From Flavobacterium xueshanense (GTDB lineage: Bacteria > Bacteroidota > Bacteroidia > Flavobacteriales > Flavobacteriaceae): 64,000 bases of DNA. Position 1 is the first letter of the stretch. Each line of letters opens with the position of its first letter. Below are positions 1-64,000 of this stretch, one piece after another. Position numbers and translations under genes: made by a program. The notes beneath the pieces were generated by a model that saw only the letters and a program-made list of their open reading frames with translations, searched no databases and had not been told where the DNA came from. The stretch lies in NCBI RefSeq assembly GCF_900112975.1, contig NZ_FONQ01000002.1, positions 428,696 through 492,695 of the forward strand, written 5' to 3'.

Positions 1-678
1 AAAGGGAATGCGTACTATGCAAAAGGAAAGTACACCGAAGCCGTGGCTGCCTATGAAAGTATTTTAAAAGACAATAAGCAATCCTCTGAATTGTATTTTA
101 ATTTAGGAAATGCGTATTATAAATTGAATCAGGTAGCGCCTTCGATTTACAATTATGAAAAAGCATTGGTACTGAATCCAAACGATAAGGAAAGTGTAAA
201 CAACTTGAAATTCGCTCAAAAAAGGACTATTGATGAGATTAAAGTAATTCCAAAAGTAGGTTTTGGAAAATTACTTCGGGATTTTACGGAAATTTACCAC
301 TATAATACTTGGGGATGGGTTTCTGTAGGACTGGCGACATTTTTTTTATTGTTTTTTATGGGATATTATTTTTCACAAAAAACGCTTTCTAAACGGATTT
401 TCTTCTTTGGAATGTTTGCAGTAGTTTTTGTGATTTTTATCACATTATCCGCTGCAATTATTGAGAAAAGTCATTTTGATACAGAAAAACCAGCTATAAT
501 TTTTGCTGAAATGGCTAATGTAAAACCGGAGCCGAGAGATGGTGGAAAACCGTTATTTGCGCTTCACGAAGGAACCAAAGTGTATGTGTTTGAAACTATT
601 GGAAAATGGAAAAAAATACAACTTACGGATGGTACTGAAGGCTGGATTGAAAGTAGTGCAATTAAAGAAGTGAAATAA
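1..678 (+). CDS. BatE-like TPR/SH3 protein, 5' end outside the window
   Basis: The reading frame is open from the first base, so this is the C-terminal part of a longer protein. The visible part starts inside a tetratricopeptide repeat (asparagine- and tyrosine-rich helices with the NLGNAYYKLNQ motif), followed by two membrane segments (around WGWVSVGLATFFLLFF and FAVVFVIFITLSAAI), and ends in a bacterial SH3-like domain with GKWKKIQLTDGTEGW. TPR, then membrane hairpin, then SH3 is the usual order of BatE, the last gene of the Bacteroidota bat (aerotolerance) locus. That implies batA-D lie just upstream, outside the window. The exact function of Bat proteins is not settled. A GTG at 43 could act as a start but would cut the TPR. 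Confidence 0.8.
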   Translation, partial: KGNAYYAKGKYTEAVAAYESILKDNKQSSELYFNLGNAYYKLNQVAPSIYNYEKALVLNPNDKESVNNLKFAQKRTIDEIKVIPKVGFGKLLRDFTEIYHYNTWGWVSVGLATFFLLFFMGYYFSQKTLSKRIFFFGMFAVVFVIFITLSAAIIEKSHFDTEKPAIIFAEMANVKPEPRDGGKPLFALHEGTKVYVFETIGKWKKIQLTDGTEGWIESSAIKEVK

Positions 679-680
679 TA

Positions 681-732
681 GTGTTCAATAGTCAGTTTTT
701 ACTATTCAGTACTAATATTTAGTTTGAACGCT
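681..732. repeat. imperfect inverted repeat between convergent genes
   Basis: GTTCAA at 683-688 pairs with TTGAAC at 724-729, and AATAGT pairs with ACTATT inside. It lies between the convergent BatE-like and cvpA-like genes and has no clear U-tract, so it is at best a weak terminator. It also belongs to the CAGT/ACTG phrase sequences seen elsewhere in the window. Confidence 0.4.
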
Positions 733-734
733 AC

Positions 735-1238
735 TTACTTTTTCTTCAAACTACTATACCATTCCTTTAGTGAAGGATACATGTAACCCGCTATTTTTTG
801 GATTGGATTGTAAAAAAGAGAATTGTCCAGCGTCTCTTTTTTGGTTAAAATATGATTGTAATTTATTTTTTCGAAAACTGCAAAAACGATGCTGATAATC
901 AAAATTGTTTTCAGCACTCTAAAAAAACCACCGCCCAATTTATTCAACCAACCTAAAAAAGCAAAATCTGCTATTCCAGTCAGGAACTTTCCTATTATAG
1001 AGACAACAACAACCACAATCATAAAAGTAAGGACAAAAGCCACTATTTGGATTGTATTGGGATTCCATTTGACAAAGCCCACTAAAATATCCCTCATGTA
1101 GGAGGAAAATTTGACAGCAATATAAATTCCCGCCAACAGCGAAACCAAAGAGGCTAGTTCAACAAAAAGTCCGTTTTGCAGTCCTTTATAAAAAGCAAAA
1201 GCAAGCAGTACACCCAAAATGATATCCAAAAATCCCAT
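735..1238 (-). CDS. CvpA family inner-membrane protein
   Basis: This 167-residue protein has four predicted membrane segments and the CvpA/colicin-V-production pattern: the N-terminal DIILGVLLAFAFYKGLQNG, then LASLVSLLAGIYIAVKF, and a glycine-rich GWLNKLGGGFFRVLK loop. Family members affect export of small peptides and envelope homeostasis, but the mechanism is unknown. The start ATG at 1238 lies about 26 bases after a TATATTTG box on the minus strand, so the annotated start is good. It is convergent with the BatE-like gene and divergent from the 118-residue protein gene, and appears monocistronic. Confidence 0.85.
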   Translation of the reverse strand: MGFLDIILGVLLAFAFYKGLQNGLFVELASLVSLLAGIYIAVKFSSYMRDILVGFVKWNPNTIQIVAFVLTFMIVVVVVSIIGKFLTGIADFAFLGWLNKLGGGFFRVLKTILIISIVFAVFEKINYNHILTKKETLDNSLFYNPIQKIAGYMYPSLKEWYSSLKKK

Positions 1239-1263
1239 AATAATTCATTAGCAAATAGAAAAG

Positions 1264-1297
1264 CAAATATAAAAGAATTGTTCTTTACCATTGCCAA
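1264..1297 (-). promoter_or_regulatory. promoter of the cvpA-like gene
   Basis: On the minus strand TTG (1297-1295) is followed after 23 bases by TATATTTG (1271-1264), matching the Bacteroidota consensus. It overlaps the promoter of the divergent gene. Confidence 0.6.
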
Positions 1298-1317
1298 TTT
1301 TCAAGTTCTTATCTTTG
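1291..1317 (+). promoter_or_regulatory. promoter of the 118-residue protein gene
   Basis: TTG at 1291-1293 is followed after 16 bases by TATCTTTG at 1310-1317, with the start codon 55 bases further on. Its -33 element interleaves with that of the divergent cvpA-like promoter. Confidence 0.6.
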
Positions 1318-1372
1318 CCAAAATAATTTTAGGAGCTATAATTTCATAACTCATAATTCATAATTCAAAAAA

Positions 1373-1729
1373 ATGGCAAGAGACACACAACTTAAAGAAC
1401 GCTGGGAACAGCTAGTTAATATACTTTCCAATCAATTTTCTCAAGGGGAGGACTTGGATTTAGACGCCATTATTTATCTAATTGGGGTGCAGGAACTTGG
1501 GAAAGTACATAAAGAATTTAAAAAAGACGAGAAATTAAACCTGATGCACATCGCGATTTGCCGTTTATTAGAGCCGTATGGTTTTTATGAATTCGAATTT
1601 TTTGATGAAGAAGGATGGCCTCATTACAAAGTAAAAGAGGAATTGCCGCCACTTAAAGCAGGAGAACAATCGGTTTTGATGAAAGAAGCCATTGTGAATT
1701 ATTTCCTGGAACGGAAAGTAATTTCGTAG
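1373..1729 (+). CDS. conserved hypothetical protein, 118 aa
   Basis: I do not recognise a named domain. The protein is soluble, acidic and mostly helical, with a central LDLDAIIYLIGVQELG, a conserved-looking RLLEPYGFYEFEFFDEEGWP, and a C-terminal helix. There is no signal peptide or membrane segment. I associate this protein type with Flavobacteriia genomes, where it often sits near pheS, but no role follows from the sequence. It has its own promoter (TATCTTTG at 1310) and is followed by an inverted repeat before pheS, so it is probably transcribed alone. Confidence 0.7.
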   Translation: MARDTQLKERWEQLVNILSNQFSQGEDLDLDAIIYLIGVQELGKVHKEFKKDEKLNLMHIAICRLLEPYGFYEFEFFDEEGWPHYKVKEELPPLKAGEQSVLMKEAIVNYFLERKVIS

Positions 1730-1793
1730 TTTACAGTCTCAGTCTCCCTTTTCAGAACGAATCTAATGAAAACGGAGACTGAAAACTAAAAAC
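1728..1793. repeat. CAGTCTC/GAGACTG phrase repeat, inverted
   Basis: AGTCTCC (1741-1747) pairs with GGAGACT (1774-1780), flanked by further CAGTCTCAG and CTGAAAACT units. The same words recur at about 10569-10735 and in weaker form at 681-732 and 19549-19590. Lying just after a stop codon, it may also weaken readthrough into pheS. Confidence 0.45.
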
Positions 1794-1800
1794 TTTTTCT

Positions 1801-1808
1801 TAAATTTG
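1801..1808 (+). promoter_or_regulatory. pheS -7 box TAAATTTG
   Basis: TAAATTTG lies 22 bases before the pheS ATG. No convincing TTG is seen at the expected upstream distance. Confidence 0.5.
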
Positions 1809-1830
1809 CACTCTCAATTACGGAAGGAAA

Positions 1831-2850
1831 ATGATAGATAAGATAAAAGAATATATTGGCGAAGCACAAGCCTTTTCAACGCAAAACACAGCAGAATTAG
1901 AAACGTTCCGCATCAAATTTTTAGGAAGTAAAGGACTTTTGAAAGCGCTTTTTGCTGAATTCAAAAATGTTCCAAACGATCAAAAAAAGGAATTCGGACA
2001 GGTAATTAATCTGCTTAAAACTTCTGCCGAAGAAAAAGTAAAATCGATACAAGAAGCTTTGGAGAGCAAAGAGGAAAGTAAAGGTTTTTACGGAGATTTG
2101 ACTCGCTCAGCTGAACCAGTTATTATTGGTTCTCGTCATCCTATTTCATTGGTAAAAAACCAAATTATAGATATTTTTTCTACCATAGGTTTCAATGTTT
2201 CCGAAGGTCCGGAAATTGAGGACGACTGGCATAATTTCACCGCGTTAAACCTTCCGGAATATCATCCGGCACGTGACATGCAAGACACGTTTTTCATACA
2301 AACGAATCCCGATATTTTGCTGCGTACGCACACCTCATCCGTGCAAGTGCGTTATATGGAAAATAACAAACCGCCCATTCGTACCATTTCTCCGGGAAGG
2401 GTTTTTCGTAATGAAGCTGTTTCGTCGCGTTCGCACTGTATTTTTCACCAAGTGGAAGGATTGTACATTGACAAGGATGTTTCTTTTGCCGATTTAAAAC
2501 AAACGCTTTTATATTTTACCAAAGAGATGTTTGGAAAATCAAAAATCCGTTTGCGTCCGTCTTATTTTCCGTTTACTGAACCAAGTGCTGAAATAGATAT
2601 TTATTGGGGTTTAAAAACTGAAACCGACTATAGAATTACCAAAGGAACCGGTTGGTTAGAAATTGGTGGTTGTGGAATGGTAGATCCTAACGTATTGAAA
2701 AACTGCAACATTAATCCCGAGGAATTTACTGGTTTTGCCTTTGGAATGGGAATCGAAAGAATCGCCATGTTGTTGTATCAAATTGGTGATATTCGTATGT
2801 TTTACGAAAATGACGTACGTTTCTTAGAGCAATTCAAATCAAGTATATAG
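1831..2850 (+). CDS. pheS: phenylalanine--tRNA ligase alpha subunit
   Basis: This class II synthetase subunit charges tRNA-Phe as an alpha2beta2 complex with PheT in the cytoplasm. At 339 residues it has family length. The N-terminal coiled-coil arm covers about residues 1-85. Motif 1 is around GSRHPISLVKNQI, motif 2 around RTISPGRVFRNE and HQVEGLYIDK, and motif 3 around GFAFGMGIERIAML, which binds ATP. The phenylalanine pocket region FPFTEPSAEIDI is present. pheT is not adjacent, so the two subunits are encoded apart, as is common in this phylum. A structured repeat element starts about 50 bases after the stop. Confidence 0.98.
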   Translation: MIDKIKEYIGEAQAFSTQNTAELETFRIKFLGSKGLLKALFAEFKNVPNDQKKEFGQVINLLKTSAEEKVKSIQEALESKEESKGFYGDLTRSAEPVIIGSRHPISLVKNQIIDIFSTIGFNVSEGPEIEDDWHNFTALNLPEYHPARDMQDTFFIQTNPDILLRTHTSSVQVRYMENNKPPIRTISPGRVFRNEAVSSRSHCIFHQVEGLYIDKDVSFADLKQTLLYFTKEMFGKSKIRLRPSYFPFTEPSAEIDIYWGLKTETDYRITKGTGWLEIGGCGMVDPNVLKNCNINPEEFTGFAFGMGIERIAMLLYQIGDIRMFYENDVRFLEQFKSSI

Positions 2851-2852
2851 GT

Positions 2853-3069
2853 ATTGGGAGGAACGAAGAAATCTCTTAATGATTTTTGACTTTTGCGTTT
2901 TTAGGAGCTATTTCCAGCTATTCGTTACAATCTTTTTTGAGGCGAAAAGCCTAAAAAAAGGATTTCCACTGCTATCTGGGCTAGAGCTTTTAGGTTCACA
3001 GTAGATTTAGATTAAATACGAAACAATAATTAATAATGAATGAAGAGTTGCTTCGTTCTGCCAAATGAC
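2853..3069. repeat. inverted pair of GAGGAACGAAGCAATC-type repeats
   Basis: The left arm at 2853-2875 reads ATTGGGAGGAACGAAGAAAT and on to CTC. The right arm at 3045-3069 is its inverted copy, GAGTTGCTTCGTTCTGCC and on to AAATGAC. Both resemble a palindromic intergenic repeat (core GAGGAACGAAGCAATC) that I know from many unrelated genomes. The pair encloses the structured repeat at 2902-2991. The right arm overlaps the upstream part of the next reading frame and argues for its later start codon. Confidence 0.55.
2902..2991 (+). repeat. structured interspersed repeat, copy A
   Basis: The element begins TAGGAGCTATTTCCAGCTAT and ends GGGCTAGAGCTTTT. Its centre is a hairpin, AATCTTTTTTGAGGC paired with GCCTAAAAAAAGGATT around a GAAA-type loop. 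Copies B (12498) and C (34493) share the flanks and keep the stem with different paired bases. This copy lies 52 bases after pheS. Confidence 0.75.
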
Positions 3070-3477
3070 ATGAAAAAAGACATCATTATCCCCGAAGTAG
3101 AGAACGTATTTTTTGCAGCAGTCCAAGAATGGAGTGACGATTTCATGGAAAAAGTATGGTACGCTTATTTAGTCAATGACAGCGATTTCCTAATTGAAAG
3201 TGTCATGGTAGTTTCCAAAGCTTTTGGTACCATTGACGGTGAAATGAAAAAAACATCGCTTTTGCGTCACGCTTTTGCTGAGATTCCTGCAGTTTCTGTT
3301 GTGAAAGTCGAAATGATTGAAAAAAGTGTTTTGGCATTAAACAATGAATTCATGCTTACGTTTTTCATGGACGGAAAATTATACGATAAAAAGTTCGCTT
3401 TTAAAGCAAATTCCATCAACGAAACCGAAGTCGAAGAAGTGCCTATTTTATTTGTTGACGGAGTTATCGTGAGATAA
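3070..3477 (+). CDS. conserved hypothetical protein, about 135 aa
   Basis: I do not recognise a named domain. The protein is soluble, with KVENVF-like and VWYAYLVND segments, an ESVMVVSKAFGTIDG core and a C-terminal FVDGVIVR. The pattern suggests a small alpha/beta protein found in Flavobacteriia. The frame can be extended ten codons upstream to 3040, but those codons are the right arm of an intergenic inverted repeat (3045-3069). The ATG at 3070 (MKKDIIIPEVEN) is therefore the better start. No clear promoter is visible. The gene faces the convergent broken membrane-protein gene. Confidence 0.7.
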   Translation: MKKDIIIPEVENVFFAAVQEWSDDFMEKVWYAYLVNDSDFLIESVMVVSKAFGTIDGEMKKTSLLRHAFAEIPAVSVVKVEMIEKSVLALNNEFMLTFFMDGKLYDKKFAFKANSINETEVEEVPILFVDGVIVR

Positions 3478-3486
3478 GTCAGCACT

Positions 3487-3696
3487 ATTTTCTATTCTTA
3501 TTTTTTTCTTCCAACTAAAATAACTTACTACAAATGTCCCGGCCAAAACGAAATAAAGTGTTCACAGTAGAGTTTTTTTGGACAAAAAGGCATCTTCAAA
3601 ACACATTTCGAATACGTCAAAAACGGCTGTGCAAAAGGACATAATCAATCCCCAAATCAACCCATTTTTAACCTGGAATCTCCGCCTTTTATTCAT
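3487..3696 (-). pseudogene. second copy of the 72-aa membrane protein, killed by a nonsense codon
   Basis: Starting at ATG 3696 on the minus strand, the frame reads MNKRRRFQVKNGLIWG and on for 44 codons to TGA (3564-3562). It then continues in the same frame with a clear continuation ending YFSWKKK. Over the aligned 38-residue segment it matches the intact upstream neighbour (3702-3920) position for position without gaps: FDVFEMCF against FDIKEIPF, and VLAGTFVVSYFSW against VLVGIFVLGYFTW. The TGA falls opposite an Arg, consistent with CGA to TGA. It begins 5 bases after the intact gene's stop. The original end is unclear and may run to about 3478. A 44-residue truncated product is possible. 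Confidence 0.75.
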
Positions 3697-3701
3697 AAAA
3701 A

Positions 3702-3920
3702 TTATTTAACGGCTTGTTGTTTAACTTTGGATTTCCAGGTAAAATATCCTAGCACAAATATCCCTACAAGGACATAAGCAACCGCGCGAATATAAAAATT
3801 AGCGGTAGCAACCTGTTCCGAAAAAGGGATCTCTTTAATGTCAAAAAGCACATTAAAAACCGTCATAAATACACCCCAAATCCCGCCAGTTTTTATCTGA
3901 TATTTCCATCTTTCGCTCAT
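3702..3920 (-). CDS. small two-pass membrane protein, 72 aa
   Basis: This 72-residue basic protein has two hydrophobic segments (around GGIWGVFMTVFNVLF and AVAYVLVGIFVLGYFTW) and charged ends, so it is probably an inner-membrane hairpin. I do not know a named family. A degraded tandem copy follows 5 bases downstream on the same strand, which shows a recent local duplication and supports that the intact gene is real. It is upstream of gpsA's end by convention, but gpsA (also minus) is transcribed into this region, so co-transcription with gpsA is possible. Confidence 0.6.
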   Translation of the reverse strand: MSERWKYQIKTGGIWGVFMTVFNVLFDIKEIPFSEQVATANFYIRAVAYVLVGIFVLGYFTWKSKVKQQAVK

Positions 3921-3957
3921 GAAGTGATTCTATTTTGATTGTTAATCGGTAGTTGAA

Positions 3958-4953
3958 TTAATCCAGTTTATCTGTTAATTTTTTGAACACGGTTTTGGCA
4001 TCCTGACCTTCGTATAAAATACTGTAAACGGCATCTATAATTGGTGTTTTGGCACCATACGCCTGATTGAGTTTATACGCACTTTTTGCGGCATAATATC
4101 CTTCGGCAACCATACTCATTTCCATCATTGCTGATTTTACCGTGTAGCCTTTACCGATCATATTCCCAAACATTCTGTTTCTGGAGAATACAGAATAACC
4201 GGTAACCAATAAATCGCCTAAATAAGCTGAATCATTGATGTTACGTTTCATTTTGTGGACTTTCTTGATGAATTTTTTCATCTCACGAATCCCATTACTC
4301 ATCAAAACCGACTGAAAATTATCGCCATAACCTAAACCGTGAGCCATTCCTGCTGCAATAGCGTAAATGTTCTTTAGCATCGCTGCATATTCGGTTCCTA
4401 TAATATCGTCTGTGATTTTAGTTTTGATATAATTTCCAGATAAATTTTTAGCTACAACTTTAGCTTTAACAGGATCGCCGCACGCAATCGTAAGATAGGA
4501 AAGACGCTCCATGGCAACTTCTTCAGCGTGACAAGGACCGGTAATTACACCGATATTGTAATACGGAATGTCGTATTTGACATGGAAATGTTCGCCCACA
4601 ATCAGACTTGTTTCGGGCACAATTCCTTTAATCGCTGAGAAAATGATTTTATCTTTTAGAGAAACGGTTAGTTTTGCTAACTCACCATCCAAAAAAGCGG
4701 ATGGAATGGCAAAAATAATGTAATCCGCGTATGCTACAGCTTCGTTTATATCGCTGGTGAGTTTCAGTTTTTTGGTGTCAAATTCAACCGAACTTAAATA
4801 ATTTGGATTGTGCTTGTAGGTTTTAATATGCTCTATAGCAGCTTCATTACGCATGTACCATGAAATTTCGGTAAGATTTACACATAACATTTTTGCTATC
4901 GCTGTCGCCCAACTTCCACCGCCTATTACTGCGAATTTTATATTTTCAGCCAT
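3958..4953 (-). CDS. gpsA: glycerol-3-phosphate dehydrogenase [NAD(P)+]
   Basis: This enzyme reduces dihydroxyacetone phosphate to sn-glycerol 3-phosphate for phospholipid synthesis. The N-terminal Rossmann motif is VIGGGSWATAIAKML. The substrate domain has SAIKGIVPET, GVITGPCHAEEV and the catalytic Lys in AAMLKNIYAIAAGMAHGLGYGDN. The C-terminal GYTVKSAMMEMSMVAEGYYAA is typical. The start is set at 4953 (MAENIKF, 331 aa), because the upstream ATG at 4974 lies inside the TACTTTTG promoter box at 4972-4979. Confidence 0.96.
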   Translation of the reverse strand: MAENIKFAVIGGGSWATAIAKMLCVNLTEISWYMRNEAAIEHIKTYKHNPNYLSSVEFDTKKLKLTSDINEAVAYADYIIFAIPSAFLDGELAKLTVSLKDKIIFSAIKGIVPETSLIVGEHFHVKYDIPYYNIGVITGPCHAEEVAMERLSYLTIACGDPVKAKVVAKNLSGNYIKTKITDDIIGTEYAAMLKNIYAIAAGMAHGLGYGDNFQSVLMSNGIREMKKFIKKVHKMKRNINDSAYLGDLLVTGYSVFSRNRMFGNMIGKGYTVKSAMMEMSMVAEGYYAAKSAYKLNQAYGAKTPIIDAVYSILYEGQDAKTVFKKLTDKLD

Positions 4954-4971
4954 TTTTTTATTGAATTTAAT

Positions 4972-5003
4972 CAAAAGTACTTAAAAAACCATTAATTAAG
5001 CAA
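4972..5003 (-). promoter_or_regulatory. gpsA promoter
   Basis: On the minus strand TTG (5003-5001) is followed after 21 bases by TACTTTTG (4979-4972), a full consensus match. The start codon at 4953 follows 18 bases downstream. Confidence 0.75.
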
Positions 5004-5080
5004 ATTAAATTATTCCAAGAAACACACTGTTTGTCGGGTATTAGGATGTAATTGTCTTAATTTTTTAAATTTAAAATAAT

Positions 5081-5227
5081 TATTTTTGATTTTGTATACA
5101 ATATAGGTACTGCTGTTTCGTTATCAATATTTATTGTTTAAAAAATTAACAAAAAATGCGGATTGAATTAGTTAGTTATATTTTAGAATTTTAAAAGGCG
5201 TTCCCATAAATGAGAACGCCTTTTTTT
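5081..5227 (+). ncRNA. candidate small RNA between gpsA and the alcohol dehydrogenase gene
   Basis: TATTTTTG at 5081-5088 is a plausible plus-strand -7 box, and the hairpin at 5194-5227 has its longer U-tract (seven T) on the plus strand. No plus-strand gene lies between them apart from a 12-codon frame at 5156-5194. A transcript of about 130 nt would result. The candidate TTG (5052-5054) is 26 bases away, beyond the usual spacing. The hairpin may simply end the minus-strand dehydrogenase operon. Confidence 0.25.
5194..5227. terminator. bidirectional intrinsic terminator
   Basis: AAAAGGCGTTC is paired with GAACGCCTTTTTTT around a short loop. It lies downstream of the minus-strand alcohol dehydrogenase gene, with runs of T on both strands (seven on plus, four on minus). 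Confidence 0.8.
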
Positions 5228-5259
5228 AAACAACGGTAATCAGTATTTAGTTATTAGAA

Positions 5260-6423
5260 TTAATAACTCATTTCAACAATAGACTTTACTTTTTCTAAAG
5301 TGATGTTTTGTTTTTCTCCCAGTCCTAACCAACCTCTTTCTTTAAAACGATCCACAATAAAATCTGCCGTTTTATCAAAATCTTTGGTGTAATCAGATAA
5401 TTTAGTTTCCATTCCCATAGTGTGGAAAAATTCAACGGTTTTGTTGATGGCTTCATTTGCGATTTCATCATCCGTTCCAGTCAAATTGAAAATACGTTTT
5501 CCATATTGTGCCAATTTTCCTTTTTTAGTTTCAAACATCACTCGGTATAAATTTGGACCCACAACTGCCAATGTTCTTGCGTGATCGATTCCGTACAAAG
5601 CTGTTAATTCATGTCCAATCATGTGTGTCGACCAATCTGAAGGAACTCCTTTTTGGATTAATCCATTTAACGCCATCGTGCAACTCCACATAAAGTTAGA
5701 AGCTAAAGCATAATCTTTAGGGTTCTCAACTACTTCTGGACCAACTTGGATTAAGGTTTGCAAAATACTTTCGGCGATTCTATCCTGAAGATAACCTTCA
5801 TGCGGATAGGTTAAATATTGTTCCAAAACATGAGTGTACGCATCAACAACTCCGTTTTCCAATTGTCTTTTTGGCAAAGATTCAATTACGGTTGGGTCAC
5901 AGATAGAGAATTTTGGAAACAAGGCACTACCGCCAAAAGATAATTTTTCTTGGGTAGATTCAATTGTTATTACTCCGCCGGAATTCATTTCGCTTCCTGT
6001 AGCGGGTAAAGTTAGAATGGTTCCAAAAGGGACAATCGTAGTCAAATCAGTAGTCATTATTCTTTTTTGAAGAATATCTATTGGATTTCCATCAAAGTGA
6101 GCCGCAGCCGAAATGAACTTTACTCCGTCAATTACAGATCCTCCACCAACAGCAAGAATAAAATTGATGTTTTGTTCTTTGATAATGGCAACTGCTTTCA
6201 TCAAAGTTTCAAAATGCGGATTTGCTTCTATTCCGGCAAATTCCACAATATCAAAACCTTTAAGGTTCTCGATTACTTGATCATAAATTCCATTTTTGAA
6301 AATACTTCCACCACCATACGCGAGAAGGATTTTTGCTCCATCTGGCACTAATGCGGAAAGTTTTTCAATTTGTCCTTTTCCAAAAATTAAATTGGTAGGA
6401 TTGTATAATTCGAAATTTAACAT
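5260..6423 (-). CDS. iron-containing (group III) alcohol dehydrogenase, YqhD/BDH type
   Basis: This NAD(P)H-dependent aldehyde reductase/alcohol dehydrogenase has 387 residues, the family's length. The nucleotide-binding region contains AVGGGSVIDGVKF and LPATGSEMNSGGVIT. The iron ligands are supplied by DAYTHVLEQYL (Asp and His) and by HMIGHELTALYGIDHA (two His). It is closest in pattern to butanol dehydrogenase/YqhD enzymes, which reduce short-chain or peroxidation-derived aldehydes. It follows the DJ-1/PfpI gene by 4 bases in one operon, divergent from a LysR regulator, which suggests a role in aldehyde or electrophile detoxification. The substrate cannot be read from the sequence. Confidence 0.92.
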   Translation of the reverse strand: MLNFELYNPTNLIFGKGQIEKLSALVPDGAKILLAYGGGSIFKNGIYDQVIENLKGFDIVEFAGIEANPHFETLMKAVAIIKEQNINFILAVGGGSVIDGVKFISAAAHFDGNPIDILQKRIMTTDLTTIVPFGTILTLPATGSEMNSGGVITIESTQEKLSFGGSALFPKFSICDPTVIESLPKRQLENGVVDAYTHVLEQYLTYPHEGYLQDRIAESILQTLIQVGPEVVENPKDYALASNFMWSCTMALNGLIQKGVPSDWSTHMIGHELTALYGIDHARTLAVVGPNLYRVMFETKKGKLAQYGKRIFNLTGTDDEIANEAINKTVEFFHTMGMETKLSDYTKDFDKTADFIVDRFKERGWLGLGEKQNITLEKVKSIVEMSY

Positions 6424-6427
6424 ACTT

Positions 6428-7192
6428 TTATTTTTTTAAATTCAGTTGATTTAATAATTTTTCAGCCACTAATTTAGACGAAGCTGGGTTCTGACCTGTA
6501 ATCAATAATCCATCTTCTACTGCATAAGGCTGCCAGTCACCTGATTTTGAATAAATTGCTCCATTTGTTTGTAATGCATCTTCCAATAAAAACGGAACGA
6601 CATTTGTTAATCCTACTGCTTCTTCTTCTGTATTTGAAAATCCAGTTATTTTTTTACCTTTTACTAAATATTCGCCATTTACTTTTACGTTTTTTAACGC
6701 TGCAGGTGAATGACATACAAAAGCTATCGGTTTTTTATTATTGTAAAAAGATTCGATCAAGGCAATTGAATTTTTATCAGTAGCTAAATCCCATAACGGA
6801 CCGTGACCTCCGGGATAAAAAACTGCATCATAATCAGATTCTTTTACATCGGCTAATTTGTGCGTGTTTTTCAGTTTTGCCAATAATTCAGTATCAGCAT
6901 CAAATCTTTTAGTGTCCTCAGTAGCTGCTGATGGATCTTCACTTTTTGGATCAATTGGTGGTTGCCCTCCTAACGGTGTAGCAATATCAATTTGGACACC
7001 TTTATCTAATAATTCATAATAAGGTGCAGCAAATTCTTCTGTCCAAAATCCTGTTTTTTCTCCCGTGTTACCCAGTTTATCGTGACTGGTAACAACAAAT
7101 AATACTTTTTTCATACCTTTTTTATTTTGTGCAGTTGCTGAAATACAACTAACGGTTAATACTAAAATGGCAAATAATGCAATCTTTCTCAT
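6428..7192 (-). CDS. secreted DJ-1/PfpI family protein (type 1 glutamine amidotransferase-like)
   Basis: A signal peptide (MRKIALFAILVLTVSCISATAQ) precedes a DJ-1/Hsp31-like domain. The nucleophile elbow is AFVCHSPAAL, with Cys followed by His. The acidic partner is in TGFWTEEFAAPYYEL, and YPGGHGPLWDLA carries the conserved PGGHG. This is the class that includes Hsp31-type chaperone/glyoxalase proteins. The predicted location is periplasm, or the outer face if the Cys in SCISA is a lipobox. It is the first gene of a two-gene operon with the iron alcohol dehydrogenase. Methylglyoxal or reactive-aldehyde handling is an inference from that pairing. Confidence 0.85.
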   Translation of the reverse strand: MRKIALFAILVLTVSCISATAQNKKGMKKVLFVVTSHDKLGNTGEKTGFWTEEFAAPYYELLDKGVQIDIATPLGGQPPIDPKSEDPSAATEDTKRFDADTELLAKLKNTHKLADVKESDYDAVFYPGGHGPLWDLATDKNSIALIESFYNNKKPIAFVCHSPAALKNVKVNGEYLVKGKKITGFSNTEEEAVGLTNVVPFLLEDALQTNGAIYSKSGDWQPYAVEDGLLITGQNPASSKLVAEKLLNQLNLKK

Positions 7193-7209
7193 TTCGGATT
7201 TTCTTTATG

Positions 7210-7217
7210 CAAATTTA
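7210..7217 (-). promoter_or_regulatory. -7 box of the DJ-1/alcohol dehydrogenase operon
   Basis: TAAATTTG on the minus strand lies 17 bases before the start codon at 7192. No TTG at proper spacing is seen, consistent with activator dependence. Confidence 0.55.
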
Positions 7218-7230
7218 AGGCGAATATGTT

Positions 7231-7245
7231 ATTAGTAAAAATAAT
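7231..7245. promoter_or_regulatory. candidate LysR operator ATTA-N7-TAAT
   Basis: The palindrome ATTAGTAAAAATAAT fits the LysR T-N11-A box. It lies between the two divergent -7 boxes, where the adjacent LysR regulator would be expected to bind. This is a short AT-rich match, so it is weak on its own. Confidence 0.35.
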
Positions 7246-7252
7246 TTAAATT

Positions 7253-7260
7253 ATGTTTGT
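7253..7260 (+). promoter_or_regulatory. -7 box of the LysR gene
   Basis: TATGTTTG lies 18 bases before the LysR start codon. No well-spaced TTG is seen. Confidence 0.45.
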
Positions 7261-7278
7261 GATAAATATATTTATATC

Positions 7279-8175
7279 ATGGTTAATCTAGAATGGTACC
7301 GAACATTTAAATCCGTATATAAAAATGGTAATTTTTCTCTGGCTGCCAAAGAACTATTCATCAGTCAACCGGCTGTAAGTCAGCAAATATCAATGTTGGA
7401 GGCGCATGTAGGTTATAAACTTTTTAATCGAAAGTCTAAAGGCGTGGAACCAACGGAATATGCTAAGTTACTCAATAATTTAATAATTGAAGCACTGGAC
7501 CGACTGGAAAATGTAGAGAATGGTTTTCGTGCCAAAGCAATAAATGCGAATCGGTTAATTTCAATTGGAATCTCAAAGCATTTAATGAGCAGTTTGGGAA
7601 GTGCCTTGGTTTCAAAATTTGATTTTATTGATTTCAGCTTTCATGAAGACGATACGCTTTTTGAATTGGTCGATTCTAAAAAACTAGATTTTGCAATTGT
7701 AACCAAGCAATATGATACGTTTGACACCATTCAGAAAAAGGTTGGCGAAATCAAACAAGTGATTGTTGGTTCCAATAACATCGATATTTCCGAATTAAAA
7801 TCCAATATCAAAATAAAGGATTTCACGGCCACTGAATATTGGTTGAACGACCAAAAATGGTTCAGTCACAATGCTCAGATTCCGCAGATCAAGTTGTTCT
7901 GGTTGCATGTTTTCAGCAAAAAAAGACCATCGATGATTCCCAATTATATCATTCCGTCCGAATATGAAATGCTGGAAATCATTTCGAAAAATACCGGAAT
8001 AGGAGTAGTTTGGGATATAAACGCAGAAAGATTATTAGCAGAAAATAAAATCCAATTGTTGTGGAACAGCAAGCAAATGCCAAGTACGGAAGTATTTGTA
8101 TTATCAGGAAAAAATGAAAATTTGAGTACTATTTTTGACAATATTCAACTCGAATTAAAAAGTATTTTGGGGTGA
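7279..8175 (+). CDS. LysR family transcriptional regulator
   Basis: The N-terminal winged helix-turn-helix spans about residues 1-65, with FSLAAKELFISQPAVSQQIS as recognition region and LEAHVGYKLFNRKSKG as wing. The remainder is a periplasmic-binding-protein-like effector domain (298 aa in total). It is divergently transcribed from the DJ-1 and iron alcohol dehydrogenase operon across an 86-base region with a candidate LysR palindrome. The usual reading is local control of that operon, probably in response to its substrate, plus autoregulation. The effector is unknown. Confidence 0.93.
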   Translation: MVNLEWYRTFKSVYKNGNFSLAAKELFISQPAVSQQISMLEAHVGYKLFNRKSKGVEPTEYAKLLNNLIIEALDRLENVENGFRAKAINANRLISIGISKHLMSSLGSALVSKFDFIDFSFHEDDTLFELVDSKKLDFAIVTKQYDTFDTIQKKVGEIKQVIVGSNNIDISELKSNIKIKDFTATEYWLNDQKWFSHNAQIPQIKLFWLHVFSKKRPSMIPNYIIPSEYEMLEIISKNTGIGVVWDINAERLLAENKIQLLWNSKQMPSTEVFVLSGKNENLSTIFDNIQLELKSILG

Positions 8176-8205
8176 TAATAGTTCTTACAAACGCTATTTT
8201 TTCAC

Positions 8206-8284
8206 CACATAGAAACAAATAATTTTGCGATAAATGCAAGAGAATCTTACTTTTTAAATAGTTTGCATAGCTATGTGTGAAAAT
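8206..8284. repeat. inverted repeat with CACATAG words
   Basis: TTTTCACCACATAG near 8207 is the approximate inverse of CTATGTGTGAAAA near 8272. It is a loose, long-loop inverted repeat between the convergent LysR and nadD genes, of a kind often seen in Flavobacteriia intergenic DNA. The rest of 8176-8373 shows nothing else. Confidence 0.35.
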
Positions 8285-8373
8285 CACGTTTTAAACTAAT
8301 CTGCTTGGATAATTTTATTATGTGCCTATAGATTTAAATGTTCAGGCTACTTTAGGAAAATTATTTAATAGAG

Positions 8374-8997
8374 TTACTTCTTGTAAAAATTATTATGATC
8401 AATATATTCCCAAACTTTTGCAGGTAATAAAGGCTGTACATTTTTCCCTTTTTTAATATTATCCCGAATAAACGTTGACGATATTTCGACAACCGGAGCG
8501 TCAATCATGTGAATTTTTGTCGCATATTTTTGGAAAATTTTTAAATCCAAATCTTCCGAATCGGTTGAAATTGCTTCGTCAGCAGAACTTTTGGATTCAA
8601 GTCTTGGATAAACATAAATTCCGTGATGCGCCAGGATTGCTTCGTAGTTTTTCCATTTAGGAAACGACCTGAGATTGTCTTCACCCATGATTAACGAGAA
8701 CTCGTAATTGGGATATTTTTCTTCAAGATGAACTAAAGTATTGACAGTGTAATTAGGTTGTGACAATTTAAACTCAATATCCGAAGGTTTTATTTTTGGA
8801 AAATCCTCGGTGGCAAGATGCACCATCTGCAAACGATGGTAATCATCAAGTAACGTACTTTTTTTCTTCAAAGGATTGTGTGGGGTAACCACCATCCAGA
8901 TTTGGTCTAAACCGGAGTGCTCCGCCATGTGATTGGCAATGATAAGATGCCCAACATGAATGGGATTAAACGTTCCGAAATACAGACCTATTTTCAT
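8374..8997 (-). CDS. nadD: nicotinate-nucleotide adenylyltransferase
   Basis: This enzyme transfers AMP to nicotinate mononucleotide in NAD synthesis. At 207 residues it shows the nucleotidyltransferase signature GTFNPIHVGHLIIANHM, the substrate segment WMVVTPHNPLKKK, and the second ATP motif ISSTFIR near the C-terminus. It is the last gene of the yicC-gmk-nadD operon. Between gmk and nadD lies a 60-base inverted repeat that may modulate nadD expression. Confidence 0.96.
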   Translation of the reverse strand: MKIGLYFGTFNPIHVGHLIIANHMAEHSGLDQIWMVVTPHNPLKKKSTLLDDYHRLQMVHLATEDFPKIKPSDIEFKLSQPNYTVNTLVHLEEKYPNYEFSLIMGEDNLRSFPKWKNYEAILAHHGIYVYPRLESKSSADEAISTDSEDLDLKIFQKYATKIHMIDAPVVEISSTFIRDNIKKGKNVQPLLPAKVWEYIDHNNFYKK

Positions 8998-9002
8998 TTT
9001 AT

Positions 9003-9066
9003 TTTAGTAATTAGTGAATAATGAATAGTGAGAAGAAGTCATTCACTTCTCACTATTCACTATTTC
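9003..9066. repeat. inverted repeat in the gmk-nadD gap
   Basis: AGTGAATAATGAATAGTGAG pairs with CTCACTATTCACTATTTCACT almost perfectly around a short loop. Lying within an operon, it is a candidate RNA processing or attenuation site. The words recur loosely in other gaps of the window. Confidence 0.6.
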
Positions 9067-9640
9067 ACTTGTTTACATAATTCTTTACCAATTGATACGC
9101 TTCTTCCAAAGCAATATCTAAATCGTAGTTTTTTATAATCACATCAAATTGTGGCGCTGTTGCTAATTCTACAGAAGCTTTGGCAATACGCATATTGATT
9201 TTATCGTCGCTTTCGGTAGAACGTTCTTTCAATCTTCTTTTTAGTTCATCTACGCTTGGTGGTTTCACGAAAACTGCTAAAGTTTCTTCAGGAAATTTAT
9301 GCTTAATACGCAATCCACCAGCTACATCAATATCAAAAATCACATTTTTGTCTTTGGCCCAAATACGTTCCACTTCACTTTTTAAAGTTCCGTAGAAATT
9401 ATCGCGGTACACTTCTTCCCATTCCAAGAAGTCTTCGTTTTTGATGTGTTTTTTAAATTCTTCCGTAGACATGAAATAATAGTCTTTTCCATTTACTTCT
9501 TCACCTCTTGGTTCGCGGGATGCTGCCGAAATTGAAAATTCAAGATTCAAATCTTCTTTGCTTAATAAATGTCTAACTATGGTAGTTTTTCCCGATCCTG
9601 ACGGTGCCGAAAAAACGATTAATTTTCCTCCTGTGCTCAT
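9065..9640 (-). CDS. gmk: guanylate kinase
   Basis: This enzyme phosphorylates GMP to GDP. The P-loop is FSAPSGSGKTTIV near the N-terminus. The GMP-binding region contains SAASREPRGEEVNGKDYYF, and the lid region contains RLKERSTESDDKINMR. At 191 residues it has the expected size. It sits 29 bases after yicC and before nadD on the same strand, an arrangement common in the phylum. Confidence 0.97.
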   Translation of the reverse strand: MSTGGKLIVFSAPSGSGKTTIVRHLLSKEDLNLEFSISAASREPRGEEVNGKDYYFMSTEEFKKHIKNEDFLEWEEVYRDNFYGTLKSEVERIWAKDKNVIFDIDVAGGLRIKHKFPEETLAVFVKPPSVDELKRRLKERSTESDDKINMRIAKASVELATAPQFDVIIKNYDLDIALEEAYQLVKNYVNK

Positions 9641-9669
9641 TTTATGCTGAATTTATTTCAGTATCTATT

Positions 9670-10530
9670 TTATAGAACGTTTAATACTTGTTCCTTGATT
9701 TTTTCCAATTCGTCTTTCATCTGAACGACTAATTTTTGCATTTGTGCGTGATTGGATTTAGAACCCATAGTATTTATTTCACGTCCCATTTCTTGGGTGA
9801 TGAAACCTAATTTCCTGCCGTTAGCCTCAGTCCCATTGATGGTTTCCAGGAAATAGTCCAGGTGATTTGTCAAACGTACTTTTTCTTCGGTGATGTCTAA
9901 TTTCTCTAAATAATAAATTAATTCCTGCTCAAAACGATTTTCATCTACATTCACTTTAAGTTCTGCGATAGCAGTTTGTAAACGGTCTTTTATTGCTTGA
10001 ACGCGTTCCGGATCTAGTGCCAATGCTTCCGTCATATACTGACGAACATTGCCAATTCGCAACTGAAATTCTTTTTCTAAAGACATTCCTTCATCTCTTC
10101 TAAAGTTCAAGATGTTTTGCAACGCTTCCTCGATAACGGTTTGGATTTGTACCCAGTCGTTTTCATCAATTTCATCACGCTCTATTTTCATGGTATCTGG
10201 CATGCGAACTGCCATTTTCATTAGCTCCGTTTCATCAGCATCGACATACACTTCTCTCAATTGGTTGATATAGGCTTTTACAATCGGCACATTCACTTTT
10301 GTCGAGGTTTGTTCCGCGGTACTTTCGATAAAAATAGAAAAATCTACTTTTCCTCGTTCCAGCTTGAGTGCAATTTGGTTGCGTAAACCCAATTCCATTT
10401 CGCGGTACAGCGAAGGCATTCTCACATTCAAATCCAAACCTTTACTGTTTAAAGATTTTACTTCTACCGTGATTTTTTTGGTTGGTAATTGCAAAGTCGC
10501 TTTCCCAAAACCCGTCATTGATTGTATCAT
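9670..10530 (-). CDS. YicC family endoribonuclease
   Basis: This 286-residue protein starts with the highly conserved MTGFGKA motif (MIQSMTGFGKATLQ), has VEVKSLNSKGLDLNVRMP, and ends in the DUF1732 region with TNHLDYFLETI, GRKLGFITQEMGREINTMGSK and a helical tail. E. coli YicC has been described as a ribonuclease involved in small-RNA turnover. It is the first gene of the operon with gmk and nadD. A TATCTTTG box lies 20 bases upstream of the start. Confidence 0.93.
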   Translation of the reverse strand: MIQSMTGFGKATLQLPTKKITVEVKSLNSKGLDLNVRMPSLYREMELGLRNQIALKLERGKVDFSIFIESTAEQTSTKVNVPIVKAYINQLREVYVDADETELMKMAVRMPDTMKIERDEIDENDWVQIQTVIEEALQNILNFRRDEGMSLEKEFQLRIGNVRQYMTEALALDPERVQAIKDRLQTAIAELKVNVDENRFEQELIYYLEKLDITEEKVRLTNHLDYFLETINGTEANGRKLGFITQEMGREINTMGSKSNHAQMQKLVVQMKDELEKIKEQVLNVL

Positions 10531-10549
10531 ATAATTTTCTAAAAGAGGT

Positions 10550-10557
10550 CAAAGATA
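10550..10557 (-). promoter_or_regulatory. -7 box of the yicC-gmk-nadD operon
   Basis: TATCTTTG on the minus strand lies 19 bases upstream of the yicC start. Confidence 0.55.
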
Positions 10558-10568
10558 AGGAAAAAGTG

Positions 10569-10735
10569 TTCAGTTTTCAGTCACAGTTTTCAGTTGGGGA
10601 ACTGTTCAAATTACATTTATTTAAACAGTATGATTCTTAAATGTCTTATATGGTTAAAAAGCATAGTAAAATGGTTAAAATTTTTCGGACTCGATTTCAG
10701 TTTAGCACTGAGACTAGAAACTGAGACTGAAAACT
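10569..10735. repeat. CAGTTTTCAGT phrase repeats flanking AT-rich DNA
   Basis: Left words are TTCAGTTTTCAGTCACAG and TTTTCAGT (10570-10595). Right words are CTGAGACTAGAAACTGAG and ACTGAAAACT (10708-10735), in inverse orientation. They frame about 110 bases in which I see nothing else. The region lies between the EamA gene's 3' end and the yicC promoter, so it could hold the EamA terminator. Confidence 0.45.
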
Positions 10736-11615
10736 ATTTTTTTTTCTGTGTCACCAAATAAACGCCGACAAATATTAAAACTGCGGAACCAATTTTCACC
10801 AAACTCAATTCGTCTTTGCCCAAGCTTATCGCAAAAATAGTTGCGAATAGCGGTTGTAAATAAATAAAAACAGCAACCGTGGTTGGTTTTAATTCTTTCA
10901 TCGAAAGCAAATTGAGCAGATACGTCAGAAAGGTCGAAAAAATAACCACAAATACTATCTTCCAGCAAATATCCATTGGAACCAAAGCCCAATTCACAGT
11001 TTGAAATTGGCTCCAGCCAAAAGGTAAAACCATAATAAATCCGAACAAATAAATCCATTTTACAAATGTAAAAGCATTGTATTTATCCATTAATTTCTTG
11101 ACGATAATCAGGTAAAATCCATAAGAAATAGCGTTGACCAAAACCAAAAAATTTCCCAATCCGGCGTTTGTGGCGCTGCCAATGGATTTCCCGTACAAAA
11201 TTAGAAATGCAGTTCCGATTAATCCAAGAATAATCCCAAAAACCATTCGTTTTTGCATGCGTTCCTTCATAATAATGGCCGAAAGCGTCAACACAATCAT
11301 AGGTGTTGAAACCATAATTACGGCCGCACTAATGGGAGAAGTAAGGCTTAATCCTTTAAAAAACGTAAGCATATTAAACGCTACGCCAAAGAAAGCCGCA
11401 GCAATAATTCGGGGAAAGTCACTAATTGCAAGTTTCTCCTTTGGCATAAAAAGCCAAACCAGCCAAAATAATATCACGGAACCACCTACGCGCAATAGGA
11501 TAAAGCCGGATGCATCAATGTACAAAGGCATGACATCCTTGGCAATAGTAAATGTAACGCCGTAAATTATGGAGACAATTGTGGCGCCAATTAGGGCAAG
11601 ATTTCTTTTGGACAT
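10734..11615 (-). CDS. EamA/DMT family transporter
   Basis: At 293 residues with about ten hydrophobic segments, this has the two-fold EamA repeat: GATIVSIIYGVTFTIAKD in the first half and LVNAISYGFYLIIVKKLM in the second, each followed by the usual Pro/Gly-rich helices. It is a predicted inner-membrane exporter of metabolites such as amino acids or sugars. The substrate is unknown. Its ATG overlaps the stop of the ArsC/Spx-like gene in a TAATG arrangement (11613-11617), so the two are translationally coupled. Confidence 0.92.
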   Translation of the reverse strand: MSKRNLALIGATIVSIIYGVTFTIAKDVMPLYIDASGFILLRVGGSVILFWLVWLFMPKEKLAISDFPRIIAAAFFGVAFNMLTFFKGLSLTSPISAAVIMVSTPMIVLTLSAIIMKERMQKRMVFGIILGLIGTAFLILYGKSIGSATNAGLGNFLVLVNAISYGFYLIIVKKLMDKYNAFTFVKWIYLFGFIMVLPFGWSQFQTVNWALVPMDICWKIVFVVIFSTFLTYLLNLLSMKELKPTTVAVFIYLQPLFATIFAISLGKDELSLVKIGSAVLIFVGVYLVTQKKK

Positions 11616-11965
11616 TATGCCAACGCTTTCATTACCTGTAACATATTTTGCTGTGTATTGCCAATGTAAATTTTGTCTTTGATGATAAAAACGGGACGAC
11701 TCAAAAAAGTGTAATGTTCCAAAATGTATTTTTTATAATCGGCTTCGGTTAACGATTTATTCTTCAAATCCATCGATTTGTACAACTGTGCTTTTTTGCT
11801 GAAAAGTGCTTCGTAGCTTCCGGAAAGTTCTCGCATTTGCTCTAACTCGGCAATAGTAATCGGGTCTTGTTTGATATCGTGAAATTTAAAATCATGTTCT
11901 TTGGGTAATGATTTTATGATTTTTCTGCAAGTGTCGCAAGATGCGAGATAATATATTTTGTCCAT
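11615..11965 (-). CDS. ArsC/Spx family thioredoxin-fold protein
   Basis: This small glutaredoxin-like protein starts IYYLASCDTCRKIIKSLP, giving the CxxC redox pair, and carries the ArsC/Spx features FKFHDIKQDPIT, KSLTEADYKKYILEH and LSRPVFIIKDKIYIGNT. Family members are arsenate reductases or Spx-like regulators. Without arsenic genes nearby, neither role is supported here. The start is set at 11965 (MDKIYY, 116 aa), because the 14 extra upstream residues do not belong to the fold. The stop overlaps the EamA start, suggesting one operon. Confidence 0.85.
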   Translation of the reverse strand: MDKIYYLASCDTCRKIIKSLPKEHDFKFHDIKQDPITIAELEQMRELSGSYEALFSKKAQLYKSMDLKNKSLTEADYKKYILEHYTFLSRPVFIIKDKIYIGNTQQNMLQVMKALA

Positions 11966-12041
11966 GTAAATAGCGATTTCTTTATGCAAAGAAAATTCAT
12001 TTGACACGGAAAATGATTATTTTTATCAAAAAAATAAAAAA

Positions 12042-12500
12042 ATGAATCAATTATTTGACGTCAGCACTACAAGCAGAAATATGGTTTCAAAATTTCTATC
12101 GGGATACACTCTCGACCAACTCAACACTATTCCGGAAGGATTCAATAATAATTTGATTTGGAATATCGGCCATATTATCGTTTCTCAACAATTATTAGTG
12201 TACAAGCTTTCTGGTTTGCCGATGATGATTTCTGATGAATTAGTAGAGAAATACAAAAAGGGAACCAAGCCGGAACATATCGTGACACAAGCCGAAGTTG
12301 ACGAAATCAAATCGTTGTTGTTTGAAACCATCAGCCAAACCAAAGTCGATTATGACAATAAAATTTTCAAAAATTACATGGAATATACCACTTCAACAGG
12401 TGATCATGTTTTGAAAAATGCCGAGGATGCTATGGCTTTCAGTAATTTCCATGAAGGGCTTCATATTGGGAACATGATGAGTATCAGAAAGTTTATTTAG
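12042..12500 (+). CDS. DinB-fold (DinB-like/YfiT) protein
   Basis: This 152-residue four-helix-bundle protein of the DinB/YfiT superfamily (not DNA polymerase IV) has the metal-binding histidines expected of the fold: NLIWNIGHIIVSQQLL near residue 43 and NFHEGLHIGNMMSIRKF at the C-terminus. Such proteins are often thiol-dependent S-transferases or damage-inducible proteins of unknown role. It is divergent from the ArsC/Spx-like gene. Its TAG stop is the first triplet of structured repeat copy B. Confidence 0.85.
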   Translation: MNQLFDVSTTSRNMVSKFLSGYTLDQLNTIPEGFNNNLIWNIGHIIVSQQLLVYKLSGLPMMISDELVEKYKKGTKPEHIVTQAEVDEIKSLLFETISQTKVDYDNKIFKNYMEYTTSTGDHVLKNAEDAMAFSNFHEGLHIGNMMSIRKFI

Positions 12501-12580
12501 GTGCTATTTCCCGCTATTCGTTGCAATCTTTTTTCGGTAAAAACATCAAAAAAGGATTTTCACTGCTATCGGGGCTAAGC
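12498..12580 (+). repeat. structured interspersed repeat, copy B
   Basis: It begins at the stop codon of the DinB-fold gene with TAGGTGCTATTTCCCGCTAT and ends CACTGCTATCGGGGCTAAGC. The central stem is AATCTTTTTTC paired with AAAAAAGGATT, shorter than in copies A and C, around a larger loop. Confidence 0.75.
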
Positions 12581-12601
12581 AATCAACAAAAAAACACTAT
12601 T

Positions 12602-12636
12602 TGGTCTTTAAAAAATGTTTGATTTTTTAAAGACCA
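12602..12636. terminator. bidirectional terminator between convergent genes
   Basis: TGGTCTTTAAAAAA is paired perfectly (14 bp) with TTTTTTAAAGACCA around a 7-base loop. It lies between the DinB-fold gene and the DUF3298 lipoprotein gene. Confidence 0.8.
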
Positions 12637-12640
12637 TTTA

Positions 12641-13384
12641 TTATTTAACAGCCAAATAATCATTCACTTCAGTGTACGGCAATAATAATTCTTTTGGTCC
12701 GTCAGCATACGATGCTGCTTCGTAGGAATTGTAATAAAGTAGCAATCCTTTATCAGTATAAAAAATATTTTGGGGCAGTTGGAACTTTTCTTTCTCAAAC
12801 ATTAAACCGGTTGCATTGATAGATTTGTTAGCCGGGATTTTATATTTGGCTCTGAATTTTTTTTCGGCGAAAGCCTTGAAATCCAGTTTATTATGAAACA
12901 ATTCCTCATTCGAAATAGTTTTTCCGGTATTTGGGTCAAAAAGTAGGGAACGCAAACCTTGGTATCCATGAGCGCCACCGGTGTACGTGTAGTGTTTGAT
13001 TTCAATATTCAATACGGCATCTGATTGGTATTTTACGTTTCCTTCAATGTCAGCTTCCCAGCCAAATTTGTCATTGGGAAATTCTTTTTGGAGTTTCTCG
13101 TAGGAATCAATAAATGAAGCCAATAAGCCATTGTAATCAGTTGCCGTGTATGGCTTTTCGCCAAAATAAATAATCTCTTTCATTACCGAAAACACTTTTT
13201 TATTGATACTGTCCGCTACTACCGGGACGGCATTTGCAACGGGAATTTTTACACTGATAGAAGGACAATTTTCTTTGCAGGGCATTGTGGTTTTTTTCTG
13301 AAAAGATTCCTCTTCAAAAACCAATTCGTTCGAACATTGCGCTGCTGAAAAAAGTAGTAAAGTGTAAATAATAAAGTGTTTCAT
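12641..13384 (-). CDS. DUF3298/DUF4163 (RsiV-like) putative lipoprotein
   Basis: The protein begins with a short hydrophobic signal and a Cys (LLLFSAAQCSNE), probably a lipoprotein. A DUF4163-like part is followed by the DUF3298 hallmark around YTYTGGAHGYQGLRSLLFDP and LLYYNSYEAASYADGPKEL. In RsiV this fold binds lysozyme, but most Bacteroidota members are uncharacterised. The start is set at 13384 (MKHFIIY, 247 aa), because the upstream ATG at 13417 lies before the TACCTTTG box (13413-13406). It is divergent from the PLP enzyme gene. Confidence 0.82.
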   Translation of the reverse strand: MKHFIIYTLLLFSAAQCSNELVFEEESFQKKTTMPCKENCPSISVKIPVANAVPVVADSINKKVFSVMKEIIYFGEKPYTATDYNGLLASFIDSYEKLQKEFPNDKFGWEADIEGNVKYQSDAVLNIEIKHYTYTGGAHGYQGLRSLLFDPNTGKTISNEELFHNKLDFKAFAEKKFRAKYKIPANKSINATGLMFEKEKFQLPQNIFYTDKGLLLYYNSYEAASYADGPKELLLPYTEVNDYLAVK

Positions 13385-13405
13385 CTCAAAATTGTTAATT
13401 AAATA

Positions 13406-13413
13406 CAAAGGTA
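13406..13413 (-). promoter_or_regulatory. -7 box of the DUF3298 lipoprotein gene
   Basis: TACCTTTG on the minus strand lies 21 bases before the chosen start and excludes the upstream start. Confidence 0.55.
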
Positions 13414-13425
13414 TCATCTTGTAGC

Positions 13426-13456
13426 TTGGTTAAAATAAATTAAAAGGTAAATTTGC
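13426..13456 (+). promoter_or_regulatory. promoter of the Cys/Met PLP enzyme gene
   Basis: TTG (13426-13428), 20 bases, then TAAATTTG (13449-13456) fits the consensus fully. The -7 box lies at the start of the longer frame at 13453, which fixes the true start at 13486. Confidence 0.75.
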
Positions 13457-13485
13457 GAAACAATTTTGCATTAAAAATTCAACTT

Positions 13486-14631
13486 ATGAAATTCAATACT
13501 AAAGTCATTCACGGTGGACAACATCATGACCCAAGCACAGGAGCAGTTATGCCTCCAGTATATCAAACATCGACCTTTGTACAAACTAGTCCGGGGCAGC
13601 CTATAAATCCGGATTATGAATACAGTAGAGCTGCAAATCCTACCCGAAGCGCGCTTGAAAATGCATTGGCAAGTATTGAAAATGGAACACGAGGATTGGC
13701 TTTTTCGTCAGGTTTGGCAGCAACGGATTGTGTTTTGCGTTCTTTCAAATCCGGGGATGAAATCATTGCGATGGACGATTTATATGGTGGAACCTACAGA
13801 ATGTTTACCAGAATTTATAAAGATTCCGGTATTAAATTTCATTTTGTGGATATGAATGATATCGAGAAATTCAAGTCATTAATTAACGAAAATACAAAAT
13901 TGGTTTGGGTAGAAACACCAACGAATCCTTTGATGAAACTAGCCGATATTCAGGAAATTGCAAAAATTACCAAGGAAAAGAAAATCCTTTTTGCGGTTGA
14001 TAATACTTTTGCAACGCCTTATTTGCAAAAACCTTTGGATTTAGGAGCTGATATTGTAATGCATTCCGCAACTAAATATTTGGGAGGCCATTCTGATGTT
14101 ATTGCTGGGGCTTTGATTGTAAAAGATGAAGCGCTGGGGGAACAATTGCATTTTCAACAATTTGCGACAGGAGCAACTTTGGGGCCAATGGATAGTTTCT
14201 TGGTTCTTAGAGGAATTAAAACCTTGCATTTGCGCGTGGAAAGACATTGTGAAAATGGAGGGAAAGTCGTAGCGTTTTTAAACAATCATCCAAAAGTAAA
14301 AACTGTTTATTACCCGGGATTGCCAAGCCATCCGTATCATGAAATTGCCAAAAAGCAAATGAGTGGTTTTGGAGGAATGGTGTCATTTACTTTCGTTTCA
14401 GGCAAGAAAGAAGATGCAATTGACTTTCTGGAGAAATTAAAAGTTTTTACATTAGCAGAATCTTTAGGCGGAGTGGAATCATTAGCGAATCATCCGGCTT
14501 TGATGACGCATGCTTCCATCCCGGAAGACAAGCGTAAGGAAGTTGGTATTACGGATGATTTGGTTCGGTTGAGCGTAGGAATTGAAGATGCTGAAGATTT
14601 AATCGAAGATTTGAAACAAGCGTTAGCGTAA
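13486..14631 (+). CDS. cystathionine gamma-synthase/lyase family PLP enzyme
   Basis: This Cys/Met metabolism PLP enzyme has 381 residues from the ATG at 13486. The PLP lysine is in MHSATKYLGGHSDVIAG. The phosphate and substrate motifs are YSRAANPTRSALE, SGLAATDCVLR, DDLYGGTYRMF and WVETPTNPLMK, with AESLGGVESLANHPALMTH near the C-terminus. The family covers cystathionine gamma-synthase, cystathionine beta/gamma-lyase and methionine gamma-lyase. These cannot be separated safely by eye. Bacteroidota copies are usually annotated as cystathionine gamma-synthase. Confidence 0.93.
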   Translation: MKFNTKVIHGGQHHDPSTGAVMPPVYQTSTFVQTSPGQPINPDYEYSRAANPTRSALENALASIENGTRGLAFSSGLAATDCVLRSFKSGDEIIAMDDLYGGTYRMFTRIYKDSGIKFHFVDMNDIEKFKSLINENTKLVWVETPTNPLMKLADIQEIAKITKEKKILFAVDNTFATPYLQKPLDLGADIVMHSATKYLGGHSDVIAGALIVKDEALGEQLHFQQFATGATLGPMDSFLVLRGIKTLHLRVERHCENGGKVVAFLNNHPKVKTVYYPGLPSHPYHEIAKKQMSGFGGMVSFTFVSGKKEDAIDFLEKLKVFTLAESLGGVESLANHPALMTHASIPEDKRKEVGITDDLVRLSVGIEDAEDLIEDLKQALA

Positions 14632-14643
14632 TAGAATATCTTT

Positions 14644-14689
14644 CAAACAAAAGCTCCAATTCTAAATTTAGGATTGGAGCTTTTGTTTA
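14644..14689. terminator. bidirectional terminator
   Basis: AAACAAAAGCTCCAAT pairs perfectly with ATTGGAGCTTTTGTTT around a 12-base loop, between convergent genes. Confidence 0.85.
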
Positions 14690-14710
14690 TTATAACGATT
14701 ATTTTAAATG

Positions 14711-15514
14711 CTATTGTAAATAATAAATATATCCCACATTGAACCAGACCAACCAGTCGTTTGCTTTATTTTCTTTATAAATTTCCGGATTAGGATTTAA
14801 ACCATCTACCCAATTCGAAAAGAAATATTGAAATCTTAAATCAACCATTAAGTCCGATAGAGGCGCTAATTTATAACGAGTTCCTACACTGGAAACAACG
14901 GACCAAACCGTACCGCTCTCCGAAGAAAATCCATAAGGACGGCTGTCGGTTGGAGTTAAATATTTTGGCAACGTTGTCAAAGGAGTTCCTAACGGACCTA
15001 GAGTGGAGGAGGCTTCGGCATTGTAATAACTAAATTGCCCGCCAACGCTTACAAATGGGCCTAAACTACCTGTTCTTGCTGTGAAATCACGAATACTCAA
15101 TGGGAAAAATTCCAGTTGCATACCAAGATTAGTTACTGCGGTACTCCCAGTCATTGCTTTCAATTGCTCTTTTCCTAGCGACGGTTTTCCTTCAACATAT
15201 TGTCCAAAATGCTGTAATTCGGTTTTATTATAGGATAGTTCAGATCTAAGTTTAAAGTGGTCATTGAAATACGTTTCAGGAGTATAACAATTACAATCTG
15301 CTTTATAAGAAAAGTTTAAATAATGAATAATTCCAATACCAATTCCAGTGTTTCCGGCGTTTGTAGAAAGATCATGACGTTCTCCATAATCCGACTGAAA
15401 AGCTATCGGACCGGCAATGATTCCCACTTCATGAGAAAACCCACCGAACTGAGCATTTAAATTAGTAGAAAACCCTACAAAAAGTAGTAAAAGTGGTATT
15501 ATTTGTTTGATCAT
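14711..15514 (-). CDS. THC0290_0291-type outer-membrane protein
   Basis: A signal peptide ends at LNAQ. The mature protein is rich in alternating aromatic beta strands and ends in LVWFNVGYIYYLQ with a terminal aromatic/polar residue, so it is probably a small outer-membrane beta-barrel. Segments such as HEVGIIAGPIAFQSDYGER, CNCYTPETYFNDHF and DLRFQYFFSNWVDGLNP match the family named THC0290_0291 in flavobacterial annotation, which has no known function. The name is from memory. The barrel call follows from the sequence. Confidence 0.75.
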   Translation of the reverse strand: MIKQIIPLLLLFVGFSTNLNAQFGGFSHEVGIIAGPIAFQSDYGERHDLSTNAGNTGIGIGIIHYLNFSYKADCNCYTPETYFNDHFKLRSELSYNKTELQHFGQYVEGKPSLGKEQLKAMTGSTAVTNLGMQLEFFPLSIRDFTARTGSLGPFVSVGGQFSYYNAEASSTLGPLGTPLTTLPKYLTPTDSRPYGFSSESGTVWSVVSSVGTRYKLAPLSDLMVDLRFQYFFSNWVDGLNPNPEIYKENKANDWLVWFNVGYIYYLQ

Positions 15515-15740
15515 TAGGGGGTAAAGTTTTCAAATCCTGACAAATATATAAAAACATCATTCATTTATAAACATAAATTCACAATTAAAAATAATCAGAC
15601 AAATTCTTATTTACTTACGAAAGTGGTAGTGATTAGCTTTAAAAGTGGATATCTTAAATACAATTCTTTGAGAATGCTTAATAAAAAGATAATTCTATTG
15701 ATAAATTCAAAAAACAGAGTCCGAATATTTTTATAAAATG

Positions 15741-15748
15741 TATCTTTG
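15741..15748 (+). promoter_or_regulatory. gdhA -7 box TATCTTTG
   Basis: TATCTTTG lies 44 bases before the gdhA ATG. No TTG at good spacing. The rest of 15515-15740 is AT-rich with nothing recognised. Confidence 0.5.
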
Positions 15749-15792
15749 TAAATTATAACGAAATCGTTTTCTTAATTAATTATTTATAATCT

Positions 15793-17136
15793 ATGTTACT
15801 AAAAATAAATGATTTTATGGCTCAAGTTGAAGCCAAGAATCCAAATGAACCTGAATTTATTCAAGCTGTTAGGGAATTTGCAGAAACTGTAATTCCATTT
15901 ATTGCAGAGCAAAAAAAATACGACGGAAAAAATTTGCTCCTTAGAATAACTGAACCAGAACGTTCAATTATATTTCGTGTTCCATGGGTAGACGATCAAG
16001 GGGAAATTCAGGTAAATAGAGGTTTCAGAATTCAAATGAATTCAGCAATTGGACCTTACAAAGGTGGAATACGTTTTCATCATACCGTGAATTTATCAGT
16101 ACTTAAGTTTTTAGCATTCGAACAAGTATTCAAAAATAGTTTAACCACTTTGCCAATGGGCGGTGGAAAAGGAGGTTCTGATTTTGATCCACAAGGAAAG
16201 TCTGATGGTGAAGTAATGCGTTTTTGCCAGTCTTTCATGACTGAATTGTGCAGACACATCGGGCCACAATTAGACGTCCCTGCAGGAGATATTGGTGTTG
16301 GAGCCAGAGAAATTGGGTATTTATTTGGTCAATACAAAAGAATCAGAAACGAATTTACCGGAGTATTGACGGGTAAAGGATTAGCTTACGGTGGTTCTTT
16401 AATCAGACCGGAAGCTACGGGTTATGGAGTAGTGTATTTTGCGGAACAAATGTTGAGAACTATTGGTCAAAACATTAGCGGTAAGACTGTTTCAATTTCT
16501 GGATTTGGAAATGTGGCTTGGGGAGTTGCTTTGAAAGTAAATGATCTTGGAGGAAAAGTAGTTACAATTTCTGGTCCTGATGGTTACATTTATGACGAAG
16601 AAGGAATTTCTGGTGATAAAATTGATTTCATGCTTGAAATGAGAGCAAGAGGTGATAATAGAGCCGAAGCGTATTTAGAGAAATATCCAAAAGCTGTTTT
16701 CCACAGAGGGAAAAGCGTTTGGGAAGTAAAAGTTGATATAGCAATTCCTTGTGCCACTCAAAATGAGTTGAACGAAGAAGATGCTAAAAAATTAATTGCA
16801 AACGGTGTTATTTGTGTAACTGAGGCGGCAAATATGCCGTGTACGTTAGAGGCCATCAAACAATTCTTGAAAGCCAAAGTACTTTTTGCACCAGGTAAAG
16901 CAGCAAATGCAGGTGGTGTAGCAGCGTCAGGATTAGAAATGACTCAAAACTCTATTCGTTTGAACTGGACAAGCGAAGAAGTAGATTCAAGGTTAAAAGA
17001 AATCATGGTTGGAATACACAATCAATGTAAAAAATACGGTACAGACAGCGAAGGTTATGTGAATTACGTAAAAGGAGCAAACATTGCCGGATTTGTAAAA
17101 GTAGCTGATGCTATGCTAGCTCAAGGAGTGGTGTAA
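15793..17136 (+). CDS. gdhA: NADP-specific glutamate dehydrogenase
   Basis: This enzyme interconverts 2-oxoglutarate plus ammonium and glutamate. At 447 residues it is the hexameric bacterial type. The catalytic lysine region is TLPMGGGKGGSDFDPQGKS. The substrate pocket is IGPYKGGIRFH, DVPAGDIGVGAREIGYLFGQ covers the second motif, and the Rossmann domain has SISGFGNVAWGVALK. GKAANAGGVAASGLEMTQN near the C-terminus is characteristic. NADP preference is inferred from family, not from a single residue. It is monocistronic, with a promoter at 15741 and a terminator at 17158. Confidence 0.96.
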   Translation: MLLKINDFMAQVEAKNPNEPEFIQAVREFAETVIPFIAEQKKYDGKNLLLRITEPERSIIFRVPWVDDQGEIQVNRGFRIQMNSAIGPYKGGIRFHHTVNLSVLKFLAFEQVFKNSLTTLPMGGGKGGSDFDPQGKSDGEVMRFCQSFMTELCRHIGPQLDVPAGDIGVGAREIGYLFGQYKRIRNEFTGVLTGKGLAYGGSLIRPEATGYGVVYFAEQMLRTIGQNISGKTVSISGFGNVAWGVALKVNDLGGKVVTISGPDGYIYDEEGISGDKIDFMLEMRARGDNRAEAYLEKYPKAVFHRGKSVWEVKVDIAIPCATQNELNEEDAKKLIANGVICVTEAANMPCTLEAIKQFLKAKVLFAPGKAANAGGVAASGLEMTQNSIRLNWTSEEVDSRLKEIMVGIHNQCKKYGTDSEGYVNYVKGANIAGFVKVADAMLAQGVV

Positions 17137-17157
17137 ATCAGGTTTTATTATAATTTA

Positions 17158-17198
17158 AAATGCCTTCTTCCATGTTAGTGGTCGAAGGCATTTTTTTT
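17158..17198 (+). terminator. gdhA terminator
   Basis: AAATGCCTTC pairs with GAAGGCATTT followed by a run of T. Confidence 0.85.
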
Positions 17199-17230
17199 AT
17201 GTAACAAAATGCTAAGACTTTCGTTTGTTC

Positions 17231-17238
17231 TATATTTG
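17231..17238 (+). promoter_or_regulatory. -7 box of the PorZ-like gene
   Basis: TATATTTG lies 22 bases before the ATG at 17261 and excludes the longer frame starting at 17225. Confidence 0.55.
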
Positions 17239-17260
17239 TAAACCAATAGTCATACAAATA

Positions 17261-19549
17261 ATGAAAAAGAGCGTTTTAAGTTTTTTGTTTCTGCTTTTTG
17301 TACAAATGGGTTTTGCCCAAAGTGATTTGTCATGGCAGGGTTATTTCTCCTACAATGAAATTAAAGATGTCTCGGAATCTGTAACCGCTGTTTTTGCCGC
17401 ATCAGAAAATGCATTATTTTCCAAGAATACCACAACAAACTTAATCAAAACGACCAATACTATTGATGGACTTTCAGGACAAACTATTTCATCGGTTTAC
17501 CACAGCGCAACATTCAATAAAACAATTGTAGGTTATGAAAACGGACTCATAATTGTCATTAATGAAGCCGATGGAAGTATCCTGAGTGTCGTCGATATTG
17601 TCAATAAACACCTTCCGGCAAACATAAAAAAAATCAATCACTTCATGGAATTTGAAGGTGTTACTTATGTTTCCTGTGATTTTGGAATTGTCCAATTTAA
17701 TTTGACCACGATGCAATTTGGCGATACTTATTTTATTGGTGATAATGGAGCTGAAATCATTGTGAATCAAACTGCATTGTTCAATGGGTTTATTTATGCC
17801 ACTACCAATAATGGAATAAAAAGAGCTGCTATTTTTAATGAAAATTTAATCGATTTCAATCAATGGGCAACAATTACAACCGGAAATTGGTCCGGAATAA
17901 CAACTTTTGGCACCGATTTGTATGCTGTTGATTCTTTTGGGAATGTTCAAAAATTTTCTACCACATCAAATTCTTTTACTGGATTTACTCAGCTTCCTCA
18001 GCGTGCAGTAGATATGCGAGCAACAACAAATTATTTAATACTAACAACTTTGAATAGTATCTATATATACAACAATCAAATGGTTTTATTGCGCCAAATA
18101 AATACCAATCAAATCCCGGAAAGCAATCTTGGATTTACCTGCGCTACTATAATAGGAGATGTTGTTTTTATTGGAACAAAAGAAAACGGATTTATTACCA
18201 CTTCGCTTTCTTCGGCTGCAACTTTTGAAAATATAACACCTGCAGGTCCTTCCAGAAACAATATATTCGCGCTTCAGGCCACACCGAATGTGCTTTGGAC
18301 AGTTTACGGAGATTATTCAGGAGATTACAATCCGTATCCATTAAACAGTTACGGTATCAGTAAATTCAGTGCTGCTGGATGGTTAAATATTCCTTATGAA
18401 AAAGTTTTTGGGGCGAAATCGATGACCAGAGTTACAATTAATCCCAGCAATGAAAATGAAGTATATGCAAGTTCTTTTTTTTCGGGATTATTAAAAATAG
18501 AGAATGACGTACCAAAAATTTTGTACAATCAAACCAACAGTGGTTTAGAGTCTTTGACATTTGTGGGCCCTAATTATATTGACATCAGGGTAAATGGAAC
18601 GGCATTTGACAAATCAGGGAATCTTTGGGTTACCACCAGCCGAATAAAAAATGGATTGAAAGTACTGAAACCAAATGGGCAGTGGCAAAGTTATGCTATG
18701 GATGCGATTTTGGCTTCAGCGATAGATAATAATTTTGGCACAATTGCCATCGATAAAAATGGAACCAAATGGCTTTCTACTAGTGAAGATGGTGTTGTTG
18801 GTTTTAATGAAAGTAGCAATAAATTTAAAAAAATAACAACAGGACCTGATACCGGGAATTTGCCAATTTCAAATGTAAGAGTGGTTGCGGTAGATACCAG
18901 AAACCAATTGTGGATAGGAACGACAAAAGGGTTGCGAGTTTTGCCAAACGTTGGTAGTTTTCAATCAGGGGACCAAATGACAGCGAATCCAATAATAATT
19001 TTAGAGGATAATCTGGCGCAAGAGTTGTTGTACGAACAATTTATTACTGACATTGCCGTCGATGGGGCGAACAATAAATGGATTGGCACTGCGGATTCAG
19101 GATTGTTTTTAGTGTCGCCAAACGGACAGGAAACCAAGTATCATTTTACAATAAACAACTCACCGTTGCCCAGTAACGTTATAAATGATATCGATATAAA
19201 CGATGCTACAGGCGAAGTTTTTATCGCTACTGCGAAAGGATTGGTTTCTTTTAAAGGAGTTTCGACTGCCGCCAATGATGATTTAAGTAATGCATACGTC
19301 TATCCAAATCCAGTGCGACCAGAATACCAAGGAACCATCAAAATTGCCGGATTGCTGGATAAAGCTACTATTAAAATCACCGATATTGAAGGAAATTTAG
19401 TGCATGAAGCCACTTCAGAAGGTGGTACGATGGAATGGGACACCACGGCTTTTGGTAAATACAAAGTCGCATCAGGGGTATATATGATATTTATTTCGGC
19501 ACAAGACGGCGTGGAAACGAAAGTAAAGAAAGTAATGATAATTAGATAG
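17261..19549 (+). CDS. PorZ-like beta-propeller protein with type IX secretion C-terminal domain
   Basis: From the ATG at 17261 (MKKSVLSFLFLLF, signal ending GFAQ) the 762-residue protein has repeated two-component-regulator-type propeller blades, with NKWIGTADSGLFLV, TKWLSTSEDGVVGF and LWIGTTKGLRVL motifs. It ends in a type A C-terminal domain containing NAYVYPNPV, WDTTAFGKYKVASGVYM and KVKKVMIIR. Size and order match PorZ, a part of the cell-surface attachment complex of the type IX secretion system. It could instead be another propeller cargo protein. The gene is followed by recO, probably in one transcript. Confidence 0.78.
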   Translation: MKKSVLSFLFLLFVQMGFAQSDLSWQGYFSYNEIKDVSESVTAVFAASENALFSKNTTTNLIKTTNTIDGLSGQTISSVYHSATFNKTIVGYENGLIIVINEADGSILSVVDIVNKHLPANIKKINHFMEFEGVTYVSCDFGIVQFNLTTMQFGDTYFIGDNGAEIIVNQTALFNGFIYATTNNGIKRAAIFNENLIDFNQWATITTGNWSGITTFGTDLYAVDSFGNVQKFSTTSNSFTGFTQLPQRAVDMRATTNYLILTTLNSIYIYNNQMVLLRQINTNQIPESNLGFTCATIIGDVVFIGTKENGFITTSLSSAATFENITPAGPSRNNIFALQATPNVLWTVYGDYSGDYNPYPLNSYGISKFSAAGWLNIPYEKVFGAKSMTRVTINPSNENEVYASSFFSGLLKIENDVPKILYNQTNSGLESLTFVGPNYIDIRVNGTAFDKSGNLWVTTSRIKNGLKVLKPNGQWQSYAMDAILASAIDNNFGTIAIDKNGTKWLSTSEDGVVGFNESSNKFKKITTGPDTGNLPISNVRVVAVDTRNQLWIGTTKGLRVLPNVGSFQSGDQMTANPIIILEDNLAQELLYEQFITDIAVDGANNKWIGTADSGLFLVSPNGQETKYHFTINNSPLPSNVINDIDINDATGEVFIATAKGLVSFKGVSTAANDDLSNAYVYPNPVRPEYQGTIKIAGLLDKATIKITDIEGNLVHEATSEGGTMEWDTTAFGKYKVASGVYMIFISAQDGVETKVKKVMIIR

Positions 19550-19635
19550 TGCTCAGTGATCAGTCACTAAGTATGAAAATAGTGGTCAGTTCTGTAAAAT
19601 CTAATAATCTAAGAAGTCTAATAATCTAATTCTAT
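19549..19635 (+). repeat. short phrase repeats between the PorZ-like gene and recO
   Basis: GTGCTCAGTGATCAGTCACT is followed by TCTAATAATCTAAGAAG and TCTAATAATCTAATTC, a near-tandem repeat of TCTAATAATCTAA. It fits the CAGT-type phrases elsewhere in the window. No terminator is seen here. Confidence 0.4.
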
Positions 19636-19639
19636 AAAC

Positions 19640-20353
19640 TTGTTAGTAAAAACCAAAGCCATCGTCATTTCGTCTTTAAAATTTCAAGAAAAAAGCTTGA
19701 TTGTGAAATGCTTCACTTTGTCTCATGGGTTAAAATCGTATTTTGTTCGGGATGCTTTTTCTTCTAGAAAATCCAATCAGAAAATTGCATATTTTCAACC
19801 CTTGACAATTCTTGAGATTGAGGCGGTTCATAAAAACAAAGGCACTTTAGAAAATTTCAAGGAAATAAAAATTGCCTCGCCTTTTCATTCGATATATTCA
19901 GATATTTATAAAAGTACGATTGTAATGTTCATTTCTGAAATGTTGCACCATTCAATTCATGAAGAGGAAACGAATGAGCATTTGTTTACCTTTCTGGAAA
20001 CGGCTTTGCTTTGGTTGGACAATCATGATGAAATTACTAATTTCCATTTAATTTTATTATTGGAAACCACAAAATATTTGGGGTTTTATCCTGATATTTC
20101 TGATATTGACATGCCTTTTTTCGAAATGAATGAAGGTATTTTTACGCCTTTTAACGCCATCAGTTCACTTACGGAGCATGAAAGTAATTTATTTAAAAAA
20201 TTGATTGATTTAAAATTCGATAACAATCAAAAAACATTTCATGTCATCGAAAGACAAATCATATTGAGAATACTGATTGATTACTACAGTTTTCATTTGG
20301 ACGGATTTAAAAAACCAAAATCTTTAGATGTTTTAAGAGAAGTTTTCTCTTAA
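19640..20353 (+). CDS. recO: DNA repair protein RecO
   Basis: RecO mediates RecA loading in the RecFOR pathway. The N-terminal OB fold begins MLVKTKAIVISSLKFQEKSLIVKCFT and includes YFVRDAFSS and YFQPLTILEIE. The C-terminal helical domain follows, with no zinc-finger cysteine cluster, as in other Bacteroidota RecO. The only in-frame start at the family's beginning is TTG at 19640, so translation probably starts there. No ATG is available near it. Length of 237 residues is normal. Confidence 0.93.
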   Translation: MLVKTKAIVISSLKFQEKSLIVKCFTLSHGLKSYFVRDAFSSRKSNQKIAYFQPLTILEIEAVHKNKGTLENFKEIKIASPFHSIYSDIYKSTIVMFISEMLHHSIHEEETNEHLFTFLETALLWLDNHDEITNFHLILLLETTKYLGFYPDISDIDMPFFEMNEGIFTPFNAISSLTEHESNLFKKLIDLKFDNNQKTFHVIERQIILRILIDYYSFHLDGFKKPKSLDVLREVFS

Positions 20354-20525
20354 AAATTAAATTTTATATCAAAAAGTAAAGTTTATTTGTCTTTTAATCA
20401 AGTTTGTTATTCTTTATGGAAAACAAGCTTTATCTAATTATCTTTATGAAACCAAAAGTAAAACAAGAAGGCGATATCGAAAAAATGGATAAAAACATAG
20501 GTTACTAACTATATAAAAACATGAA

Positions 20526-20693
20526 ATGAAATATATAAAATTAATTTTGATTTTGATTTCAGTAACTATTATTTCGTTACAATTATTTACGGATTACAAT
20601 ATTAGCAAGTGGATTAAAGCAGTAGGATACCTAATTTTTGTCATGCTATTTTTTGTAGAATATCGTAACTCGATAAAAAACAAAAGGAAGTAA
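20526..20693 (+). CDS. small two-pass membrane protein, 55 aa
   Basis: ATG at 20526 opens a frame starting MKYIKLILILISVTIISLQL, continuing TDYNISKWIKAVGYLIFVML and ending SIKNKRK. Two hydrophobic segments and a basic tail are clear. Such short membrane proteins often sit beside a small Cro/C1-type regulator, here the broken gene at 20759, giving a regulator-membrane protein pair. No family name is offered. An ATG at 20521 ends at once, so 20526 is the start. Confidence 0.55.
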   Translation: MKYIKLILILISVTIISLQLFTDYNISKWIKAVGYLIFVMLFFVEYRNSIKNKRK

Positions 20694-20758
20694 CACTAAA
20701 CTATAAATGTTCTTTGTTGTTCTATTATTGAATTTTAGTATTTTAAAAAAAGCGTACA

Positions 20759-20962
20759 ATGAAGAATAGACTAAAAGTAGAACGCGCCATTTTAAATATC
20801 ACCTAAGAAGAATTAGCGGAGAAAATAGGCGTTTCTCGGCAAACCATAAATTCCATTGAAACCAATCGGTTTGTGCCATCAACACTTCTGGCGCTAAAAC
20901 TGTCAAAGTTATTTGAAAAATCAGTTAATGATTTCTTCGAGTTAGAAGGCGATGAAAAATAA
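20759..20962 (+). pseudogene. small XRE/Cro-type HTH regulator with in-frame stop
   Basis: The frame MKNRLKVERAILNIT is interrupted by TAA at 20804-20806 and continues in the same frame with EELAEKIGVSRQTINSIETN, then RFVPSTLLALKLSKLFEKSV and DFFELEGDEK, ending at TAA 20960-20962. This is a complete 67-residue YozG-type regulator in every respect except the stop, which sits where such proteins have Gln (TQEELA), implying CAA to TAA. No ATG, GTG or TTG is visible after the stop for reinitiation before the helix-turn-helix. The product is therefore probably lost. Confidence 0.85.
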
Positions 20963-21084
20963 TAGGTAATAACTGTAAATTGATAAGAAATTCTGCGTAG
21001 TTAAAATAATCAATAATTTACTGATATTTTTTCTGATTTAGCGTATCATTAAAAATGCTATTAAAGAACTTATAAATTTTAAAA

Positions 21085-21111
21085 TTGTCAAATAATTATT
21101 TAGTATATTTG
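21085..21111 (+). promoter_or_regulatory. promoter-like sequence upstream of the esterase gene
   Basis: TTG (21085-21087), 16 bases, then TATATTTG (21104-21111). The esterase ATG is about 200 bases further, so the transcript would have a long leader. The stretch 20963-21317 otherwise holds only AT-rich DNA. Confidence 0.45.
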
Positions 21112-21317
21112 ATATAATTATTCATTTTTATTTTCCAACCTACTGATAATCATTATTTTGACTACTATGCAACTTATTTTTACTATCCTTCAGTAAAGGA
21201 GTAATCAAGTTTTAAAACATCAAAGGTCATAGTATAATTTAGTACAACAAGAAGCCCTAATTTCGATAGAATTCATTTACGGAATACTGTTCTTTTATTA
21301 AATTTAAAACTCATAAC

Positions 21318-22355
21318 ATGAAATCAAAACTAAAAAAATTCGGAACATTGTTGTTGGCGATTGCTTTTTCAGGTGAAGTAGTTGCACAAACAAAAGACGC
21401 TTCAAAAGATCCTAACATTGATAGCAATGTCAGAGAATTTTTGAAAGTCCTTAATTCTGCACCGGGTAAACCAGCAGAACAATTGCCACCAAAAGAAGGC
21501 CGGGCAGCGCTGACCGCCTTGCAGTCGTCAGTAAAAGTTGACATCTCTGGCGTAGTTGTTACAGACAAAACGATTGTAGTGGATGGACAAAACATTGTGC
21601 TGAACATAGTCAAACCCGCAAATGCAAAAGGCGAATTACCTGTTTTTATGTTCTTTCACGGAGGAGGCTGGGTGCTTGGAGATTTTCCTACTCATCAACG
21701 TATGATTAGAGATTTAGTGGTTGAATCTGGTGCTGCAGCGGTTTTTGTTAATTATACGCCATCTCCAGAAGCTCATTATCCAGTTGCGATCAATCAAGCT
21801 TATAATGCTACGAAATGGGTGGCTGAAAATGGAAAAGAAATAGGAGTAGATGGTAAAAGACTTGCGGTTTCGGGAAACAGCGCTGGCGGAAACATGGCGG
21901 CGGTTGTCGCGTTAATGGCTAAAGATAAAAAAGGACCGACTATTAAATTACAGGTTTTATTTTGGCCAATTACCGATGCTAATTTTGAAACAGAATCCTA
22001 TAATTTATTTGCGAAAGATCGATTCCTGACTAAAAATTCAATGATGTGGATGTGGGATAATTATACAACTGACCCAAAACAACGTAAGGAAATTTATGCC
22101 TCACCCTTGCAGGCAACAACTAATCAATTAAAAGGATTGCCACCAGCATTGGTACAAACAGCACAAAATGATATTTTAAGAGATGAAGGAGAAGCGTATG
22201 CGCGTAAGTTAGACGAAGCAGGAGTAAAAGTCACTGCAACACGTTATAATGGCATGATTCACGACTGGGGATTGTTAAATCCAATTAGCACCGTTCCCGG
22301 AACTAAATCAGCCTTATTGCAAGCAGCTTCAGAAATAAAAAAGGCATTGAAATAA
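21318..22355 (+). CDS. secreted alpha/beta hydrolase, HSL-type esterase
   Basis: A signal peptide (LLLAIAFSGEVVAQ) precedes a hormone-sensitive-lipase-type esterase of 345 residues. The oxyanion motif is FFHGGGWVLGD. The nucleophile is in AVSGNSAGGNMAA. The acid is around LVQTAQNDILRDEG, and the catalytic His is in NGMIHDWGLLN. Family members hydrolyse short-chain esters. The predicted location is periplasmic or extracellular. The gene stands alone behind a promoter-like TATATTTG and a terminator. Confidence 0.92.
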   Translation: MKSKLKKFGTLLLAIAFSGEVVAQTKDASKDPNIDSNVREFLKVLNSAPGKPAEQLPPKEGRAALTALQSSVKVDISGVVVTDKTIVVDGQNIVLNIVKPANAKGELPVFMFFHGGGWVLGDFPTHQRMIRDLVVESGAAAVFVNYTPSPEAHYPVAINQAYNATKWVAENGKEIGVDGKRLAVSGNSAGGNMAAVVALMAKDKKGPTIKLQVLFWPITDANFETESYNLFAKDRFLTKNSMMWMWDNYTTDPKQRKEIYASPLQATTNQLKGLPPALVQTAQNDILRDEGEAYARKLDEAGVKVTATRYNGMIHDWGLLNPISTVPGTKSALLQAASEIKKALK

Positions 22356-22390
22356 AGCTTAATTTTGCACGTGTAAATCATATATTTTTA

Positions 22391-22432
22391 AAAAAAGCAT
22401 CCTTGATCTGTCAATCTGGATGCTTTTTTATT
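22391..22432 (+). terminator. terminator of the esterase gene
   Basis: AAAAAAGCATCC pairs with GGATGCTTTTTTA. Confidence 0.85.
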
Positions 22433-22558
22433 GTTTTCTCAGAACTGGACAAAACTGACACATAGATTTTTATTTCATTTATACTTTATAATAGCATCCC
22501 AACGTCCTCGATAATGCAAAAACTCTTCACTCTTTACTTATAACTCATAACTATTTAT

Positions 22559-22566
22559 TACTTTCG
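22559..22566 (+). promoter_or_regulatory. near-consensus -7 box of ileS
   Basis: TACTTTCG (one mismatch to TAnnTTTG) lies 24 bases before the ileS start. Confidence 0.35.
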
Positions 22567-22590
22567 CACTTTGATATAGAAAAGGATAAA

Positions 22591-25500
22591 ATGAGCACAA
22601 AATTTACTGAATACAAAGGACTTGACTTACCAACTGTAGCCTCAGAAGTACTTGATTTTTGGAAGAAAGAAAACATATTCGAGAAAAGTGTAACCACTCG
22701 TGAAGGAAACCCACCATTTGTGTTTTTTGAAGGTCCGCCTTCGGCAAATGGATTGCCTGGAATTCATCACGTGATGGCGCGTGCTATCAAAGATATTTTT
22801 TGCAGATATAAAACTCAAAAAGGGTTTCAAGTAAAGCGTAAAGCCGGCTGGGATACCCATGGTTTGCCTGTGGAATTAGGTACTGAAAAAGAATTAGGAA
22901 TTACCAAAGAAGATATTGGAAAAACCATTTCCATCGAAGAATACAACGAAGCGTGTAAAAAAACCGTAATGCGTTATACGGATGTATGGAATGATTTGAC
23001 CGAAAAAATGGGCTATTGGGTAGATATGGAAGATCCGTATGTGACCTACAAATCCAAATACATGGAAACGGTTTGGTGGATTTTGAAACAAATCTACAAC
23101 AAGGATTTGATGTACAAAGGCTACACCATTCAGCCGTATTCTCCAAAAGCAGGAACAGGATTATCATCGCATGAAGTAAACCAACCAGGAAGTTACCGTG
23201 ATGTTACGGATACGACTGTTGTGGCACAATTTAAAGTAATTGATGCACACAAAGAATTGTTATTCTCTAAGTTTTACGATTATATCAGTTCTAATAATTT
23301 ACTACATTATAAGTTAGAAGCTTTGGATTTACATGAAATCTTTATCCTAGCTTGGACGACAACTCCTTGGACATTGCCAAGTAATACCGCTTTGACTGTA
23401 GGTCCAAAAATCGAATATGCTTTAGTAAAAACATTCAATCAATATACATTTTGTCCGGCTACATTGATTTTAGCTAAGAATTTAGTTGGAAAACAATTCG
23501 GAAAAGGTTTCTTTGAAAGTACTGAACCTGCTGACTTTGAAAATTTCAAGGAAGGTGATAAGAAAATTCCGTATCAAGTTCTCGCTGAATGTAAAGGAGC
23601 TGATTTAGTTGACATTCGTTACGAACAATTAATGCCATTAGTGCTGCCGTATCAGAATGCTGAAAATGCTTTTAGAGTAATTTCTGGAGATTTTGTAACT
23701 ACCGAAGATGGAACAGGAATCGTGCATACCTCTCCAACTTTTGGTGCTGATGATGCAAAAGTAGCTAAAGAAGCTACGCCAGAAATCCCGCCGATGTTAG
23801 TTCTGGACGAAAATGGAACTCCGGTTCCGTTAGTAGATTTACAAGGAAAATTCACTTCACATGTGGGCGAATATGCCGGTAAATATGTGAAAAACGAATA
23901 TTATAACGAAGGTGAAGCGCCGGAACGTTCCGTAGATGTTGAAATCGCCATTCGCTTGAAAGAAGAAAACAGAGCGTTTAAAGTAGAGAAATATGTCCAC
24001 AGTTACCCGCATTGCTGGAGAACAGACAAACCTATTTTATATTATCCTTTAGATTCTTGGTTTATAAAAATCTCTGAAGTTAAAGACAGAATGTTTGACT
24101 TGAACGAAACCATCAACTGGAAGCCAAAAGCTACTGGAGAAGGACGTTTTGGAAATTGGTTGAAAAATGCCAATGATTGGAATTTATCGCGTTCAAGATT
24201 CTGGGGAATTCCATTGCCAATTTGGAGAACCGAAGACAAACAAGAGGAAATCTTAATTGGTTCTGTTGAAGAATTATACAACGAAATTGAAAAATCTATC
24301 GCTGCAGGTTTCCAAAAAGAAAATCCTTTCAAAGGTTTTGAAATTGGAAATATGTCGGAATCCAATTATGATTTAGTTGATTTACATAAAAATGTAGTCG
24401 ATGAAATCACCTTGGTTGCTGCTTCTGGAAAAGCAATGACGCGTGAAGCAGACTTGATTGATGTTTGGTTTGATTCTGGTTCTATGCCTTATGCGCAATG
24501 GCATTATCCTTTTGAAAACAAGGATAAAATTGACGAAAATAAAGATTTTCCTGCTGATTTTATTGCCGAAGGAGTGGATCAAACCCGTGGTTGGTTTTAT
24601 ACCTTGCACGCTATTGGAACATTAGTTTTTGATAAAGTAGCCTATAAAAATGTAGTTTCAAATGGATTGGTTTTAGACAAAAACGGACAAAAAATGTCCA
24701 AACGTTTAGGGAATGCCGCAGATCCTTTCGAAACATTAAAAGAATACGGTCCGGATGCTACACGTTGGTACATGATATCGAATGCAAATCCTTGGGACAA
24801 CCTGAAATTCGATTTAGAAGGAATCGCTGAGGTTCGCCGTAAATTCTTTGGAACTTTATACAACACTTATTCATTCTTTAGTTTGTATGCCAATATTGAT
24901 GGTTTCAAATTTGAAGAAGCGGAAATTCCGGTAAACGAAAGACCGGAAATTGACCAGTGGATCATGTCGGAATTGAATACTTTGATCAAAGAAGTGGACG
25001 GTTTTTATGCGGATTATGAACCAACGAAAGCAGCTCGTGCAATCTCAGAATTTGTACAGGAAAACTTGAGTAACTGGTACGTTCGTTTGTGCAGAAGACG
25101 CTTCTGGAAAGGGGAATATGCACAAGACAAAATCGCTGCTTATCAAACCTTATATACCTGTTTGTTAACCATAAGTAAACTGGGTGCGCCAATTGCTCCA
25201 TTCTTTATGGACAAACTTTACAGAGATTTAACTTTGGCAACACAGTCGGAAAAATATGACAGTGTACATTTGGCGGAGTTTCCAGTTTCGGTTGAAAACT
25301 ATGTTAATAAAATGTTAGAGAGCAAAATGCAAAAGGCGCAGACCATTTCGTCATTGGTTTTATCACTCCGAAAAAAGGAAATGATAAAGGTACGCCAACC
25401 GTTGCAAAAGGTAATGATTCCAGTACTTGACGACAATCAAAGAGCTGAAATAGAGGCTGTTTCTGACCTTATAAAAGCAGAGGTTAACGTGAAAGAAATC

Positions 25501-26049
25501 GTACTTTTAGATGATGCTTCCGGTGTTTTGGTGAAACAAATTAAGCCTAATTTTAAGACGCTCGGACCCCGTTTTGGAAAAGATATGGGCTTGATTTCTA
25601 AGGAAATACAAGGATTTTCAAAAGAGCAAATTTCTCAATTGGACAAGGAAGGAAGTCTGAATATTAATATTGCAGGAAAAAACGTAATTTTAACTTTAGA
25701 AGATGTCGAAATAACATCACAAGATATTGAGGGTTGGTTAGTGGCCAATTCAAACGGAATAACGGTTGCGCTGGATATTACAATTTCACCAGCATTAAAA
25801 CAAGAAGGAATTGCCAGAGAATTAGTAAACAGAATCCAGAATATCCGTAAAGATTCCGGATTTGAAGTCACTGATAAAATTAAAGTTCAATTGAAACGAA
25901 ATGGAATTTTAGAAGAGGCGATTCTTAAAAATGAAGCGTATATAAAATCAGAAACATTAACGAGCGATTTGGTTTTTGTGGATGAAATAGAAAACGGTAC
26001 AGAAATCGAATTTGACAATATAAAAACAATGCTATTAATTTCAAAATAA
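22591..26049 (+). CDS. ileS: isoleucine--tRNA ligase, type 2 (eukaryote-like), GxHH signature
   Basis: This class I synthetase charges tRNA-Ile and edits Val-tRNA. At 1152 residues it is the long, eukaryote-like IleRS2 form. The HIGH-type motif reads GPPSANGLPGIHH: G57-I58-H59-H60, not HxGH. The editing domain shows TTPWTLPSNTALTVG and TSPTFGADDAKVA. WDTHGLPVE and FIAEGVDQTRGWFY are typical, and KMSKRLGN is intact. The long C-terminal anticodon-binding part ends in a Bacteroidota-type domain. It is followed 7 bases later by a dksA-like gene in one operon. Confidence 0.97.
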   Translation: MSTKFTEYKGLDLPTVASEVLDFWKKENIFEKSVTTREGNPPFVFFEGPPSANGLPGIHHVMARAIKDIFCRYKTQKGFQVKRKAGWDTHGLPVELGTEKELGITKEDIGKTISIEEYNEACKKTVMRYTDVWNDLTEKMGYWVDMEDPYVTYKSKYMETVWWILKQIYNKDLMYKGYTIQPYSPKAGTGLSSHEVNQPGSYRDVTDTTVVAQFKVIDAHKELLFSKFYDYISSNNLLHYKLEALDLHEIFILAWTTTPWTLPSNTALTVGPKIEYALVKTFNQYTFCPATLILAKNLVGKQFGKGFFESTEPADFENFKEGDKKIPYQVLAECKGADLVDIRYEQLMPLVLPYQNAENAFRVISGDFVTTEDGTGIVHTSPTFGADDAKVAKEATPEIPPMLVLDENGTPVPLVDLQGKFTSHVGEYAGKYVKNEYYNEGEAPERSVDVEIAIRLKEENRAFKVEKYVHSYPHCWRTDKPILYYPLDSWFIKISEVKDRMFDLNETINWKPKATGEGRFGNWLKNANDWNLSRSRFWGIPLPIWRTEDKQEEILIGSVEELYNEIEKSIAAGFQKENPFKGFEIGNMSESNYDLVDLHKNVVDEITLVAASGKAMTREADLIDVWFDSGSMPYAQWHYPFENKDKIDENKDFPADFIAEGVDQTRGWFYTLHAIGTLVFDKVAYKNVVSNGLVLDKNGQKMSKRLGNAADPFETLKEYGPDATRWYMISNANPWDNLKFDLEGIAEVRRKFFGTLYNTYSFFSLYANIDGFKFEEAEIPVNERPEIDQWIMSELNTLIKEVDGFYADYEPTKAARAISEFVQENLSNWYVRLCRRRFWKGEYAQDKIAAYQTLYTCLLTISKLGAPIAPFFMDKLYRDLTLATQSEKYDSVHLAEFPVSVENYVNKMLESKMQKAQTISSLVLSLRKKEMIKVRQPLQKVMIPVLDDNQRAEIEAVSDLIKAEVNVKEIVLLDDASGVLVKQIKPNFKTLGPRFGKDMGLISKEIQGFSKEQISQLDKEGSLNINIAGKNVILTLEDVEITSQDIEGWLVANSNGITVALDITISPALKQEGIARELVNRIQNIRKDSGFEVTDKIKVQLKRNGILEEAILKNEAYIKSETLTSDLVFVDEIENGTEIEFDNIKTMLLISK

Positions 26050-26056
26050 TATAAAG

Positions 26057-26437
26057 ATGGTAGAAGAAGCAACAAGATACTCAGACGCGGATTTAGCAGA
26101 GTTCAAACAGATAATCCTGAACAAAATTCAAAAAGCACAATCAGATTTAGATTTAATAAAAAGTGCTTACATGAATGATTTGAATAATGGAACTGACGAT
26201 ACGTCTCCAACATTCAAAGCATTCGAAGAAGGAAGTGAAAGTATGTCTAAGGAAGCAAACTCACAGCTGGCGATTCGTCAGGAAAAGTTTATTCGTGATT
26301 TGAAGAACGCACTGTTCCGTGTAGAAAATAAAACATACGGTGTATGTAAAGTTACAGGTAAATTAATCGGGAAAGAAAGATTGAAAATCGTTCCTCACGC
26401 AACAATGAGTATCGAAGCAAAGAACTTGCAACGATAA
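26057..26437 (+). CDS. DksA/TraR-like protein with degenerate zinc finger
   Basis: This 126-residue protein has a coiled-coil N-terminal part (residues about 8-75, with LDLIKSAYMNDLNNGTDDTS at the tip) and a C-terminal segment TYGVCKVTGKLIGKERL ending VPHATMSIEAK. That is the layout of DksA/TraR, which binds the RNA polymerase secondary channel and works with ppGpp. Only one Cys of the usual four-Cys zinc finger remains, as in many Bacteroidota members. It is co-transcribed with ileS and ends at the terminator at 26459. Confidence 0.88.
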   Translation: MVEEATRYSDADLAEFKQIILNKIQKAQSDLDLIKSAYMNDLNNGTDDTSPTFKAFEEGSESMSKEANSQLAIRQEKFIRDLKNALFRVENKTYGVCKVTGKLIGKERLKIVPHATMSIEAKNLQR

Positions 26438-26458
26438 ACTTGTTGTTAAACAAGATTT

Positions 26459-26484
26459 AACGCTCCATTGGGAGCGTTTTTTTT
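26459..26484 (+). terminator. terminator of the ileS-dksA-like operon
   Basis: AACGCTCC pairs with GGAGCGTT, followed by T8. Confidence 0.85.
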
Positions 26485-26495
26485 GATTAAATTGT

Positions 26496-26503
26496 TATTT
26501 TTG
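26496..26503 (+). promoter_or_regulatory. lspA -7 box TATTTTTG
   Basis: TATTTTTG lies 19 bases before the lspA start and just after the previous terminator. Confidence 0.55.
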
Positions 26504-26522
26504 CGCCATTAAAATATATAAA

Positions 26523-27122
26523 ATGTCATTACGAAAAGCGTATCTCCTTATTTTTATTTTATTACTTGTTGATCAAGTTTCAAAAATATACATTAAAACT
26601 AATTTTATTTTAGGTGAAGAAGTTGAAGTATTCAAATGGTTCAAAATTCTTTTTATCGAAAATGAAGGAATGGCTTGGGGTACTGAAATTCCGGGTACGT
26701 ACGGAAAATTATTCCTGACACTTTTTAGGTTGGTTGCGGTTGCTGGAATTGGGTATTGGTTGTGGGATTCTGTAGAAAGAAAACACAGTTCTAATTATTT
26801 AATTGTAGCCATTTCATTGATTTTAGCAGGTGCCTTCGGGAACATTATCGATTCTGTTTTTTACGGCGTTATTTTTGATGACAGTCAACAACAATTAGCT
26901 ACTTTGTTCTCAGATCAACCGTATGGAACTTGGTTTCACGGAAAAGTAGTAGATATGTTTTACTTTCCTTTTTGGCATGGAAATTTACCAAGTTGGTTAC
27001 CAATTTGGGGCGGAAAAGAATTTACTTTTTTTAATGCAATTTTCAACATTGCAGATATGGCGATTTCTACAGGAGTTGGAATCTTAATTTTTTTCAATAA
27101 AAAAGCATTTCATCACGATTAG
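26523..27122 (+). CDS. lspA: lipoprotein signal peptidase (signal peptidase II)
   Basis: This inner-membrane aspartic protease cleaves prolipoproteins after lipidation. The first helix holds LLVDQVSKIYIK. The catalytic Asp pair is D110 in GAFGNIIDSVFYG and D178 in FNIADMAIS. At 199 residues it is longer than the roughly 160 of proteobacterial enzymes because of an insertion of about 50 residues between the two Asp motifs (residues about 118-168), which is usual in Flavobacteriia. It is monocistronic. Confidence 0.95.
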   Translation: MSLRKAYLLIFILLLVDQVSKIYIKTNFILGEEVEVFKWFKILFIENEGMAWGTEIPGTYGKLFLTLFRLVAVAGIGYWLWDSVERKHSSNYLIVAISLILAGAFGNIIDSVFYGVIFDDSQQQLATLFSDQPYGTWFHGKVVDMFYFPFWHGNLPSWLPIWGGKEFTFFNAIFNIADMAISTGVGILIFFNKKAFHHD

Positions 27123-27145
27123 ATTCGACGTTTTTTACCATATAC

Positions 27146-27181
27146 AAAAAGACCTGTTCATGATTTGAACAGGTCTTTTTA
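27146..27181. terminator. bidirectional terminator
   Basis: AAAAAGACCTGTTCA pairs perfectly with TGAACAGGTCTTTTT. It lies between lspA and the convergent small lipoprotein gene. Confidence 0.88.
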
Positions 27182-27186
27182 CTTTA

Positions 27187-27384
27187 TTAGTTTTTGTTGT
27201 GTCCGGGTGCGTAACGTTTAGCGCTTTTCCCGCCGTATATTTTTTTAGCTTGACCTGGAGGAAGTCTTTTAGCTTTATAGGTTGATCTGCTGGTTCCGGT
27301 TTGAATGCTGCAGTTTGAAAATGAAACTGCGAATAAAATAACCATAACGCTTACGGCAAATCTTGAATTTTTGAATGTTCTCAT
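27187..27384 (-). CDS. small lipoprotein-like protein, 65 aa
   Basis: The N-terminal signal ends in VSFSNCSIQTG, giving a plausible lipid-modified Cys. The mature part of about 40 residues is basic, with RLPPGQAKKIYGGKSAKRYA followed by PGHNKN. PGQAKK and AP-GHNK are motifs of short secreted Bacteroidota proteins, sometimes mis-annotated as a quinol oxidase subunit, with no established function. A terminator follows directly. No promoter box is clear. Confidence 0.7.
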   Translation of the reverse strand: MRTFKNSRFAVSVMVILFAVSFSNCSIQTGTSRSTYKAKRLPPGQAKKIYGGKSAKRYAPGHNKN

Positions 27385-27426
27385 AACTTAATTGAATTAT
27401 ATCTGATGCGAAAGTACGGATTAAAA

Positions 27427-27990
27427 TTAAAAAGAGTGAATTGAATTTGGCGTCACACAATAATCCAGTCGTATGTCACCTTCAAAAACATCAGTAATCA
27501 ATTCTTCGGGTTCAAAGAAAGACAGCCCAATTTTGATTGCATCCGGTTTGCATTCTGATAAAAATGCATCATAAAATCCCTTTCCATACCCTACACGATG
27601 TCCTTTTTTATCGAAAGCCAAAAGCGGTACAAAAGCCACATCGATTTTAGTCGACGGAACTTCAATGCCATCAATAGGTTCTGGAATATTGTATTCGTTT
27701 TTCTTGATTTTAGTATTGTCAGTCAATAGGAAATGAGTCATCTTTCGGGTGGCAAAATCAGCTTTGGAAACAATTATCTCTTTGTCTTTTCCGGATAATA
27801 TGTGAAGAATAAATTCAGTATTAACCTCTTTTTGTTCTGTTATAGGTAGGAAAATATGAAAGTAGGTTTGCTCCCAAAGAGGAAGTGTCAGTATTTTATT
27901 GGCTATAGCCAAACTCTTTTCCTCGATTTCATTTTCTGATAGGGAATTCCGTAAGGCTTTGTATTTTTTTCGTAACGCAGTTTTGTCCAT
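27427..27990 (-). CDS. 5-formyltetrahydrofolate cyclo-ligase
   Basis: This enzyme converts 5-formyl-THF to 5,10-methenyl-THF with ATP. From the ATG at 27990 (MDKTALRKKYKALR) it has 187 residues, the family size. The N-terminal RKKYKALRNSLS and the C-terminal ATP/substrate motif LLAFDKKGHRVGYGKGFYD are diagnostic. The frame extends 30 codons upstream, but that part is the 3' end of the preceding peptidase gene in another frame. It follows that gene by about 10 bases. Confidence 0.92.
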   Translation of the reverse strand: MDKTALRKKYKALRNSLSENEIEEKSLAIANKILTLPLWEQTYFHIFLPITEQKEVNTEFILHILSGKDKEIIVSKADFATRKMTHFLLTDNTKIKKNEYNIPEPIDGIEVPSTKIDVAFVPLLAFDKKGHRVGYGKGFYDAFLSECKPDAIKIGLSFFEPEELITDVFEGDIRLDYCVTPNSIHSF

Positions 27991-28000
27991 TTTAATAATT

Positions 28001-28984
28001 TTATTCTCCTTCTTCTCCAAAAGCATTCGACAAATGATAAATGGCATCGCCTTCATACACAATTGGGGAATGATTGGCATTTATGATATAACCGTCGTTT
28101 GGCGCTTTTACTTTTCGCTCAAACTTTCCGAAAGGATCAGTTATGGTGGCAAGAATAGTTCCTTTTTTTACAAATTTCCCAATAGTGTCGTAATCATGTA
28201 ATAATCCGGAGCATTTGGCTCGTATCCAGCCTGATTTTTCAATATAAATGGTGTCGGATTTCTGATGTACTACAGTATGTTTTGGGTCTAGCATATCAAG
28301 GTGCGAAAGCAGACGTTTCGCTCCATTTATACCTTCATCGGCGATAGCGTTATTGATATCTAATGACTTTCCGCCTTCAAAAAGCAACATTTTGACATCC
28401 ATTCTTTCACTGGAACTCCTAAAGGATCCCATTATGTTTCTGGAATATAAGGTGAAAGGCGCATTAAAGACATCGGCCAGAATTTTTAATTCCTGATTGT
28501 TATGCGTTATTCTAATTTGTGGTGCGTTGAAACGGCTGGCTCCACCGGCATGAAAATCGACGGCATATTCAACCAAAGGCATGATTTCAGCTAAAATATG
28601 AAACGCAAATCGGCTGGCCAACGAACCCGTTTTACTTCCCGGAAACACGCGGTTTAAATCCCGACCGTCTGGAAATTCTCTCGATTTATTTACAAATCCA
28701 TAAACGTTTATGATTGGTATACAAATGATTGTGCCTTTTTTTGGCTTGTTGATTTTTTTGTGAATGAGCTGTCTTACGATCTCGACTCCATTGATTTCGT
28801 CGCCATGAATTCCTGCCGAGAAAAGCACTATGGGACCTTCAAACTTTGAGCGTCTTACCATAATGGGGATGTTCAGTTTTGTTGTGGTGTGTAGTCTGGC
28901 AATTTCGACATTGATGGTTTTGCTTTCGCCAGGAATAATGCTTTCGCCAAAAAGAACGATAGGTGTGGTATTGATTTTCATCAT
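28001..28984 (-). CDS. succinylglutamate desuccinylase/aspartoacylase (M14) family protein
   Basis: This zinc-dependent amidohydrolase fold has 327 residues. The zinc motif is SAGIHGDEINGVEI, the arginine pair motif is GRDLNRVFPG, and the third ligand is in YAVDFHAGGASR. The C-terminal part carries a biotinyl-lipoyl-like domain (VKKGTILATITDPFG) typical of AstE/AspA-like proteins of unknown substrate. It starts at 28984 (MMKIN) or 28981. It is co-transcribed with the cyclo-ligase gene. No functional link between the two is known to me. Confidence 0.88.
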   Translation of the reverse strand: MMKINTTPIVLFGESIIPGESKTINVEIARLHTTTKLNIPIMVRRSKFEGPIVLFSAGIHGDEINGVEIVRQLIHKKINKPKKGTIICIPIINVYGFVNKSREFPDGRDLNRVFPGSKTGSLASRFAFHILAEIMPLVEYAVDFHAGGASRFNAPQIRITHNNQELKILADVFNAPFTLYSRNIMGSFRSSSERMDVKMLLFEGGKSLDINNAIADEGINGAKRLLSHLDMLDPKHTVVHQKSDTIYIEKSGWIRAKCSGLLHDYDTIGKFVKKGTILATITDPFGKFERKVKAPNDGYIINANHSPIVYEGDAIYHLSNAFGEEGE

Positions 28985-29076
28985 AAGTTCTTGAAACGAT
29001 AAAAATAAGGATTATAACGAATTAGAAACTAAAATTCTGATAAAAATTTTGCCAGAACGATTTCAAGAGTATTGAT

Positions 29077-29107
29077 TTGTATTTCGTGATTTTTGAGATT
29101 AACTTTG
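29077..29107 (+). promoter_or_regulatory. uvrC promoter close to the start codon
   Basis: TTG (29077-29079), 20 bases, then TAACTTTG (29100-29107), a full consensus match. The uvrC ATG is at 29112, so transcription would begin at or next to the start codon. Confidence 0.55.
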
Positions 29108-29111
29108 TTGT

Positions 29112-30914
29112 ATGAATCCAATAACTTTAGCCTTACAAATCCAAACCTTACCTAATAATCCTGGAGTGTATCAATATTACGATATAGAAGGAAAGATTCT
29201 ATATGTGGGCAAGGCCAAAAATTTAAAAAAAAGAGTTTCTTCTTATTTCAATAAAATTCACGATACGGCTAAAACTAATGTGCTCGTAAAGAAAATTGTC
29301 ACGATAAAACACATTGTGGTTCCTACGGAAACCGATGCCCTTTTATTGGAAAATAATCTGATAAAAACCTTGCAGCCGCGCTACAATGTGTTACTGCGGG
29401 ATGATAAAAGTTATCCGTGGTTGTGCATCAAGAAAGAACCTTTTTCGCGCATTTTTGCGACTCGAAGAATGGTCAAAGATGGGTCGGAATATTTTGGTCC
29501 ATATACCAGTTTCAAAACCGTAAGTACTATTTTAGAATTGATTAAAGAGTTGTATCCGCTTAGAACTTGCAATTATGATTTGAGTAAAAGCAATATCGAA
29601 AGTGGGAAATTCAAGGTGTGCCTCGAATATCATATTGGCAATTGCATGGGGCCTTGCGAAGGATTAGAAACTTTAGAAAATTATCAAAAGCAGGTGGATG
29701 CTATTCGCGAAATCCTGAAAGGAAATTTCAAAGAAAGCATGAAAGATTTCAAACGTGTCATGACAAATCTGGCCGCTGATATGCATTTTGAAGAAGCTCA
29801 AAAAATAAAAGAGAAAATTGAAATTTTAGAGAATTATCAATCGCGTTCCACGATTGTAAATCCAAAAATCACCAATATCGATGTGTTTTCAATTGTTTCC
29901 GATGAAAGTGCGGCTTATGTGAATTTCCTTCAAATTTCGCACGGTTCGATTATTCGTTCGCACACGATGGAAATTAAAAAGAAATTGGATGAACCCGATG
30001 AAGAATTATTAGAATTGGCGATTGTCGAGCTAAGAGAGCGTTTTCATTTATTATCCAGAGAAGTTATTGTTCCGTTTCACGTTGATTTAGGTGAAAATAT
30101 AAAAGTAACCGTTCCACAATTGGGAGACAAAAAGCAAATTTTGGATTTATCCATTCGAAATGCAAAATTTTACCGAATCGAACAACTCAAACAACTGCAA
30201 ATTGTAGATCCGGATCGCCATACGAAAAGGATTATGGCGCAAATGCAAAAAGACTTGAGATTGCCGGTAGAGCCAAGACACATTGAATGTTTTGATAACT
30301 CAAATATTCAAGGAACAAATCCCGTGGCGGCTTGTGTAGTTTTTAAAGATGGAAAACCGAGTAAGAAAGATTACCGTCATTTTAATATAAAAACGGTTGA
30401 AGGACCTGATGATTTTGCCTCCATGACGGAAGTAGTGTACAGAAGATACAAACGATTGCTGGATGAAAATGAACCTTTGCCCAATTTAATAATTATTGAC
30501 GGTGGAAAAGGACAATTGTCTTCGGCATTGAAAAGTATTGATGAATTGGGATTACGAGGAAAGATTGCTATAATTGGTATTGCCAAAAGACTGGAAGAGT
30601 TGTTTTATCCGGGAGATTCTATTCCGTTATATTTAGATAAAAAATCAGAAACACTCAAAATAATCCAGCAATTGCGAAACGAAGCGCACCGTTTTGGGAT
30701 TACGCACCACCGGGACAAAAGGAGTAAAGCAGCGCTGAATTCTTCGATAGAATCCATTCCGGGCATTGGAGAAAAAACCATGTTGACTTTGATTCAGTAT
30801 TTTAAAAGTGTTAAAAGATTGAAATTAGCGACAGAAAAAGAAATTTCGGACGTTATAGGTATATCGAAAGCCAAAAAAATTACCGAATTTTACAAGGCAA
30901 CAAAGGAAAATTAA
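29112..30914 (+). CDS. uvrC: excinuclease ABC subunit C
   Basis: UvrC makes both incisions in nucleotide excision repair. The N-terminal GIY-YIG nuclease covers about residues 14-95 (PGVYQYYDIEGKILYVGKAK). A UVR motif follows around DMHFEEAQKIKEKIEIL. The RNase H-like endonuclease domain has ECFDNSNIQGTNPVA, NLIIIDGGKGQLSSA and EAHRFGITHHR. A helix-hairpin-helix pair ends the protein (IPGIGEKTMLTLIQYF). Its 600 residues are normal. The promoter places the transcription start almost at the ATG. Confidence 0.97.
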   Translation: MNPITLALQIQTLPNNPGVYQYYDIEGKILYVGKAKNLKKRVSSYFNKIHDTAKTNVLVKKIVTIKHIVVPTETDALLLENNLIKTLQPRYNVLLRDDKSYPWLCIKKEPFSRIFATRRMVKDGSEYFGPYTSFKTVSTILELIKELYPLRTCNYDLSKSNIESGKFKVCLEYHIGNCMGPCEGLETLENYQKQVDAIREILKGNFKESMKDFKRVMTNLAADMHFEEAQKIKEKIEILENYQSRSTIVNPKITNIDVFSIVSDESAAYVNFLQISHGSIIRSHTMEIKKKLDEPDEELLELAIVELRERFHLLSREVIVPFHVDLGENIKVTVPQLGDKKQILDLSIRNAKFYRIEQLKQLQIVDPDRHTKRIMAQMQKDLRLPVEPRHIECFDNSNIQGTNPVAACVVFKDGKPSKKDYRHFNIKTVEGPDDFASMTEVVYRRYKRLLDENEPLPNLIIIDGGKGQLSSALKSIDELGLRGKIAIIGIAKRLEELFYPGDSIPLYLDKKSETLKIIQQLRNEAHRFGITHHRDKRSKAALNSSIESIPGIGEKTMLTLIQYFKSVKRLKLATEKEISDVIGISKAKKITEFYKATKEN

Positions 30915-30950
30915 TATTCCCCCATTCTATCACGGAACAAATGGCTGCTT

Positions 30951-33149
30951 ATGAAGAAAATCGCACTATTATTCATTGTTTTTACCAGCTTGGCTGTGTT
31001 TTCGCAAGAGCAAAAAAGACCTAAAATAGGTTTGGTTTTGAGTGGTGGTGGTGCAAAAGGATTTGCTCATATTGGAGTTTTGAAAGTATTGGAAGAAGCC
31101 GGAGTCAAGATCGATTACATTGGCGGAACCAGTATGGGCGCGGTTATTGGCGGTCTTTATGCTACGGGATACAATGCAAGCCAAATTGATTCTATTTTTA
31201 AGGCGACAAATTTCAATGAGTTAATCAACGATTTTATTCCCAGATCTTCTAAAAATTTTTACGAAAGAAGAAATGATGAATTATATGCGTTAATTCTGCC
31301 GTTTAATAAAATGAAAATTGGAATTCCGGAAGCCTTGTCTAAAGGAATGTATAATTATAATTTATTGAGTACAATTACGAGAAACGTAAGACACATCAGG
31401 GATTTTAATCAGCTTCCGATTCCTTTTTTATGTATTGGTACCAATATTGAAACCGGTGAAGAAGTCCTGTTGAACAAAGGAAATTTAGCGCAGGCCATGA
31501 TTGCAAGCTCCGCATTTCCCTCTTTATTTTCCCCTGTTGAAATTGATGGAAAAATTCTGGTAGATGGTGGAGTTGTTAATAATTATCCCATTGAAGAGGT
31601 ACGAAAATTGGGTGCTGATATCATTATTGGGGTCGATGTTCAAAATGATTTGTATGACCGAACACAACTCAGAGATGCCACTAAAATTTTGGTGCAAATC
31701 ACGAATCTTCAGTCTATAGAGCGAATGAGGAAAAATGTAACCAACACGGATATCTATATTAAACCAGATGTTACACAATATGGAGTGATTTCATTTGACA
31801 AAGGAAACGAAATTATAAGAAAAGGGGAAGAAGCTACCTTTGCAGTTTACGAACAAATAAAAAATATTGTCGATGAATCTAATCCTTACCAGAAACCAAA
31901 GTTAGAATTAGGTTCCGACAGTATACAAATTAGAGCAATAAACAGCAATGAATTAGATAATTACACGAAAGAGTATGTCATTGGGAAATTACGATTTAAG
32001 CCTGGGACAAAAACGGGTTACGATAATTTATTAAAGGGTATTAATAATATAAATGCCACCAAAAATTTCAGTGCCATATCGTATTCATTGGAAGCAAACA
32101 AGGAAGATGTTGACTTACATATTAATTTAAAAGAAAATCTGACAAAAACTTATTTGAAATTCGGATTGCATTATGATAATTTATTCAAAAGTGGAGTGTT
32201 GGTGAATTTGACTCGTAAAAAAACACTTTTTAAAAATGATATTGCCTCATTGGATATTATTTTAGGCGATAATGTCAGGTACAATTTAGATTATTACATT
32301 GAAAATGGATTTAATTTGAGTTTTGGTTTTAAATCTCATTACAACCAATTCAATAGAAATGTGGCTAAAGAAATCAGTAGTACAACATTCAATAATCCGG
32401 ATATAAATTCCATTAATGTTGATTTTACTGATTTTACAAATCAAGCTTATTTCCAATCGTTATTTGTTCAAAAATTTTTAATTGGTGGCGGAGTCGAATT
32501 GAAATTTTTAAAAATAAAATCCGAAACACTCGCCAATGTAGATCCAATAATTGACAACAGTAATTATCTAAGTCTTTTTGGGTACATGAAATACGATTCT
32601 TTTGATAATAAATATTTCCCTAAAAAAGGATGGTATTTCACAGGTGATATTCAATCGTATTTGCTTTCCTCCAATTATACGGGCGATTTTAAACCATACT
32701 CAATCGCTAAGGGTGATTTTGGGGTTGCAGCAACTTTATTTAAAAATGCGACAATAAAATTACAAACTGATGCTGGGTTTTCTTTTGGTCAGCAAAGCGT
32801 TGCTTTTTTTAATTTTATTTTGGGAGGTTATGGTTATAATCCCCTTAATAATTTCAAATATTTATATGGGTACGATTATTTAAGCTTGGCCGTTAATAGT
32901 TACATAAAATCAACGGGAACGGTAGATTATGAGTTTTACAAAAAGAACCACATCAATTTTTCGGCAAATTTTGCTAATATTGGAGATCGGATTTTTGAAA
33001 CGGTGGATTGGATTTCAATTCCAAAATATTCTGGTTATGCCGTCGGATATGGTTTGGAAACAGTCATTGGACCCATAGAAATAAAATATTCCTGGTCCCC
33101 GGAACAGCCCAAAGGGTTTACCTGGTTCAGTATTGGGTTTTTGTTTTAA
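30951..33149 (+). CDS. patatin-like phospholipase fused to an outer-membrane barrel (PlpD-like)
   Basis: A signal peptide (MKKIALLFIVFTSLAVFSQ) is followed by a patatin domain: oxyanion GGGAKGFAHIGVL, nucleophile GGTSMGAV, and catalytic Asp in DGGVVNNYP. After about residue 310 comes a POTRA-like stretch, then a beta-barrel of the BamA/Omp85 (surface antigen) type ending in KGFTWFSIGFLF. This order is that of type Vd autotransporters such as PlpD. In Bacteroidota the patatin part may stay periplasmic or be exposed. It is 732 residues and lies 36 bases after uvrC. Confidence 0.92.
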   Translation: MKKIALLFIVFTSLAVFSQEQKRPKIGLVLSGGGAKGFAHIGVLKVLEEAGVKIDYIGGTSMGAVIGGLYATGYNASQIDSIFKATNFNELINDFIPRSSKNFYERRNDELYALILPFNKMKIGIPEALSKGMYNYNLLSTITRNVRHIRDFNQLPIPFLCIGTNIETGEEVLLNKGNLAQAMIASSAFPSLFSPVEIDGKILVDGGVVNNYPIEEVRKLGADIIIGVDVQNDLYDRTQLRDATKILVQITNLQSIERMRKNVTNTDIYIKPDVTQYGVISFDKGNEIIRKGEEATFAVYEQIKNIVDESNPYQKPKLELGSDSIQIRAINSNELDNYTKEYVIGKLRFKPGTKTGYDNLLKGINNINATKNFSAISYSLEANKEDVDLHINLKENLTKTYLKFGLHYDNLFKSGVLVNLTRKKTLFKNDIASLDIILGDNVRYNLDYYIENGFNLSFGFKSHYNQFNRNVAKEISSTTFNNPDINSINVDFTDFTNQAYFQSLFVQKFLIGGGVELKFLKIKSETLANVDPIIDNSNYLSLFGYMKYDSFDNKYFPKKGWYFTGDIQSYLLSSNYTGDFKPYSIAKGDFGVAATLFKNATIKLQTDAGFSFGQQSVAFFNFILGGYGYNPLNNFKYLYGYDYLSLAVNSYIKSTGTVDYEFYKKNHINFSANFANIGDRIFETVDWISIPKYSGYAVGYGLETVIGPIEIKYSWSPEQPKGFTWFSIGFLF

Positions 33150-33333
33150 TTATAATTTATTTCAATAATAATTCCGATATTTGTTATAATGAAAACAAAA
33201 TGGCTAGGTTTATTAGAGTATCTTCAATTTCTTATCAAGAGAAATCCTGAGTAAATCCTCTTTTTTTGATTTATCATAGCACATTATAAAGTACTCTCAA
33301 CTTTAATTTGTTACACTTTTAAACAAAAAAATC

Positions 33334-34491
33334 ATGCCTTTATACCACAAATTGGGGATTTTTCCTCAAAAAAGACACACACAATTTGAAAAACCAAATG
33401 GTGGTTTGTATTACGAACAACTCTTTGGCACAGAAGGATTTCACGGTAATTCGTCCTTGTTGTATCACGTTCACAGGCCTACGCAAGTCAAGGAAATTCT
33501 CAATTCGTATTCGGTTGAGCCGAAAATTGCCATTGGAAAAAACATCAAATCATTACTGTTAAAAGGTTTTGAGTTAATGCCGGAGGACGATTTTCTGGAC
33601 AGCCGCAAAGCCATGTTAATCAATAAAGATTGTATTATAGGACTAGCCGCACCAAAACAATCATTACGAAGTTATTTCTATAAAAACGCCGATGCTGATG
33701 AAATGATTTTCATTCATAAAGGGAAAGGAAAATTGCGCACCATGATGGGAAATATTCCTTTCGAATATGGAGATTACTTAATTATTCCTCGTGGAATGAT
33801 TTACCAAATTGATTTTGAAACTTCGGAAAACAGATTGTTTTACGTCGAATCATTTGCGCCTTTTTACACGCCAAAACGCTATAAAAATGAGTCAGGTCAA
33901 CATTTAGAACATTCGCCATTTTGCGAGCGCGACTTTATTTTGCCAAATGAGTTAGAAACACACGATGAAAAAGGTGATTTTCTAATCAAAATCAAGAAAG
34001 AAGGAATGATGCATGAAGTCGTTTATGCCACGCATCCCTTTGATGTAGTAGGTTGGGACGGTTATAATTTTCCATACGGATTCAGTATTCACAATTTCGA
34101 ACCCATTACAGGTCGGGTACACCAGCCACCACCAGTTCATCAGACTTTCGAAACTTCGACTTTTGTTGTTTGTTCGTTCGTTCCAAGATTGTACGATTAC
34201 CATCCAAAAGCCATTCCTGCACCTTACAATCACAGTAATATAGATAGTGATGAGGTTTTATATTACGTAGATGGGGATTTCATGAGTCGCAACAATATAG
34301 AGCAAGGTCACATTACATTACATCCAAAAGGAATTCCTCACGGACCGGCGCCAGGTGCTATGGAACGCAGCATTGGTCATACAGAAACGCACGAATTAGC
34401 GGTTATGGTTGATACCTTTCGCCCGTTAATGGTCACCGAAGAAGCGATGGGATTGGACGACGGTCAATATTACAAATCTTGGATAGAGTAA
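33334..34491 (+). CDS. hmgA: homogentisate 1,2-dioxygenase
   Basis: This iron dioxygenase opens the ring of homogentisate in tyrosine catabolism. The N-terminal part (KRHTQFEKPNGGLYYEQLFG) is of the short bacterial type. The C-terminal cupin contains the iron-site region YNHSNIDSDEVLYYVDGDF, then GHITLHPKGIPHGPAPGAME. The product is maleylacetoacetate. hppD, the preceding pathway step, follows about 195 bases downstream. A structured repeat (copy C) begins 2 bases after the stop. Confidence 0.93.
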   Translation: MPLYHKLGIFPQKRHTQFEKPNGGLYYEQLFGTEGFHGNSSLLYHVHRPTQVKEILNSYSVEPKIAIGKNIKSLLLKGFELMPEDDFLDSRKAMLINKDCIIGLAAPKQSLRSYFYKNADADEMIFIHKGKGKLRTMMGNIPFEYGDYLIIPRGMIYQIDFETSENRLFYVESFAPFYTPKRYKNESGQHLEHSPFCERDFILPNELETHDEKGDFLIKIKKEGMMHEVVYATHPFDVVGWDGYNFPYGFSIHNFEPITGRVHQPPPVHQTFETSTFVVCSFVPRLYDYHPKAIPAPYNHSNIDSDEVLYYVDGDFMSRNNIEQGHITLHPKGIPHGPAPGAMERSIGHTETHELAVMVDTFRPLMVTEEAMGLDDGQYYKSWIE

Positions 34492-34492
34492 T

Positions 34493-34580
34493 TAGGAGCT
34501 ATTTCCTGCTGTACGCTTTATCTTTTCCTGGCTAAAGAAGCCAGAAAAAGGATGCCGCTTCCATCAGGGCTAGGGCTTTA
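34493..34580 (+). repeat. structured interspersed repeat, copy C
   Basis: It begins TAGGAGCTATTTCCTGCTGT and ends CATCAGGGCTAGGGCTTTA. The central stem is ATCTTTTCCTGGC paired with GCCAGAAAAAGGAT. The apical CTGGC/GCCAG pairing differs from GAGGC/GCCT in copy A but keeps the helix. The remaining bases to 34686 hold only an ATCCGCGTCATCCGCGTT phrase. Confidence 0.75.
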
Positions 34581-34686
34581 GAGTAAACAACAACATAATT
34601 TTAAATTAATAAATCCGTGTCCATCTGTTTTATCCGCGTCATCCGCGTTCCAAAACTAGAAATACCGAATCAAAAAATAAATCACA

Positions 34687-35847
34687 ATGAGCAAAGAACT
34701 TAAATCAGTAGAATACGGACTAGAAAAAATATTCGAAGGAGCGCAAGATTTCCTTCCGTTATTAGGAACCGATTATGTAGAATTCTACGTAGGAAACGCA
34801 AAACAATCCGCACATTATTATAAAACTGCTTTCGGTTACCAGTCATTGGCTTATGCAGGATTAGAAACCGGAGTACGAAACAGAACATCGTATGTGCTGA
34901 AACAAGATAAGATCCGCATAGTATTAACCACGCCATTAACACAAGATTCTCCAATACACGAACATTTGAGAAAACATGGTGACGGAGTGAAAGTAGCTGC
35001 ACTTTGGGTCGAAGATGCCACAAGCGCTTATGAGGAAACAATGAAACGTGGTGCGCGTTCTTTTATGGAACCAACAGTCGAGAAAGACGAATTTGGAGAA
35101 GTAGTACGTTCAGGAATTTACACGTACGGGGAAACGGTTCATATTTTTGTGGAACGAAAAAATTATAATGGTGTTTTCTTGCCTGGATATAAGGAATGGA
35201 AATCCGATTACAATCCAGAGCCAACCGGATTAAAATATATAGATCACATGGTTGGAAATGTGGGTTGGAACGAAATGAATACTTGGGTTAAGTTCTATGA
35301 AGACGTAATGGGATTTGTGAATTTTCTTTCTTTTGATGACAAACAAATCAATACTGAATATTCCGCGTTGATGAGTAAAGTAATGTCAAACGGAAACGGA
35401 AGAATCAAATTTCCAATCAACGAACCTGCTGAAGGGAAGAAAAAATCGCAAATCGAAGAATATTTAGATTTTTACGGTGGACCTGGAATTCAACATATCG
35501 CTATTGCAACGGATGATATTATCAAAACGGTATCTCAATTGAAAGCGAGAGGAATCGAATTCTTATCCGCTCCACCGCATGCCTATTATGAGGCCATTCC
35601 GGAGCGATTGGGTGATCACATGAAAATGATGAAAGAAGATTTGAATGAAATCGAGAAATTAGCTATTATGGTCGATGCCGATGAAGACGGATATTTATTG
35701 CAAATTTTCACAAAACCGGTACAAGACAGACCAACCTTGTTTTTTGAGATTATTCAAAGAATGGGTGCCAAAGGTTTTGGTGCAGGTAACTTTAAAGCGC
35801 TATTTGAATCAATTGAGCGAGAACAACAATTGCGAGGAACGTTGTAA
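34687..35847 (+). CDS. hppD: 4-hydroxyphenylpyruvate dioxygenase
   Basis: This iron enzyme converts 4-hydroxyphenylpyruvate to homogentisate. Two vicinal-oxygen-chelate domains are present: the first about residues 20-160 (FYVGNAKQSAHYYKTAFGY), the second catalytic (YIDHMVGNVGWNEMNTWVKF). The iron ligands are a His in YIDHMVG, a His in GIQHIAIAT and a Glu in LFFEIIQR. The C-terminal gating region GAKGFGAGNFKALFESIEREQ is intact. It is 386 residues. With hmgA it forms consecutive tyrosine degradation steps. Confidence 0.96.
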   Translation: MSKELKSVEYGLEKIFEGAQDFLPLLGTDYVEFYVGNAKQSAHYYKTAFGYQSLAYAGLETGVRNRTSYVLKQDKIRIVLTTPLTQDSPIHEHLRKHGDGVKVAALWVEDATSAYEETMKRGARSFMEPTVEKDEFGEVVRSGIYTYGETVHIFVERKNYNGVFLPGYKEWKSDYNPEPTGLKYIDHMVGNVGWNEMNTWVKFYEDVMGFVNFLSFDDKQINTEYSALMSKVMSNGNGRIKFPINEPAEGKKKSQIEEYLDFYGGPGIQHIAIATDDIIKTVSQLKARGIEFLSAPPHAYYEAIPERLGDHMKMMKEDLNEIEKLAIMVDADEDGYLLQIFTKPVQDRPTLFFEIIQRMGAKGFGAGNFKALFESIEREQQLRGTL

Positions 35848-35955
35848 AAAGCTATTATTTTTACAGATAGTGAAAAAAAAACCGATGAACAGCATGTTTT
35901 TTTGTAAATGTTATGTTAAACTTTGTTTTTAACAAATATAACTGAATTTGTTAGC

Positions 35956-35963
35956 TACCTTTG
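35956..35963 (+). promoter_or_regulatory. -7 box TACCTTTG upstream of a candidate small RNA
   Basis: TACCTTTG lies 109 bases after hppD, with no coding start behind it before the terminator at 36048. The nearest TTG (35923) is 30 bases away. Confidence 0.45.
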
Positions 35964-35968
35964 CACTC

Positions 35969-36081
35969 GCAAAAAGGGAAGGGGTGGTTTCCTTCCTAAT
36001 TTCATATAAATTTCATAGTTTATAGTTTTTTGGTTAGTTAATAGCATAAAAACTCAGTCATTTTTTGACTGAGTTTTTTTG
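35969..36081 (+). ncRNA. candidate small RNA between hppD and the DUF3108 gene
   Basis: A TACCTTTG box is followed by about 110 bases without a usable reading frame and then a strong intrinsic terminator. The 5' part can fold as GGAAGG-ggtggttt-CCTTCC. The next gene has its own promoter overlapping the terminator, so this unit is separate. The ends do not pair as in 6S RNA. It could also be a 3' untranslated region of hppD. Confidence 0.4.
36048..36081 (+). terminator. terminator of hppD or the candidate small RNA
   Basis: AAAAACTCAGTCA pairs with TGACTGAGTTTTTTT. Confidence 0.88.
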
Positions 36082-36095
36082 TTTTGATATATTTG
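36065..36095 (+). promoter_or_regulatory. promoter of the DUF3108-tryptophan dioxygenase operon
   Basis: TTG (36065-36067), 20 bases, then TATATTTG (36088-36095). The -33 element lies within the preceding terminator hairpin. Confidence 0.6.
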
Positions 36096-36139
36096 GAACA
36101 AAATTTGATCATGCTGTCAATAAATTGACAAATTAAGTA

Positions 36140-36910
36140 ATGAAAAAACTAATCTTATTCTTTGTATTAATTATAACAGTAAGCTTTGATTCTCCTCAGG
36201 AAGATGCTTACGACGTGGGGGAATTTTTCAAATTCAGGATACATTATGGAATAGTGAATGCTGGATATGCAACATTAGAAGTAAAAGATGCAACGATAAA
36301 TAATAAAAAAACTTTTCATATTGTTGGGAAAGGATATACCACGGGAATGTCCCGGTTTTTCTTTAAAGTAGATGATTTATACGAAAGCTACATTGACAAG
36401 GAAACGAAAAATCCATATCGCTTTGTTCGAAAAATTGATGAAGGAGGCTACACTAAAAATCAAGAAGGTTTTTTCAATCAGTCCGTCAATAAAGTTGTTG
36501 TAAAAGACTACAAACACAAAACCGAAAAAACGCTTTACATTCCAAAAAACACACAAGATATATTATCAACATTTTATTACTTAAGGAATCATCCTAATAT
36601 TGATAAGTTAAAAATTGGGGAATCAGTGACAATTGACATGTTTTTTGATGATGAAACTACTAAATTCAAGCTAAAGTTTATGGGAAGGGAAAATATTACC
36701 ACTAAATTTGGCGTCGTTCCATCAATGATTTTTCGACCCTTGGTACAATCAGGCCGTGTTTTTAAAGAGCAAGAAAGTCTTACGGTTTGGATCTCGGATG
36801 ATGACAATAAAGTGCCATTAAGAATAAAAGCCAGTTTGGCAGTAGGTTCAATAAAAGCAGATATAGATGCGTATAAAGGTTTGAAAAAACCTTTTAAAAC
36901 AAAACAATAA
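36140..36910 (+). CDS. DUF3108 domain-containing secreted protein
   Basis: A signal peptide (MKKLILFFVLIITVSFDS) precedes the DUF3108 domain: YDVGEFFKFRIHYGIVNAGY at the start, SRFFFKVDDLYESYIDK, then the middle GESVTIDMFFDDETTKFKLK and the C-terminal WISDDDNKVPLRIKASLAVG, a hallmark of this family of periplasmic or outer-membrane-associated proteins. The function is unknown. Its stop overlaps the start of the tryptophan-dioxygenase-family gene (TAATG), so they are translationally coupled, and the M23 peptidase gene follows. Confidence 0.85.
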   Translation: MKKLILFFVLIITVSFDSPQEDAYDVGEFFKFRIHYGIVNAGYATLEVKDATINNKKTFHIVGKGYTTGMSRFFFKVDDLYESYIDKETKNPYRFVRKIDEGGYTKNQEGFFNQSVNKVVVKDYKHKTEKTLYIPKNTQDILSTFYYLRNHPNIDKLKIGESVTIDMFFDDETTKFKLKFMGRENITTKFGVVPSMIFRPLVQSGRVFKEQESLTVWISDDDNKVPLRIKASLAVGSIKADIDAYKGLKKPFKTKQ

Positions 36911-37845
36911 TGAGCAATAACGACAATTCAGAAGCTATTTTAAAAGAAATTGAGCATAAATATGAAGCAATAAATCAAAAAACGGAGACGCAGCTCGAAG
37001 GGTTATTGTGGTCAAAACCAATTACATATTGGGATTATATCCAAACGGATGCGTTATTGAATCTTCAAATTCAAAGAACGACGCTACCTGACGAAATGGT
37101 TTTTATCATGTATCATCAGGTTAATGAATTGATATTTAAAATGATACTGTGGGAAATGAAGCAAATTTCCTATTGTGAGGCTATTAATACGGTTTTCTTT
37201 ACCGAAAGATTAATGCGAATCAGTCGTTATTTTGATATGTTAACCACCTCTTTCAGCATTATGGGAGACGGAATGGAAGTGGAGCAGTACATGAAATTTA
37301 GAAATACACTGACACCTGCGAGTGGTTTTCAGAGTGCGCAATATCGCCTAATAGAATTTTCTTCGACTGACCTAATAAATTTGATTGACCACCGTTATAG
37401 AGATACAATTGACAGACATACCTCTTATGAGTTTGCACTAGAACATTTGTATTGGCAAGCCGCCGGTAAAGATTATCACATTGGGAAAAAATCATTTTTA
37501 CTGGAGGAATTTGAAAAAAAATATAAAAAGGAATTCCTGGCTCACATGGAGGAATACAACACCGTAAACATTTGGCAAAAATTTAAACAATTGCCGGAAT
37601 TAGATCAAAAAAATCCCGAATTAGTTCAAGCGATGCGTCATTACGATCACACGGTGAATATTACTTGGGTAATGCAACATTTAAACACAGCAAAAAAATA
37701 CATTGATCAAAGCGGAAAAGGAGATGGAGAAGCTACCGGTGGAAGTGACTGGAAAAAATACATGCATCCAAAATATCAGAGAAGAATTTTCTTCCCGGAA
37801 TTATGGAGTAGCCATGAATTAGAAAATTGGGGAGCAGAAATGTAA
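36910..37845 (+). CDS. tryptophan 2,3-dioxygenase family protein
   Basis: This 311-residue all-helical heme dioxygenase family member would convert tryptophan to N-formylkynurenine. Family motifs are TYWDYIQTDALLNLQ, MVFIMYHQVNELIFKMILWE (distal His region), TPASGFQSAQYRLIEF and YDHTVNITWVMQHL, with ATGGSDWKKYM in the place of the usual TGGSSGxxYL. It is a divergent Bacteroidota-type member, so activity on tryptophan is likely but not certain. It overlaps the DUF3108 gene by one base and has no kynureninase gene beside it. Confidence 0.82.
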   Translation: MSNNDNSEAILKEIEHKYEAINQKTETQLEGLLWSKPITYWDYIQTDALLNLQIQRTTLPDEMVFIMYHQVNELIFKMILWEMKQISYCEAINTVFFTERLMRISRYFDMLTTSFSIMGDGMEVEQYMKFRNTLTPASGFQSAQYRLIEFSSTDLINLIDHRYRDTIDRHTSYEFALEHLYWQAAGKDYHIGKKSFLLEEFEKKYKKEFLAHMEEYNTVNIWQKFKQLPELDQKNPELVQAMRHYDHTVNITWVMQHLNTAKKYIDQSGKGDGEATGGSDWKKYMHPKYQRRIFFPELWSSHELENWGAEM

Positions 37846-37865
37846 GTTGAATTAAAAAACAAGGT

Positions 37866-39080
37866 TTGAAACAAATATTTATAATTATAATTGCGCTATT
37901 TACTTTAGGATCATGTAACAAAAAAGAGGAAATAGTACCGAAAAAAGTAGTGAAACTTATTGCTAAAAAGAGTGAATTTGGATTTGTTCTTGCTAATTTT
38001 AATATCGTTAATGATACTGTAAAAAGAGGCGACACTTTTGGAACGATTATTCAAAATCAGAATATTGGGGACCGAAAAATATATGAAATTGTTGCCAAAG
38101 TGAGAGATTCTTTTGATGTAAGAAGTATAAGAATTAATAGACCTTTTACGTTATTAAGGTCTAAAGATAAAAAACATAAGTTACAGGTTTTTATCTATCA
38201 GCCTGATAATTTAAGTTATTATGTAGTTGACTTTCGTGATACAGCGGTCGCTGTTTACAAAAAAACAAAACCAATTACCATTAAGCGACGTACTATTGGT
38301 GGCGTTTTGAAAGAATCATTATCAGAAACTTTAGGCAATGCCAAGATCGAAGGGGCGTTAGCTAGTAAAATAACCAAAATATACGCTTATTCTATTGATT
38401 TTATGAAGCTAAAAAAAGGCGATCGTTTTGCGATAACTTTTACTGAACGATTCATTAATGATACTGTTTATGATGGAGTGGAAGAACTGGAAGCTTCGTT
38501 TTTTGAATACAAAGGAAAAATTATTTATGCATTTCCTTTTGCTCAGAATTCGAATAAAATAGACTACTACGATGAACAAGGGAAAACACTGAAAAATTTC
38601 TTTCTTAAATCTCCAATAAAATTCAGCAGAATATCCTCTCGATTTTCCACAAATCGTTTTCATCCGGTACAACACCGTTGGAAGGCACACAAAGGAACGG
38701 ATTATGCGGCACCACGCGGAACTCCTATCACGGTTACGGCAGGAGGTGTTGTAGAGCAAAGTGGTTTTACGGCCGGAAACGGGAATTTTGTAAAAGTAAA
38801 ACACAACGGAACCTATTCTACACAATACCTGCACATGTCAAAAATATTAGTCAGACGCGGACAGCGTGTCAATCAAGGGCAGGTTATTGGTTTGGTAGGA
38901 AGTACTGGTTTGGCAACAGGTCCGCATGTGTGTTATCGATTTTGGAAAAATGGTAAGCAAGTAGATGCGCTAAGGCTTAAACTGCCTACTGGAGAACCCA
39001 TGAGCGGAAGTAACAAAAGTCGTTTTCTGGAACAAATAACACCTTTAAAATTTCAGTTAGACAGTGTTGCTAATTTATAA
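37866..39080 (+). CDS. M23 family peptidase, lipoprotein, with variant zinc site
   Basis: The lipoprotein signal is MKQIFIIIIALFTLGSC, and the start codon is TTG at 37866 because no ATG precedes it suitably. An N-terminal region of about 230 residues with OapA/LysM-like KRGDTFGTIIQNQ leads to a LytM/M23 domain: first zinc ligands in HKGTDYAAPRGTP, glycine-rich turn, HMSKILVRRGQRVNQGQVIG, and GPHVCYRFWKNG where most M23 enzymes have GPHLHYE. Cys356 thus replaces the zinc-ligand His. It is a predicted peptidoglycan endopeptidase or an inactive regulator of one. Confidence 0.88.
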   Translation: MKQIFIIIIALFTLGSCNKKEEIVPKKVVKLIAKKSEFGFVLANFNIVNDTVKRGDTFGTIIQNQNIGDRKIYEIVAKVRDSFDVRSIRINRPFTLLRSKDKKHKLQVFIYQPDNLSYYVVDFRDTAVAVYKKTKPITIKRRTIGGVLKESLSETLGNAKIEGALASKITKIYAYSIDFMKLKKGDRFAITFTERFINDTVYDGVEELEASFFEYKGKIIYAFPFAQNSNKIDYYDEQGKTLKNFFLKSPIKFSRISSRFSTNRFHPVQHRWKAHKGTDYAAPRGTPITVTAGGVVEQSGFTAGNGNFVKVKHNGTYSTQYLHMSKILVRRGQRVNQGQVIGLVGSTGLATGPHVCYRFWKNGKQVDALRLKLPTGEPMSGSNKSRFLEQITPLKFQLDSVANL

Positions 39081-39223
39081 TTTAACAATGTAAACCTCTT
39101 TAAAAATATATCGAGTTTTAAAACTGAAATGCTTCATGTAGTCATAGATGGTCACTATTTAGTGTTTTTCGTGCTAAATTGTGATATAGTCAAAAACTCA
39201 TTTACCATTAAAACTAATTTCAG

Positions 39224-39231
39224 TATTTTTG
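39224..39231 (+). promoter_or_regulatory. pgi -7 box TATTTTTG
   Basis: TATTTTTG lies 34 bases before the pgi start. Confidence 0.5.
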
Positions 39232-39265
39232 CCAAATTCAAATAATACTACAAAACACCTAATTA

Positions 39266-40918
39266 ATGGCTTTAAATACTATAAACCCGACAGAAACGAA
39301 TGCTTGGAAGAAACTTGAAATGCATTATAACGAAATGCAAAAAGCTTCAATGCAAGAATTATTTCAATTGGACGCAACTAGAACTGAAAAATTCAATTTG
39401 AAATGGAATGATTTTTTAATTGACTATTCAAAGAATATTATTAATCAAGAAACACTTCAGTTGTTGCTGGAATTGGCAGACGAAGTTGGACTTAAAAGCG
39501 CAATTGCAGAATATTTTGATGGTGCGATAATCAATCAAACGGAAAATAGAGCAGTGCTTCATACCGCATTGCGAGCGCAAGAATCAGCAGTTATAAATGT
39601 TGATGGAAACAATGTAATTCCGGAAATATATGAAGTAAAAAATAAAATAAAAAAATTTACAAATGAAGTCACTTCAGGTGAAAGAATGGGTTACACAGGA
39701 AAACCTTTCACTGATGTCGTTAATATAGGTATTGGAGGTTCAGATTTAGGGCCCGCTATGGCAGTTGAAGCATTGCAATTTTACAAAAATCATCTTAATG
39801 TTCATTTTGTTTCAAATGTTGATGGCGATCATATAAATGAGATTATAAAAAAACTAAATCCGGAAACTACCCTTTTCGTGATTGTTTCTAAAACATTTAC
39901 CACGCAAGAAACATTGACTAATTCTGAGACCATCAGAAAATGGTTTTTATCCCGAGACTTCGGAACAACTCAAGAAGATATTGCTAAACATTTTGTTGCG
40001 GTTTCTACCAATATGCAAAAAGTAACAGAGTTTGGGATAAACCCGAACAATGTATTTCCTATGTGGGACTGGGTTGGAGGAAGGTTCTCTTTATGGAGTG
40101 CCGTTGGACTTACGATAAGTTTAGCCGTAGGATACGATAATTTTGATGAATTTCTACAAGGAGCTAATGAAATGGACGAGCATTTCAGGACTGCTAATTT
40201 TGATCAAAATATGCCAGTTACTTTAGCATTATTAAGCATTTGGTACAATAATTTTTTTGGTGCCGAAAGTGAAGCCTTGATTCCATATACACAGTACTTG
40301 CAGAAATTAGCCCCTTATTTGCAACAAGGAACGATGGAAAGTAATGGTAAAAGCGTGGGACGTGATGGGAAAACTATCAACTACCAAACCGGAACTATTA
40401 TTTGGGGAGAACCGGGAACGAATGCACAACATGCTTTTTTTCAATTAATTCACCAAGGGACTAAATTGATTCCTGCAGATTTTATCGGTTTTGTAACTCC
40501 TTTATATGGAGACTATGACCATCATGATAAACTAATGTCTAACTTTTTTGCACAAACGGAAGCGTTAATGCACGGGAAAACAGAAGCACAGGTTCAGGCA
40601 GAATTTGATAAACAAGGTATTTCAGAAGACAAGGCTAAATTTCTTTTGCCGTTTAAAGTTTTCACAGGAAATAAGCCTACCAATACTATTTTAATTCAGA
40701 AATTATCGCCAAAAACTTTAGGTTCTTTGATCGCTTTGTATGAGCACAAGATTTTTGTACAGGGAGTGATCTGGAATATTTTTAGCTTTGATCAATGGGG
40801 AGTTGAATTAGGAAAACAATTGGCAAATTCTATTTTAGATGAAATTAATACGAAAACGATTAAAAGTCATGACAGTTCTACAGCCTTTTTATTAAATCAT
40901 TTTCTGATGAATAAGTAG
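39266..40918 (+). CDS. pgi: glucose-6-phosphate isomerase
   Basis: This enzyme interconverts glucose 6-phosphate and fructose 6-phosphate. At 550 residues it is the long E. coli-like form. Signatures are [61 protein letters not shown], the active-site [11 protein letters not shown] and [19 protein letters not shown], and [13 protein letters not shown] near the end. It is monocistronic with promoter and terminator. Confidence 0.97.
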
Positions 40919-41006
40919 TGTTAATTATGCCATTAATTTTTATAATTTTATAAATTTAGGTCTGTTATTAATTTGCGGCTCTCTTTCTTTGGATTTTTTA
41001 GGATTT

Positions 41007-41041
41007 AAAAGCCCTGGTTATAATTTAATCAGGGCTTTTTT
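41007..41041 (+). terminator. pgi terminator
   Basis: AAAAGCCCTG pairs with CAGGGCTTTTTT. Confidence 0.88.
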
Positions 41042-41263
41042 ATGGATAAGTAACTCTGTTATAGTAGTTTTATAAAAAAAATATGATTTATTCCAGAATG
41101 TAATATTAGTTTTTTTTGTGAAAAAATTAATAAAAAATTAATAAGATGAGTAATATTATATGTTTTTAACAAAAAAAATGAGTTTATCATTTTAAGTAAA
41201 AATTCCTACCAGAAAAAGATATTATTCTTAACGTTGTGTTAACTTTTTAAGATAAAAATGTTA

Positions 41264-41271
41264 TATTTTTG
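41264..41271 (+). promoter_or_regulatory. -7 box of the Oar-like receptor gene
   Basis: TATTTTTG lies 32 bases before the start codon. Confidence 0.5.
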
Positions 41272-41303
41272 CTGAAATTTAATAAACTAAACAAAAAACA
41301 AAA

Positions 41304-44300
41304 ATGAAAAGAATTATTTTTATTTTGATTATTTTTTTATCAGTCGTAGGTCATTCGCAGGTTACTAGTTCTGCTATGTCTGGTACTGTTAAATCAAATT
41401 CTGGAGAGACTCTGCCTGGAGCTTCAGTTGAGGTTGTTCACAAGCCTACTGGAACAAAATATTTCTCTACAACAAGTGCTAATGGAGGATATGCAGTTCA
41501 GGGAATTAGACCAGGTGGTCCTTACACTGTAAAAGTAACTTACGTTGGTTACAAAACAACTGAAATCACAGAAATCAATGCTCCTTTAGGGAATAATTTA
41601 ACTGTAAATGTTGTTATAGACGAAGAATCAAATGCTTTGAATGAAGTGATTGTTTCTACAAAATCTAAAGGGAATTTTAATAAAGGAAGAACTGGAGCAT
41701 CGCAACAATTTTCTAACAGAGAAATCACAGCAGTGCCAGTAACGGGAGCACGTTCAATAAACGCCATAACGAAGTATAATGCAAACGCAGGTAGTAATGG
41801 TACTTTTGGAGGACAAGATTCAAGATTAAATAATTTTACAATTGACGGATCGGTTTTTAACAATGGTTTTGGACTAGGTAATGATTCACAAGCAGGAGGT
41901 AGAACAGGTTCTACTGCGATTTCTTTAGATGCTATTGAACAATTGCAAGTAAGCATTGCGCCTTATGATGTACGTCAATCAGGATTTTTAGGATCTGGAA
42001 TAAATGCAGTTACTAAGAGTGGAACAAACGAAGTAGAAGGATCAGTTTACAATTCATTCAGAAGTAACAAAAAAGATTTTATTGGAAATAAAGCAGGAGA
42101 CAACGTAGTTATTCCTGGAAAATTTGATGAAAAAATTTGGGGAGCTAGAATTGGAGCACCGATCATAAAAGACAAATTATTTTTCTTTGGAAATTTTGAA
42201 ACTTTAGAAAATATAAGTCCAGCTACAACTTGGACTTCTACAGGTTCTACACAAGCAAGCGCTCAGGTTTCCGCACCTACTTACGCGCAGATGGAAACAC
42301 TTTCTAATTTTTTACAAGACAAGTTTAATTACACCACTGGACCATGGGAAAATTATGATGCCGAAAGAATTTCAAAAAAATTCCTTGCCAGAGTTGACTG
42401 GAATATTAATAGCAATCATCAATTGACGGCTCGTTATGTGTTTCACAACTCCAATTCTGACGAGTTAACTTCAAACTCTTTTTCATTAGGAAATGGTAAT
42501 AGGAGAACAAGTCCGCTTGCAATGTCCTTCAAAAATAGCGGTTACGTTATTCAGGATAACACTAGATCAGCAGTTTTAGAATTAAACAGTAAATTAAGTA
42601 ATTCTTGGTACAATAACTTTATTGCGGGTTACGACAAACAAATTGAAGATAGAGCGTTACAAGGTGGTGGTTTGTTTCCAACAATTGACATTTTAAATGG
42701 CTCAAATACTTACATTTCTGCAGGTTTAGATCCATTTACACAGGGTAATAAACTGTCCTATTCTACTTTACACTTTACTAATAATTTGACCAAAACTATA
42801 GGTAAACATTCATTATTGTTTGGAACTAACTTTGAGTATTTCAAATCAAGTAACTTGTTCTTCTCAGGTTCAAACGGTGTTTATATCTTTAACTCACTAA
42901 CTGATTTTTATGCTGCGGCTAACCAATCTGCTAACACAGGAGGAATTCCATCAACAACTGCTCTTCCCGCGCGTTTTCAGTTTAGATATTCTGCTTTACC
43001 AGGAGCGCAAGAGCCATTGCAAATATTTAAGTCTAATAAATTAGATTTATATACTCAGGATGAAATGAAATTGAGTGATCGATTCAAATTAACAGTAGGT
43101 CTTCGTGCTTCTGCAGTATGGTTTGCTGATACAGCCCTTGAAAATCCTGCAGTTACTGCTTTAACTTTTGGACAAGGACAAAAATTCAACACTGGTGACA
43201 TGCCTGATACTCAGTATTTGTTTGAACCAAGAGTTGGTTTCAACTTAGACTTAAATGGTGATGCAAGTACTTTACTTCGTGGAGGTAGTGGTATTTTTAC
43301 AGGTAGAGCTCCTTCAGTTTTTTTATCTAATGCTATTGGAAATAATGGTGTACTAACAGGCTTTGTTGACGTTAGTGGTCCAGCATTAGCATCAGGAGGA
43401 TATGGTTTTACTCCAAATCCTAATGATTATTTTATTCCAAATACACCAACTCTTCCAACTACATTTGAATTGGCTTTCACCAACAAAAAATTTAAGTTTC
43501 CTCAAGTTTGGAAAACTAATGTAGCGGTTGATCAAAAACTTCCTTTCGGATTCGTAGGAACAGTTGAAGGGATTTTTCAAAGAAACATTAATGCGATCCA
43601 TTATTACAACAGTAATTTTGATGCGCCTGTTGGAACTTTCAGTGGTCCGGATAAGAGACCAAGATATGCACGTAACGATGCAGGTGTTCGTGTAAATGAT
43701 AATGTTTCTAGTGCAGTTGTTTTGACCAACACTGATAAAGGATATTTTTATTCTACAACTTTTAAATTAGAGTATCCTTACAAAAAAGGTCTTTGGGGAT
43801 CGTTCGCTTACACATATTCAAGTGCTAATGATTTATTATCTCCGGGTTCTATTGCTTCTGGTTCATGGACAGGTGCTAGATCTGTAAATGGTAACAACGA
43901 TTTACCATTAGCATTATCTAACAATAATACTCCACATAGATTAGTTGGTATTTTAGGATACAAAATCGAATATGGTAAAAATGTTGGCGCGGCGACTTCA
44001 ATCAATTTAGGATATATTGGTGAACAAGCTGGACCATTTTCTTACTCTTACGGAGGAGATATGAATGGAGACAGAGTTAATAATAATGACTTAATTTATG
44101 TTCCCAAAAGCGGGAATGAAATTCGTTTTCAACCATTGGCAGTTACAAATAGAGTGAATAATGTTAATGTTGTAACGACTTATTCTGAAGTACAACAACA
44201 AGCGGCTTACGACCTTTACATTAATCAAGATAAATATCTTTCTACAAGAAGAGGACAGTATGCTGAAAGAAATGGTGGAGTTTTGCCTATGTTGCATAGA

Positions 44301-44609
44301 TTAGACTTATCAGCTACTCAAGATTTTTATATTACAATCGCTGGTAAAAAGAACAATTTTCAATTTAGAGCTGATATCTTAAACTTTACAAATTTCATTA
44401 ATAAAGATTGGGGTGTTACACAAAGAGTTACAAATTCAAATGTTTTGAATTTCAGAACAACAACTGCGAATGTTCCTTTTTATCAATTAGCAACTCAAGT
44501 TGAATCTGATGGAAGTAGAATCTTAATTAAAGATACTTTTAAGAAAAACGCTTCAACTTTTGATGTGTGGCAAGCACAATTTACACTTAGATATATTTTT
44601 GGAAAATAA
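41304..44609 (+). CDS. Oar-like TonB-dependent outer-membrane receptor
   Basis: A signal peptide (MKRIIFILIIFLSVVGHSQ) precedes a carboxypeptidase-regulatory-like domain (about 22-105: GTVKSNSGETLPGASVEVV), a plug domain (about 120-235: TIDGSVFNNGFG, INAVTKSGTNEVEGSVYNS), then a long beta-barrel to the terminal WQAQFTLRYIFGK. This 1101-residue layout matches Oar-type receptors. There is no SusD partner gene beside it, so it is not a Sus-type glycan uptake pair. The ligand is unknown. Codon use is rich in repeated simple codons, as expected for a highly expressed membrane protein. Confidence 0.92.
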   Translation: MKRIIFILIIFLSVVGHSQVTSSAMSGTVKSNSGETLPGASVEVVHKPTGTKYFSTTSANGGYAVQGIRPGGPYTVKVTYVGYKTTEITEINAPLGNNLTVNVVIDEESNALNEVIVSTKSKGNFNKGRTGASQQFSNREITAVPVTGARSINAITKYNANAGSNGTFGGQDSRLNNFTIDGSVFNNGFGLGNDSQAGGRTGSTAISLDAIEQLQVSIAPYDVRQSGFLGSGINAVTKSGTNEVEGSVYNSFRSNKKDFIGNKAGDNVVIPGKFDEKIWGARIGAPIIKDKLFFFGNFETLENISPATTWTSTGSTQASAQVSAPTYAQMETLSNFLQDKFNYTTGPWENYDAERISKKFLARVDWNINSNHQLTARYVFHNSNSDELTSNSFSLGNGNRRTSPLAMSFKNSGYVIQDNTRSAVLELNSKLSNSWYNNFIAGYDKQIEDRALQGGGLFPTIDILNGSNTYISAGLDPFTQGNKLSYSTLHFTNNLTKTIGKHSLLFGTNFEYFKSSNLFFSGSNGVYIFNSLTDFYAAANQSANTGGIPSTTALPARFQFRYSALPGAQEPLQIFKSNKLDLYTQDEMKLSDRFKLTVGLRASAVWFADTALENPAVTALTFGQGQKFNTGDMPDTQYLFEPRVGFNLDLNGDASTLLRGGSGIFTGRAPSVFLSNAIGNNGVLTGFVDVSGPALASGGYGFTPNPNDYFIPNTPTLPTTFELAFTNKKFKFPQVWKTNVAVDQKLPFGFVGTVEGIFQRNINAIHYYNSNFDAPVGTFSGPDKRPRYARNDAGVRVNDNVSSAVVLTNTDKGYFYSTTFKLEYPYKKGLWGSFAYTYSSANDLLSPGSIASGSWTGARSVNGNNDLPLALSNNNTPHRLVGILGYKIEYGKNVGAATSINLGYIGEQAGPFSYSYGGDMNGDRVNNNDLIYVPKSGNEIRFQPLAVTNRVNNVNVVTTYSEVQQQAAYDLYINQDKYLSTRRGQYAERNGGVLPMLHRLDLSATQDFYITIAGKKNNFQFRADILNFTNFINKDWGVTQRVTNSNVLNFRTTTANVPFYQLATQVESDGSRILIKDTFKKNASTFDVWQAQFTLRYIFGK

Positions 44610-44634
44610 GAGTATTTAAAGTAATTGAATATTT

Positions 44635-44663
44635 AAAACCACGTTTAAAAACGTGGTTTTTTT
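44635..44663 (+). terminator. terminator of the Oar-like receptor gene
   Basis: AAAACCACGTTT pairs with AAACGTGGTTTTTTT. Confidence 0.88.
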
Positions 44664-44677
44664 ATGCCTTTTTTTAT

Positions 44678-44685
44678 TATATTTG
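44678..44685 (+). promoter_or_regulatory. -7 box of the 140-aa membrane protein gene
   Basis: TATATTTG lies 20 bases before the ATG at 44706. The longer frame starting at 44664 begins upstream of it and in the terminator. Confidence 0.55.
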
Positions 44686-44705
44686 TTAAAACAAAAACAA
44701 TATCT

Positions 44706-45128
44706 ATGTACGATTTTATTCAAAAATTCCATTCCGGTTGGGCTTATTTAGCACTTTTAGTATTAGTGGTTGCTGTGGTTAACTCCTTTATCGGGATGTC
44801 TTCTAAAAAAGATTTCACTTCAAAAGATCGAAAAATTGCATTGTTTGCTTTAATAGCAATTCACATTCAATTATTAGTTGGTATCATTTTATACTTTGTA
44901 TCACCCTTAGGTTTGGCTTCATTTGGACAAATGGCTGACAAAGCATTACGCCTAACATCTTTAGAACATCCGTTGATCAATATCATTGCGATTGTTCTTA
45001 TTACAATTGGTTGGTCCAAGCATAAAAAGTTAATGACAAGTGAATCTAAATTTAAAACTTTTTCTATTTTTTACGGTCTAGGTTTATTACTTATTTTGAG
45101 TAGAATACCATGGAATATGTGGTTATAA
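44706..45128 (+). CDS. four-pass conserved membrane protein, 140 aa
   Basis: From the ATG at 44706 (MYDFIQKFHSGWAYLAL) the protein has four hydrophobic segments and conserved histidines: one in KFHSGWAY, one in ALIAIHIQLLVG, one in SLEHPLINI. The His spacing across helices resembles a small cytochrome-b-like fold, and such proteins are often labelled cytochrome B in flavobacterial annotation. Heme binding is unproven. The start choice rests on the promoter box at 44678 and the preceding terminator. Confidence 0.72.
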   Translation: MYDFIQKFHSGWAYLALLVLVVAVVNSFIGMSSKKDFTSKDRKIALFALIAIHIQLLVGIILYFVSPLGLASFGQMADKALRLTSLEHPLINIIAIVLITIGWSKHKKLMTSESKFKTFSIFYGLGLLLILSRIPWNMWL

Positions 45129-45137
45129 AAACCGAAT

Positions 45138-45164
45138 AAAGCTCTAGAAATAGGGCTTTTTTTA
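45138..45164 (+). terminator. terminator of the 140-aa membrane protein gene
   Basis: AAAGCTCT pairs, with one mismatch, with AGGGCTTT followed by T-rich sequence. Confidence 0.65.
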
Positions 45165-45212
45165 TCTGGGTATGGTTTTTGTTTTAATAGATTTAATTAA
45201 CAGAAAATATTT

Positions 45213-45689
45213 ATGAAAAAATCAATTACTTTATTTTTTTTATTGACATTTATAAGCATACTAAGTAGTCAAAGTACAATCAGACAAAAAACGTTAGTCC
45301 AAAAAGACTCGATCAAAAAGAGTAAACTTGCATTAGAAAGTCAAGACAAGAAAATTGATTCTTTAAATAATGTATTAAGTGTTTTTAAGCCTTTTAAAAG
45401 AGAGGCACATGCATCATATTATGCTGATAAGTTTAACGGAAGAAAAACTACAAGCGGAAGAAAATTTGATAATAATAAATATACTGCAGCACACAAAAAA
45501 CTCTCTTTTGGAACAAAAGTAAGGATTACCAATGAAAAAAATGGCAAATGGGTAATCGTCGAGATTACTGACAGAGGCCCTTTTGTAAAGTCCAGAGAAA
45601 TTGACCTTTCAAAAAGGGCTTATATGGATATTACTTCCAATAAAGGTAGCGGAGGAATGTTAGTCACCATAGAAATAATAACGAAATAA
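45213..45689 (+). CDS. RlpA family septal-ring lytic transglycosylase-like protein
   Basis: A signal peptide (LFFLLTFISILSSQS) and a short coiled stretch are followed by a double-psi beta-barrel: AHASYYADKFNGRKTTSG, FDNNKYTAAHKKLSFGTKV and the catalytic-type ITDRGPF, then EIDLSKRAYMDI. RlpA enzymes cleave stem-peptide-free glycan at division sites. There is no SPOR domain, so septal targeting is not evident. Length 158. Its stop abuts the stop of the convergent CYTH gene. Confidence 0.88.
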   Translation: MKKSITLFFLLTFISILSSQSTIRQKTLVQKDSIKKSKLALESQDKKIDSLNNVLSVFKPFKREAHASYYADKFNGRKTTSGRKFDNNKYTAAHKKLSFGTKVRITNEKNGKWVIVEITDRGPFVKSREIDLSKRAYMDITSNKGSGGMLVTIEIITK

Positions 45690-46157
45690 TTACCAGTTTT
45701 TGAAAGGATTATTGCTTAAATAGGCATTGTAATACCGAATGTCGCCGGTTAGTTCAGTACCCAACCAATCTGGTTTTTCAAAAGTCTCCGTTTCAGAGTT
45801 AAGCTCAATTTCTGCCACGATCAATCCTTCATTGTCTCCATAAAATTCATCTACTTCAAAAACATGATGGCCCTTTTTTATTTCAAAACGGGTTTTATCA
45901 ATCACTCCTTTTTCACATAAAAGCAATAGCATTTGAGCTTCTGCTACCGGAATTTCTTTTTCCCACTCAAATCGGGATAATCCTGTATCGTTTGACGCTC
46001 CTTTGATAGTCAGAAATCCTTTGTTGCCTTTTATGCGAACGCGAACCGTACGCGCTGGATTTGAATTCAAATAGCCTTGTGCGATATGGTTTTTTGCAAA
46101 AGCTTCCGCTTTGAATGAATCATCTTTTACTGTAAATTTTCTTTCTATTTCAATCAT
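45690..46157 (-). CDS. CYTH domain protein (triphosphate tunnel metalloenzyme)
   Basis: The 155-residue protein opens with the diagnostic ExExK motif (MIEIERKF), followed by the tunnel strands ARTVRVRIKGNKGFLTIKG and SRFEWEKEIPVAEAQML, HHVFEVDEFYGDNEGLIVAEIEL and a C-terminal DIRYYNAYLSNNPF. CYTH enzymes hydrolyse triphosphates, often inorganic tripolyphosphate, or rarely make cAMP. This short bacterial type is most like tripolyphosphatases. The substrate is unproven. It ends directly against the RlpA gene, with no terminator between. Confidence 0.9.
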   Translation of the reverse strand: MIEIERKFTVKDDSFKAEAFAKNHIAQGYLNSNPARTVRVRIKGNKGFLTIKGASNDTGLSRFEWEKEIPVAEAQMLLLLCEKGVIDKTRFEIKKGHHVFEVDEFYGDNEGLIVAEIELNSETETFEKPDWLGTELTGDIRYYNAYLSNNPFKNW

Positions 46158-46466
46158 TTTAGTATTTTTTATAGATAGCGTCTGCTATTTTCTTTATTGT
46201 ATCTCTTCTCTTGCGTCTGACTTTTTATTTCAATATTTTCTATTTAAAAAAAGGGCTTCTTGGATTGCTCTTTCTTTGCCTTTCAAAAGAGTGCTATCTA
46301 ATTGAAAATTCAACGTAAAGTTGTCCAGCACCGTAATTCAAAGGTATCAAAATATTTACTTTAATAGATTTTGATTCTTGAGTCTGTCTAACAAGCTGTA
46401 ATTTTAGGAATAATTTACAGTAGTTTGTTTTCCGATTTGTATTTTTACAAAAATTGAACTAATATA
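46158..46466. other. intergenic region between the CYTH and recombinase-like genes
   Basis: On the minus strand TACCTTTG at about 46339-46346 could be the CYTH promoter, leaving a leader of about 180 nt. Within it a 33-codon frame begins with GTG at 46331 and ends at 46230 (NFQLDSTLLKGKERAIQEAL). I cannot tell whether it is translated. Nothing else is seen. Confidence 0.3.
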
Positions 46467-48554
46467 ATGAAGGCATTTTTCAAAGCAAAACCAAAGCCAA
46501 CTATTGCTGGACTTTTAACTGAGTTTTTTGGTGAAGCGCAGTCTTGGCGTGAAACAAATGATCGCTTGGAGCCTTTAGTAGAGTTGATTCGGTTGATTCG
46601 ACCTTTAAAAATCAAAAATGTTCAAAGGGTAGATTTACAGGAAATCATTTTATTTTTGAAAGAAAACTATTTGTGTCGACAACAGTTTTTTATTTATCTC
46701 AAAGAAATTTTAAAAGATAAAAAGTTCAATAAAATTCTTGCTGATGCGGCAATTCTTCAGGATGTAGATTTTATTTTTGAAGTCAAAAAAAGGATTTTCG
46801 CGAAATTTTTGCCGTATCAACCCCAAAAAGATACTTTAGAATATATTCTTAATCAAGTTTTTTATTTAGCGAATGACGGGATTTGGATCAACAAAATTCC
46901 ATTAAGTCAGTTGGGAGAATTATATAATCTTTTGAGGTTTAAATCCATTTACGAAAGTATAGAACCTAACTCCGTTTTATCGGAATTATTAGTTTCCATG
47001 CATTTAATCACACAACGGATCAGTGGTCGTGCGATGGAAACGGATGTAATTAAAATGGTACCGGAATTCGATGATCTTGAAAGTCCTTTTTCAGCTTTTG
47101 AAAAGGAATTATTTCTAATTGAAGAGCGGATTAGAAGTTCAGATAGACATTATATCGCTTCGGATGATTTGTCTTATGCACAGCTGCTGGTTTTGCACAA
47201 ACAATGCGTAGAATTTGTAGATAAAGCATTTCATAACAGTTCAAAATATGGAATTTCACTTCGGGTGAACCAAAATTTATTAAAAATTAGACAGCAATTA
47301 GAACGATTAAAATTTTTGATTTCATTATTGACTGTCGGTAAAGAAAAAGATAAAAAAAATAATGGAATTATATTGGCGTTGCGGTTGATAAAATTCAATT
47401 GTTATAAAAATAATGTTCGAAAATTTATTGGAGAAAGCACACAATTGATTTCGTATGAAATCACACAACACACAGCAAAAACAGGAGAACATTATATTAC
47501 AGAAAGCCGAAAAGAATATTACAAAATGTTCAAAACGGCATTGGGTGGTGGTTTCATTGTGGGGATTTTGTGCGTTATCAAAGTGTTGCTGTCTAAAGCG
47601 GATACGAGCTTTTTTGGGCATGCGTTTTTATATAGTATGAATTATGCATTTGGTTTTATTGCCATTTATCTTCTCGGTTTTACTTTGGCGACTAAACAAC
47701 CGGCGATGACAGCTTCGGCTTTAATAAAAGCATTGGAGGAAGGCGTGATAAAAAAAGGAAAAGATGCTGAAAAATATAAAGCTTTCGCCATCCTTTTTGC
47801 CCGCGTTTTCCGCTCGCAGTTTATTGCATTTGTAGGGAATGTTATTATGGCTTTTCCGGTTTCATTACTCGGAATTTGGTTGATTGACTATTTTTTGAAC
47901 TACAATATCGCCGCGAGTAAATGGGAATCTTTATTGATTGATTTAAGCCCGATACACTCGTTGGCAATTTTTCACGCTGCTATTGCCGGTGTATTTCTGT
48001 TTTTATCCGGAATTATTTCAGGAAGTATTGCTAACAGAGACAAACACAATCAAGTTTATTTCAGGATTACAGAGCATCCTTTTTTGAAAAGGAATTTAGG
48101 AAAAACTAAAACGTTGAAATTAGCGAAACTCTACGAAAAAAGATGGGCTGGTATCATTTCAAATTTTTGGTTTGGAATATTTATGGGAAGTACGGCATCT
48201 ATTGGGTTATTTTTAGGATTAAATCTCGACATTCGTCATATCACTTTTGGTAGCGGAAATCTTGCACTAGCTTTATATGGAGCCAATTATAATGTGAGTG
48301 ACGCCATGTTATTCTGGGGTGTTTTTGGAATAGGAATTATAGGATTAGTCAATTTTATGGTCAGTTTTAGTCTGTCAATGGGACTTGCCTTTCGTTCTAG
48401 AGCAATCTCATTATATGAATTACGATTCGTTACCGTTTCCATTTGGAATCATTTCAAATCAAGTCCTGTCAGTTTCTTTTTTCCGACAGAAAAGAAAGCT
48501 AAATCAGTTGTAGTCGAAAATTATTTGAACTTCGAGGACCGGAAAAACTCATAG
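46467..48554 (+). CDS. multi-pass membrane protein of the family labelled site-specific recombinase
   Basis: This 695-residue protein has a soluble helical N-terminal half (about 1-350) and a C-terminal half with at least six hydrophobic segments (for example GGGFIVGILCVIKVLLS, MNYAFGFIAIYLLGFTLATK, GIISGSIANRDKHNQV). It matches the family Pfam calls site-specific recombinase (SpecificRecomb), yet no serine- or tyrosine-recombinase active-site motif can be seen, and a membrane location contradicts the name. Function unknown. Pol IV follows 46 bases later, so the two may share a transcript. Confidence 0.82.
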   Translation: MKAFFKAKPKPTIAGLLTEFFGEAQSWRETNDRLEPLVELIRLIRPLKIKNVQRVDLQEIILFLKENYLCRQQFFIYLKEILKDKKFNKILADAAILQDVDFIFEVKKRIFAKFLPYQPQKDTLEYILNQVFYLANDGIWINKIPLSQLGELYNLLRFKSIYESIEPNSVLSELLVSMHLITQRISGRAMETDVIKMVPEFDDLESPFSAFEKELFLIEERIRSSDRHYIASDDLSYAQLLVLHKQCVEFVDKAFHNSSKYGISLRVNQNLLKIRQQLERLKFLISLLTVGKEKDKKNNGIILALRLIKFNCYKNNVRKFIGESTQLISYEITQHTAKTGEHYITESRKEYYKMFKTALGGGFIVGILCVIKVLLSKADTSFFGHAFLYSMNYAFGFIAIYLLGFTLATKQPAMTASALIKALEEGVIKKGKDAEKYKAFAILFARVFRSQFIAFVGNVIMAFPVSLLGIWLIDYFLNYNIAASKWESLLIDLSPIHSLAIFHAAIAGVFLFLSGIISGSIANRDKHNQVYFRITEHPFLKRNLGKTKTLKLAKLYEKRWAGIISNFWFGIFMGSTASIGLFLGLNLDIRHITFGSGNLALALYGANYNVSDAMLFWGVFGIGIIGLVNFMVSFSLSMGLAFRSRAISLYELRFVTVSIWNHFKSSPVSFFFPTEKKAKSVVVENYLNFEDRKNS

Positions 48555-48600
48555 TGTGTCAGTCATTTGAAAACAAAAACGGTTATGCAATACGGTTAAG

Positions 48601-49683
48601 ATGCAGGAGTTAATTCTAAATAGAAAAATTATACACGTCGATATGGACGCTTTTTATGCCTCGGTGGAGCAGATGGATAATCCATTTCTGAGAGGTAAAC
48701 CTATTGCTGTTGGAGGTTCTGACAGTCGGGGTGTTGTGGCAGCTGCAAGTTATGAGGCCAGGAAATTTGGAGTCCGAAGTGCAATTAGCGGAGTTTTAGC
48801 CAAGAAAAACTGTCCGGAACTCATTTTCGTCAAACCCCGATTTGACCGTTACAAGGAAATTTCGAGTAAAATTCAAAAAATCTTTCACGATTATACAGAT
48901 TTAGTTGAGCCATTATCACTTGACGAAGCGTATTTAGATGTTACTGTTAACAAAAAAGGAAATCCAAGCGCTACATTATTGGCAGCGGAAATAAGACAAC
49001 GTATTTTCAAGGAAGTGGGTCTAACTGCTTCGGCTGGAATATCAATCAATAAGTTTGTAGCCAAAATTGCTAGTGACTACAATAAACCAAACGGACAAAA
49101 AACGGTTAATCCGGATGAAGTAATTTCATTTTTAGAAGCGTTGCCCATTCGGAAATTTCATGGTGTTGGGAAAGTTACCACTGAAAAAATGTACCAACTT
49201 GGAATTTTTACCGGAGTGGAATTAAAGAATAAATCTTTGGAATTTTTGGAAAAACATTTCGGAAAATCAGGTGCTTATTATTATCATGTGGTTCGGGGGA
49301 TTCACAATAGTGAAGTAAAATCCAATCGAACTGCAAAATCAGTTGCTGCCGAACATACTTTTGATGTTAATCTTTCTTCTGAAATTTTCATGATGGAGAA
49401 ATTGGAAAGTATTGCGGCAGCGTTAGAAAAAAGGCTAAAAAAGTATGATGTAGCTGGCAAAACAGTCACGTTAAAAATCAAGTATAGCGACTTTACTCAG
49501 CAAACCCGCAGTAAAACCCTGCCGTATTTTATTGCTGATAAAGTATTAATTCTCGAAATCGTAAAGGAATTGTTGTTTCAGGAGCGGATGAAAGATTCTG
49601 TTCGATTACTTGGCATCTCAGTAAATAATTTAAACACAGAGGAGAAAAAGTTTGTTGTAGTGCAGTTAAAATTTGATTTTTAG
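48601..49683 (+). CDS. dinB: DNA polymerase IV (Y family)
   Basis: This error-prone translesion polymerase has 360 residues. The catalytic motifs are HVDMDAFYASVEQ and PLSLDEAYLDVT. SAGISINKFVAKIASDYNKPNG and the helix-hairpin-helix HGVGKVTTEKMYQLGI are intact. The little-finger domain follows (VTLKIKYSDFTQQTRSKTL). No C-terminal beta-clamp motif is obvious at the very end (VVVQLKFDF), so clamp binding is uncertain. It is distinct from the DinB-fold gene at 12042. Confidence 0.96.
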   Translation: MQELILNRKIIHVDMDAFYASVEQMDNPFLRGKPIAVGGSDSRGVVAAASYEARKFGVRSAISGVLAKKNCPELIFVKPRFDRYKEISSKIQKIFHDYTDLVEPLSLDEAYLDVTVNKKGNPSATLLAAEIRQRIFKEVGLTASAGISINKFVAKIASDYNKPNGQKTVNPDEVISFLEALPIRKFHGVGKVTTEKMYQLGIFTGVELKNKSLEFLEKHFGKSGAYYYHVVRGIHNSEVKSNRTAKSVAAEHTFDVNLSSEIFMMEKLESIAAALEKRLKKYDVAGKTVTLKIKYSDFTQQTRSKTLPYFIADKVLILEIVKELLFQERMKDSVRLLGISVNNLNTEEKKFVVVQLKFDF

Positions 49684-49749
49684 GTGTTTAAAGCATGTTC
49701 AACAATGGTTAAAGTTGAATAATTGCTGTTTTATCGTTACAAATAAATT

Positions 49750-49757
49750 TACATTTG
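49750..49757 (+). promoter_or_regulatory. -7 box of the PAS gene
   Basis: TACATTTG lies 20 bases before the start. A TTG at 49723 is 24 bases upstream. Confidence 0.5.
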
Positions 49758-49777
49758 TCTTTTTAAATCGATAAATC

Positions 49778-50293
49778 ATGAATAATTTTAAACAATATGA
49801 AGATGCTATTGCGGTGTATCACAATGGTTTAAACGTAAAGACAGCTCCAATTTTCTGCTGGGATTTTCACAATGAATTTTTGACTGAAGTAAAGAGCTTT
49901 TTTTTGGATTTAAATAAATTAAATTCAATTTCTTCCAAAAATAAATGGGTGGAGAATAACTGGGATTTAAAAAATAGTCTCAGAGATGAAGTTATAATTG
50001 TCACTGATGCAAGATTAAAGATTGTTTTTGCTTCACATAACATAGTAAAAATGAATGGCTATGTAGAAGATGAAGTATTGGGTAAAAGCCCAAAGATGTT
50101 TCAGGGTGAAGCGACTAATCACATTACTTCAAATGAAATCCGAATAGCAATATTAGATCAGCAACCTTTTGAGAAAGTTGTCATGAATTACAAAAAGAAC
50201 GGGGAAGTTTATGCTTGTTTGATAAAAGGATATCCTGTTTTCAACAGCAAAGGTGAATTGAGTCATTATATCGCTTTTGAGAAAGCTGCATAA
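49778..50293 (+). CDS. single PAS domain protein, LOV-like but without the flavin Cys
   Basis: The 171-residue protein has an N-terminal helical region (about 1-60) and one PAS domain (about 66-171): IIVTDARLKIVFASHNIVKM, then NGYVEDEVLGKSPKMFQGEA, FEKVVMNYKKNGEVYACLI and LSHYIAFEKAA. The segment GKSPKMFQG aligns with the LOV motif GRNCRFLQG, but the photoactive Cys is Pro here. It has no output domain, so it may act by protein-protein contact. It is followed by a very strong terminator. Confidence 0.85.
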   Translation: MNNFKQYEDAIAVYHNGLNVKTAPIFCWDFHNEFLTEVKSFFLDLNKLNSISSKNKWVENNWDLKNSLRDEVIIVTDARLKIVFASHNIVKMNGYVEDEVLGKSPKMFQGEATNHITSNEIRIAILDQQPFEKVVMNYKKNGEVYACLIKGYPVFNSKGELSHYIAFEKAA

Positions 50294-50334
50294 AAGAGAA
50301 AACCTTTCCAGTCTGGAAAGGTTTTCTCTTTTTA
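50292..50334. terminator. bidirectional terminator, 19-bp perfect stem
   Basis: AAAAGAGAAAACCTTTCCAG pairs with CTGGAAAGGTTTTCTCTTTT around a single base. It separates the convergent PAS and BI-1 genes. Confidence 0.9.
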
Positions 50335-50348
50335 CATAAATATATAGG

Positions 50349-51122
50349 TTAGTTTTTACTGTTCAATTTAGATAGTAATCTTAAAAACTCAATATACAGC
50401 CAAACTAATGTAATCATTAATCCCATGGCACCATACCATTCCATGTATTTTGGCATTTTTTGTTCAACTCCTTTTTCAATGCGATCAAAATCTAAGAATA
50501 AATTTAAAGCTGCGATGATAATCACAAAAACGCTGATGCCAATGCTCATCAGGGAGTTTCCATAATGAACGGGAACAAAACTGGTAAACATGGAGAAAAC
50601 CCAAGATATAAGATAGTAAGTGGCTATAGCTAACGTAGCTGCCACGACAACTGATTTGAATTGCTCCGTCACTTTTACAATTTTATACTTATACAAACCC
50701 AGACAAACCATAAAAGTTACAAAAGTTGCGCCAACCGCCTGAACTACAATTCCAGGATATTTGACTTCAAATATTGCCGAAATTCCACCAATAAATAATC
50801 CCTCGAACAGCGCATATCCCGGAGCTAGATAAGGAGAATATTGTGGTTTGAAAGCAGCAATAAGCACTAAAACTAACCCAACGACAGCTCCGCCAATAGC
50901 AGCAACCAAAGGGTTCATTCCGTTAAAAGTCAGCCACCAGATTACGGTTGCAGATGCGGTAAGAAGCAAAAATAAGATTAAACTTTTATTAATAGTGCCA
51001 GACAAAGTCATCTCCTCATTATAATCTATAATCGTTGCATGATGTACCTCATCTCTTTTTGAAACTGCAGTTGACGAAAAAGTTTTATTGTTTAAAAATG
51101 GATTTTTAGAATTTAAACTCAT
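50349..51122 (-). CDS. Bax inhibitor-1/YccA family membrane protein
   Basis: This 257-residue protein has seven hydrophobic segments. The BI-1 features are PQYSPYLAPGYALFEGLFIGGISAIFE, ALNLFLDFDRIEKGVEQKMP and the C-terminal acidic loop with YMEWYGAMGLMITLVWLYIE. Such proteins are thought to conduct or gate calcium and protect against membrane stress. No certain role in bacteria is known. It is monocistronic. Confidence 0.92.
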   Translation of the reverse strand: MSLNSKNPFLNNKTFSSTAVSKRDEVHHATIIDYNEEMTLSGTINKSLILFLLLTASATVIWWLTFNGMNPLVAAIGGAVVGLVLVLIAAFKPQYSPYLAPGYALFEGLFIGGISAIFEVKYPGIVVQAVGATFVTFMVCLGLYKYKIVKVTEQFKSVVVAATLAIATYYLISWVFSMFTSFVPVHYGNSLMSIGISVFVIIIAALNLFLDFDRIEKGVEQKMPKYMEWYGAMGLMITLVWLYIEFLRLLSKLNSKN

Positions 51123-51295
51123 AATTTTTAGGGTTATTTGTTGTTCAAATATAAATTTTATTTTGCAGAAGAAGGTGTAATTACTCTTAAATTTTTGTAA
51201 ACTAAAATCATATTATTTGGAATATTGCATAAAAAAAATCCATCTTATTTCGTTTTAAAACGAGACAAGACGGAAAGTATTTGAGCAGTTTTAAA

Positions 51296-52726
51296 CTATT
51301 CTATTTCAGAAACTCTCAAGGTGTTGACCATTCCTTTATCTTTGATAGGCATTGCTGCTAGATTGATAAGGAAATCTCCTTTTTGTACAAAACCTTTTTG
51401 TTTTACAATTTCGTTGATGTCAGTTACGGTATCATCGGTACTAACATCTTTGGTATACATAAAAGATTTTACGCCCCATAATAAATTAAGTTGAGTAAGA
51501 ATTCTTTTATTGGATGTAAATACTAAAATATGTGCATTTGGTCTCCAAGCTGATATTTGAAAAGCCGTATAGCCACTATTTGTCAATGTACAAATTGCTT
51601 TGGCTTTGATTACATTCGCCATGCTTGCTGCGTGATGACAAATGGTTTTAGTGATAAAACGTTTTGTTTTTATTTGTGGAGTGTTTTGTGGTACTTGAAT
51701 TAGCGGAGAATCTTCTACTGCTTCAATGATTTGAGTCATTTTTTGAATTACCTGAACTGGATAATTACCAGTTGCTGTTTCTCCTGAAAGCATTACTGCA
51801 TCTGCACCATCCATAACTGAGTTTGCAACATCATTCACCTCGGCGCGAGTTGGTGTCAGGCTGGTAATCATAGTTTCCATCATTTGTGTAGCAACGATAA
51901 CTGGAATACGAGCTGTTTTAGCTTTACGAATCAATTCTTTTTGAACAAGAGGAACTTCATGTGCCGGAAGTTCTACTCCTAAATCTCCTCGGGCAACCAT
52001 TAATCCATCGCAATAGGCAACAATCTTGTCGATATTTTCTAAAGCTTCCGGCATTTCTATTTTTGCAATAATTGGAATTTTATAATCCGAATGTTTTGCG
52101 ATTAAATCCTGTAAGTCTTGTAAGTCTTGCGGTGTTTTTACAAATGATAGTGCGATCCAGTCTACATTTTGGCTAATAGCAAATATGGCATCTGCAATAT
52201 CTTTCTCGGTCATTGCGGGAAGCGATATTTTTGTATTTGGTAAATTAACCCCTTTTTTAGATTTTAATTCACCACCTTGAATTACTCTTGCAATAACTTC
52301 TGTTTTCTTATCAGTCTCCACAATTTCGAAAATGAGCTTTCCATCATCAAGTAGAATTCTTTCCCCTGGATTTACATCATTTGGAAAGTTTTGGTATTTC
52401 ATGAATACTTTCTTTGCAGTTCCAAGTATATCTTCGGCGGTAGTAAATGTAATTAGATCACCGTCATGCACTACTACACCTTCTTTCATAACTCCTACGC
52501 GAAGTTTTGGACCTTGTAAATCGCCTAGAATTGCTGTGGTATATCCAAACTCTTCATTTAATCCTCGTATCAGGTTTATTTTTTCTTTTACATCTTCGTA
52601 ATCAGCATGCGAAAAATTTACTCGAAACACATTTACGCCTGCGTCAATCATGTCTTTTATGATTTCTCTTGTACTACATGCAGGCCCAAGTGTGGCTACA
52701 ATTTTAGTTTTTTTGTTTGTAAGCAT
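51296..52726 (-). CDS. pyk: pyruvate kinase
   Basis: This enzyme makes pyruvate and ATP from phosphoenolpyruvate. The N-terminal TKIVATLGPACSTREII, the substrate/metal motif PIIAKIEMPEALENID, MVARGDLGVELPAHEV, IPVIVATQMMETMI and MDGADAVMLSGETATGNYPV are all present. It is 476 residues, of usual length, with a C-terminal allosteric domain. It directly follows the IPExxxVDY gene (5 bases) and is probably in one operon with it. Confidence 0.98.
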   Translation of the reverse strand: MLTNKKTKIVATLGPACSTREIIKDMIDAGVNVFRVNFSHADYEDVKEKINLIRGLNEEFGYTTAILGDLQGPKLRVGVMKEGVVVHDGDLITFTTAEDILGTAKKVFMKYQNFPNDVNPGERILLDDGKLIFEIVETDKKTEVIARVIQGGELKSKKGVNLPNTKISLPAMTEKDIADAIFAISQNVDWIALSFVKTPQDLQDLQDLIAKHSDYKIPIIAKIEMPEALENIDKIVAYCDGLMVARGDLGVELPAHEVPLVQKELIRKAKTARIPVIVATQMMETMITSLTPTRAEVNDVANSVMDGADAVMLSGETATGNYPVQVIQKMTQIIEAVEDSPLIQVPQNTPQIKTKRFITKTICHHAASMANVIKAKAICTLTNSGYTAFQISAWRPNAHILVFTSNKRILTQLNLLWGVKSFMYTKDVSTDDTVTDINEIVKQKGFVQKGDFLINLAAMPIKDKGMVNTLRVSEIE

Positions 52727-52731
52727 TGGTA

Positions 52732-53220
52732 TTAAAAAATTAAATTGTTTTTAGATTTTATTTTATTTGTATCTACTATATAAACAGTTGATATGCTGTC
52801 TATGGTATTTAATAGGAGTTGTATATTAGATACATTCATGGTATCGTCGTTATTTTCTATTTTCAAAAAATAATCTACTTTTTTGAATTCAGGAAGTAAA
52901 AAGACTTTTGTTGCCACTTCCATTGTTACATCTGAAAATAGATTTGGAGTGTTTCCTTTTTTATATTGGATTACCTCGTTTTTATTTTGAATCAAATTCC
53001 AAGTAATGGTACTTTCTTTATCAATGTAATAAAATCTGGAAAAATTAGTCTCTCCTTCTTTTATATTAATTTGAATTTCATTCTCACTTTTACTTAGGTT
53101 TACAGGCAATTTTTGATTAATAAAAAATGCCAATCTATAGTCTTCTAAGAAAGTATGAATCGCAATAAGATAGTAATCTATTTTGTCAAATTCGCCAAGA
53201 TCAAGTTTATGAATAGCCAT
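52732..53220 (-). CDS. IPExxxVDY family protein
   Basis: The name-giving motif appears as LLPEFKKVDYFLKIE in the C-terminal half. The N-terminal DYYLIAIHTFLEDYRLAFFINQ and FSRFYYIDKESTITWNLIQN are typical. It is 162 residues, soluble, of unknown function, found next to rnc and pyruvate kinase in Flavobacteriia. It lies between rnc (115 bases upstream on the same strand) and pyk (5 bases), so the order rnc-IPExxxVDY-pyk is probably conserved. Confidence 0.85.
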   Translation of the reverse strand: MAIHKLDLGEFDKIDYYLIAIHTFLEDYRLAFFINQKLPVNLSKSENEIQINIKEGETNFSRFYYIDKESTITWNLIQNKNEVIQYKKGNTPNLFSDVTMEVATKVFLLPEFKKVDYFLKIENNDDTMNVSNIQLLLNTIDSISTVYIVDTNKIKSKNNLIF

Positions 53221-53334
53221 TTCATGAGAAAATAAGATGTAAATATAGTATTTCTAATGAAGCATAAGGGCCTCAAAACGCGATGTTTTTGTTAATTTAT
53301 GAACGAAAACGATATAGTTTTATAAATGTTAAGA

Positions 53335-54075
53335 TTATTTTCTATCCATTTTTTCTTGAAATGCAAAATAAGCGCGTTGGGATGCTTTTTCTTCTGCTTT
53401 CTTTTTAGAGGTTGCTCTTGCTTTTGCAATTACCTTGTCGTCAATGCTAAGTTTTACACCAAACAAACGTTGTCCGTCAATGGCATTGTCCTCAAAAATA
53501 TCATAATGGAATATTTTTTTCTCTTTTTGACACCATTCGATAACCAGACTTTTATAACTGATTACTTTTCCTTCGAGTCTTGCAATGTCTACGTAGGGAA
53601 TTACGACTCTCTTTTGAATGAATTTTTCGCAATACACATAACCTCGGTCTAAGTATATGGCTCCAACCAACGATTCAAAAATATTACCATGGATGTTTTC
53701 TCCAAAATGCTGAAGTGGCACTTTGCTTTCTATATATTGAACTAAATTCAGGTCTTTGCCTAATTCGTTCAAGTGTTCTCGGCTTACAATTTTAGAACGC
53801 ATTTTGGTCAGATAACCCTCGTCACCTGCGGGTGCTTTGCTGAATAAATGGGCAGCAATAACGGAACTTAACATGGCATCACCCAAAAATTCTAATCGTT
53901 CGTAATTGATTGGATTTCCTAAAACATCCAGACGATTAGAGGAGCGATGGGTAAACGCTTTTTTATAAAAATCAAGATTTAACGGGGCAAATCCTAAAAT
54001 TTTCTGAATAGAATCAAAAAAAATCCCGTCTTCTGGCGAACGGGATTTTGAAAATATTTTTCTGATTATACGCAT
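53335..54075 (-). CDS. rnc: ribonuclease III
   Basis: This double-stranded RNA endonuclease has the catalytic signature NYERLEFLGDAMLSSVIAAHLF, with GNIFESLVGAIYLDRGY as second acidic motif. The dsRNA-binding domain is at the C-terminus (SYKSLVIEWCQKEKKIFHY to KAEEKASQRAYFAFQEK). Length 246 is normal. It starts 6 bases after fabF on the same strand, so acpP-fabF-rnc form a Bacteroidota-typical cluster. Confidence 0.97.
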   Translation of the reverse strand: MRIIRKIFSKSRSPEDGIFFDSIQKILGFAPLNLDFYKKAFTHRSSNRLDVLGNPINYERLEFLGDAMLSSVIAAHLFSKAPAGDEGYLTKMRSKIVSREHLNELGKDLNLVQYIESKVPLQHFGENIHGNIFESLVGAIYLDRGYVYCEKFIQKRVVIPYVDIARLEGKVISYKSLVIEWCQKEKKIFHYDIFEDNAIDGQRLFGVKLSIDDKVIAKARATSKKKAEEKASQRAYFAFQEKMDRK

Positions 54076-54081
54076 ATATAA

Positions 54082-55335
54082 TTAGATTTCTAATTTTTTT
54101 ACCAATACACAAGCATTGTGACCTCCAAAACCGAAAGTATTACTCATAACAACATTCATGTCTCTTTTTTGCGCTTTGTTAAATGTAAAGTTCAGTTTAG
54201 AATCTATGTTTTCATCATCCGTAAAATGATTGATTGTAGGTGGTACTATTCCATGTTTTAACGAAAGAATCGAAGAAATTGTTTCAACCGCTCCTGCTGC
54301 TCCTAGTAAATGACCTGTCATGGATTTAGTCGAATTTAAATTCATCGTGTACGCATGTTCACCAAAAACATGCAATATTGCTTTAGATTCTGCCATATCA
54401 CCAAGTGGTGTTGAAGTTCCGTGCATATTTACACCATCAACATCAGTTGCTTGCAAACCAGCATCTCTTAAGCAGTTTAACATTACATTTTTAGCGCCTA
54501 ATCCTTCAGGATGCGGTGCAGTAATGTGATACGCATCAGCTGACATTCCGCCACCGCCTATTTCGCAATAAATTTTTGCTCCACGGGCAACAGCATGTTC
54601 ATATTCTTCCAATACCAGCGCACCAGCTCCTTCGCCTAAAATAAAACCATCTCGGTCTTTATCCATTGGTCTTGAAGCAGTTTTAGGATCGTCGTTTCTG
54701 GTTGATAAAGCATGCATAGCATTAAAACCTCCCATTCCGGCTATCGTCACCGCAGCTTCAGAGCCACCGGTTATCATCGCATCAGCATGTCCTAATCTAA
54801 TATAGTTAAAAGCGTCGATTATAGCATTTGTAGAAGAAGCACAAGCTGAAACAGTAGTGAAGTTTGGACCTCTGAAACCGTATTTTATAGAAATATGACC
54901 ACCGGCAATATCCGAAATCATTTTTGGAATAAAGAATGGATTAAATTTTGGTGTGCCATCTCCGGCGGCAAAGTTCAACATTTCAATTTGAAACGTTTCC
55001 AGGCCGCCAATACCTGATCCCCAAATAACACCAACTCTGTCTTTGTCTAATTTTTCAAAATTAAAACCTGCATCAAGTACCGCTTCATCTGATGAAACCA
55101 TGGCATATTGTGCATAACGGTCCATTTTTCGGGCTTCTTTTCTGTCTAAAAAATCTTCAGCATTAAAATTTTTCAATTCGCAGGCAAATTGCGTCTTAAA
55201 TTTTGAAGCATCAAAATAGGTAATTGGAGCAGCGCCACTAACGCCGTTAATAAGTCCGTTCCAATAGTCTTCAATGTTATTTCCAATAGGTGTAAGAGCG
55301 CCTAAACCTGTTACAACAACTCGTCTTAATACCAT
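54082..55335 (-). CDS. fabF: 3-oxoacyl-[ACP] synthase II
   Basis: This condensing enzyme elongates fatty acids using malonyl-ACP. The Cys-His-His triad is in VSACASSTNAIIDA, HGTSTPLGDMAESKAI and STKSMTGHLLGAAGAVET. GFGGHNACVLVK ends the fold. The start is set at ATG 55335 (MVLRRVVVTGLGALTPIGNN, 417 aa), because the frame upstream to 55365 has no family match. It is downstream of acpP, separated by a hairpin. Confidence 0.97.
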   Translation of the reverse strand: MVLRRVVVTGLGALTPIGNNIEDYWNGLINGVSGAAPITYFDASKFKTQFACELKNFNAEDFLDRKEARKMDRYAQYAMVSSDEAVLDAGFNFEKLDKDRVGVIWGSGIGGLETFQIEMLNFAAGDGTPKFNPFFIPKMISDIAGGHISIKYGFRGPNFTTVSACASSTNAIIDAFNYIRLGHADAMITGGSEAAVTIAGMGGFNAMHALSTRNDDPKTASRPMDKDRDGFILGEGAGALVLEEYEHAVARGAKIYCEIGGGGMSADAYHITAPHPEGLGAKNVMLNCLRDAGLQATDVDGVNMHGTSTPLGDMAESKAILHVFGEHAYTMNLNSTKSMTGHLLGAAGAVETISSILSLKHGIVPPTINHFTDDENIDSKLNFTFNKAQKRDMNVVMSNTFGFGGHNACVLVKKLEI

Positions 55336-55478
55336 AAATTCTTTATTTTTGTTATCTTTAAACAAATAAAACCCATGCTTTCTTTACTGTATTACTATTA
55401 CAAAAGAGCCATGGGTGTTACAGTAAATATATTTGTGATTGAAATTCAATCTCGAATTTAATTTTAAAAATAATAATA

Positions 55479-55508
55479 ACACCCGTTTACAAGAATGCAA
55501 ACGGGTGT
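55479..55508 (-). terminator. hairpin between acpP and fabF
   Basis: On the minus strand ACACCCGTTT pairs with AAACGGGTGT, followed by a T-rich stretch. It would partly end acpP transcripts and reduce fabF expression relative to acpP. Confidence 0.75.
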
Positions 55509-55516
55509 GTCTTTTA

Positions 55517-55753
55517 TTATTTTTTAGCTTCCTCGATATAAGAGATTGCTTGACCTACAGTAGCGATGTTTTCTGCTTGATCGTCTGGAATTTGAATGTC
55601 AAATTCTTTTTCGAATTCCATAATAAGCTCAACAGTGTCTAATGAGTCAGCTCCTAAATCATTAGTGAAGCTTGCTTCTGTTACAACTTCGTTTTCGTCA
55701 ACACCTAATTTGTCTACGATAATCGCTTTTACTCTTGATGCAATGTCTGACAT
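55517..55753 (-). CDS. acpP: acyl carrier protein
   Basis: This 78-residue acidic carrier has the phosphopantetheine serine in [16 protein letters not shown]. It begins [19 protein letters not shown]. It carries acyl chains for fatty acid synthesis and lies upstream of fabF, with a strong promoter. Confidence 0.98.
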
Positions 55754-55783
55754 AATCTTTAATTTTAGAATTTAATTTGTTGG

Positions 55784-55812
55784 CAAAAATAAAAAACTTT
55801 ATTTTAAAACAA
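55784..55812 (-). promoter_or_regulatory. acpP promoter
   Basis: On the minus strand TTG (55812-55810), 18 bases, then TATTTTTG (55791-55784), a full consensus. Confidence 0.7.
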
Positions 55813-55929
55813 CTATTTAGTTAATAAATGTGACATCTAATTTATGAAATTTATTTTAACAAAGCTGTCGCAATGTTATTTATTTTCGATTTTTATACCT
55901 TTTTTTGTGCAATTAAAACAAGTAAGGTT

Positions 55930-56499
55930 ATGAAAAAAATTGTGGTTTTTGCTTCTGGATCGGGTACTAATGCTGAAAATATCATAAAGTATTTTGCAAA
56001 AACAAAAACGGGAAATGTTGTGGCAGTCTTCACAAATAATCGAAATGCGGGAGTGCTTGAAAGAGCAAAAACCTATGAAATACAAACAAATGTTTTCTCA
56101 AAAGAACAGCTTTTTGAAGGCGAAGTATTACATAAGGTAAATGAAATCCAACCGGATTTGATTGTTTTAGCAGGATTTCTATTGAAATTGCCTGCAAATA
56201 TCATATCAGCCTATCCGGATAAGATCATAAATATTCATCCTGCTTTATTGCCAAAATATGGTGGAACAGGAATGTATGGGATGCATATTCATAAAGCAAT
56301 TGTTGCCAATAAAGAAAATGAAACCGGAATTACCATTCATTTTGTTAATGAAAATTATGATGAAGGAAATATTATTTTTCAACAAAATGTTGTTTTAGCA
56401 GGTGATGAAACTCCCGAGGAAGTGGCTCATAAAATTCATGATTTGGAACAAAAATATTTCCCAACGGTAATTGAAGAAATCCTAAATCTAAAATCCTAA
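55930..56499 (+). CDS. purN: phosphoribosylglycinamide formyltransferase
   Basis: This enzyme transfers a formyl group from 10-formyl-THF to GAR in purine synthesis. From the ATG at 55930 (MKKIVVFASGSGTNAENI) it has 189 residues. The catalytic Asn-His-Asp set is in NIHPALLPKYGGTGMYG and VNENYDEGNIIFQ. The upstream frame from 55873 adds 19 residues with no family match. It is divergent from acpP and 7 bases before rnhA. Confidence 0.96.
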   Translation: MKKIVVFASGSGTNAENIIKYFAKTKTGNVVAVFTNNRNAGVLERAKTYEIQTNVFSKEQLFEGEVLHKVNEIQPDLIVLAGFLLKLPANIISAYPDKIINIHPALLPKYGGTGMYGMHIHKAIVANKENETGITIHFVNENYDEGNIIFQQNVVLAGDETPEEVAHKIHDLEQKYFPTVIEEILNLKS

Positions 56500-56506
56500 T
56501 TCATAA

Positions 56507-56986
56507 ATGGAACACGACGTACACATATACACGGATGGCGCAGCCAAAGGGAATCCCGGAAATGGCGGTTATGGTGTAGTGATGGAATGGGTAGGAAAGC
56601 CGTATAAAAAAGAATTCTATGAAGGTTTCCGTCGAACTACAAATAACAGAATGGAATTGCTAGGAGTTATTGTAGGCCTCGAAAAACTAAAGAATCCAAA
56701 TACTAACGTTTTGGTGATTTCTGATTCTAAGTATGTGGTCGATTCAGTTGTTAAAAAATGGGTTTTAGGCTGGGAAAAAAAAGGATTTGTTGATAGGAAA
56801 AATTCCGACTTGTGGAAAAGATTTTTAGTGGCTTACAGAAAACATAAAGTTGATTTTAAATGGATCAAAGGACATAACAATCATGTTCAGAACGAAAGGT
56901 GCGATGAATTGGCCGTTATGGCTTCGATGCAAAAGGAACTTTCAGTCGATGCTTTCTATGAAAAAGAGGAGGCAAAGTTGTTGTGA
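56507..56986 (+). CDS. rnhA: ribonuclease HI
   Basis: This enzyme degrades RNA in RNA:DNA hybrids. Catalytic acidic residues are in IYTDGAAKGNPGNGGYG, RMELLGVIVGLE and VISDSKYVVDSV, with the final Asp in NERCDELAVMAS. The KWIKGHNNHVQNE handle is present. It is 159 residues, co-transcribed with purN. Confidence 0.96.
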   Translation: MEHDVHIYTDGAAKGNPGNGGYGVVMEWVGKPYKKEFYEGFRRTTNNRMELLGVIVGLEKLKNPNTNVLVISDSKYVVDSVVKKWVLGWEKKGFVDRKNSDLWKRFLVAYRKHKVDFKWIKGHNNHVQNERCDELAVMASMQKELSVDAFYEKEEAKLL

Positions 56987-57027
56987 TTCAAGAATGTAAA
57001 TTGGCAAAACTTTACAATTGAGACTCT

Positions 57028-57058
57028 TTGCAACTTTACAACTTATAAACTATCTTTG
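57028..57058 (+). promoter_or_regulatory. promoter of the PfkB kinase gene
   Basis: TTG (57028-57030), 20 bases, then TATCTTTG (57051-57058), a full consensus match 24 bases before the start codon. Confidence 0.75.
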
Positions 57059-57081
57059 CGCCTTAATTCGAAACGTATATA

Positions 57082-58005
57082 ATGAATAAATTATTGATTG
57101 TTGGAACAGTAGCTTTCGACGCAATTGAAACTCCATTTGGAAAAACTGACAAAATTTTAGGTGGTGCGGCAACTTATATTGGTTTATCGGCTTCCTTCTT
57201 TAATGTACAATCCGCTATAGTTTCTGTAATTGGCGATGATTTTCCGCAAGAATATTTAAATTTATTGACTTCAAGAAACATTGACATTTCTGGTCTTGAA
57301 ATTGTAAAAGGAGGGAAAACTTTCTTTTGGAGTGGTCGTTATCATAATGACTTGAATTCAAGAGATACGCTGGATACACAACTAAACGTTTTGGCTGATT
57401 TTCAACCAAAAGTACCGCAAGATTATAAAAACGCTGATATAGTAATGTTAGGAAATTTACATCCATTGGTACAAAGCAGTGTTTTGGACCAAATGGAAAC
57501 ACAACCTAAATTGACAGTATTGGATACCATGAATTTTTGGATGGATTGTGCTTTACCTGAATTATTAGATGTAATAAAACGTGTAGATGTAATCACCATC
57601 AATGATGAGGAAGCAAGACAACTTTCGGGAGAATATTCTTTAGTGAAAGCGGCTGCAAAAATCCATACGATGGGACCTAAATATGTAGTGATTAAAAAAG
57701 GAGAACACGGAGCACTTATCTTTCATAATAAAGAAGTTTTCTTCGCGCCGGCTTTACCACTTGAAGAAGTTTTTGATCCAACTGGAGCAGGAGATACTTT
57801 TGCGGGAGGGTTTGCAGGATATTTAACGCAGAGTGAAAATATTTCATTCGAAAACATGAAAAACGCAATTATTCAGGGGTCAAATTTGGCTTCCTTTTGT
57901 GTGGAGAAATTTGGAACCGAAAGAATGGTTGATTTAGATAAAACCGAAGTAGTTTCCAGATTGCAACAATTCAAATCACTGACACAATTTGATATAGAAT
58001 TATAA
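57082..58005 (+). CDS. PfkB family carbohydrate/nucleoside kinase
   Basis: This 307-residue ribokinase-fold enzyme has the N-terminal GTVAFDAIETPFGK and GGAATYIGLSASFF, and the anion-hole/catalytic motif DPTGAGDTFAGGFAGYL. NDEEARQLSG and VIKKGEHGALIF are typical of the family. The substrate cannot be read. Its neighbours (purN, PurF-like) hint at nucleoside or ribose metabolism, but the family's genome context is only suggestive. Confidence 0.9.
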   Translation: MNKLLIVGTVAFDAIETPFGKTDKILGGAATYIGLSASFFNVQSAIVSVIGDDFPQEYLNLLTSRNIDISGLEIVKGGKTFFWSGRYHNDLNSRDTLDTQLNVLADFQPKVPQDYKNADIVMLGNLHPLVQSSVLDQMETQPKLTVLDTMNFWMDCALPELLDVIKRVDVITINDEEARQLSGEYSLVKAAAKIHTMGPKYVVIKKGEHGALIFHNKEVFFAPALPLEEVFDPTGAGDTFAGGFAGYLTQSENISFENMKNAIIQGSNLASFCVEKFGTERMVDLDKTEVVSRLQQFKSLTQFDIEL

Positions 58006-58011
58006 TATTAT

Positions 58012-58036
58012 GAAACCTCGGAAACGGGGTTTTTTT
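58012..58036 (+). terminator. terminator of the PfkB kinase gene
   Basis: AAACCTC is paired imperfectly with GGGGTTTTTTT. Confidence 0.7.
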
Positions 58037-58133
58037 GTTAAATAAAATTAGCAGGGAATTACATCTGATTTATCTTTTTTTAAATCAGTAGAATTTATTT
58101 TTAGAATAACACAACAACACAAATAACCTTACA

Positions 58134-60032
58134 ATGAGCGATGCTTTAAAACACGAGTGTGGTATAGCCTTAATTAGACTACTCAAACCGCTTGAATTTT
58201 ACAAAGAAAAATACGGAACGGCTTTTTACGGAATCCAAAAGATGTATCTTTTGATGGAAAAGCAACACAATCGTGGACAAGATGGTGCTGGTTTTGCAAG
58301 TATAAAATTAGACGTGGAACCAGGAGAGCGTTACATTAGTCGTGTTCGTTCCAATCATGCACAACCGATTCAGGATGTTTTTGCGCAGATTAATGACAGA
58401 ATTAATGAGGAAATGGCTTCTCATCCGGAATACGCGGATGATGTGGCGTTACAAAAACAGAAAATCCCTTATTTAGGAGAATTGTTTTTGGGACATGTTC
58501 GTTATGGAACTTTTGGAAAAAACAGCATTGAAAGCGTTCATCCTTTTTTACGTCAGAATAACTGGATGCACAGAAACTTGATTTTGGCTGGAAACTTTAA
58601 CATGACGAATGTTAAAGAGCTATTTCAAAGTTTAGTGGAATTGGGTCAGCATCCAAAAGAAATGGCTGATACGGTGACTGTCATGGAAAAAATTGGTCAC
58701 TTTCTGGATGACGAAGTAACTGATTTGTACCAAGAATGTAAAAATAATGGCTTGACCAAAAGAGAAGCGTCGCCGGTAATTGCTGAAAAGCTGGATGTTG
58801 CCAAGATTTTAACCCGAGCTTCTAAAAATTTAGATGGCGGTTACGCGATGGCTGGACTTCTGGGACATGGGGATTCGTTCGTATTTAGAGATCCGGCAGG
58901 AATTCGTCCCGCTTATTTTTATCAGGATGACGAAATAGTAGTAGTGGCTTCAGAAAGACCGGTAATCCAGACTGTTTTTAATGTGCCTTTCGAAAAAGTT
59001 CAGGAAATTGAACCAGGAAACGCATTGATCATTAAGAAAAACGGAACAGTTTCTATGCAGGAAATTCTTCCGCCAACGGTTAAAAAAGCATGTTCTTTTG
59101 AACGAATCTATTTTTCCAGAGGAAGTGATGCTGAAATATATCAGGAAAGAAAAACACTGGGAAGACTAATTCTTCCGGCTGTTTTAGACTCGATTGATCA
59201 AGATACAGACAATACGGTTTTCTCTTATATTCCAAATACAGCTGAAACTTCATTTTACGGATTAGTGGAGGCAGCACAAGATTTCTTGAATCAAAGAAAG
59301 AACAATTACATCCTTCAAAATAGAAATACCTTAACAAAGGAATCGTTGCAAGAATTACTTTCGGTAAAAATACGTACTGAAAAAGTAGCGATAAAAGATG
59401 CTAAACTAAGAACCTTTATTACAGAAGATAGTAGCCGTGACGATTTAGTAGCCCACGTTTATGATGTGACGTATGGCGTTATAAAACCCACGGATAATCT
59501 GGTAATAATAGATGATAGTATTGTTCGGGGAACCACCTTGAAAATGAGTATCATCAAAATGATGGATCGTTTGAATCCAAAAAGAATAGTAATTGTTTCC
59601 TCAGCACCACAAATAAGATATCCGGATTGTTACGGAATTGATATGGCTAAACTGGAAGGTTTGGTGGCTTTCAAAGCAGCTTTAGAACTGCTCAAAGAAA
59701 GAAATTTGTATCATCTTGTGGATGAAGTATATGTGAAATGTAAAGCGCAGGAAAACTTCAAGGACAATGAAATTGTAAATTACGTAACGGCAATATACGA
59801 ACCTTTTCAACCTCAAGAGGTTTCAGATAAAATCGCACAAATGTTGAGTTCTCCGGAGATAAAGGCCGAAGTGAAAATTATTTTTCAAACAGTAGAAGAT
59901 TTGCATACTGCTTGTCCGAAAAATTTAGGAGATTGGTATTTTACCGGAGACTATCCAACACCTGGAGGAAACCGAGTGGTAAACCGAGCATTCATGAATT
60001 TTTATGAAGGAAAAGACGCCAGAGCGTACTAA
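58134..60032 (+). CDS. amidophosphoribosyltransferase-like (PurF) class II amidotransferase
   Basis: The glutaminase domain has its nucleophilic Cys at residue 9 (MSDALKHECGIAL), so an eight-residue propeptide must be removed. NRGQDGAGFAS, GHVRYGTFG and the central amidophosphoribosyltransferase signature follow: PRPP-loop LVIIDDSIVRGTTLKMSI and APQIRYPDCYGIDM. At 632 residues it is about 130 longer than typical PurF, with a C-terminal tail rich in acidic helices. It would make phosphoribosylamine. Bacteroidota may carry a second, shorter PurF elsewhere, so a specialised role is possible. Confidence 0.88.
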   Translation: MSDALKHECGIALIRLLKPLEFYKEKYGTAFYGIQKMYLLMEKQHNRGQDGAGFASIKLDVEPGERYISRVRSNHAQPIQDVFAQINDRINEEMASHPEYADDVALQKQKIPYLGELFLGHVRYGTFGKNSIESVHPFLRQNNWMHRNLILAGNFNMTNVKELFQSLVELGQHPKEMADTVTVMEKIGHFLDDEVTDLYQECKNNGLTKREASPVIAEKLDVAKILTRASKNLDGGYAMAGLLGHGDSFVFRDPAGIRPAYFYQDDEIVVVASERPVIQTVFNVPFEKVQEIEPGNALIIKKNGTVSMQEILPPTVKKACSFERIYFSRGSDAEIYQERKTLGRLILPAVLDSIDQDTDNTVFSYIPNTAETSFYGLVEAAQDFLNQRKNNYILQNRNTLTKESLQELLSVKIRTEKVAIKDAKLRTFITEDSSRDDLVAHVYDVTYGVIKPTDNLVIIDDSIVRGTTLKMSIIKMMDRLNPKRIVIVSSAPQIRYPDCYGIDMAKLEGLVAFKAALELLKERNLYHLVDEVYVKCKAQENFKDNEIVNYVTAIYEPFQPQEVSDKIAQMLSSPEIKAEVKIIFQTVEDLHTACPKNLGDWYFTGDYPTPGGNRVVNRAFMNFYEGKDARAY

Positions 60033-60161
60033 TTTTGGGGTCGATGAGATTTTAATCGGTTTTCTAAGTTGTTCATCTAATTTATTTGGTGGCAACGAAG
60101 AACTAGTATAAATTTGAATCACCATAATATTAGTAGGTTAAGTTTATGGTAGATTTGGGGC

Positions 60162-60195
60162 AAAAAGGGTGGAAGAGATTCCACCTTTTTTATTG
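60162..60195 (+). terminator. terminator of the PurF-like gene
   Basis: AAAAAGGGTGG pairs with CCACCTTTTTTATT. Confidence 0.8.
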
Positions 60196-60205
60196 GAATA
60201 AAGTC

Positions 60206-60342
60206 AAAGCCCCTAACCCTTGAAGGGGAATAGAAGCAGAGATACAAAATAAATTTTCGCAGGAAAAAAAACAGGCTAGAAAAAAATTATTATTTTTTTC
60301 TAGCCTGTTTTTTTAATTCCCCCTTCGGGGATTAGGGGGCTT
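60206..60342. repeat. inverted pair of CCCCTAACCC..GAAGGGG repeats around a terminator
   Basis: AAGCCCCTAACCCTTGAAGG at 60206 and its inverted copy CCCCCTTCGGGGATTAGGGGG to 60340 flank an A/T-stem terminator (60263-60314). This GC-rich word pair is a common Bacteroidota intergenic repeat. The right copy touches the sod stop codon. Confidence 0.6.
60263..60314. terminator. long A/T-flanked terminator
   Basis: AAAAAAAACAGGCTAGAAAA pairs with TTTTCTAGCCTGTTTTTTTT, between the convergent PurF-like and sod genes. Confidence 0.85.
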
Positions 60343-60949
60343 ATTTCTCTAAAGCGAATCTTCTGGCTACCTCTGTCCAGTTAATTACATTGAAAAAAGC
60401 TTCGATATAATCGGGTCTTCTGTTTTGATAATGCAAATAGTAAGCATGTTCCCAAACATCCATTCCTAAAATTGGAGTTCCGCCACAACCTACACCAGGC
60501 ATTAATGGATTGTCTTGATTTGGAGTACCGCAAACAGCTACTTTTCCACCTTTATGAACACAAAGCCAAGCCCATCCAGAACCAAATTGAGTTGCTCCAG
60601 CTTTGCTGAACGATGCTTTAAATTCTTCAAAAGTTCCAAAAGCAGCTTCAATCGCAGCCAATAAATCTCCAGTTGGAAGTCCGCCACCGTTTGGTGTCAT
60701 TACAGTCCAGAACAAATTATGATTGTAAAAACCACCGCCATTGTTACGAACTGGCATGTTTTTCATATCAAGATTAATCAAAATATTTTCAATCGTCTTA
60801 CCTTCCATATCCGTCCCTGCAATTGCTGCATTGAGATTGGTAGTATAAGCATTGTGATGTTTCGTGTGATGAATTTCCATCGTGCGCGCATCAATATAAG
60901 GTTCTAATGCGTCGTACGCATAAGGTAATTGTGGTAATTCAAAAGCCAT
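60341..60949 (-). CDS. superoxide dismutase, Fe/Mn family
   Basis: This enzyme disproportionates superoxide. Metal ligands are His27 ([12 protein letters not shown]), a His in [23 protein letters not shown], and the Asp and His in [31 protein letters not shown] is typical. At 202 residues it is a dimeric Fe/Mn type. The metal cannot be told by eye. No signal peptide, so it is cytoplasmic. A TAAATTTG promoter box lies 38 bases upstream of the start. Confidence 0.97.
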
Positions 60950-61325
60950 AATATGATTATTTAAATGATTTATAAATATATTTATTCAAATTTAAACATT
61001 AAACTTTGGAAACGGAAATTCTATTTCGTTATAATTTCATTAAATTAATTGATAATGTGTTCTTTGAGATTGCAACAGTCTTGTTTTCAGGTGTTATTTC
61101 CTGCTTTCTGCAGCAAATGAAATTCATTGAACACCAATTAAAATAAAAGTATAGTGAAGTAATCTTTTATCCGTTGCAAAGGTTATTAAAAGGGTTGTGA
61201 TCGCAAATTACGTTCCTTAATTCGTTTCATAGTAAAAGTTAGATTCAGTAATCAGGTTTAAAAAAGGTAATGTTTTTTAAATTGCCGTATTCTTTAAATA
61301 TAACTAAAGAAACAAAATTACCTAA
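60950..61325. other. intergenic region between sod and comF
   Basis: It holds the sod promoter and a short degenerate relative of the structured repeat's 5' half (AGGTGTTATTTCCTGCTTTC and on, 61089-61111) lacking its partner. A TTTAAAAAA/TTTTTTAAA stem at about 61257-61281 may end comF. Nothing else is recognised. Confidence 0.4.
60987..60994 (-). promoter_or_regulatory. sod -7 box TAAATTTG
   Basis: TAAATTTG on the minus strand, 37 bases before the start. Confidence 0.5.
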
Positions 61326-62009
61326 TTATGATTGTGCCATCGCCATACAAACAATACTGATTTTTGCGCCGGGAATTTTCAATAAAGCTCTGGAACAAGC
61401 TTCCAGTGTTGCGCCTGTTGTGATAACATCGTCAATTAAAAGGAAATGTTTGTTGTGGTCTTTTCCAGTAAAAGAAACATCAAAAATGGTTTCGATTCCT
61501 TCTGTTCTTCCTAATAAGTTTTTCTTGGATTGCGTTTTTGAATACACATTCCGAATTAAAAGTGAATCATTATAATCGATATTTAAACTAGAAGAAAGTG
61601 CTGTTCCAAAAGCAGTTACCTGATTGTATCCTCTTTCTTTTAACTTTTTTCGGTGTAATGGAACAGGAATAATTTCATCAACAGATTGTAATAACTCAAT
61701 GTTCTTTAAATCTTCGGAGTACCATTCGCCAAGAATTGTCCCTATTTCCTCGTGTCCTTTATACTTTAAATTATGGATAAGTTCTTGGACAATTCCCTTT
61801 TTATGAAAATAAAATAATGCTGAAGCATGCACTACAGGAATACGCCCATAAAACTTTTTGAAAGCATCATTCTCTGGATTCAAATGATGATTCGTCAGTG
61901 GAATGTCGTGTCTGCAAACCGTACAAATAACATTTTCATTGGATAATAAAAAGGAGCTGCAACCGGAACAGACTTTTGGAAAAAAGAGATTTATAATGCT
62001 TTCAAACAT
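61326..62009 (-). CDS. ComF family protein (double zinc ribbon + phosphoribosyltransferase)
   Basis: An N-terminal Cys pair region (KVCSGCSSFLL, VICTVCRHDIP) forms a zinc ribbon, followed by a phosphoribosyltransferase-like domain with HNLKYKGHEEIGTILG and the PRPP-loop HFLLIDDVITTGATLEACS. ComF aids DNA uptake in naturally competent bacteria, while the domain itself is of uncertain enzymatic role. It is 227 residues. The gene is monocistronic, convergent with none. Confidence 0.93.
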   Translation of the reverse strand: MFESIINLFFPKVCSGCSSFLLSNENVICTVCRHDIPLTNHHLNPENDAFKKFYGRIPVVHASALFYFHKKGIVQELIHNLKYKGHEEIGTILGEWYSEDLKNIELLQSVDEIIPVPLHRKKLKERGYNQVTAFGTALSSSLNIDYNDSLLIRNVYSKTQSKKNLLGRTEGIETIFDVSFTGKDHNKHFLLIDDVITTGATLEACSRALLKIPGAKISIVCMAMAQS

Positions 62010-62091
62010 GTAATCAGGGATTTATTTATAAAAATAGACAAATCAATGCTTCAATCTTTAACAATTTTCTTTTTTTTAAGTTCACTTTTTA

Positions 62092-62099
62092 TATTTTTG
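62092..62099 (+). promoter_or_regulatory. glyS -7 box TATTTTTG
   Basis: TATTTTTG lies 7 bases before the ATG at 62107, so the leader is very short. Confidence 0.5.
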
Positions 62100-62106
62100 C
62101 ATCATT

Positions 62107-63648
62107 ATGGCAAAACAAGAAGATTTATTTAAGAATGTAATTTCGCACGCAAAAGAATATGGATTTATTTTTCCGTCAAGCGAAATATACGATGGTTTAA
62201 GTGCGGTCTATGATTATGCACAAAACGGAGTAGAATTAAAAAAGAACATACGCGAATATTGGTGGAAAGCAATGGTTCAAATGAACGATAACATTGTAGG
62301 ACTTGACGCGGCAATATTGATGCACCCAACCACATGGAAAGCGTCAGGTCACGTAGATGCTTTCAACGATCCATTGATTGATAACAAAGATTCAAAAAGA
62401 AGATATAGAGCCGATGTTTTGATTGAAGATTATGCCGAAAAGCTAAATCAGAAAGCAATCAAAGAAATCGAAAAAGCACGCGCTCGTTTTGGAGATGCTT
62501 TCAACGAACAGGAATTTGTTACGACAAATGCCCGTGTGATGGAGTACAAAGCCAAAGAAAGAGAAATTCTGGAAAGAATGGCGCGTTCTTTAGGAAACGA
62601 AGATTTGGAAGATGTAAAAGCATTAATTGAAGAATTAGAAATTGCTTGTCCGGAATCAGGTTCTAGAAATTGGACCGAAGTGCGTCAATTCAACTTGATG
62701 TTTGGAACAAAACTTGGAGCTTCAGCCGATTCAGCAATGGATTTGTATTTGCGTCCCGAAACGGCTCAGGGTATTTTTGTGAACTTCCTGAATGTTCAAA
62801 AATCAGGTCGAATGAAAGTTCCTTTTGGAATTGCACAAACGGGTAAAGCGTTTAGAAATGAAATCGTTGCCAGACAATTTATTTTCCGTATGCGCGAGTT
62901 TGAACAAATGGAAATGCAATTTTTTGTGCGTCCAGGCGATGAAATGAAATGGTACGAACATTGGAAAGCGGCGAGACTTAATTGGCATTTGTCACTTGGT
63001 TTAGGAAAAGAAAATTACCGTTTTCACGATCACGAAAAATTGGCGCATTATGCGAATGCAGCTGCTGATATTGAATTTAATTTCCCTTTTGGATTCAAAG
63101 AATTGGAAGGAATTCACTCTCGTACCGATTTCGATTTAAAAGCGCACGAACAGTTTTCTGGCAGAAAATTACAATATTTTGATGCTGAATTAAATCAGAA
63201 TTACGTTCCTTATGTAGTGGAAACTTCAGTAGGATTAGACAGGATGTTCTTGGCAGTTTTCGCAACTTCATTAAAAGAAGAAACGCTAGAAGATGGCTCC
63301 ACAAGAACTGTTTTGAAATTACCTTCGGTTCTGGCTCCAACTAAAGCGGCAATTTTGCCATTGGTTAAAAAAGACGGATTGCCAGAAATCGCGCATAAAA
63401 TCATTGACGATTTACGTTGGGATTTTAATGTGGCATATGATGAAAAAGATGCCGTAGGAAGACGTTACAGAAGACAAGATGCTCTTGGAACACCGTTTTG
63501 TATCACAGTAGATCATCAAACAATAGAAGATCAAACGGTAACGATTCGTCATAGAGATACAATGAAACAAGATCGTGTGGCTATTGCAGACTTGAAATCA
63601 ATTATCGAAAATGAAGTTTCAATGAAAAACTGGTTGATGAAAATGTAA
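62107..63648 (+). CDS. glyS: glycine--tRNA ligase (dimeric type)
   Basis: This class II synthetase charges tRNA-Gly. At 513 residues it is the alpha2, archaeal/eukaryote-like form, with AKEYGFIFPSSEIYDGLSAV at the start, motif 2 in GIAQTGKAFRNEIVARQFIF and EFEQMEMQFFV, and motif 3 around VVETSVGLDRMFLAVF. The anticodon-binding domain follows, with DAVGRRYRRQDALGTPFCIT. An IS3-type element begins 15 bases after the stop. The -7 box is close to the ATG. Confidence 0.97.
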   Translation: MAKQEDLFKNVISHAKEYGFIFPSSEIYDGLSAVYDYAQNGVELKKNIREYWWKAMVQMNDNIVGLDAAILMHPTTWKASGHVDAFNDPLIDNKDSKRRYRADVLIEDYAEKLNQKAIKEIEKARARFGDAFNEQEFVTTNARVMEYKAKEREILERMARSLGNEDLEDVKALIEELEIACPESGSRNWTEVRQFNLMFGTKLGASADSAMDLYLRPETAQGIFVNFLNVQKSGRMKVPFGIAQTGKAFRNEIVARQFIFRMREFEQMEMQFFVRPGDEMKWYEHWKAARLNWHLSLGLGKENYRFHDHEKLAHYANAAADIEFNFPFGFKELEGIHSRTDFDLKAHEQFSGRKLQYFDAELNQNYVPYVVETSVGLDRMFLAVFATSLKEETLEDGSTRTVLKLPSVLAPTKAAILPLVKKDGLPEIAHKIIDDLRWDFNVAYDEKDAVGRRYRRQDALGTPFCITVDHQTIEDQTVTIRHRDTMKQDRVAIADLKSIIENEVSMKNWLMKM

Positions 63649-63662
63649 TTAGTTGTGGATAA

Positions 63663-64000
63663 TGTCTAGTCCTGAAAAAAGTTGACACGAATTAGATTTT
63701 AAAATTACACTAATTATTAACCTCGGAAGTAAAAACTTTCGAGGTTTTTTTCTTCCATTTTTTTGATTTGATTACTTGTTGTAAATGCGTCTGATTTGGC
63801 GTTAACATTTGACAACTTAAGTGAGGCCTATTTTGGTTATAAATATCAATAGATTCCCTTATTGCTTTTAATGCCTGTACATGATTTATAAATCCATCTA
63901 TTAGTAAAAATTCATATTTTAAAATACCATTTATTCTCTCTGCTATTGCATTTTCGTAAGGATCACCATTTTCAGTCATACTAATTTTGATGTTGTTTTC
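63663..64000 (-). mobile_element. IS3-family insertion sequence, right end, cut by the window edge
   Basis: The terminal sequence TGTCTAGTCCTGAAAAAAGT and on to TGACAC begins at 63663 and looks like an IS3/IS150-type end (TG...CA element). Inside lies the 3' part of a transposase frame. The other end and the target duplication lie outside the window. Confidence 0.8.
63710..64000 (-). CDS. IS3-family transposase (rve integrase core), C-terminal part
   Basis: The frame is open to the window edge (ENNIKIS before SMTENGDPYENA), so the start lies outside. Visible features are NAIAERINGILKYEFL, which provides the last Glu of the DDE triad, and SIDIYNQNRPHLSCQMLTPN, the typical IS3 C-terminus. Probably the OrfB/OrfAB product. 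It faces glyS convergently. Whether it is intact cannot be seen. Confidence 0.85.
   Translation of the reverse strand, partial: ENNIKISMTENGDPYENAIAERINGILKYEFLLIDGFINHVQALKAIRESIDIYNQNRPHLSCQMLTPNQTHLQQVIKSKKWKKKTSKVFTSEVNN

Follow-up and report, generated by a model that had tools for sequence, protein, structure and literature searches.

What is the structured element that recurs three times behind genes in one part of the Flavobacterium xueshanense genome, and how do its copies come to be where they are and as they are? The window analysed here, a stretch of 64,000 nucleotides, lies on contig C16 of an assembly of 3.47 Mb in 33 contigs. A sequence-only reading of the window had described a structured interspersed repeat in three copies, with compensatory changes in the stem, situated after pheS, a DinB-fold gene and hmgA, and had named the Rfam family Flavo-1 as a possible relative. 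A search with the RF01705 profile identified all three copies at these places as Flavo-1, every one above the gathering score of 42, and domain matches bore out the identity of the three preceding genes. The window copies are typical of an established Rfam family, which they resemble in sequence, fold, strand and taxonomic range.

Table 1. Flavo-1 elements in the window and the genes that precede them.
Feature	Position	Strand	Details
Flavo-1 copy 1	2907-2986	minus	RF01705 79.6 bits; own model 101.2 bits over 2893-3008; core class a
Flavo-1 copy 2	12503-12580	minus	RF01705 74.5 bits; own model 102.3 bits over 12489-12602; core class a
Flavo-1 copy 3	34498-34575	minus	RF01705 77 bits; own model 104.6 bits over 34484-34597; core class b
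pheS, precedes copy 1	1831-2850	plus	PF01409 and PF02912; stop codon 2848-2850
DinB_2-family gene, precedes copy 2	12042-12500	plus	PF12867
hmgA-like dioxygenase gene, precedes copy 3	33334-34491	plus	PF20510
Decayed Flavo-1 copy with extra ACTTCACT arm	~61089-61181	minus	Collinear comparison

Copy 1 has AGGC/GCCT as its apical hairpin, and copy 3, directly 3' of the hmgA stop codon, has TGGCT/AGCCA. The TAG stop codon of the DinB_2 gene (12498-12500) is part of the conserved outer end of copy 2 and, in the outline that the earlier reading gave the element, supplies its first three bases, in agreement with its statement that this copy sits on the stop codon. A separate terminator-like hairpin of 15 pairs, present on both strands, lies at 12602-12636 between this copy and a convergent gene, so the Flavo-1 copy is not the sole hairpin at the end of the DinB gene. 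The truncated relative proposed at 61089-61111 is indeed a relative, but its extent was drawn too short: it belongs to the longer remnant of Table 1, which is matched neither by the Rfam profile nor by our own model and is the counterpart of an intact copy in Flavobacterium sinopsychrotolerans.

The repeat extends far beyond the window. At least 110 Flavo-1 matches (E up to 0.001) were found in the genome, 100 of them over the Rfam cut-off, and this count is a floor, 150 of 1100 candidates having been scored. In a survey of the genus, 58 of 61 genomes contained matches, and copy number was patchy, from zero in the remaining three to at least 64 scored matches; in a survey of the phylum, matches were found in 22 of 148 genomes. 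The nearest named PheS found, at 99%, is that of F. sinopsychrotolerans. Host and survey fit the Bacteroidetes range of Flavo-1. By blastn the pheS copy had no match on plasmids or phages, and IMG/VR contained no match to a strict pattern; the phage and plasmid negative is weak, since a shorter form of the pattern finds only one of the three window copies.

Copies of the common kind share one anatomy. In Flavo-1 orientation the order of parts is TAGCCC-N-GAT, a helix of two bases, an internal loop, ATC with a C bulge, a T-rich arm and an apical hairpin that varies; after it come the matching arm, GAT, the partner bases, AGC-N'-GG and finally AATAGCTCC. By a simple pattern, the ends of the 110 copies fall into 79 of type 1, 22 of type 2 (GCGTGAGGGAT ... 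AGCCCGACC-hairpin-GGTCACGCCC) and nine others, several of which are plainly type 1 with a changed base. Some copies also include an extra arm of ~45 nt (ACTTCACT ... AGTGAACT) or, ahead of GCTCC, a hairpin of greater length. The core occurs in two classes: class a has two bases before ATCC and GATTG or GATTA opposite, and class b has one base before ATCC and GATA. Within the internal loop, the form of one strand goes with that of the other, the 110 copies comprising 52 a/a, 39 b/b, one mixed and 18 that were not parsed.

RNAalifold applied to 34 copies from this genome returned 17 pairs, 11 of them with double changes. A model built from these copies was then searched against 99 loci, a set without the ten weakest matches (L104-L113), L031-L033 and L076. 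It gave 101 matches, four rows of which were duplicates counted once, leaving 97 distinct rows for the covariation test. In these, 98.0% of 1620 cells pair, 14 of the 17 pairs are doubly changed, and doubly changed cells number 397 against a mean of 110 in shuffled alignments. None of 500 shuffles, a control that ignores the relatedness of the copies, reached any of five measures, and structures slid along the alignment pair at 44-50%. The compensatory changes first proposed from three copies are thus real. Unpaired columns such as A34 and A39 are also invariant across the 34 copies.

The fold has a strand. With duplicates kept, pair cells on the Flavo-1 strand comprise 1623 Watson-Crick, 31 G-U, six A-C and 28 other combinations, and the ratio of G-U to A-C indicates that this is the strand that carries the constrained fold. 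The structural constraint acts on the Flavo-1 strand in single-stranded form, be it RNA or DNA. The folding energies predicted for the two strands did not differ. The window copies had been assigned to the strand of the gene before them; this assignment fails, as the Rfam match and the G-U pairs both place the fold on the minus strand, antisense to all three genes.

A specific constrained strand is what a family of small RNA genes, each copy with its own promoter, would display, and Flavo-1 is filed in Rfam as a small RNA gene. The relevant part of Weinberg et al. 2010 lists it as probably an RNA, not cis-regulatory and without a function (PMC2864571). A promoter-like site on the Flavo-1 strand lies just before the hmgA copy (34623-34595). 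However, promoter-like sites at the three window copies number 0, 1 and 1, against 1.6, 1.5 and 1.0 expected from shuffles. The passage on Flavo-1 in a 2021 transcriptome of F. psychrophilum reports matches lying indistinctly sense or antisense to transcribed regions, with no fixed strand, and many in no transcribed region (PMC9723704); it fits the reading as an interspersed repeat. We regard small RNA genes as very unlikely. Unlike the Rfam filing, the element seen here behaves as a repeat between genes: it has no set orientation relative to them, its ends include a second type, some copies bear extra arms, and its cores can differ at an address that relatives share.

The placement of the 110 copies was compared with genes predicted by a home-made codon-score finder. 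No copy lies inside a gene, although two reach 5-6 nt into the end of one. With the Flavo-1 strand as reference, both flanking genes are antisense at 40 copies and both sense at 23 (63 codirectional in total); 24 copies lie between divergent and 17 between convergent genes, and six are unresolved. These arrangements are much like those of Flavo-1-free gaps, which in 373 kb of the same genome are by length 58% codirectional, 27% divergent and 16% convergent. Orientation is not fixed over the 110 copies, so the proposed strand rule relative to the preceding gene does not hold. The predicted enrichment behind stop codons was found: of 100 gene 3' ends that face a copy, 57 are no more than 60 nt from it, against 20% at random positions, and the 5' ends that face a copy stay close to background (25 of 114, against 20%). 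Where a single 3' end faces the copy, the Flavo-1 strand is antisense to it in 42 cases and sense in 24 (p 0.036). The outer TAG also serves as the stop codon after pheS in two relatives (L144 and L151). Among the matches listed in two complete genomes, with skew sampled sparsely, there was no replication-strand pattern (G036, 41 plus and 33 minus of 74 listed; G045, 50 plus and 26 minus of 76 listed). The plus-strand excess among the matches listed in G045 (50 of 76) does not switch between chromosome sectors.

Closeness to gene 3' ends is one ground for the main rival, a 3'-end element that is transcribed with the preceding gene and whose hairpin protects or processes the 3' end of the mRNA. 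Any stable hairpin would then suffice, so cores could change freely and other palindromes could substitute. The similar predicted energies of the two strands agree with this, as does the gap after pheS (L119-L161), where, by eye, relatives without Flavo-1 often carry an unrelated palindromic repeat. Yet for the 24 copies between divergent genes there is no 3' end on which to act, the fold strand lies antisense to a single facing 3' end more often than sense, the G-U pairs point to the opposite strand as the one under constraint, and this rival does not account for the unpaired bases that never vary. An intrinsic terminator, a GC-rich stem with a T run directly behind it, was looked for and found on neither strand of the three window copies, which speaks against this rival and also against the termination role suggested earlier. 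On balance a 3'-end element seems unlikely. In three of the relatives (L153, L156 and L157), the TAG stop codon in the pheS gap makes up the first three bases of a TAGTCATTGCGAGG repeat.

Further evidence came from relatives that share the same addresses. A stretch of contig C16 is collinear with F. sinopsychrotolerans (genome G221) at ~89% identity. Nine of the 16 matches that our genome has in the stretch could be placed in G221; eight of the nine hold a copy there, in the same orientation in all eight. Site 17 has a shared copy but different DNA on its left, and the pheS site in G221 has another palindromic repeat instead of Flavo-1. In the reverse direction, 11 of 15 G221 matches could be placed, at the same eight sites and at three others, where our genome has a recognisable copy with an extra arm, the remnant at 61089 of the window, and nothing recognisable. 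At the hmgA site, identity over 45 nt is 96% in one flank and 84% in the other, and that of the cores is 54%; our core is class b with the TGGCT hairpin, that of G221 is class a with a different hairpin.

The comparison was widened to seven genomes, namely our own, G221, F. sandaracinum, F. omnivorum, F. rhamnosiphilum, F. frigoris and the metagenome-assembled genome ES-bin-45. At the 14 sites with copies in at least two of them, orientation agrees in 14 of 14. Core class, read from the printed arms, differs at six (sites 8, 14/26, 15, 18/28, 20 and 21/29); between our genome and G221 alone it differs at three of eight (8, 14 and 15). At site 27 even the end type differs, F. sandaracinum and F. 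omnivorum having the first and F. sinopsychrotolerans and F. rhamnosiphilum the second. The core at this site in the latter two was missed by our own model, the G221 element running GTGGAAAGCCCACAG ... GAGGACTTATAGCGG. Median core identity is 0.69 at shared sites (64 pairs) against 0.55 at different sites (1476 pairs), with two unparsed rows left out and no pair from site 17; because cores are more alike at shared sites, exchange is far from complete and cores are not freely shuffled.

Two sites were followed on trees. Of 28 rows at the hmgA site, 13 have the element, in one orientation throughout, and the class changes between a and b at least five times among 11 labelled rows, on a tree with 11 of 25 inner branches weak and in a count that leaves out G014, G021 and omni (by reading none, a and b, respectively). 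At the pheS site 12 of 53 rows have it, with at least seven changes of presence on the tree; in one clade (L135, L137) its orientation is reversed, which suggests an independent gain.

Such gains, together with the patchy copy number in the genus, would be expected of a non-autonomous transposable repeat of MITE or REP type that jumps from site to site; cores at one address would then differ through the arrival of further copies on top of or next to existing ones. Against this, the comparison with F. sinopsychrotolerans contains no clear new insertion, the unshared sites holding another repeat, a remnant or nothing recognisable, and the hmgA flanks are kept up to the ends of the element. No target site duplication was definable and no clean empty site was found in the G221 and seven-genome comparisons. 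Several Flavo-1-rich genomes are also without a Y1 transposase. A hopping repeat is an account we consider quite unlikely. The earlier description of the element as mobile holds in that the inside changes faster than the site; it does not hold for the addresses, which are mostly inherited.

The search for a mover identified no enzyme, and the candidates were rejected. A RAYT/Y1 transposase does not qualify, because PF01797 is absent from eight Flavo-1-rich genomes (G004, G029, G030, G053, G055, G035, G050 and G043, with 42 to at least 64 scored matches). None of the three PF01797 loci of our genome has a Flavo-1 match within 1.5 kb on each side; the Y1_Tnp loci sit beside other palindromes. 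Two Y1/RAYT-like genes (L032, 1926-2500; L033, 1260-1980) adjoin palindromes of their own, of CCAACCGTTTCAACGGTTGG and CGGATTTGCAATCCG type, unlike Flavo-1. A reverse transcriptase was dismissed likewise, as the presence of PF00078 does not track Flavo-1 richness over 17 genomes: it is absent from the rich G053, G035 and G050 (G035 and G050 being 88% and 83% complete) and present in the poor G020, G058, G032 and G002. Finally, the open reading frames between close pairs of copies on contigs C29 and C16 look ordinary by eye, none of them transposase-like.

Flavo-1 shares with REP/BIME elements and their RAYTs a high copy number, an intergenic location and imperfect palindromes near gene ends. 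It differs in that it needs no RAYT, several rich genomes being without PF01797, and in that the left end of the 79 type-1 copies has no GTAG tag (a G precedes TAG in 1%). MITEs and other short non-autonomous repeats are, like Flavo-1, non-coding, present in high copy and without a gene of their own. In contrast to MITEs, no target duplication could be delimited for Flavo-1 at the sites compared. A fold specific to one strand, with unpaired bases that never vary, and a core that can differ between relatives at one address are not known as features of MITEs.

Hairpin modules are found repeatedly at separate addresses. Six copies in our genome have a near-identical apical palindrome of ~52 nt under three outer pairs (C-G, A-T and T-A). 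The heart of this palindrome, a 15-mer, occurs 15 times in the genome, 13 times within seven Flavo-1 copies and twice elsewhere, once just beside a copy, so within our genome this module is nearly exclusive to Flavo-1. The apical module of the hmgA copy is identical in a copy on another contig. A further hairpin module, GAGCGACC-variable-GAAGCTCC, recurs with small variations in enlarged Flavo-1 apices at different addresses: in L112, at site 16 of our genome and G221, at site 18 of G221 and F. rhamnosiphilum, and at site 26 of F. sandaracinum. The closest relative of the hmgA core of G221 is the hmgA copy of G019 (92% over 84 query bases), followed by a copy in G221 itself (91% over 56). As the closest copy is that of another species, exchange between species or an old polymorphism is possible; the G019 result weakens the case for copying within the genome in its best example, and no donor copy is pinned down by it.

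Copies in the same spots and the same orientation but often different inside have likely been renewed by copying between repeats, and a role in intrinsic termination is not supported. We explain Flavo-1 as a high-copy structured intergenic repeat whose sites are shared among relatives and whose cores are likely overwritten by ectopic gene conversion, an explanation for which we put the chances at about even. Under it, cores would be overwritten in place from other copies, by gene conversion across the shared arms, and their differences would arise by recombination between copies rather than by other routes. A folded single strand, DNA or RNA, may take part, some factor would read the invariant unpaired bases, and new sites would be seeded only rarely. 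Shared sites, differing cores and recurrent modules are observations; the overwriting, its substrate and any enzyme are inferences. Against this explanation, the position near gene 3' ends and the unpaired bases that never vary might instead reflect a role in the cell. Literature searches, with subscription papers outside their scope, turned up no account of cores altered in place.

A more specific proposal is put forward tentatively, and we think it doubtful as a whole. It holds that Flavo-1 is not an RNA gene but a set of ~100 fixed addresses per genome, at which some enzyme would read the Flavo-1 strand in its folded state, either single-stranded DNA or a copy in RNA, and would paste nested hairpin modules from one address into another between the conserved ends, module exchange being faster than transposition.

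For a family published as a probable RNA without a function, and not placed by the 2021 transcriptome, these data suggest a testable reason: Flavo-1 behaves like a structured interspersed repeat with sites that are inherited and insides that differ. If cores are exchanged between copies, compensatory changes in families of this kind need not mean RNA function. Flavobacterium would then provide ~100 replicate sites per genome for finding the enzyme.
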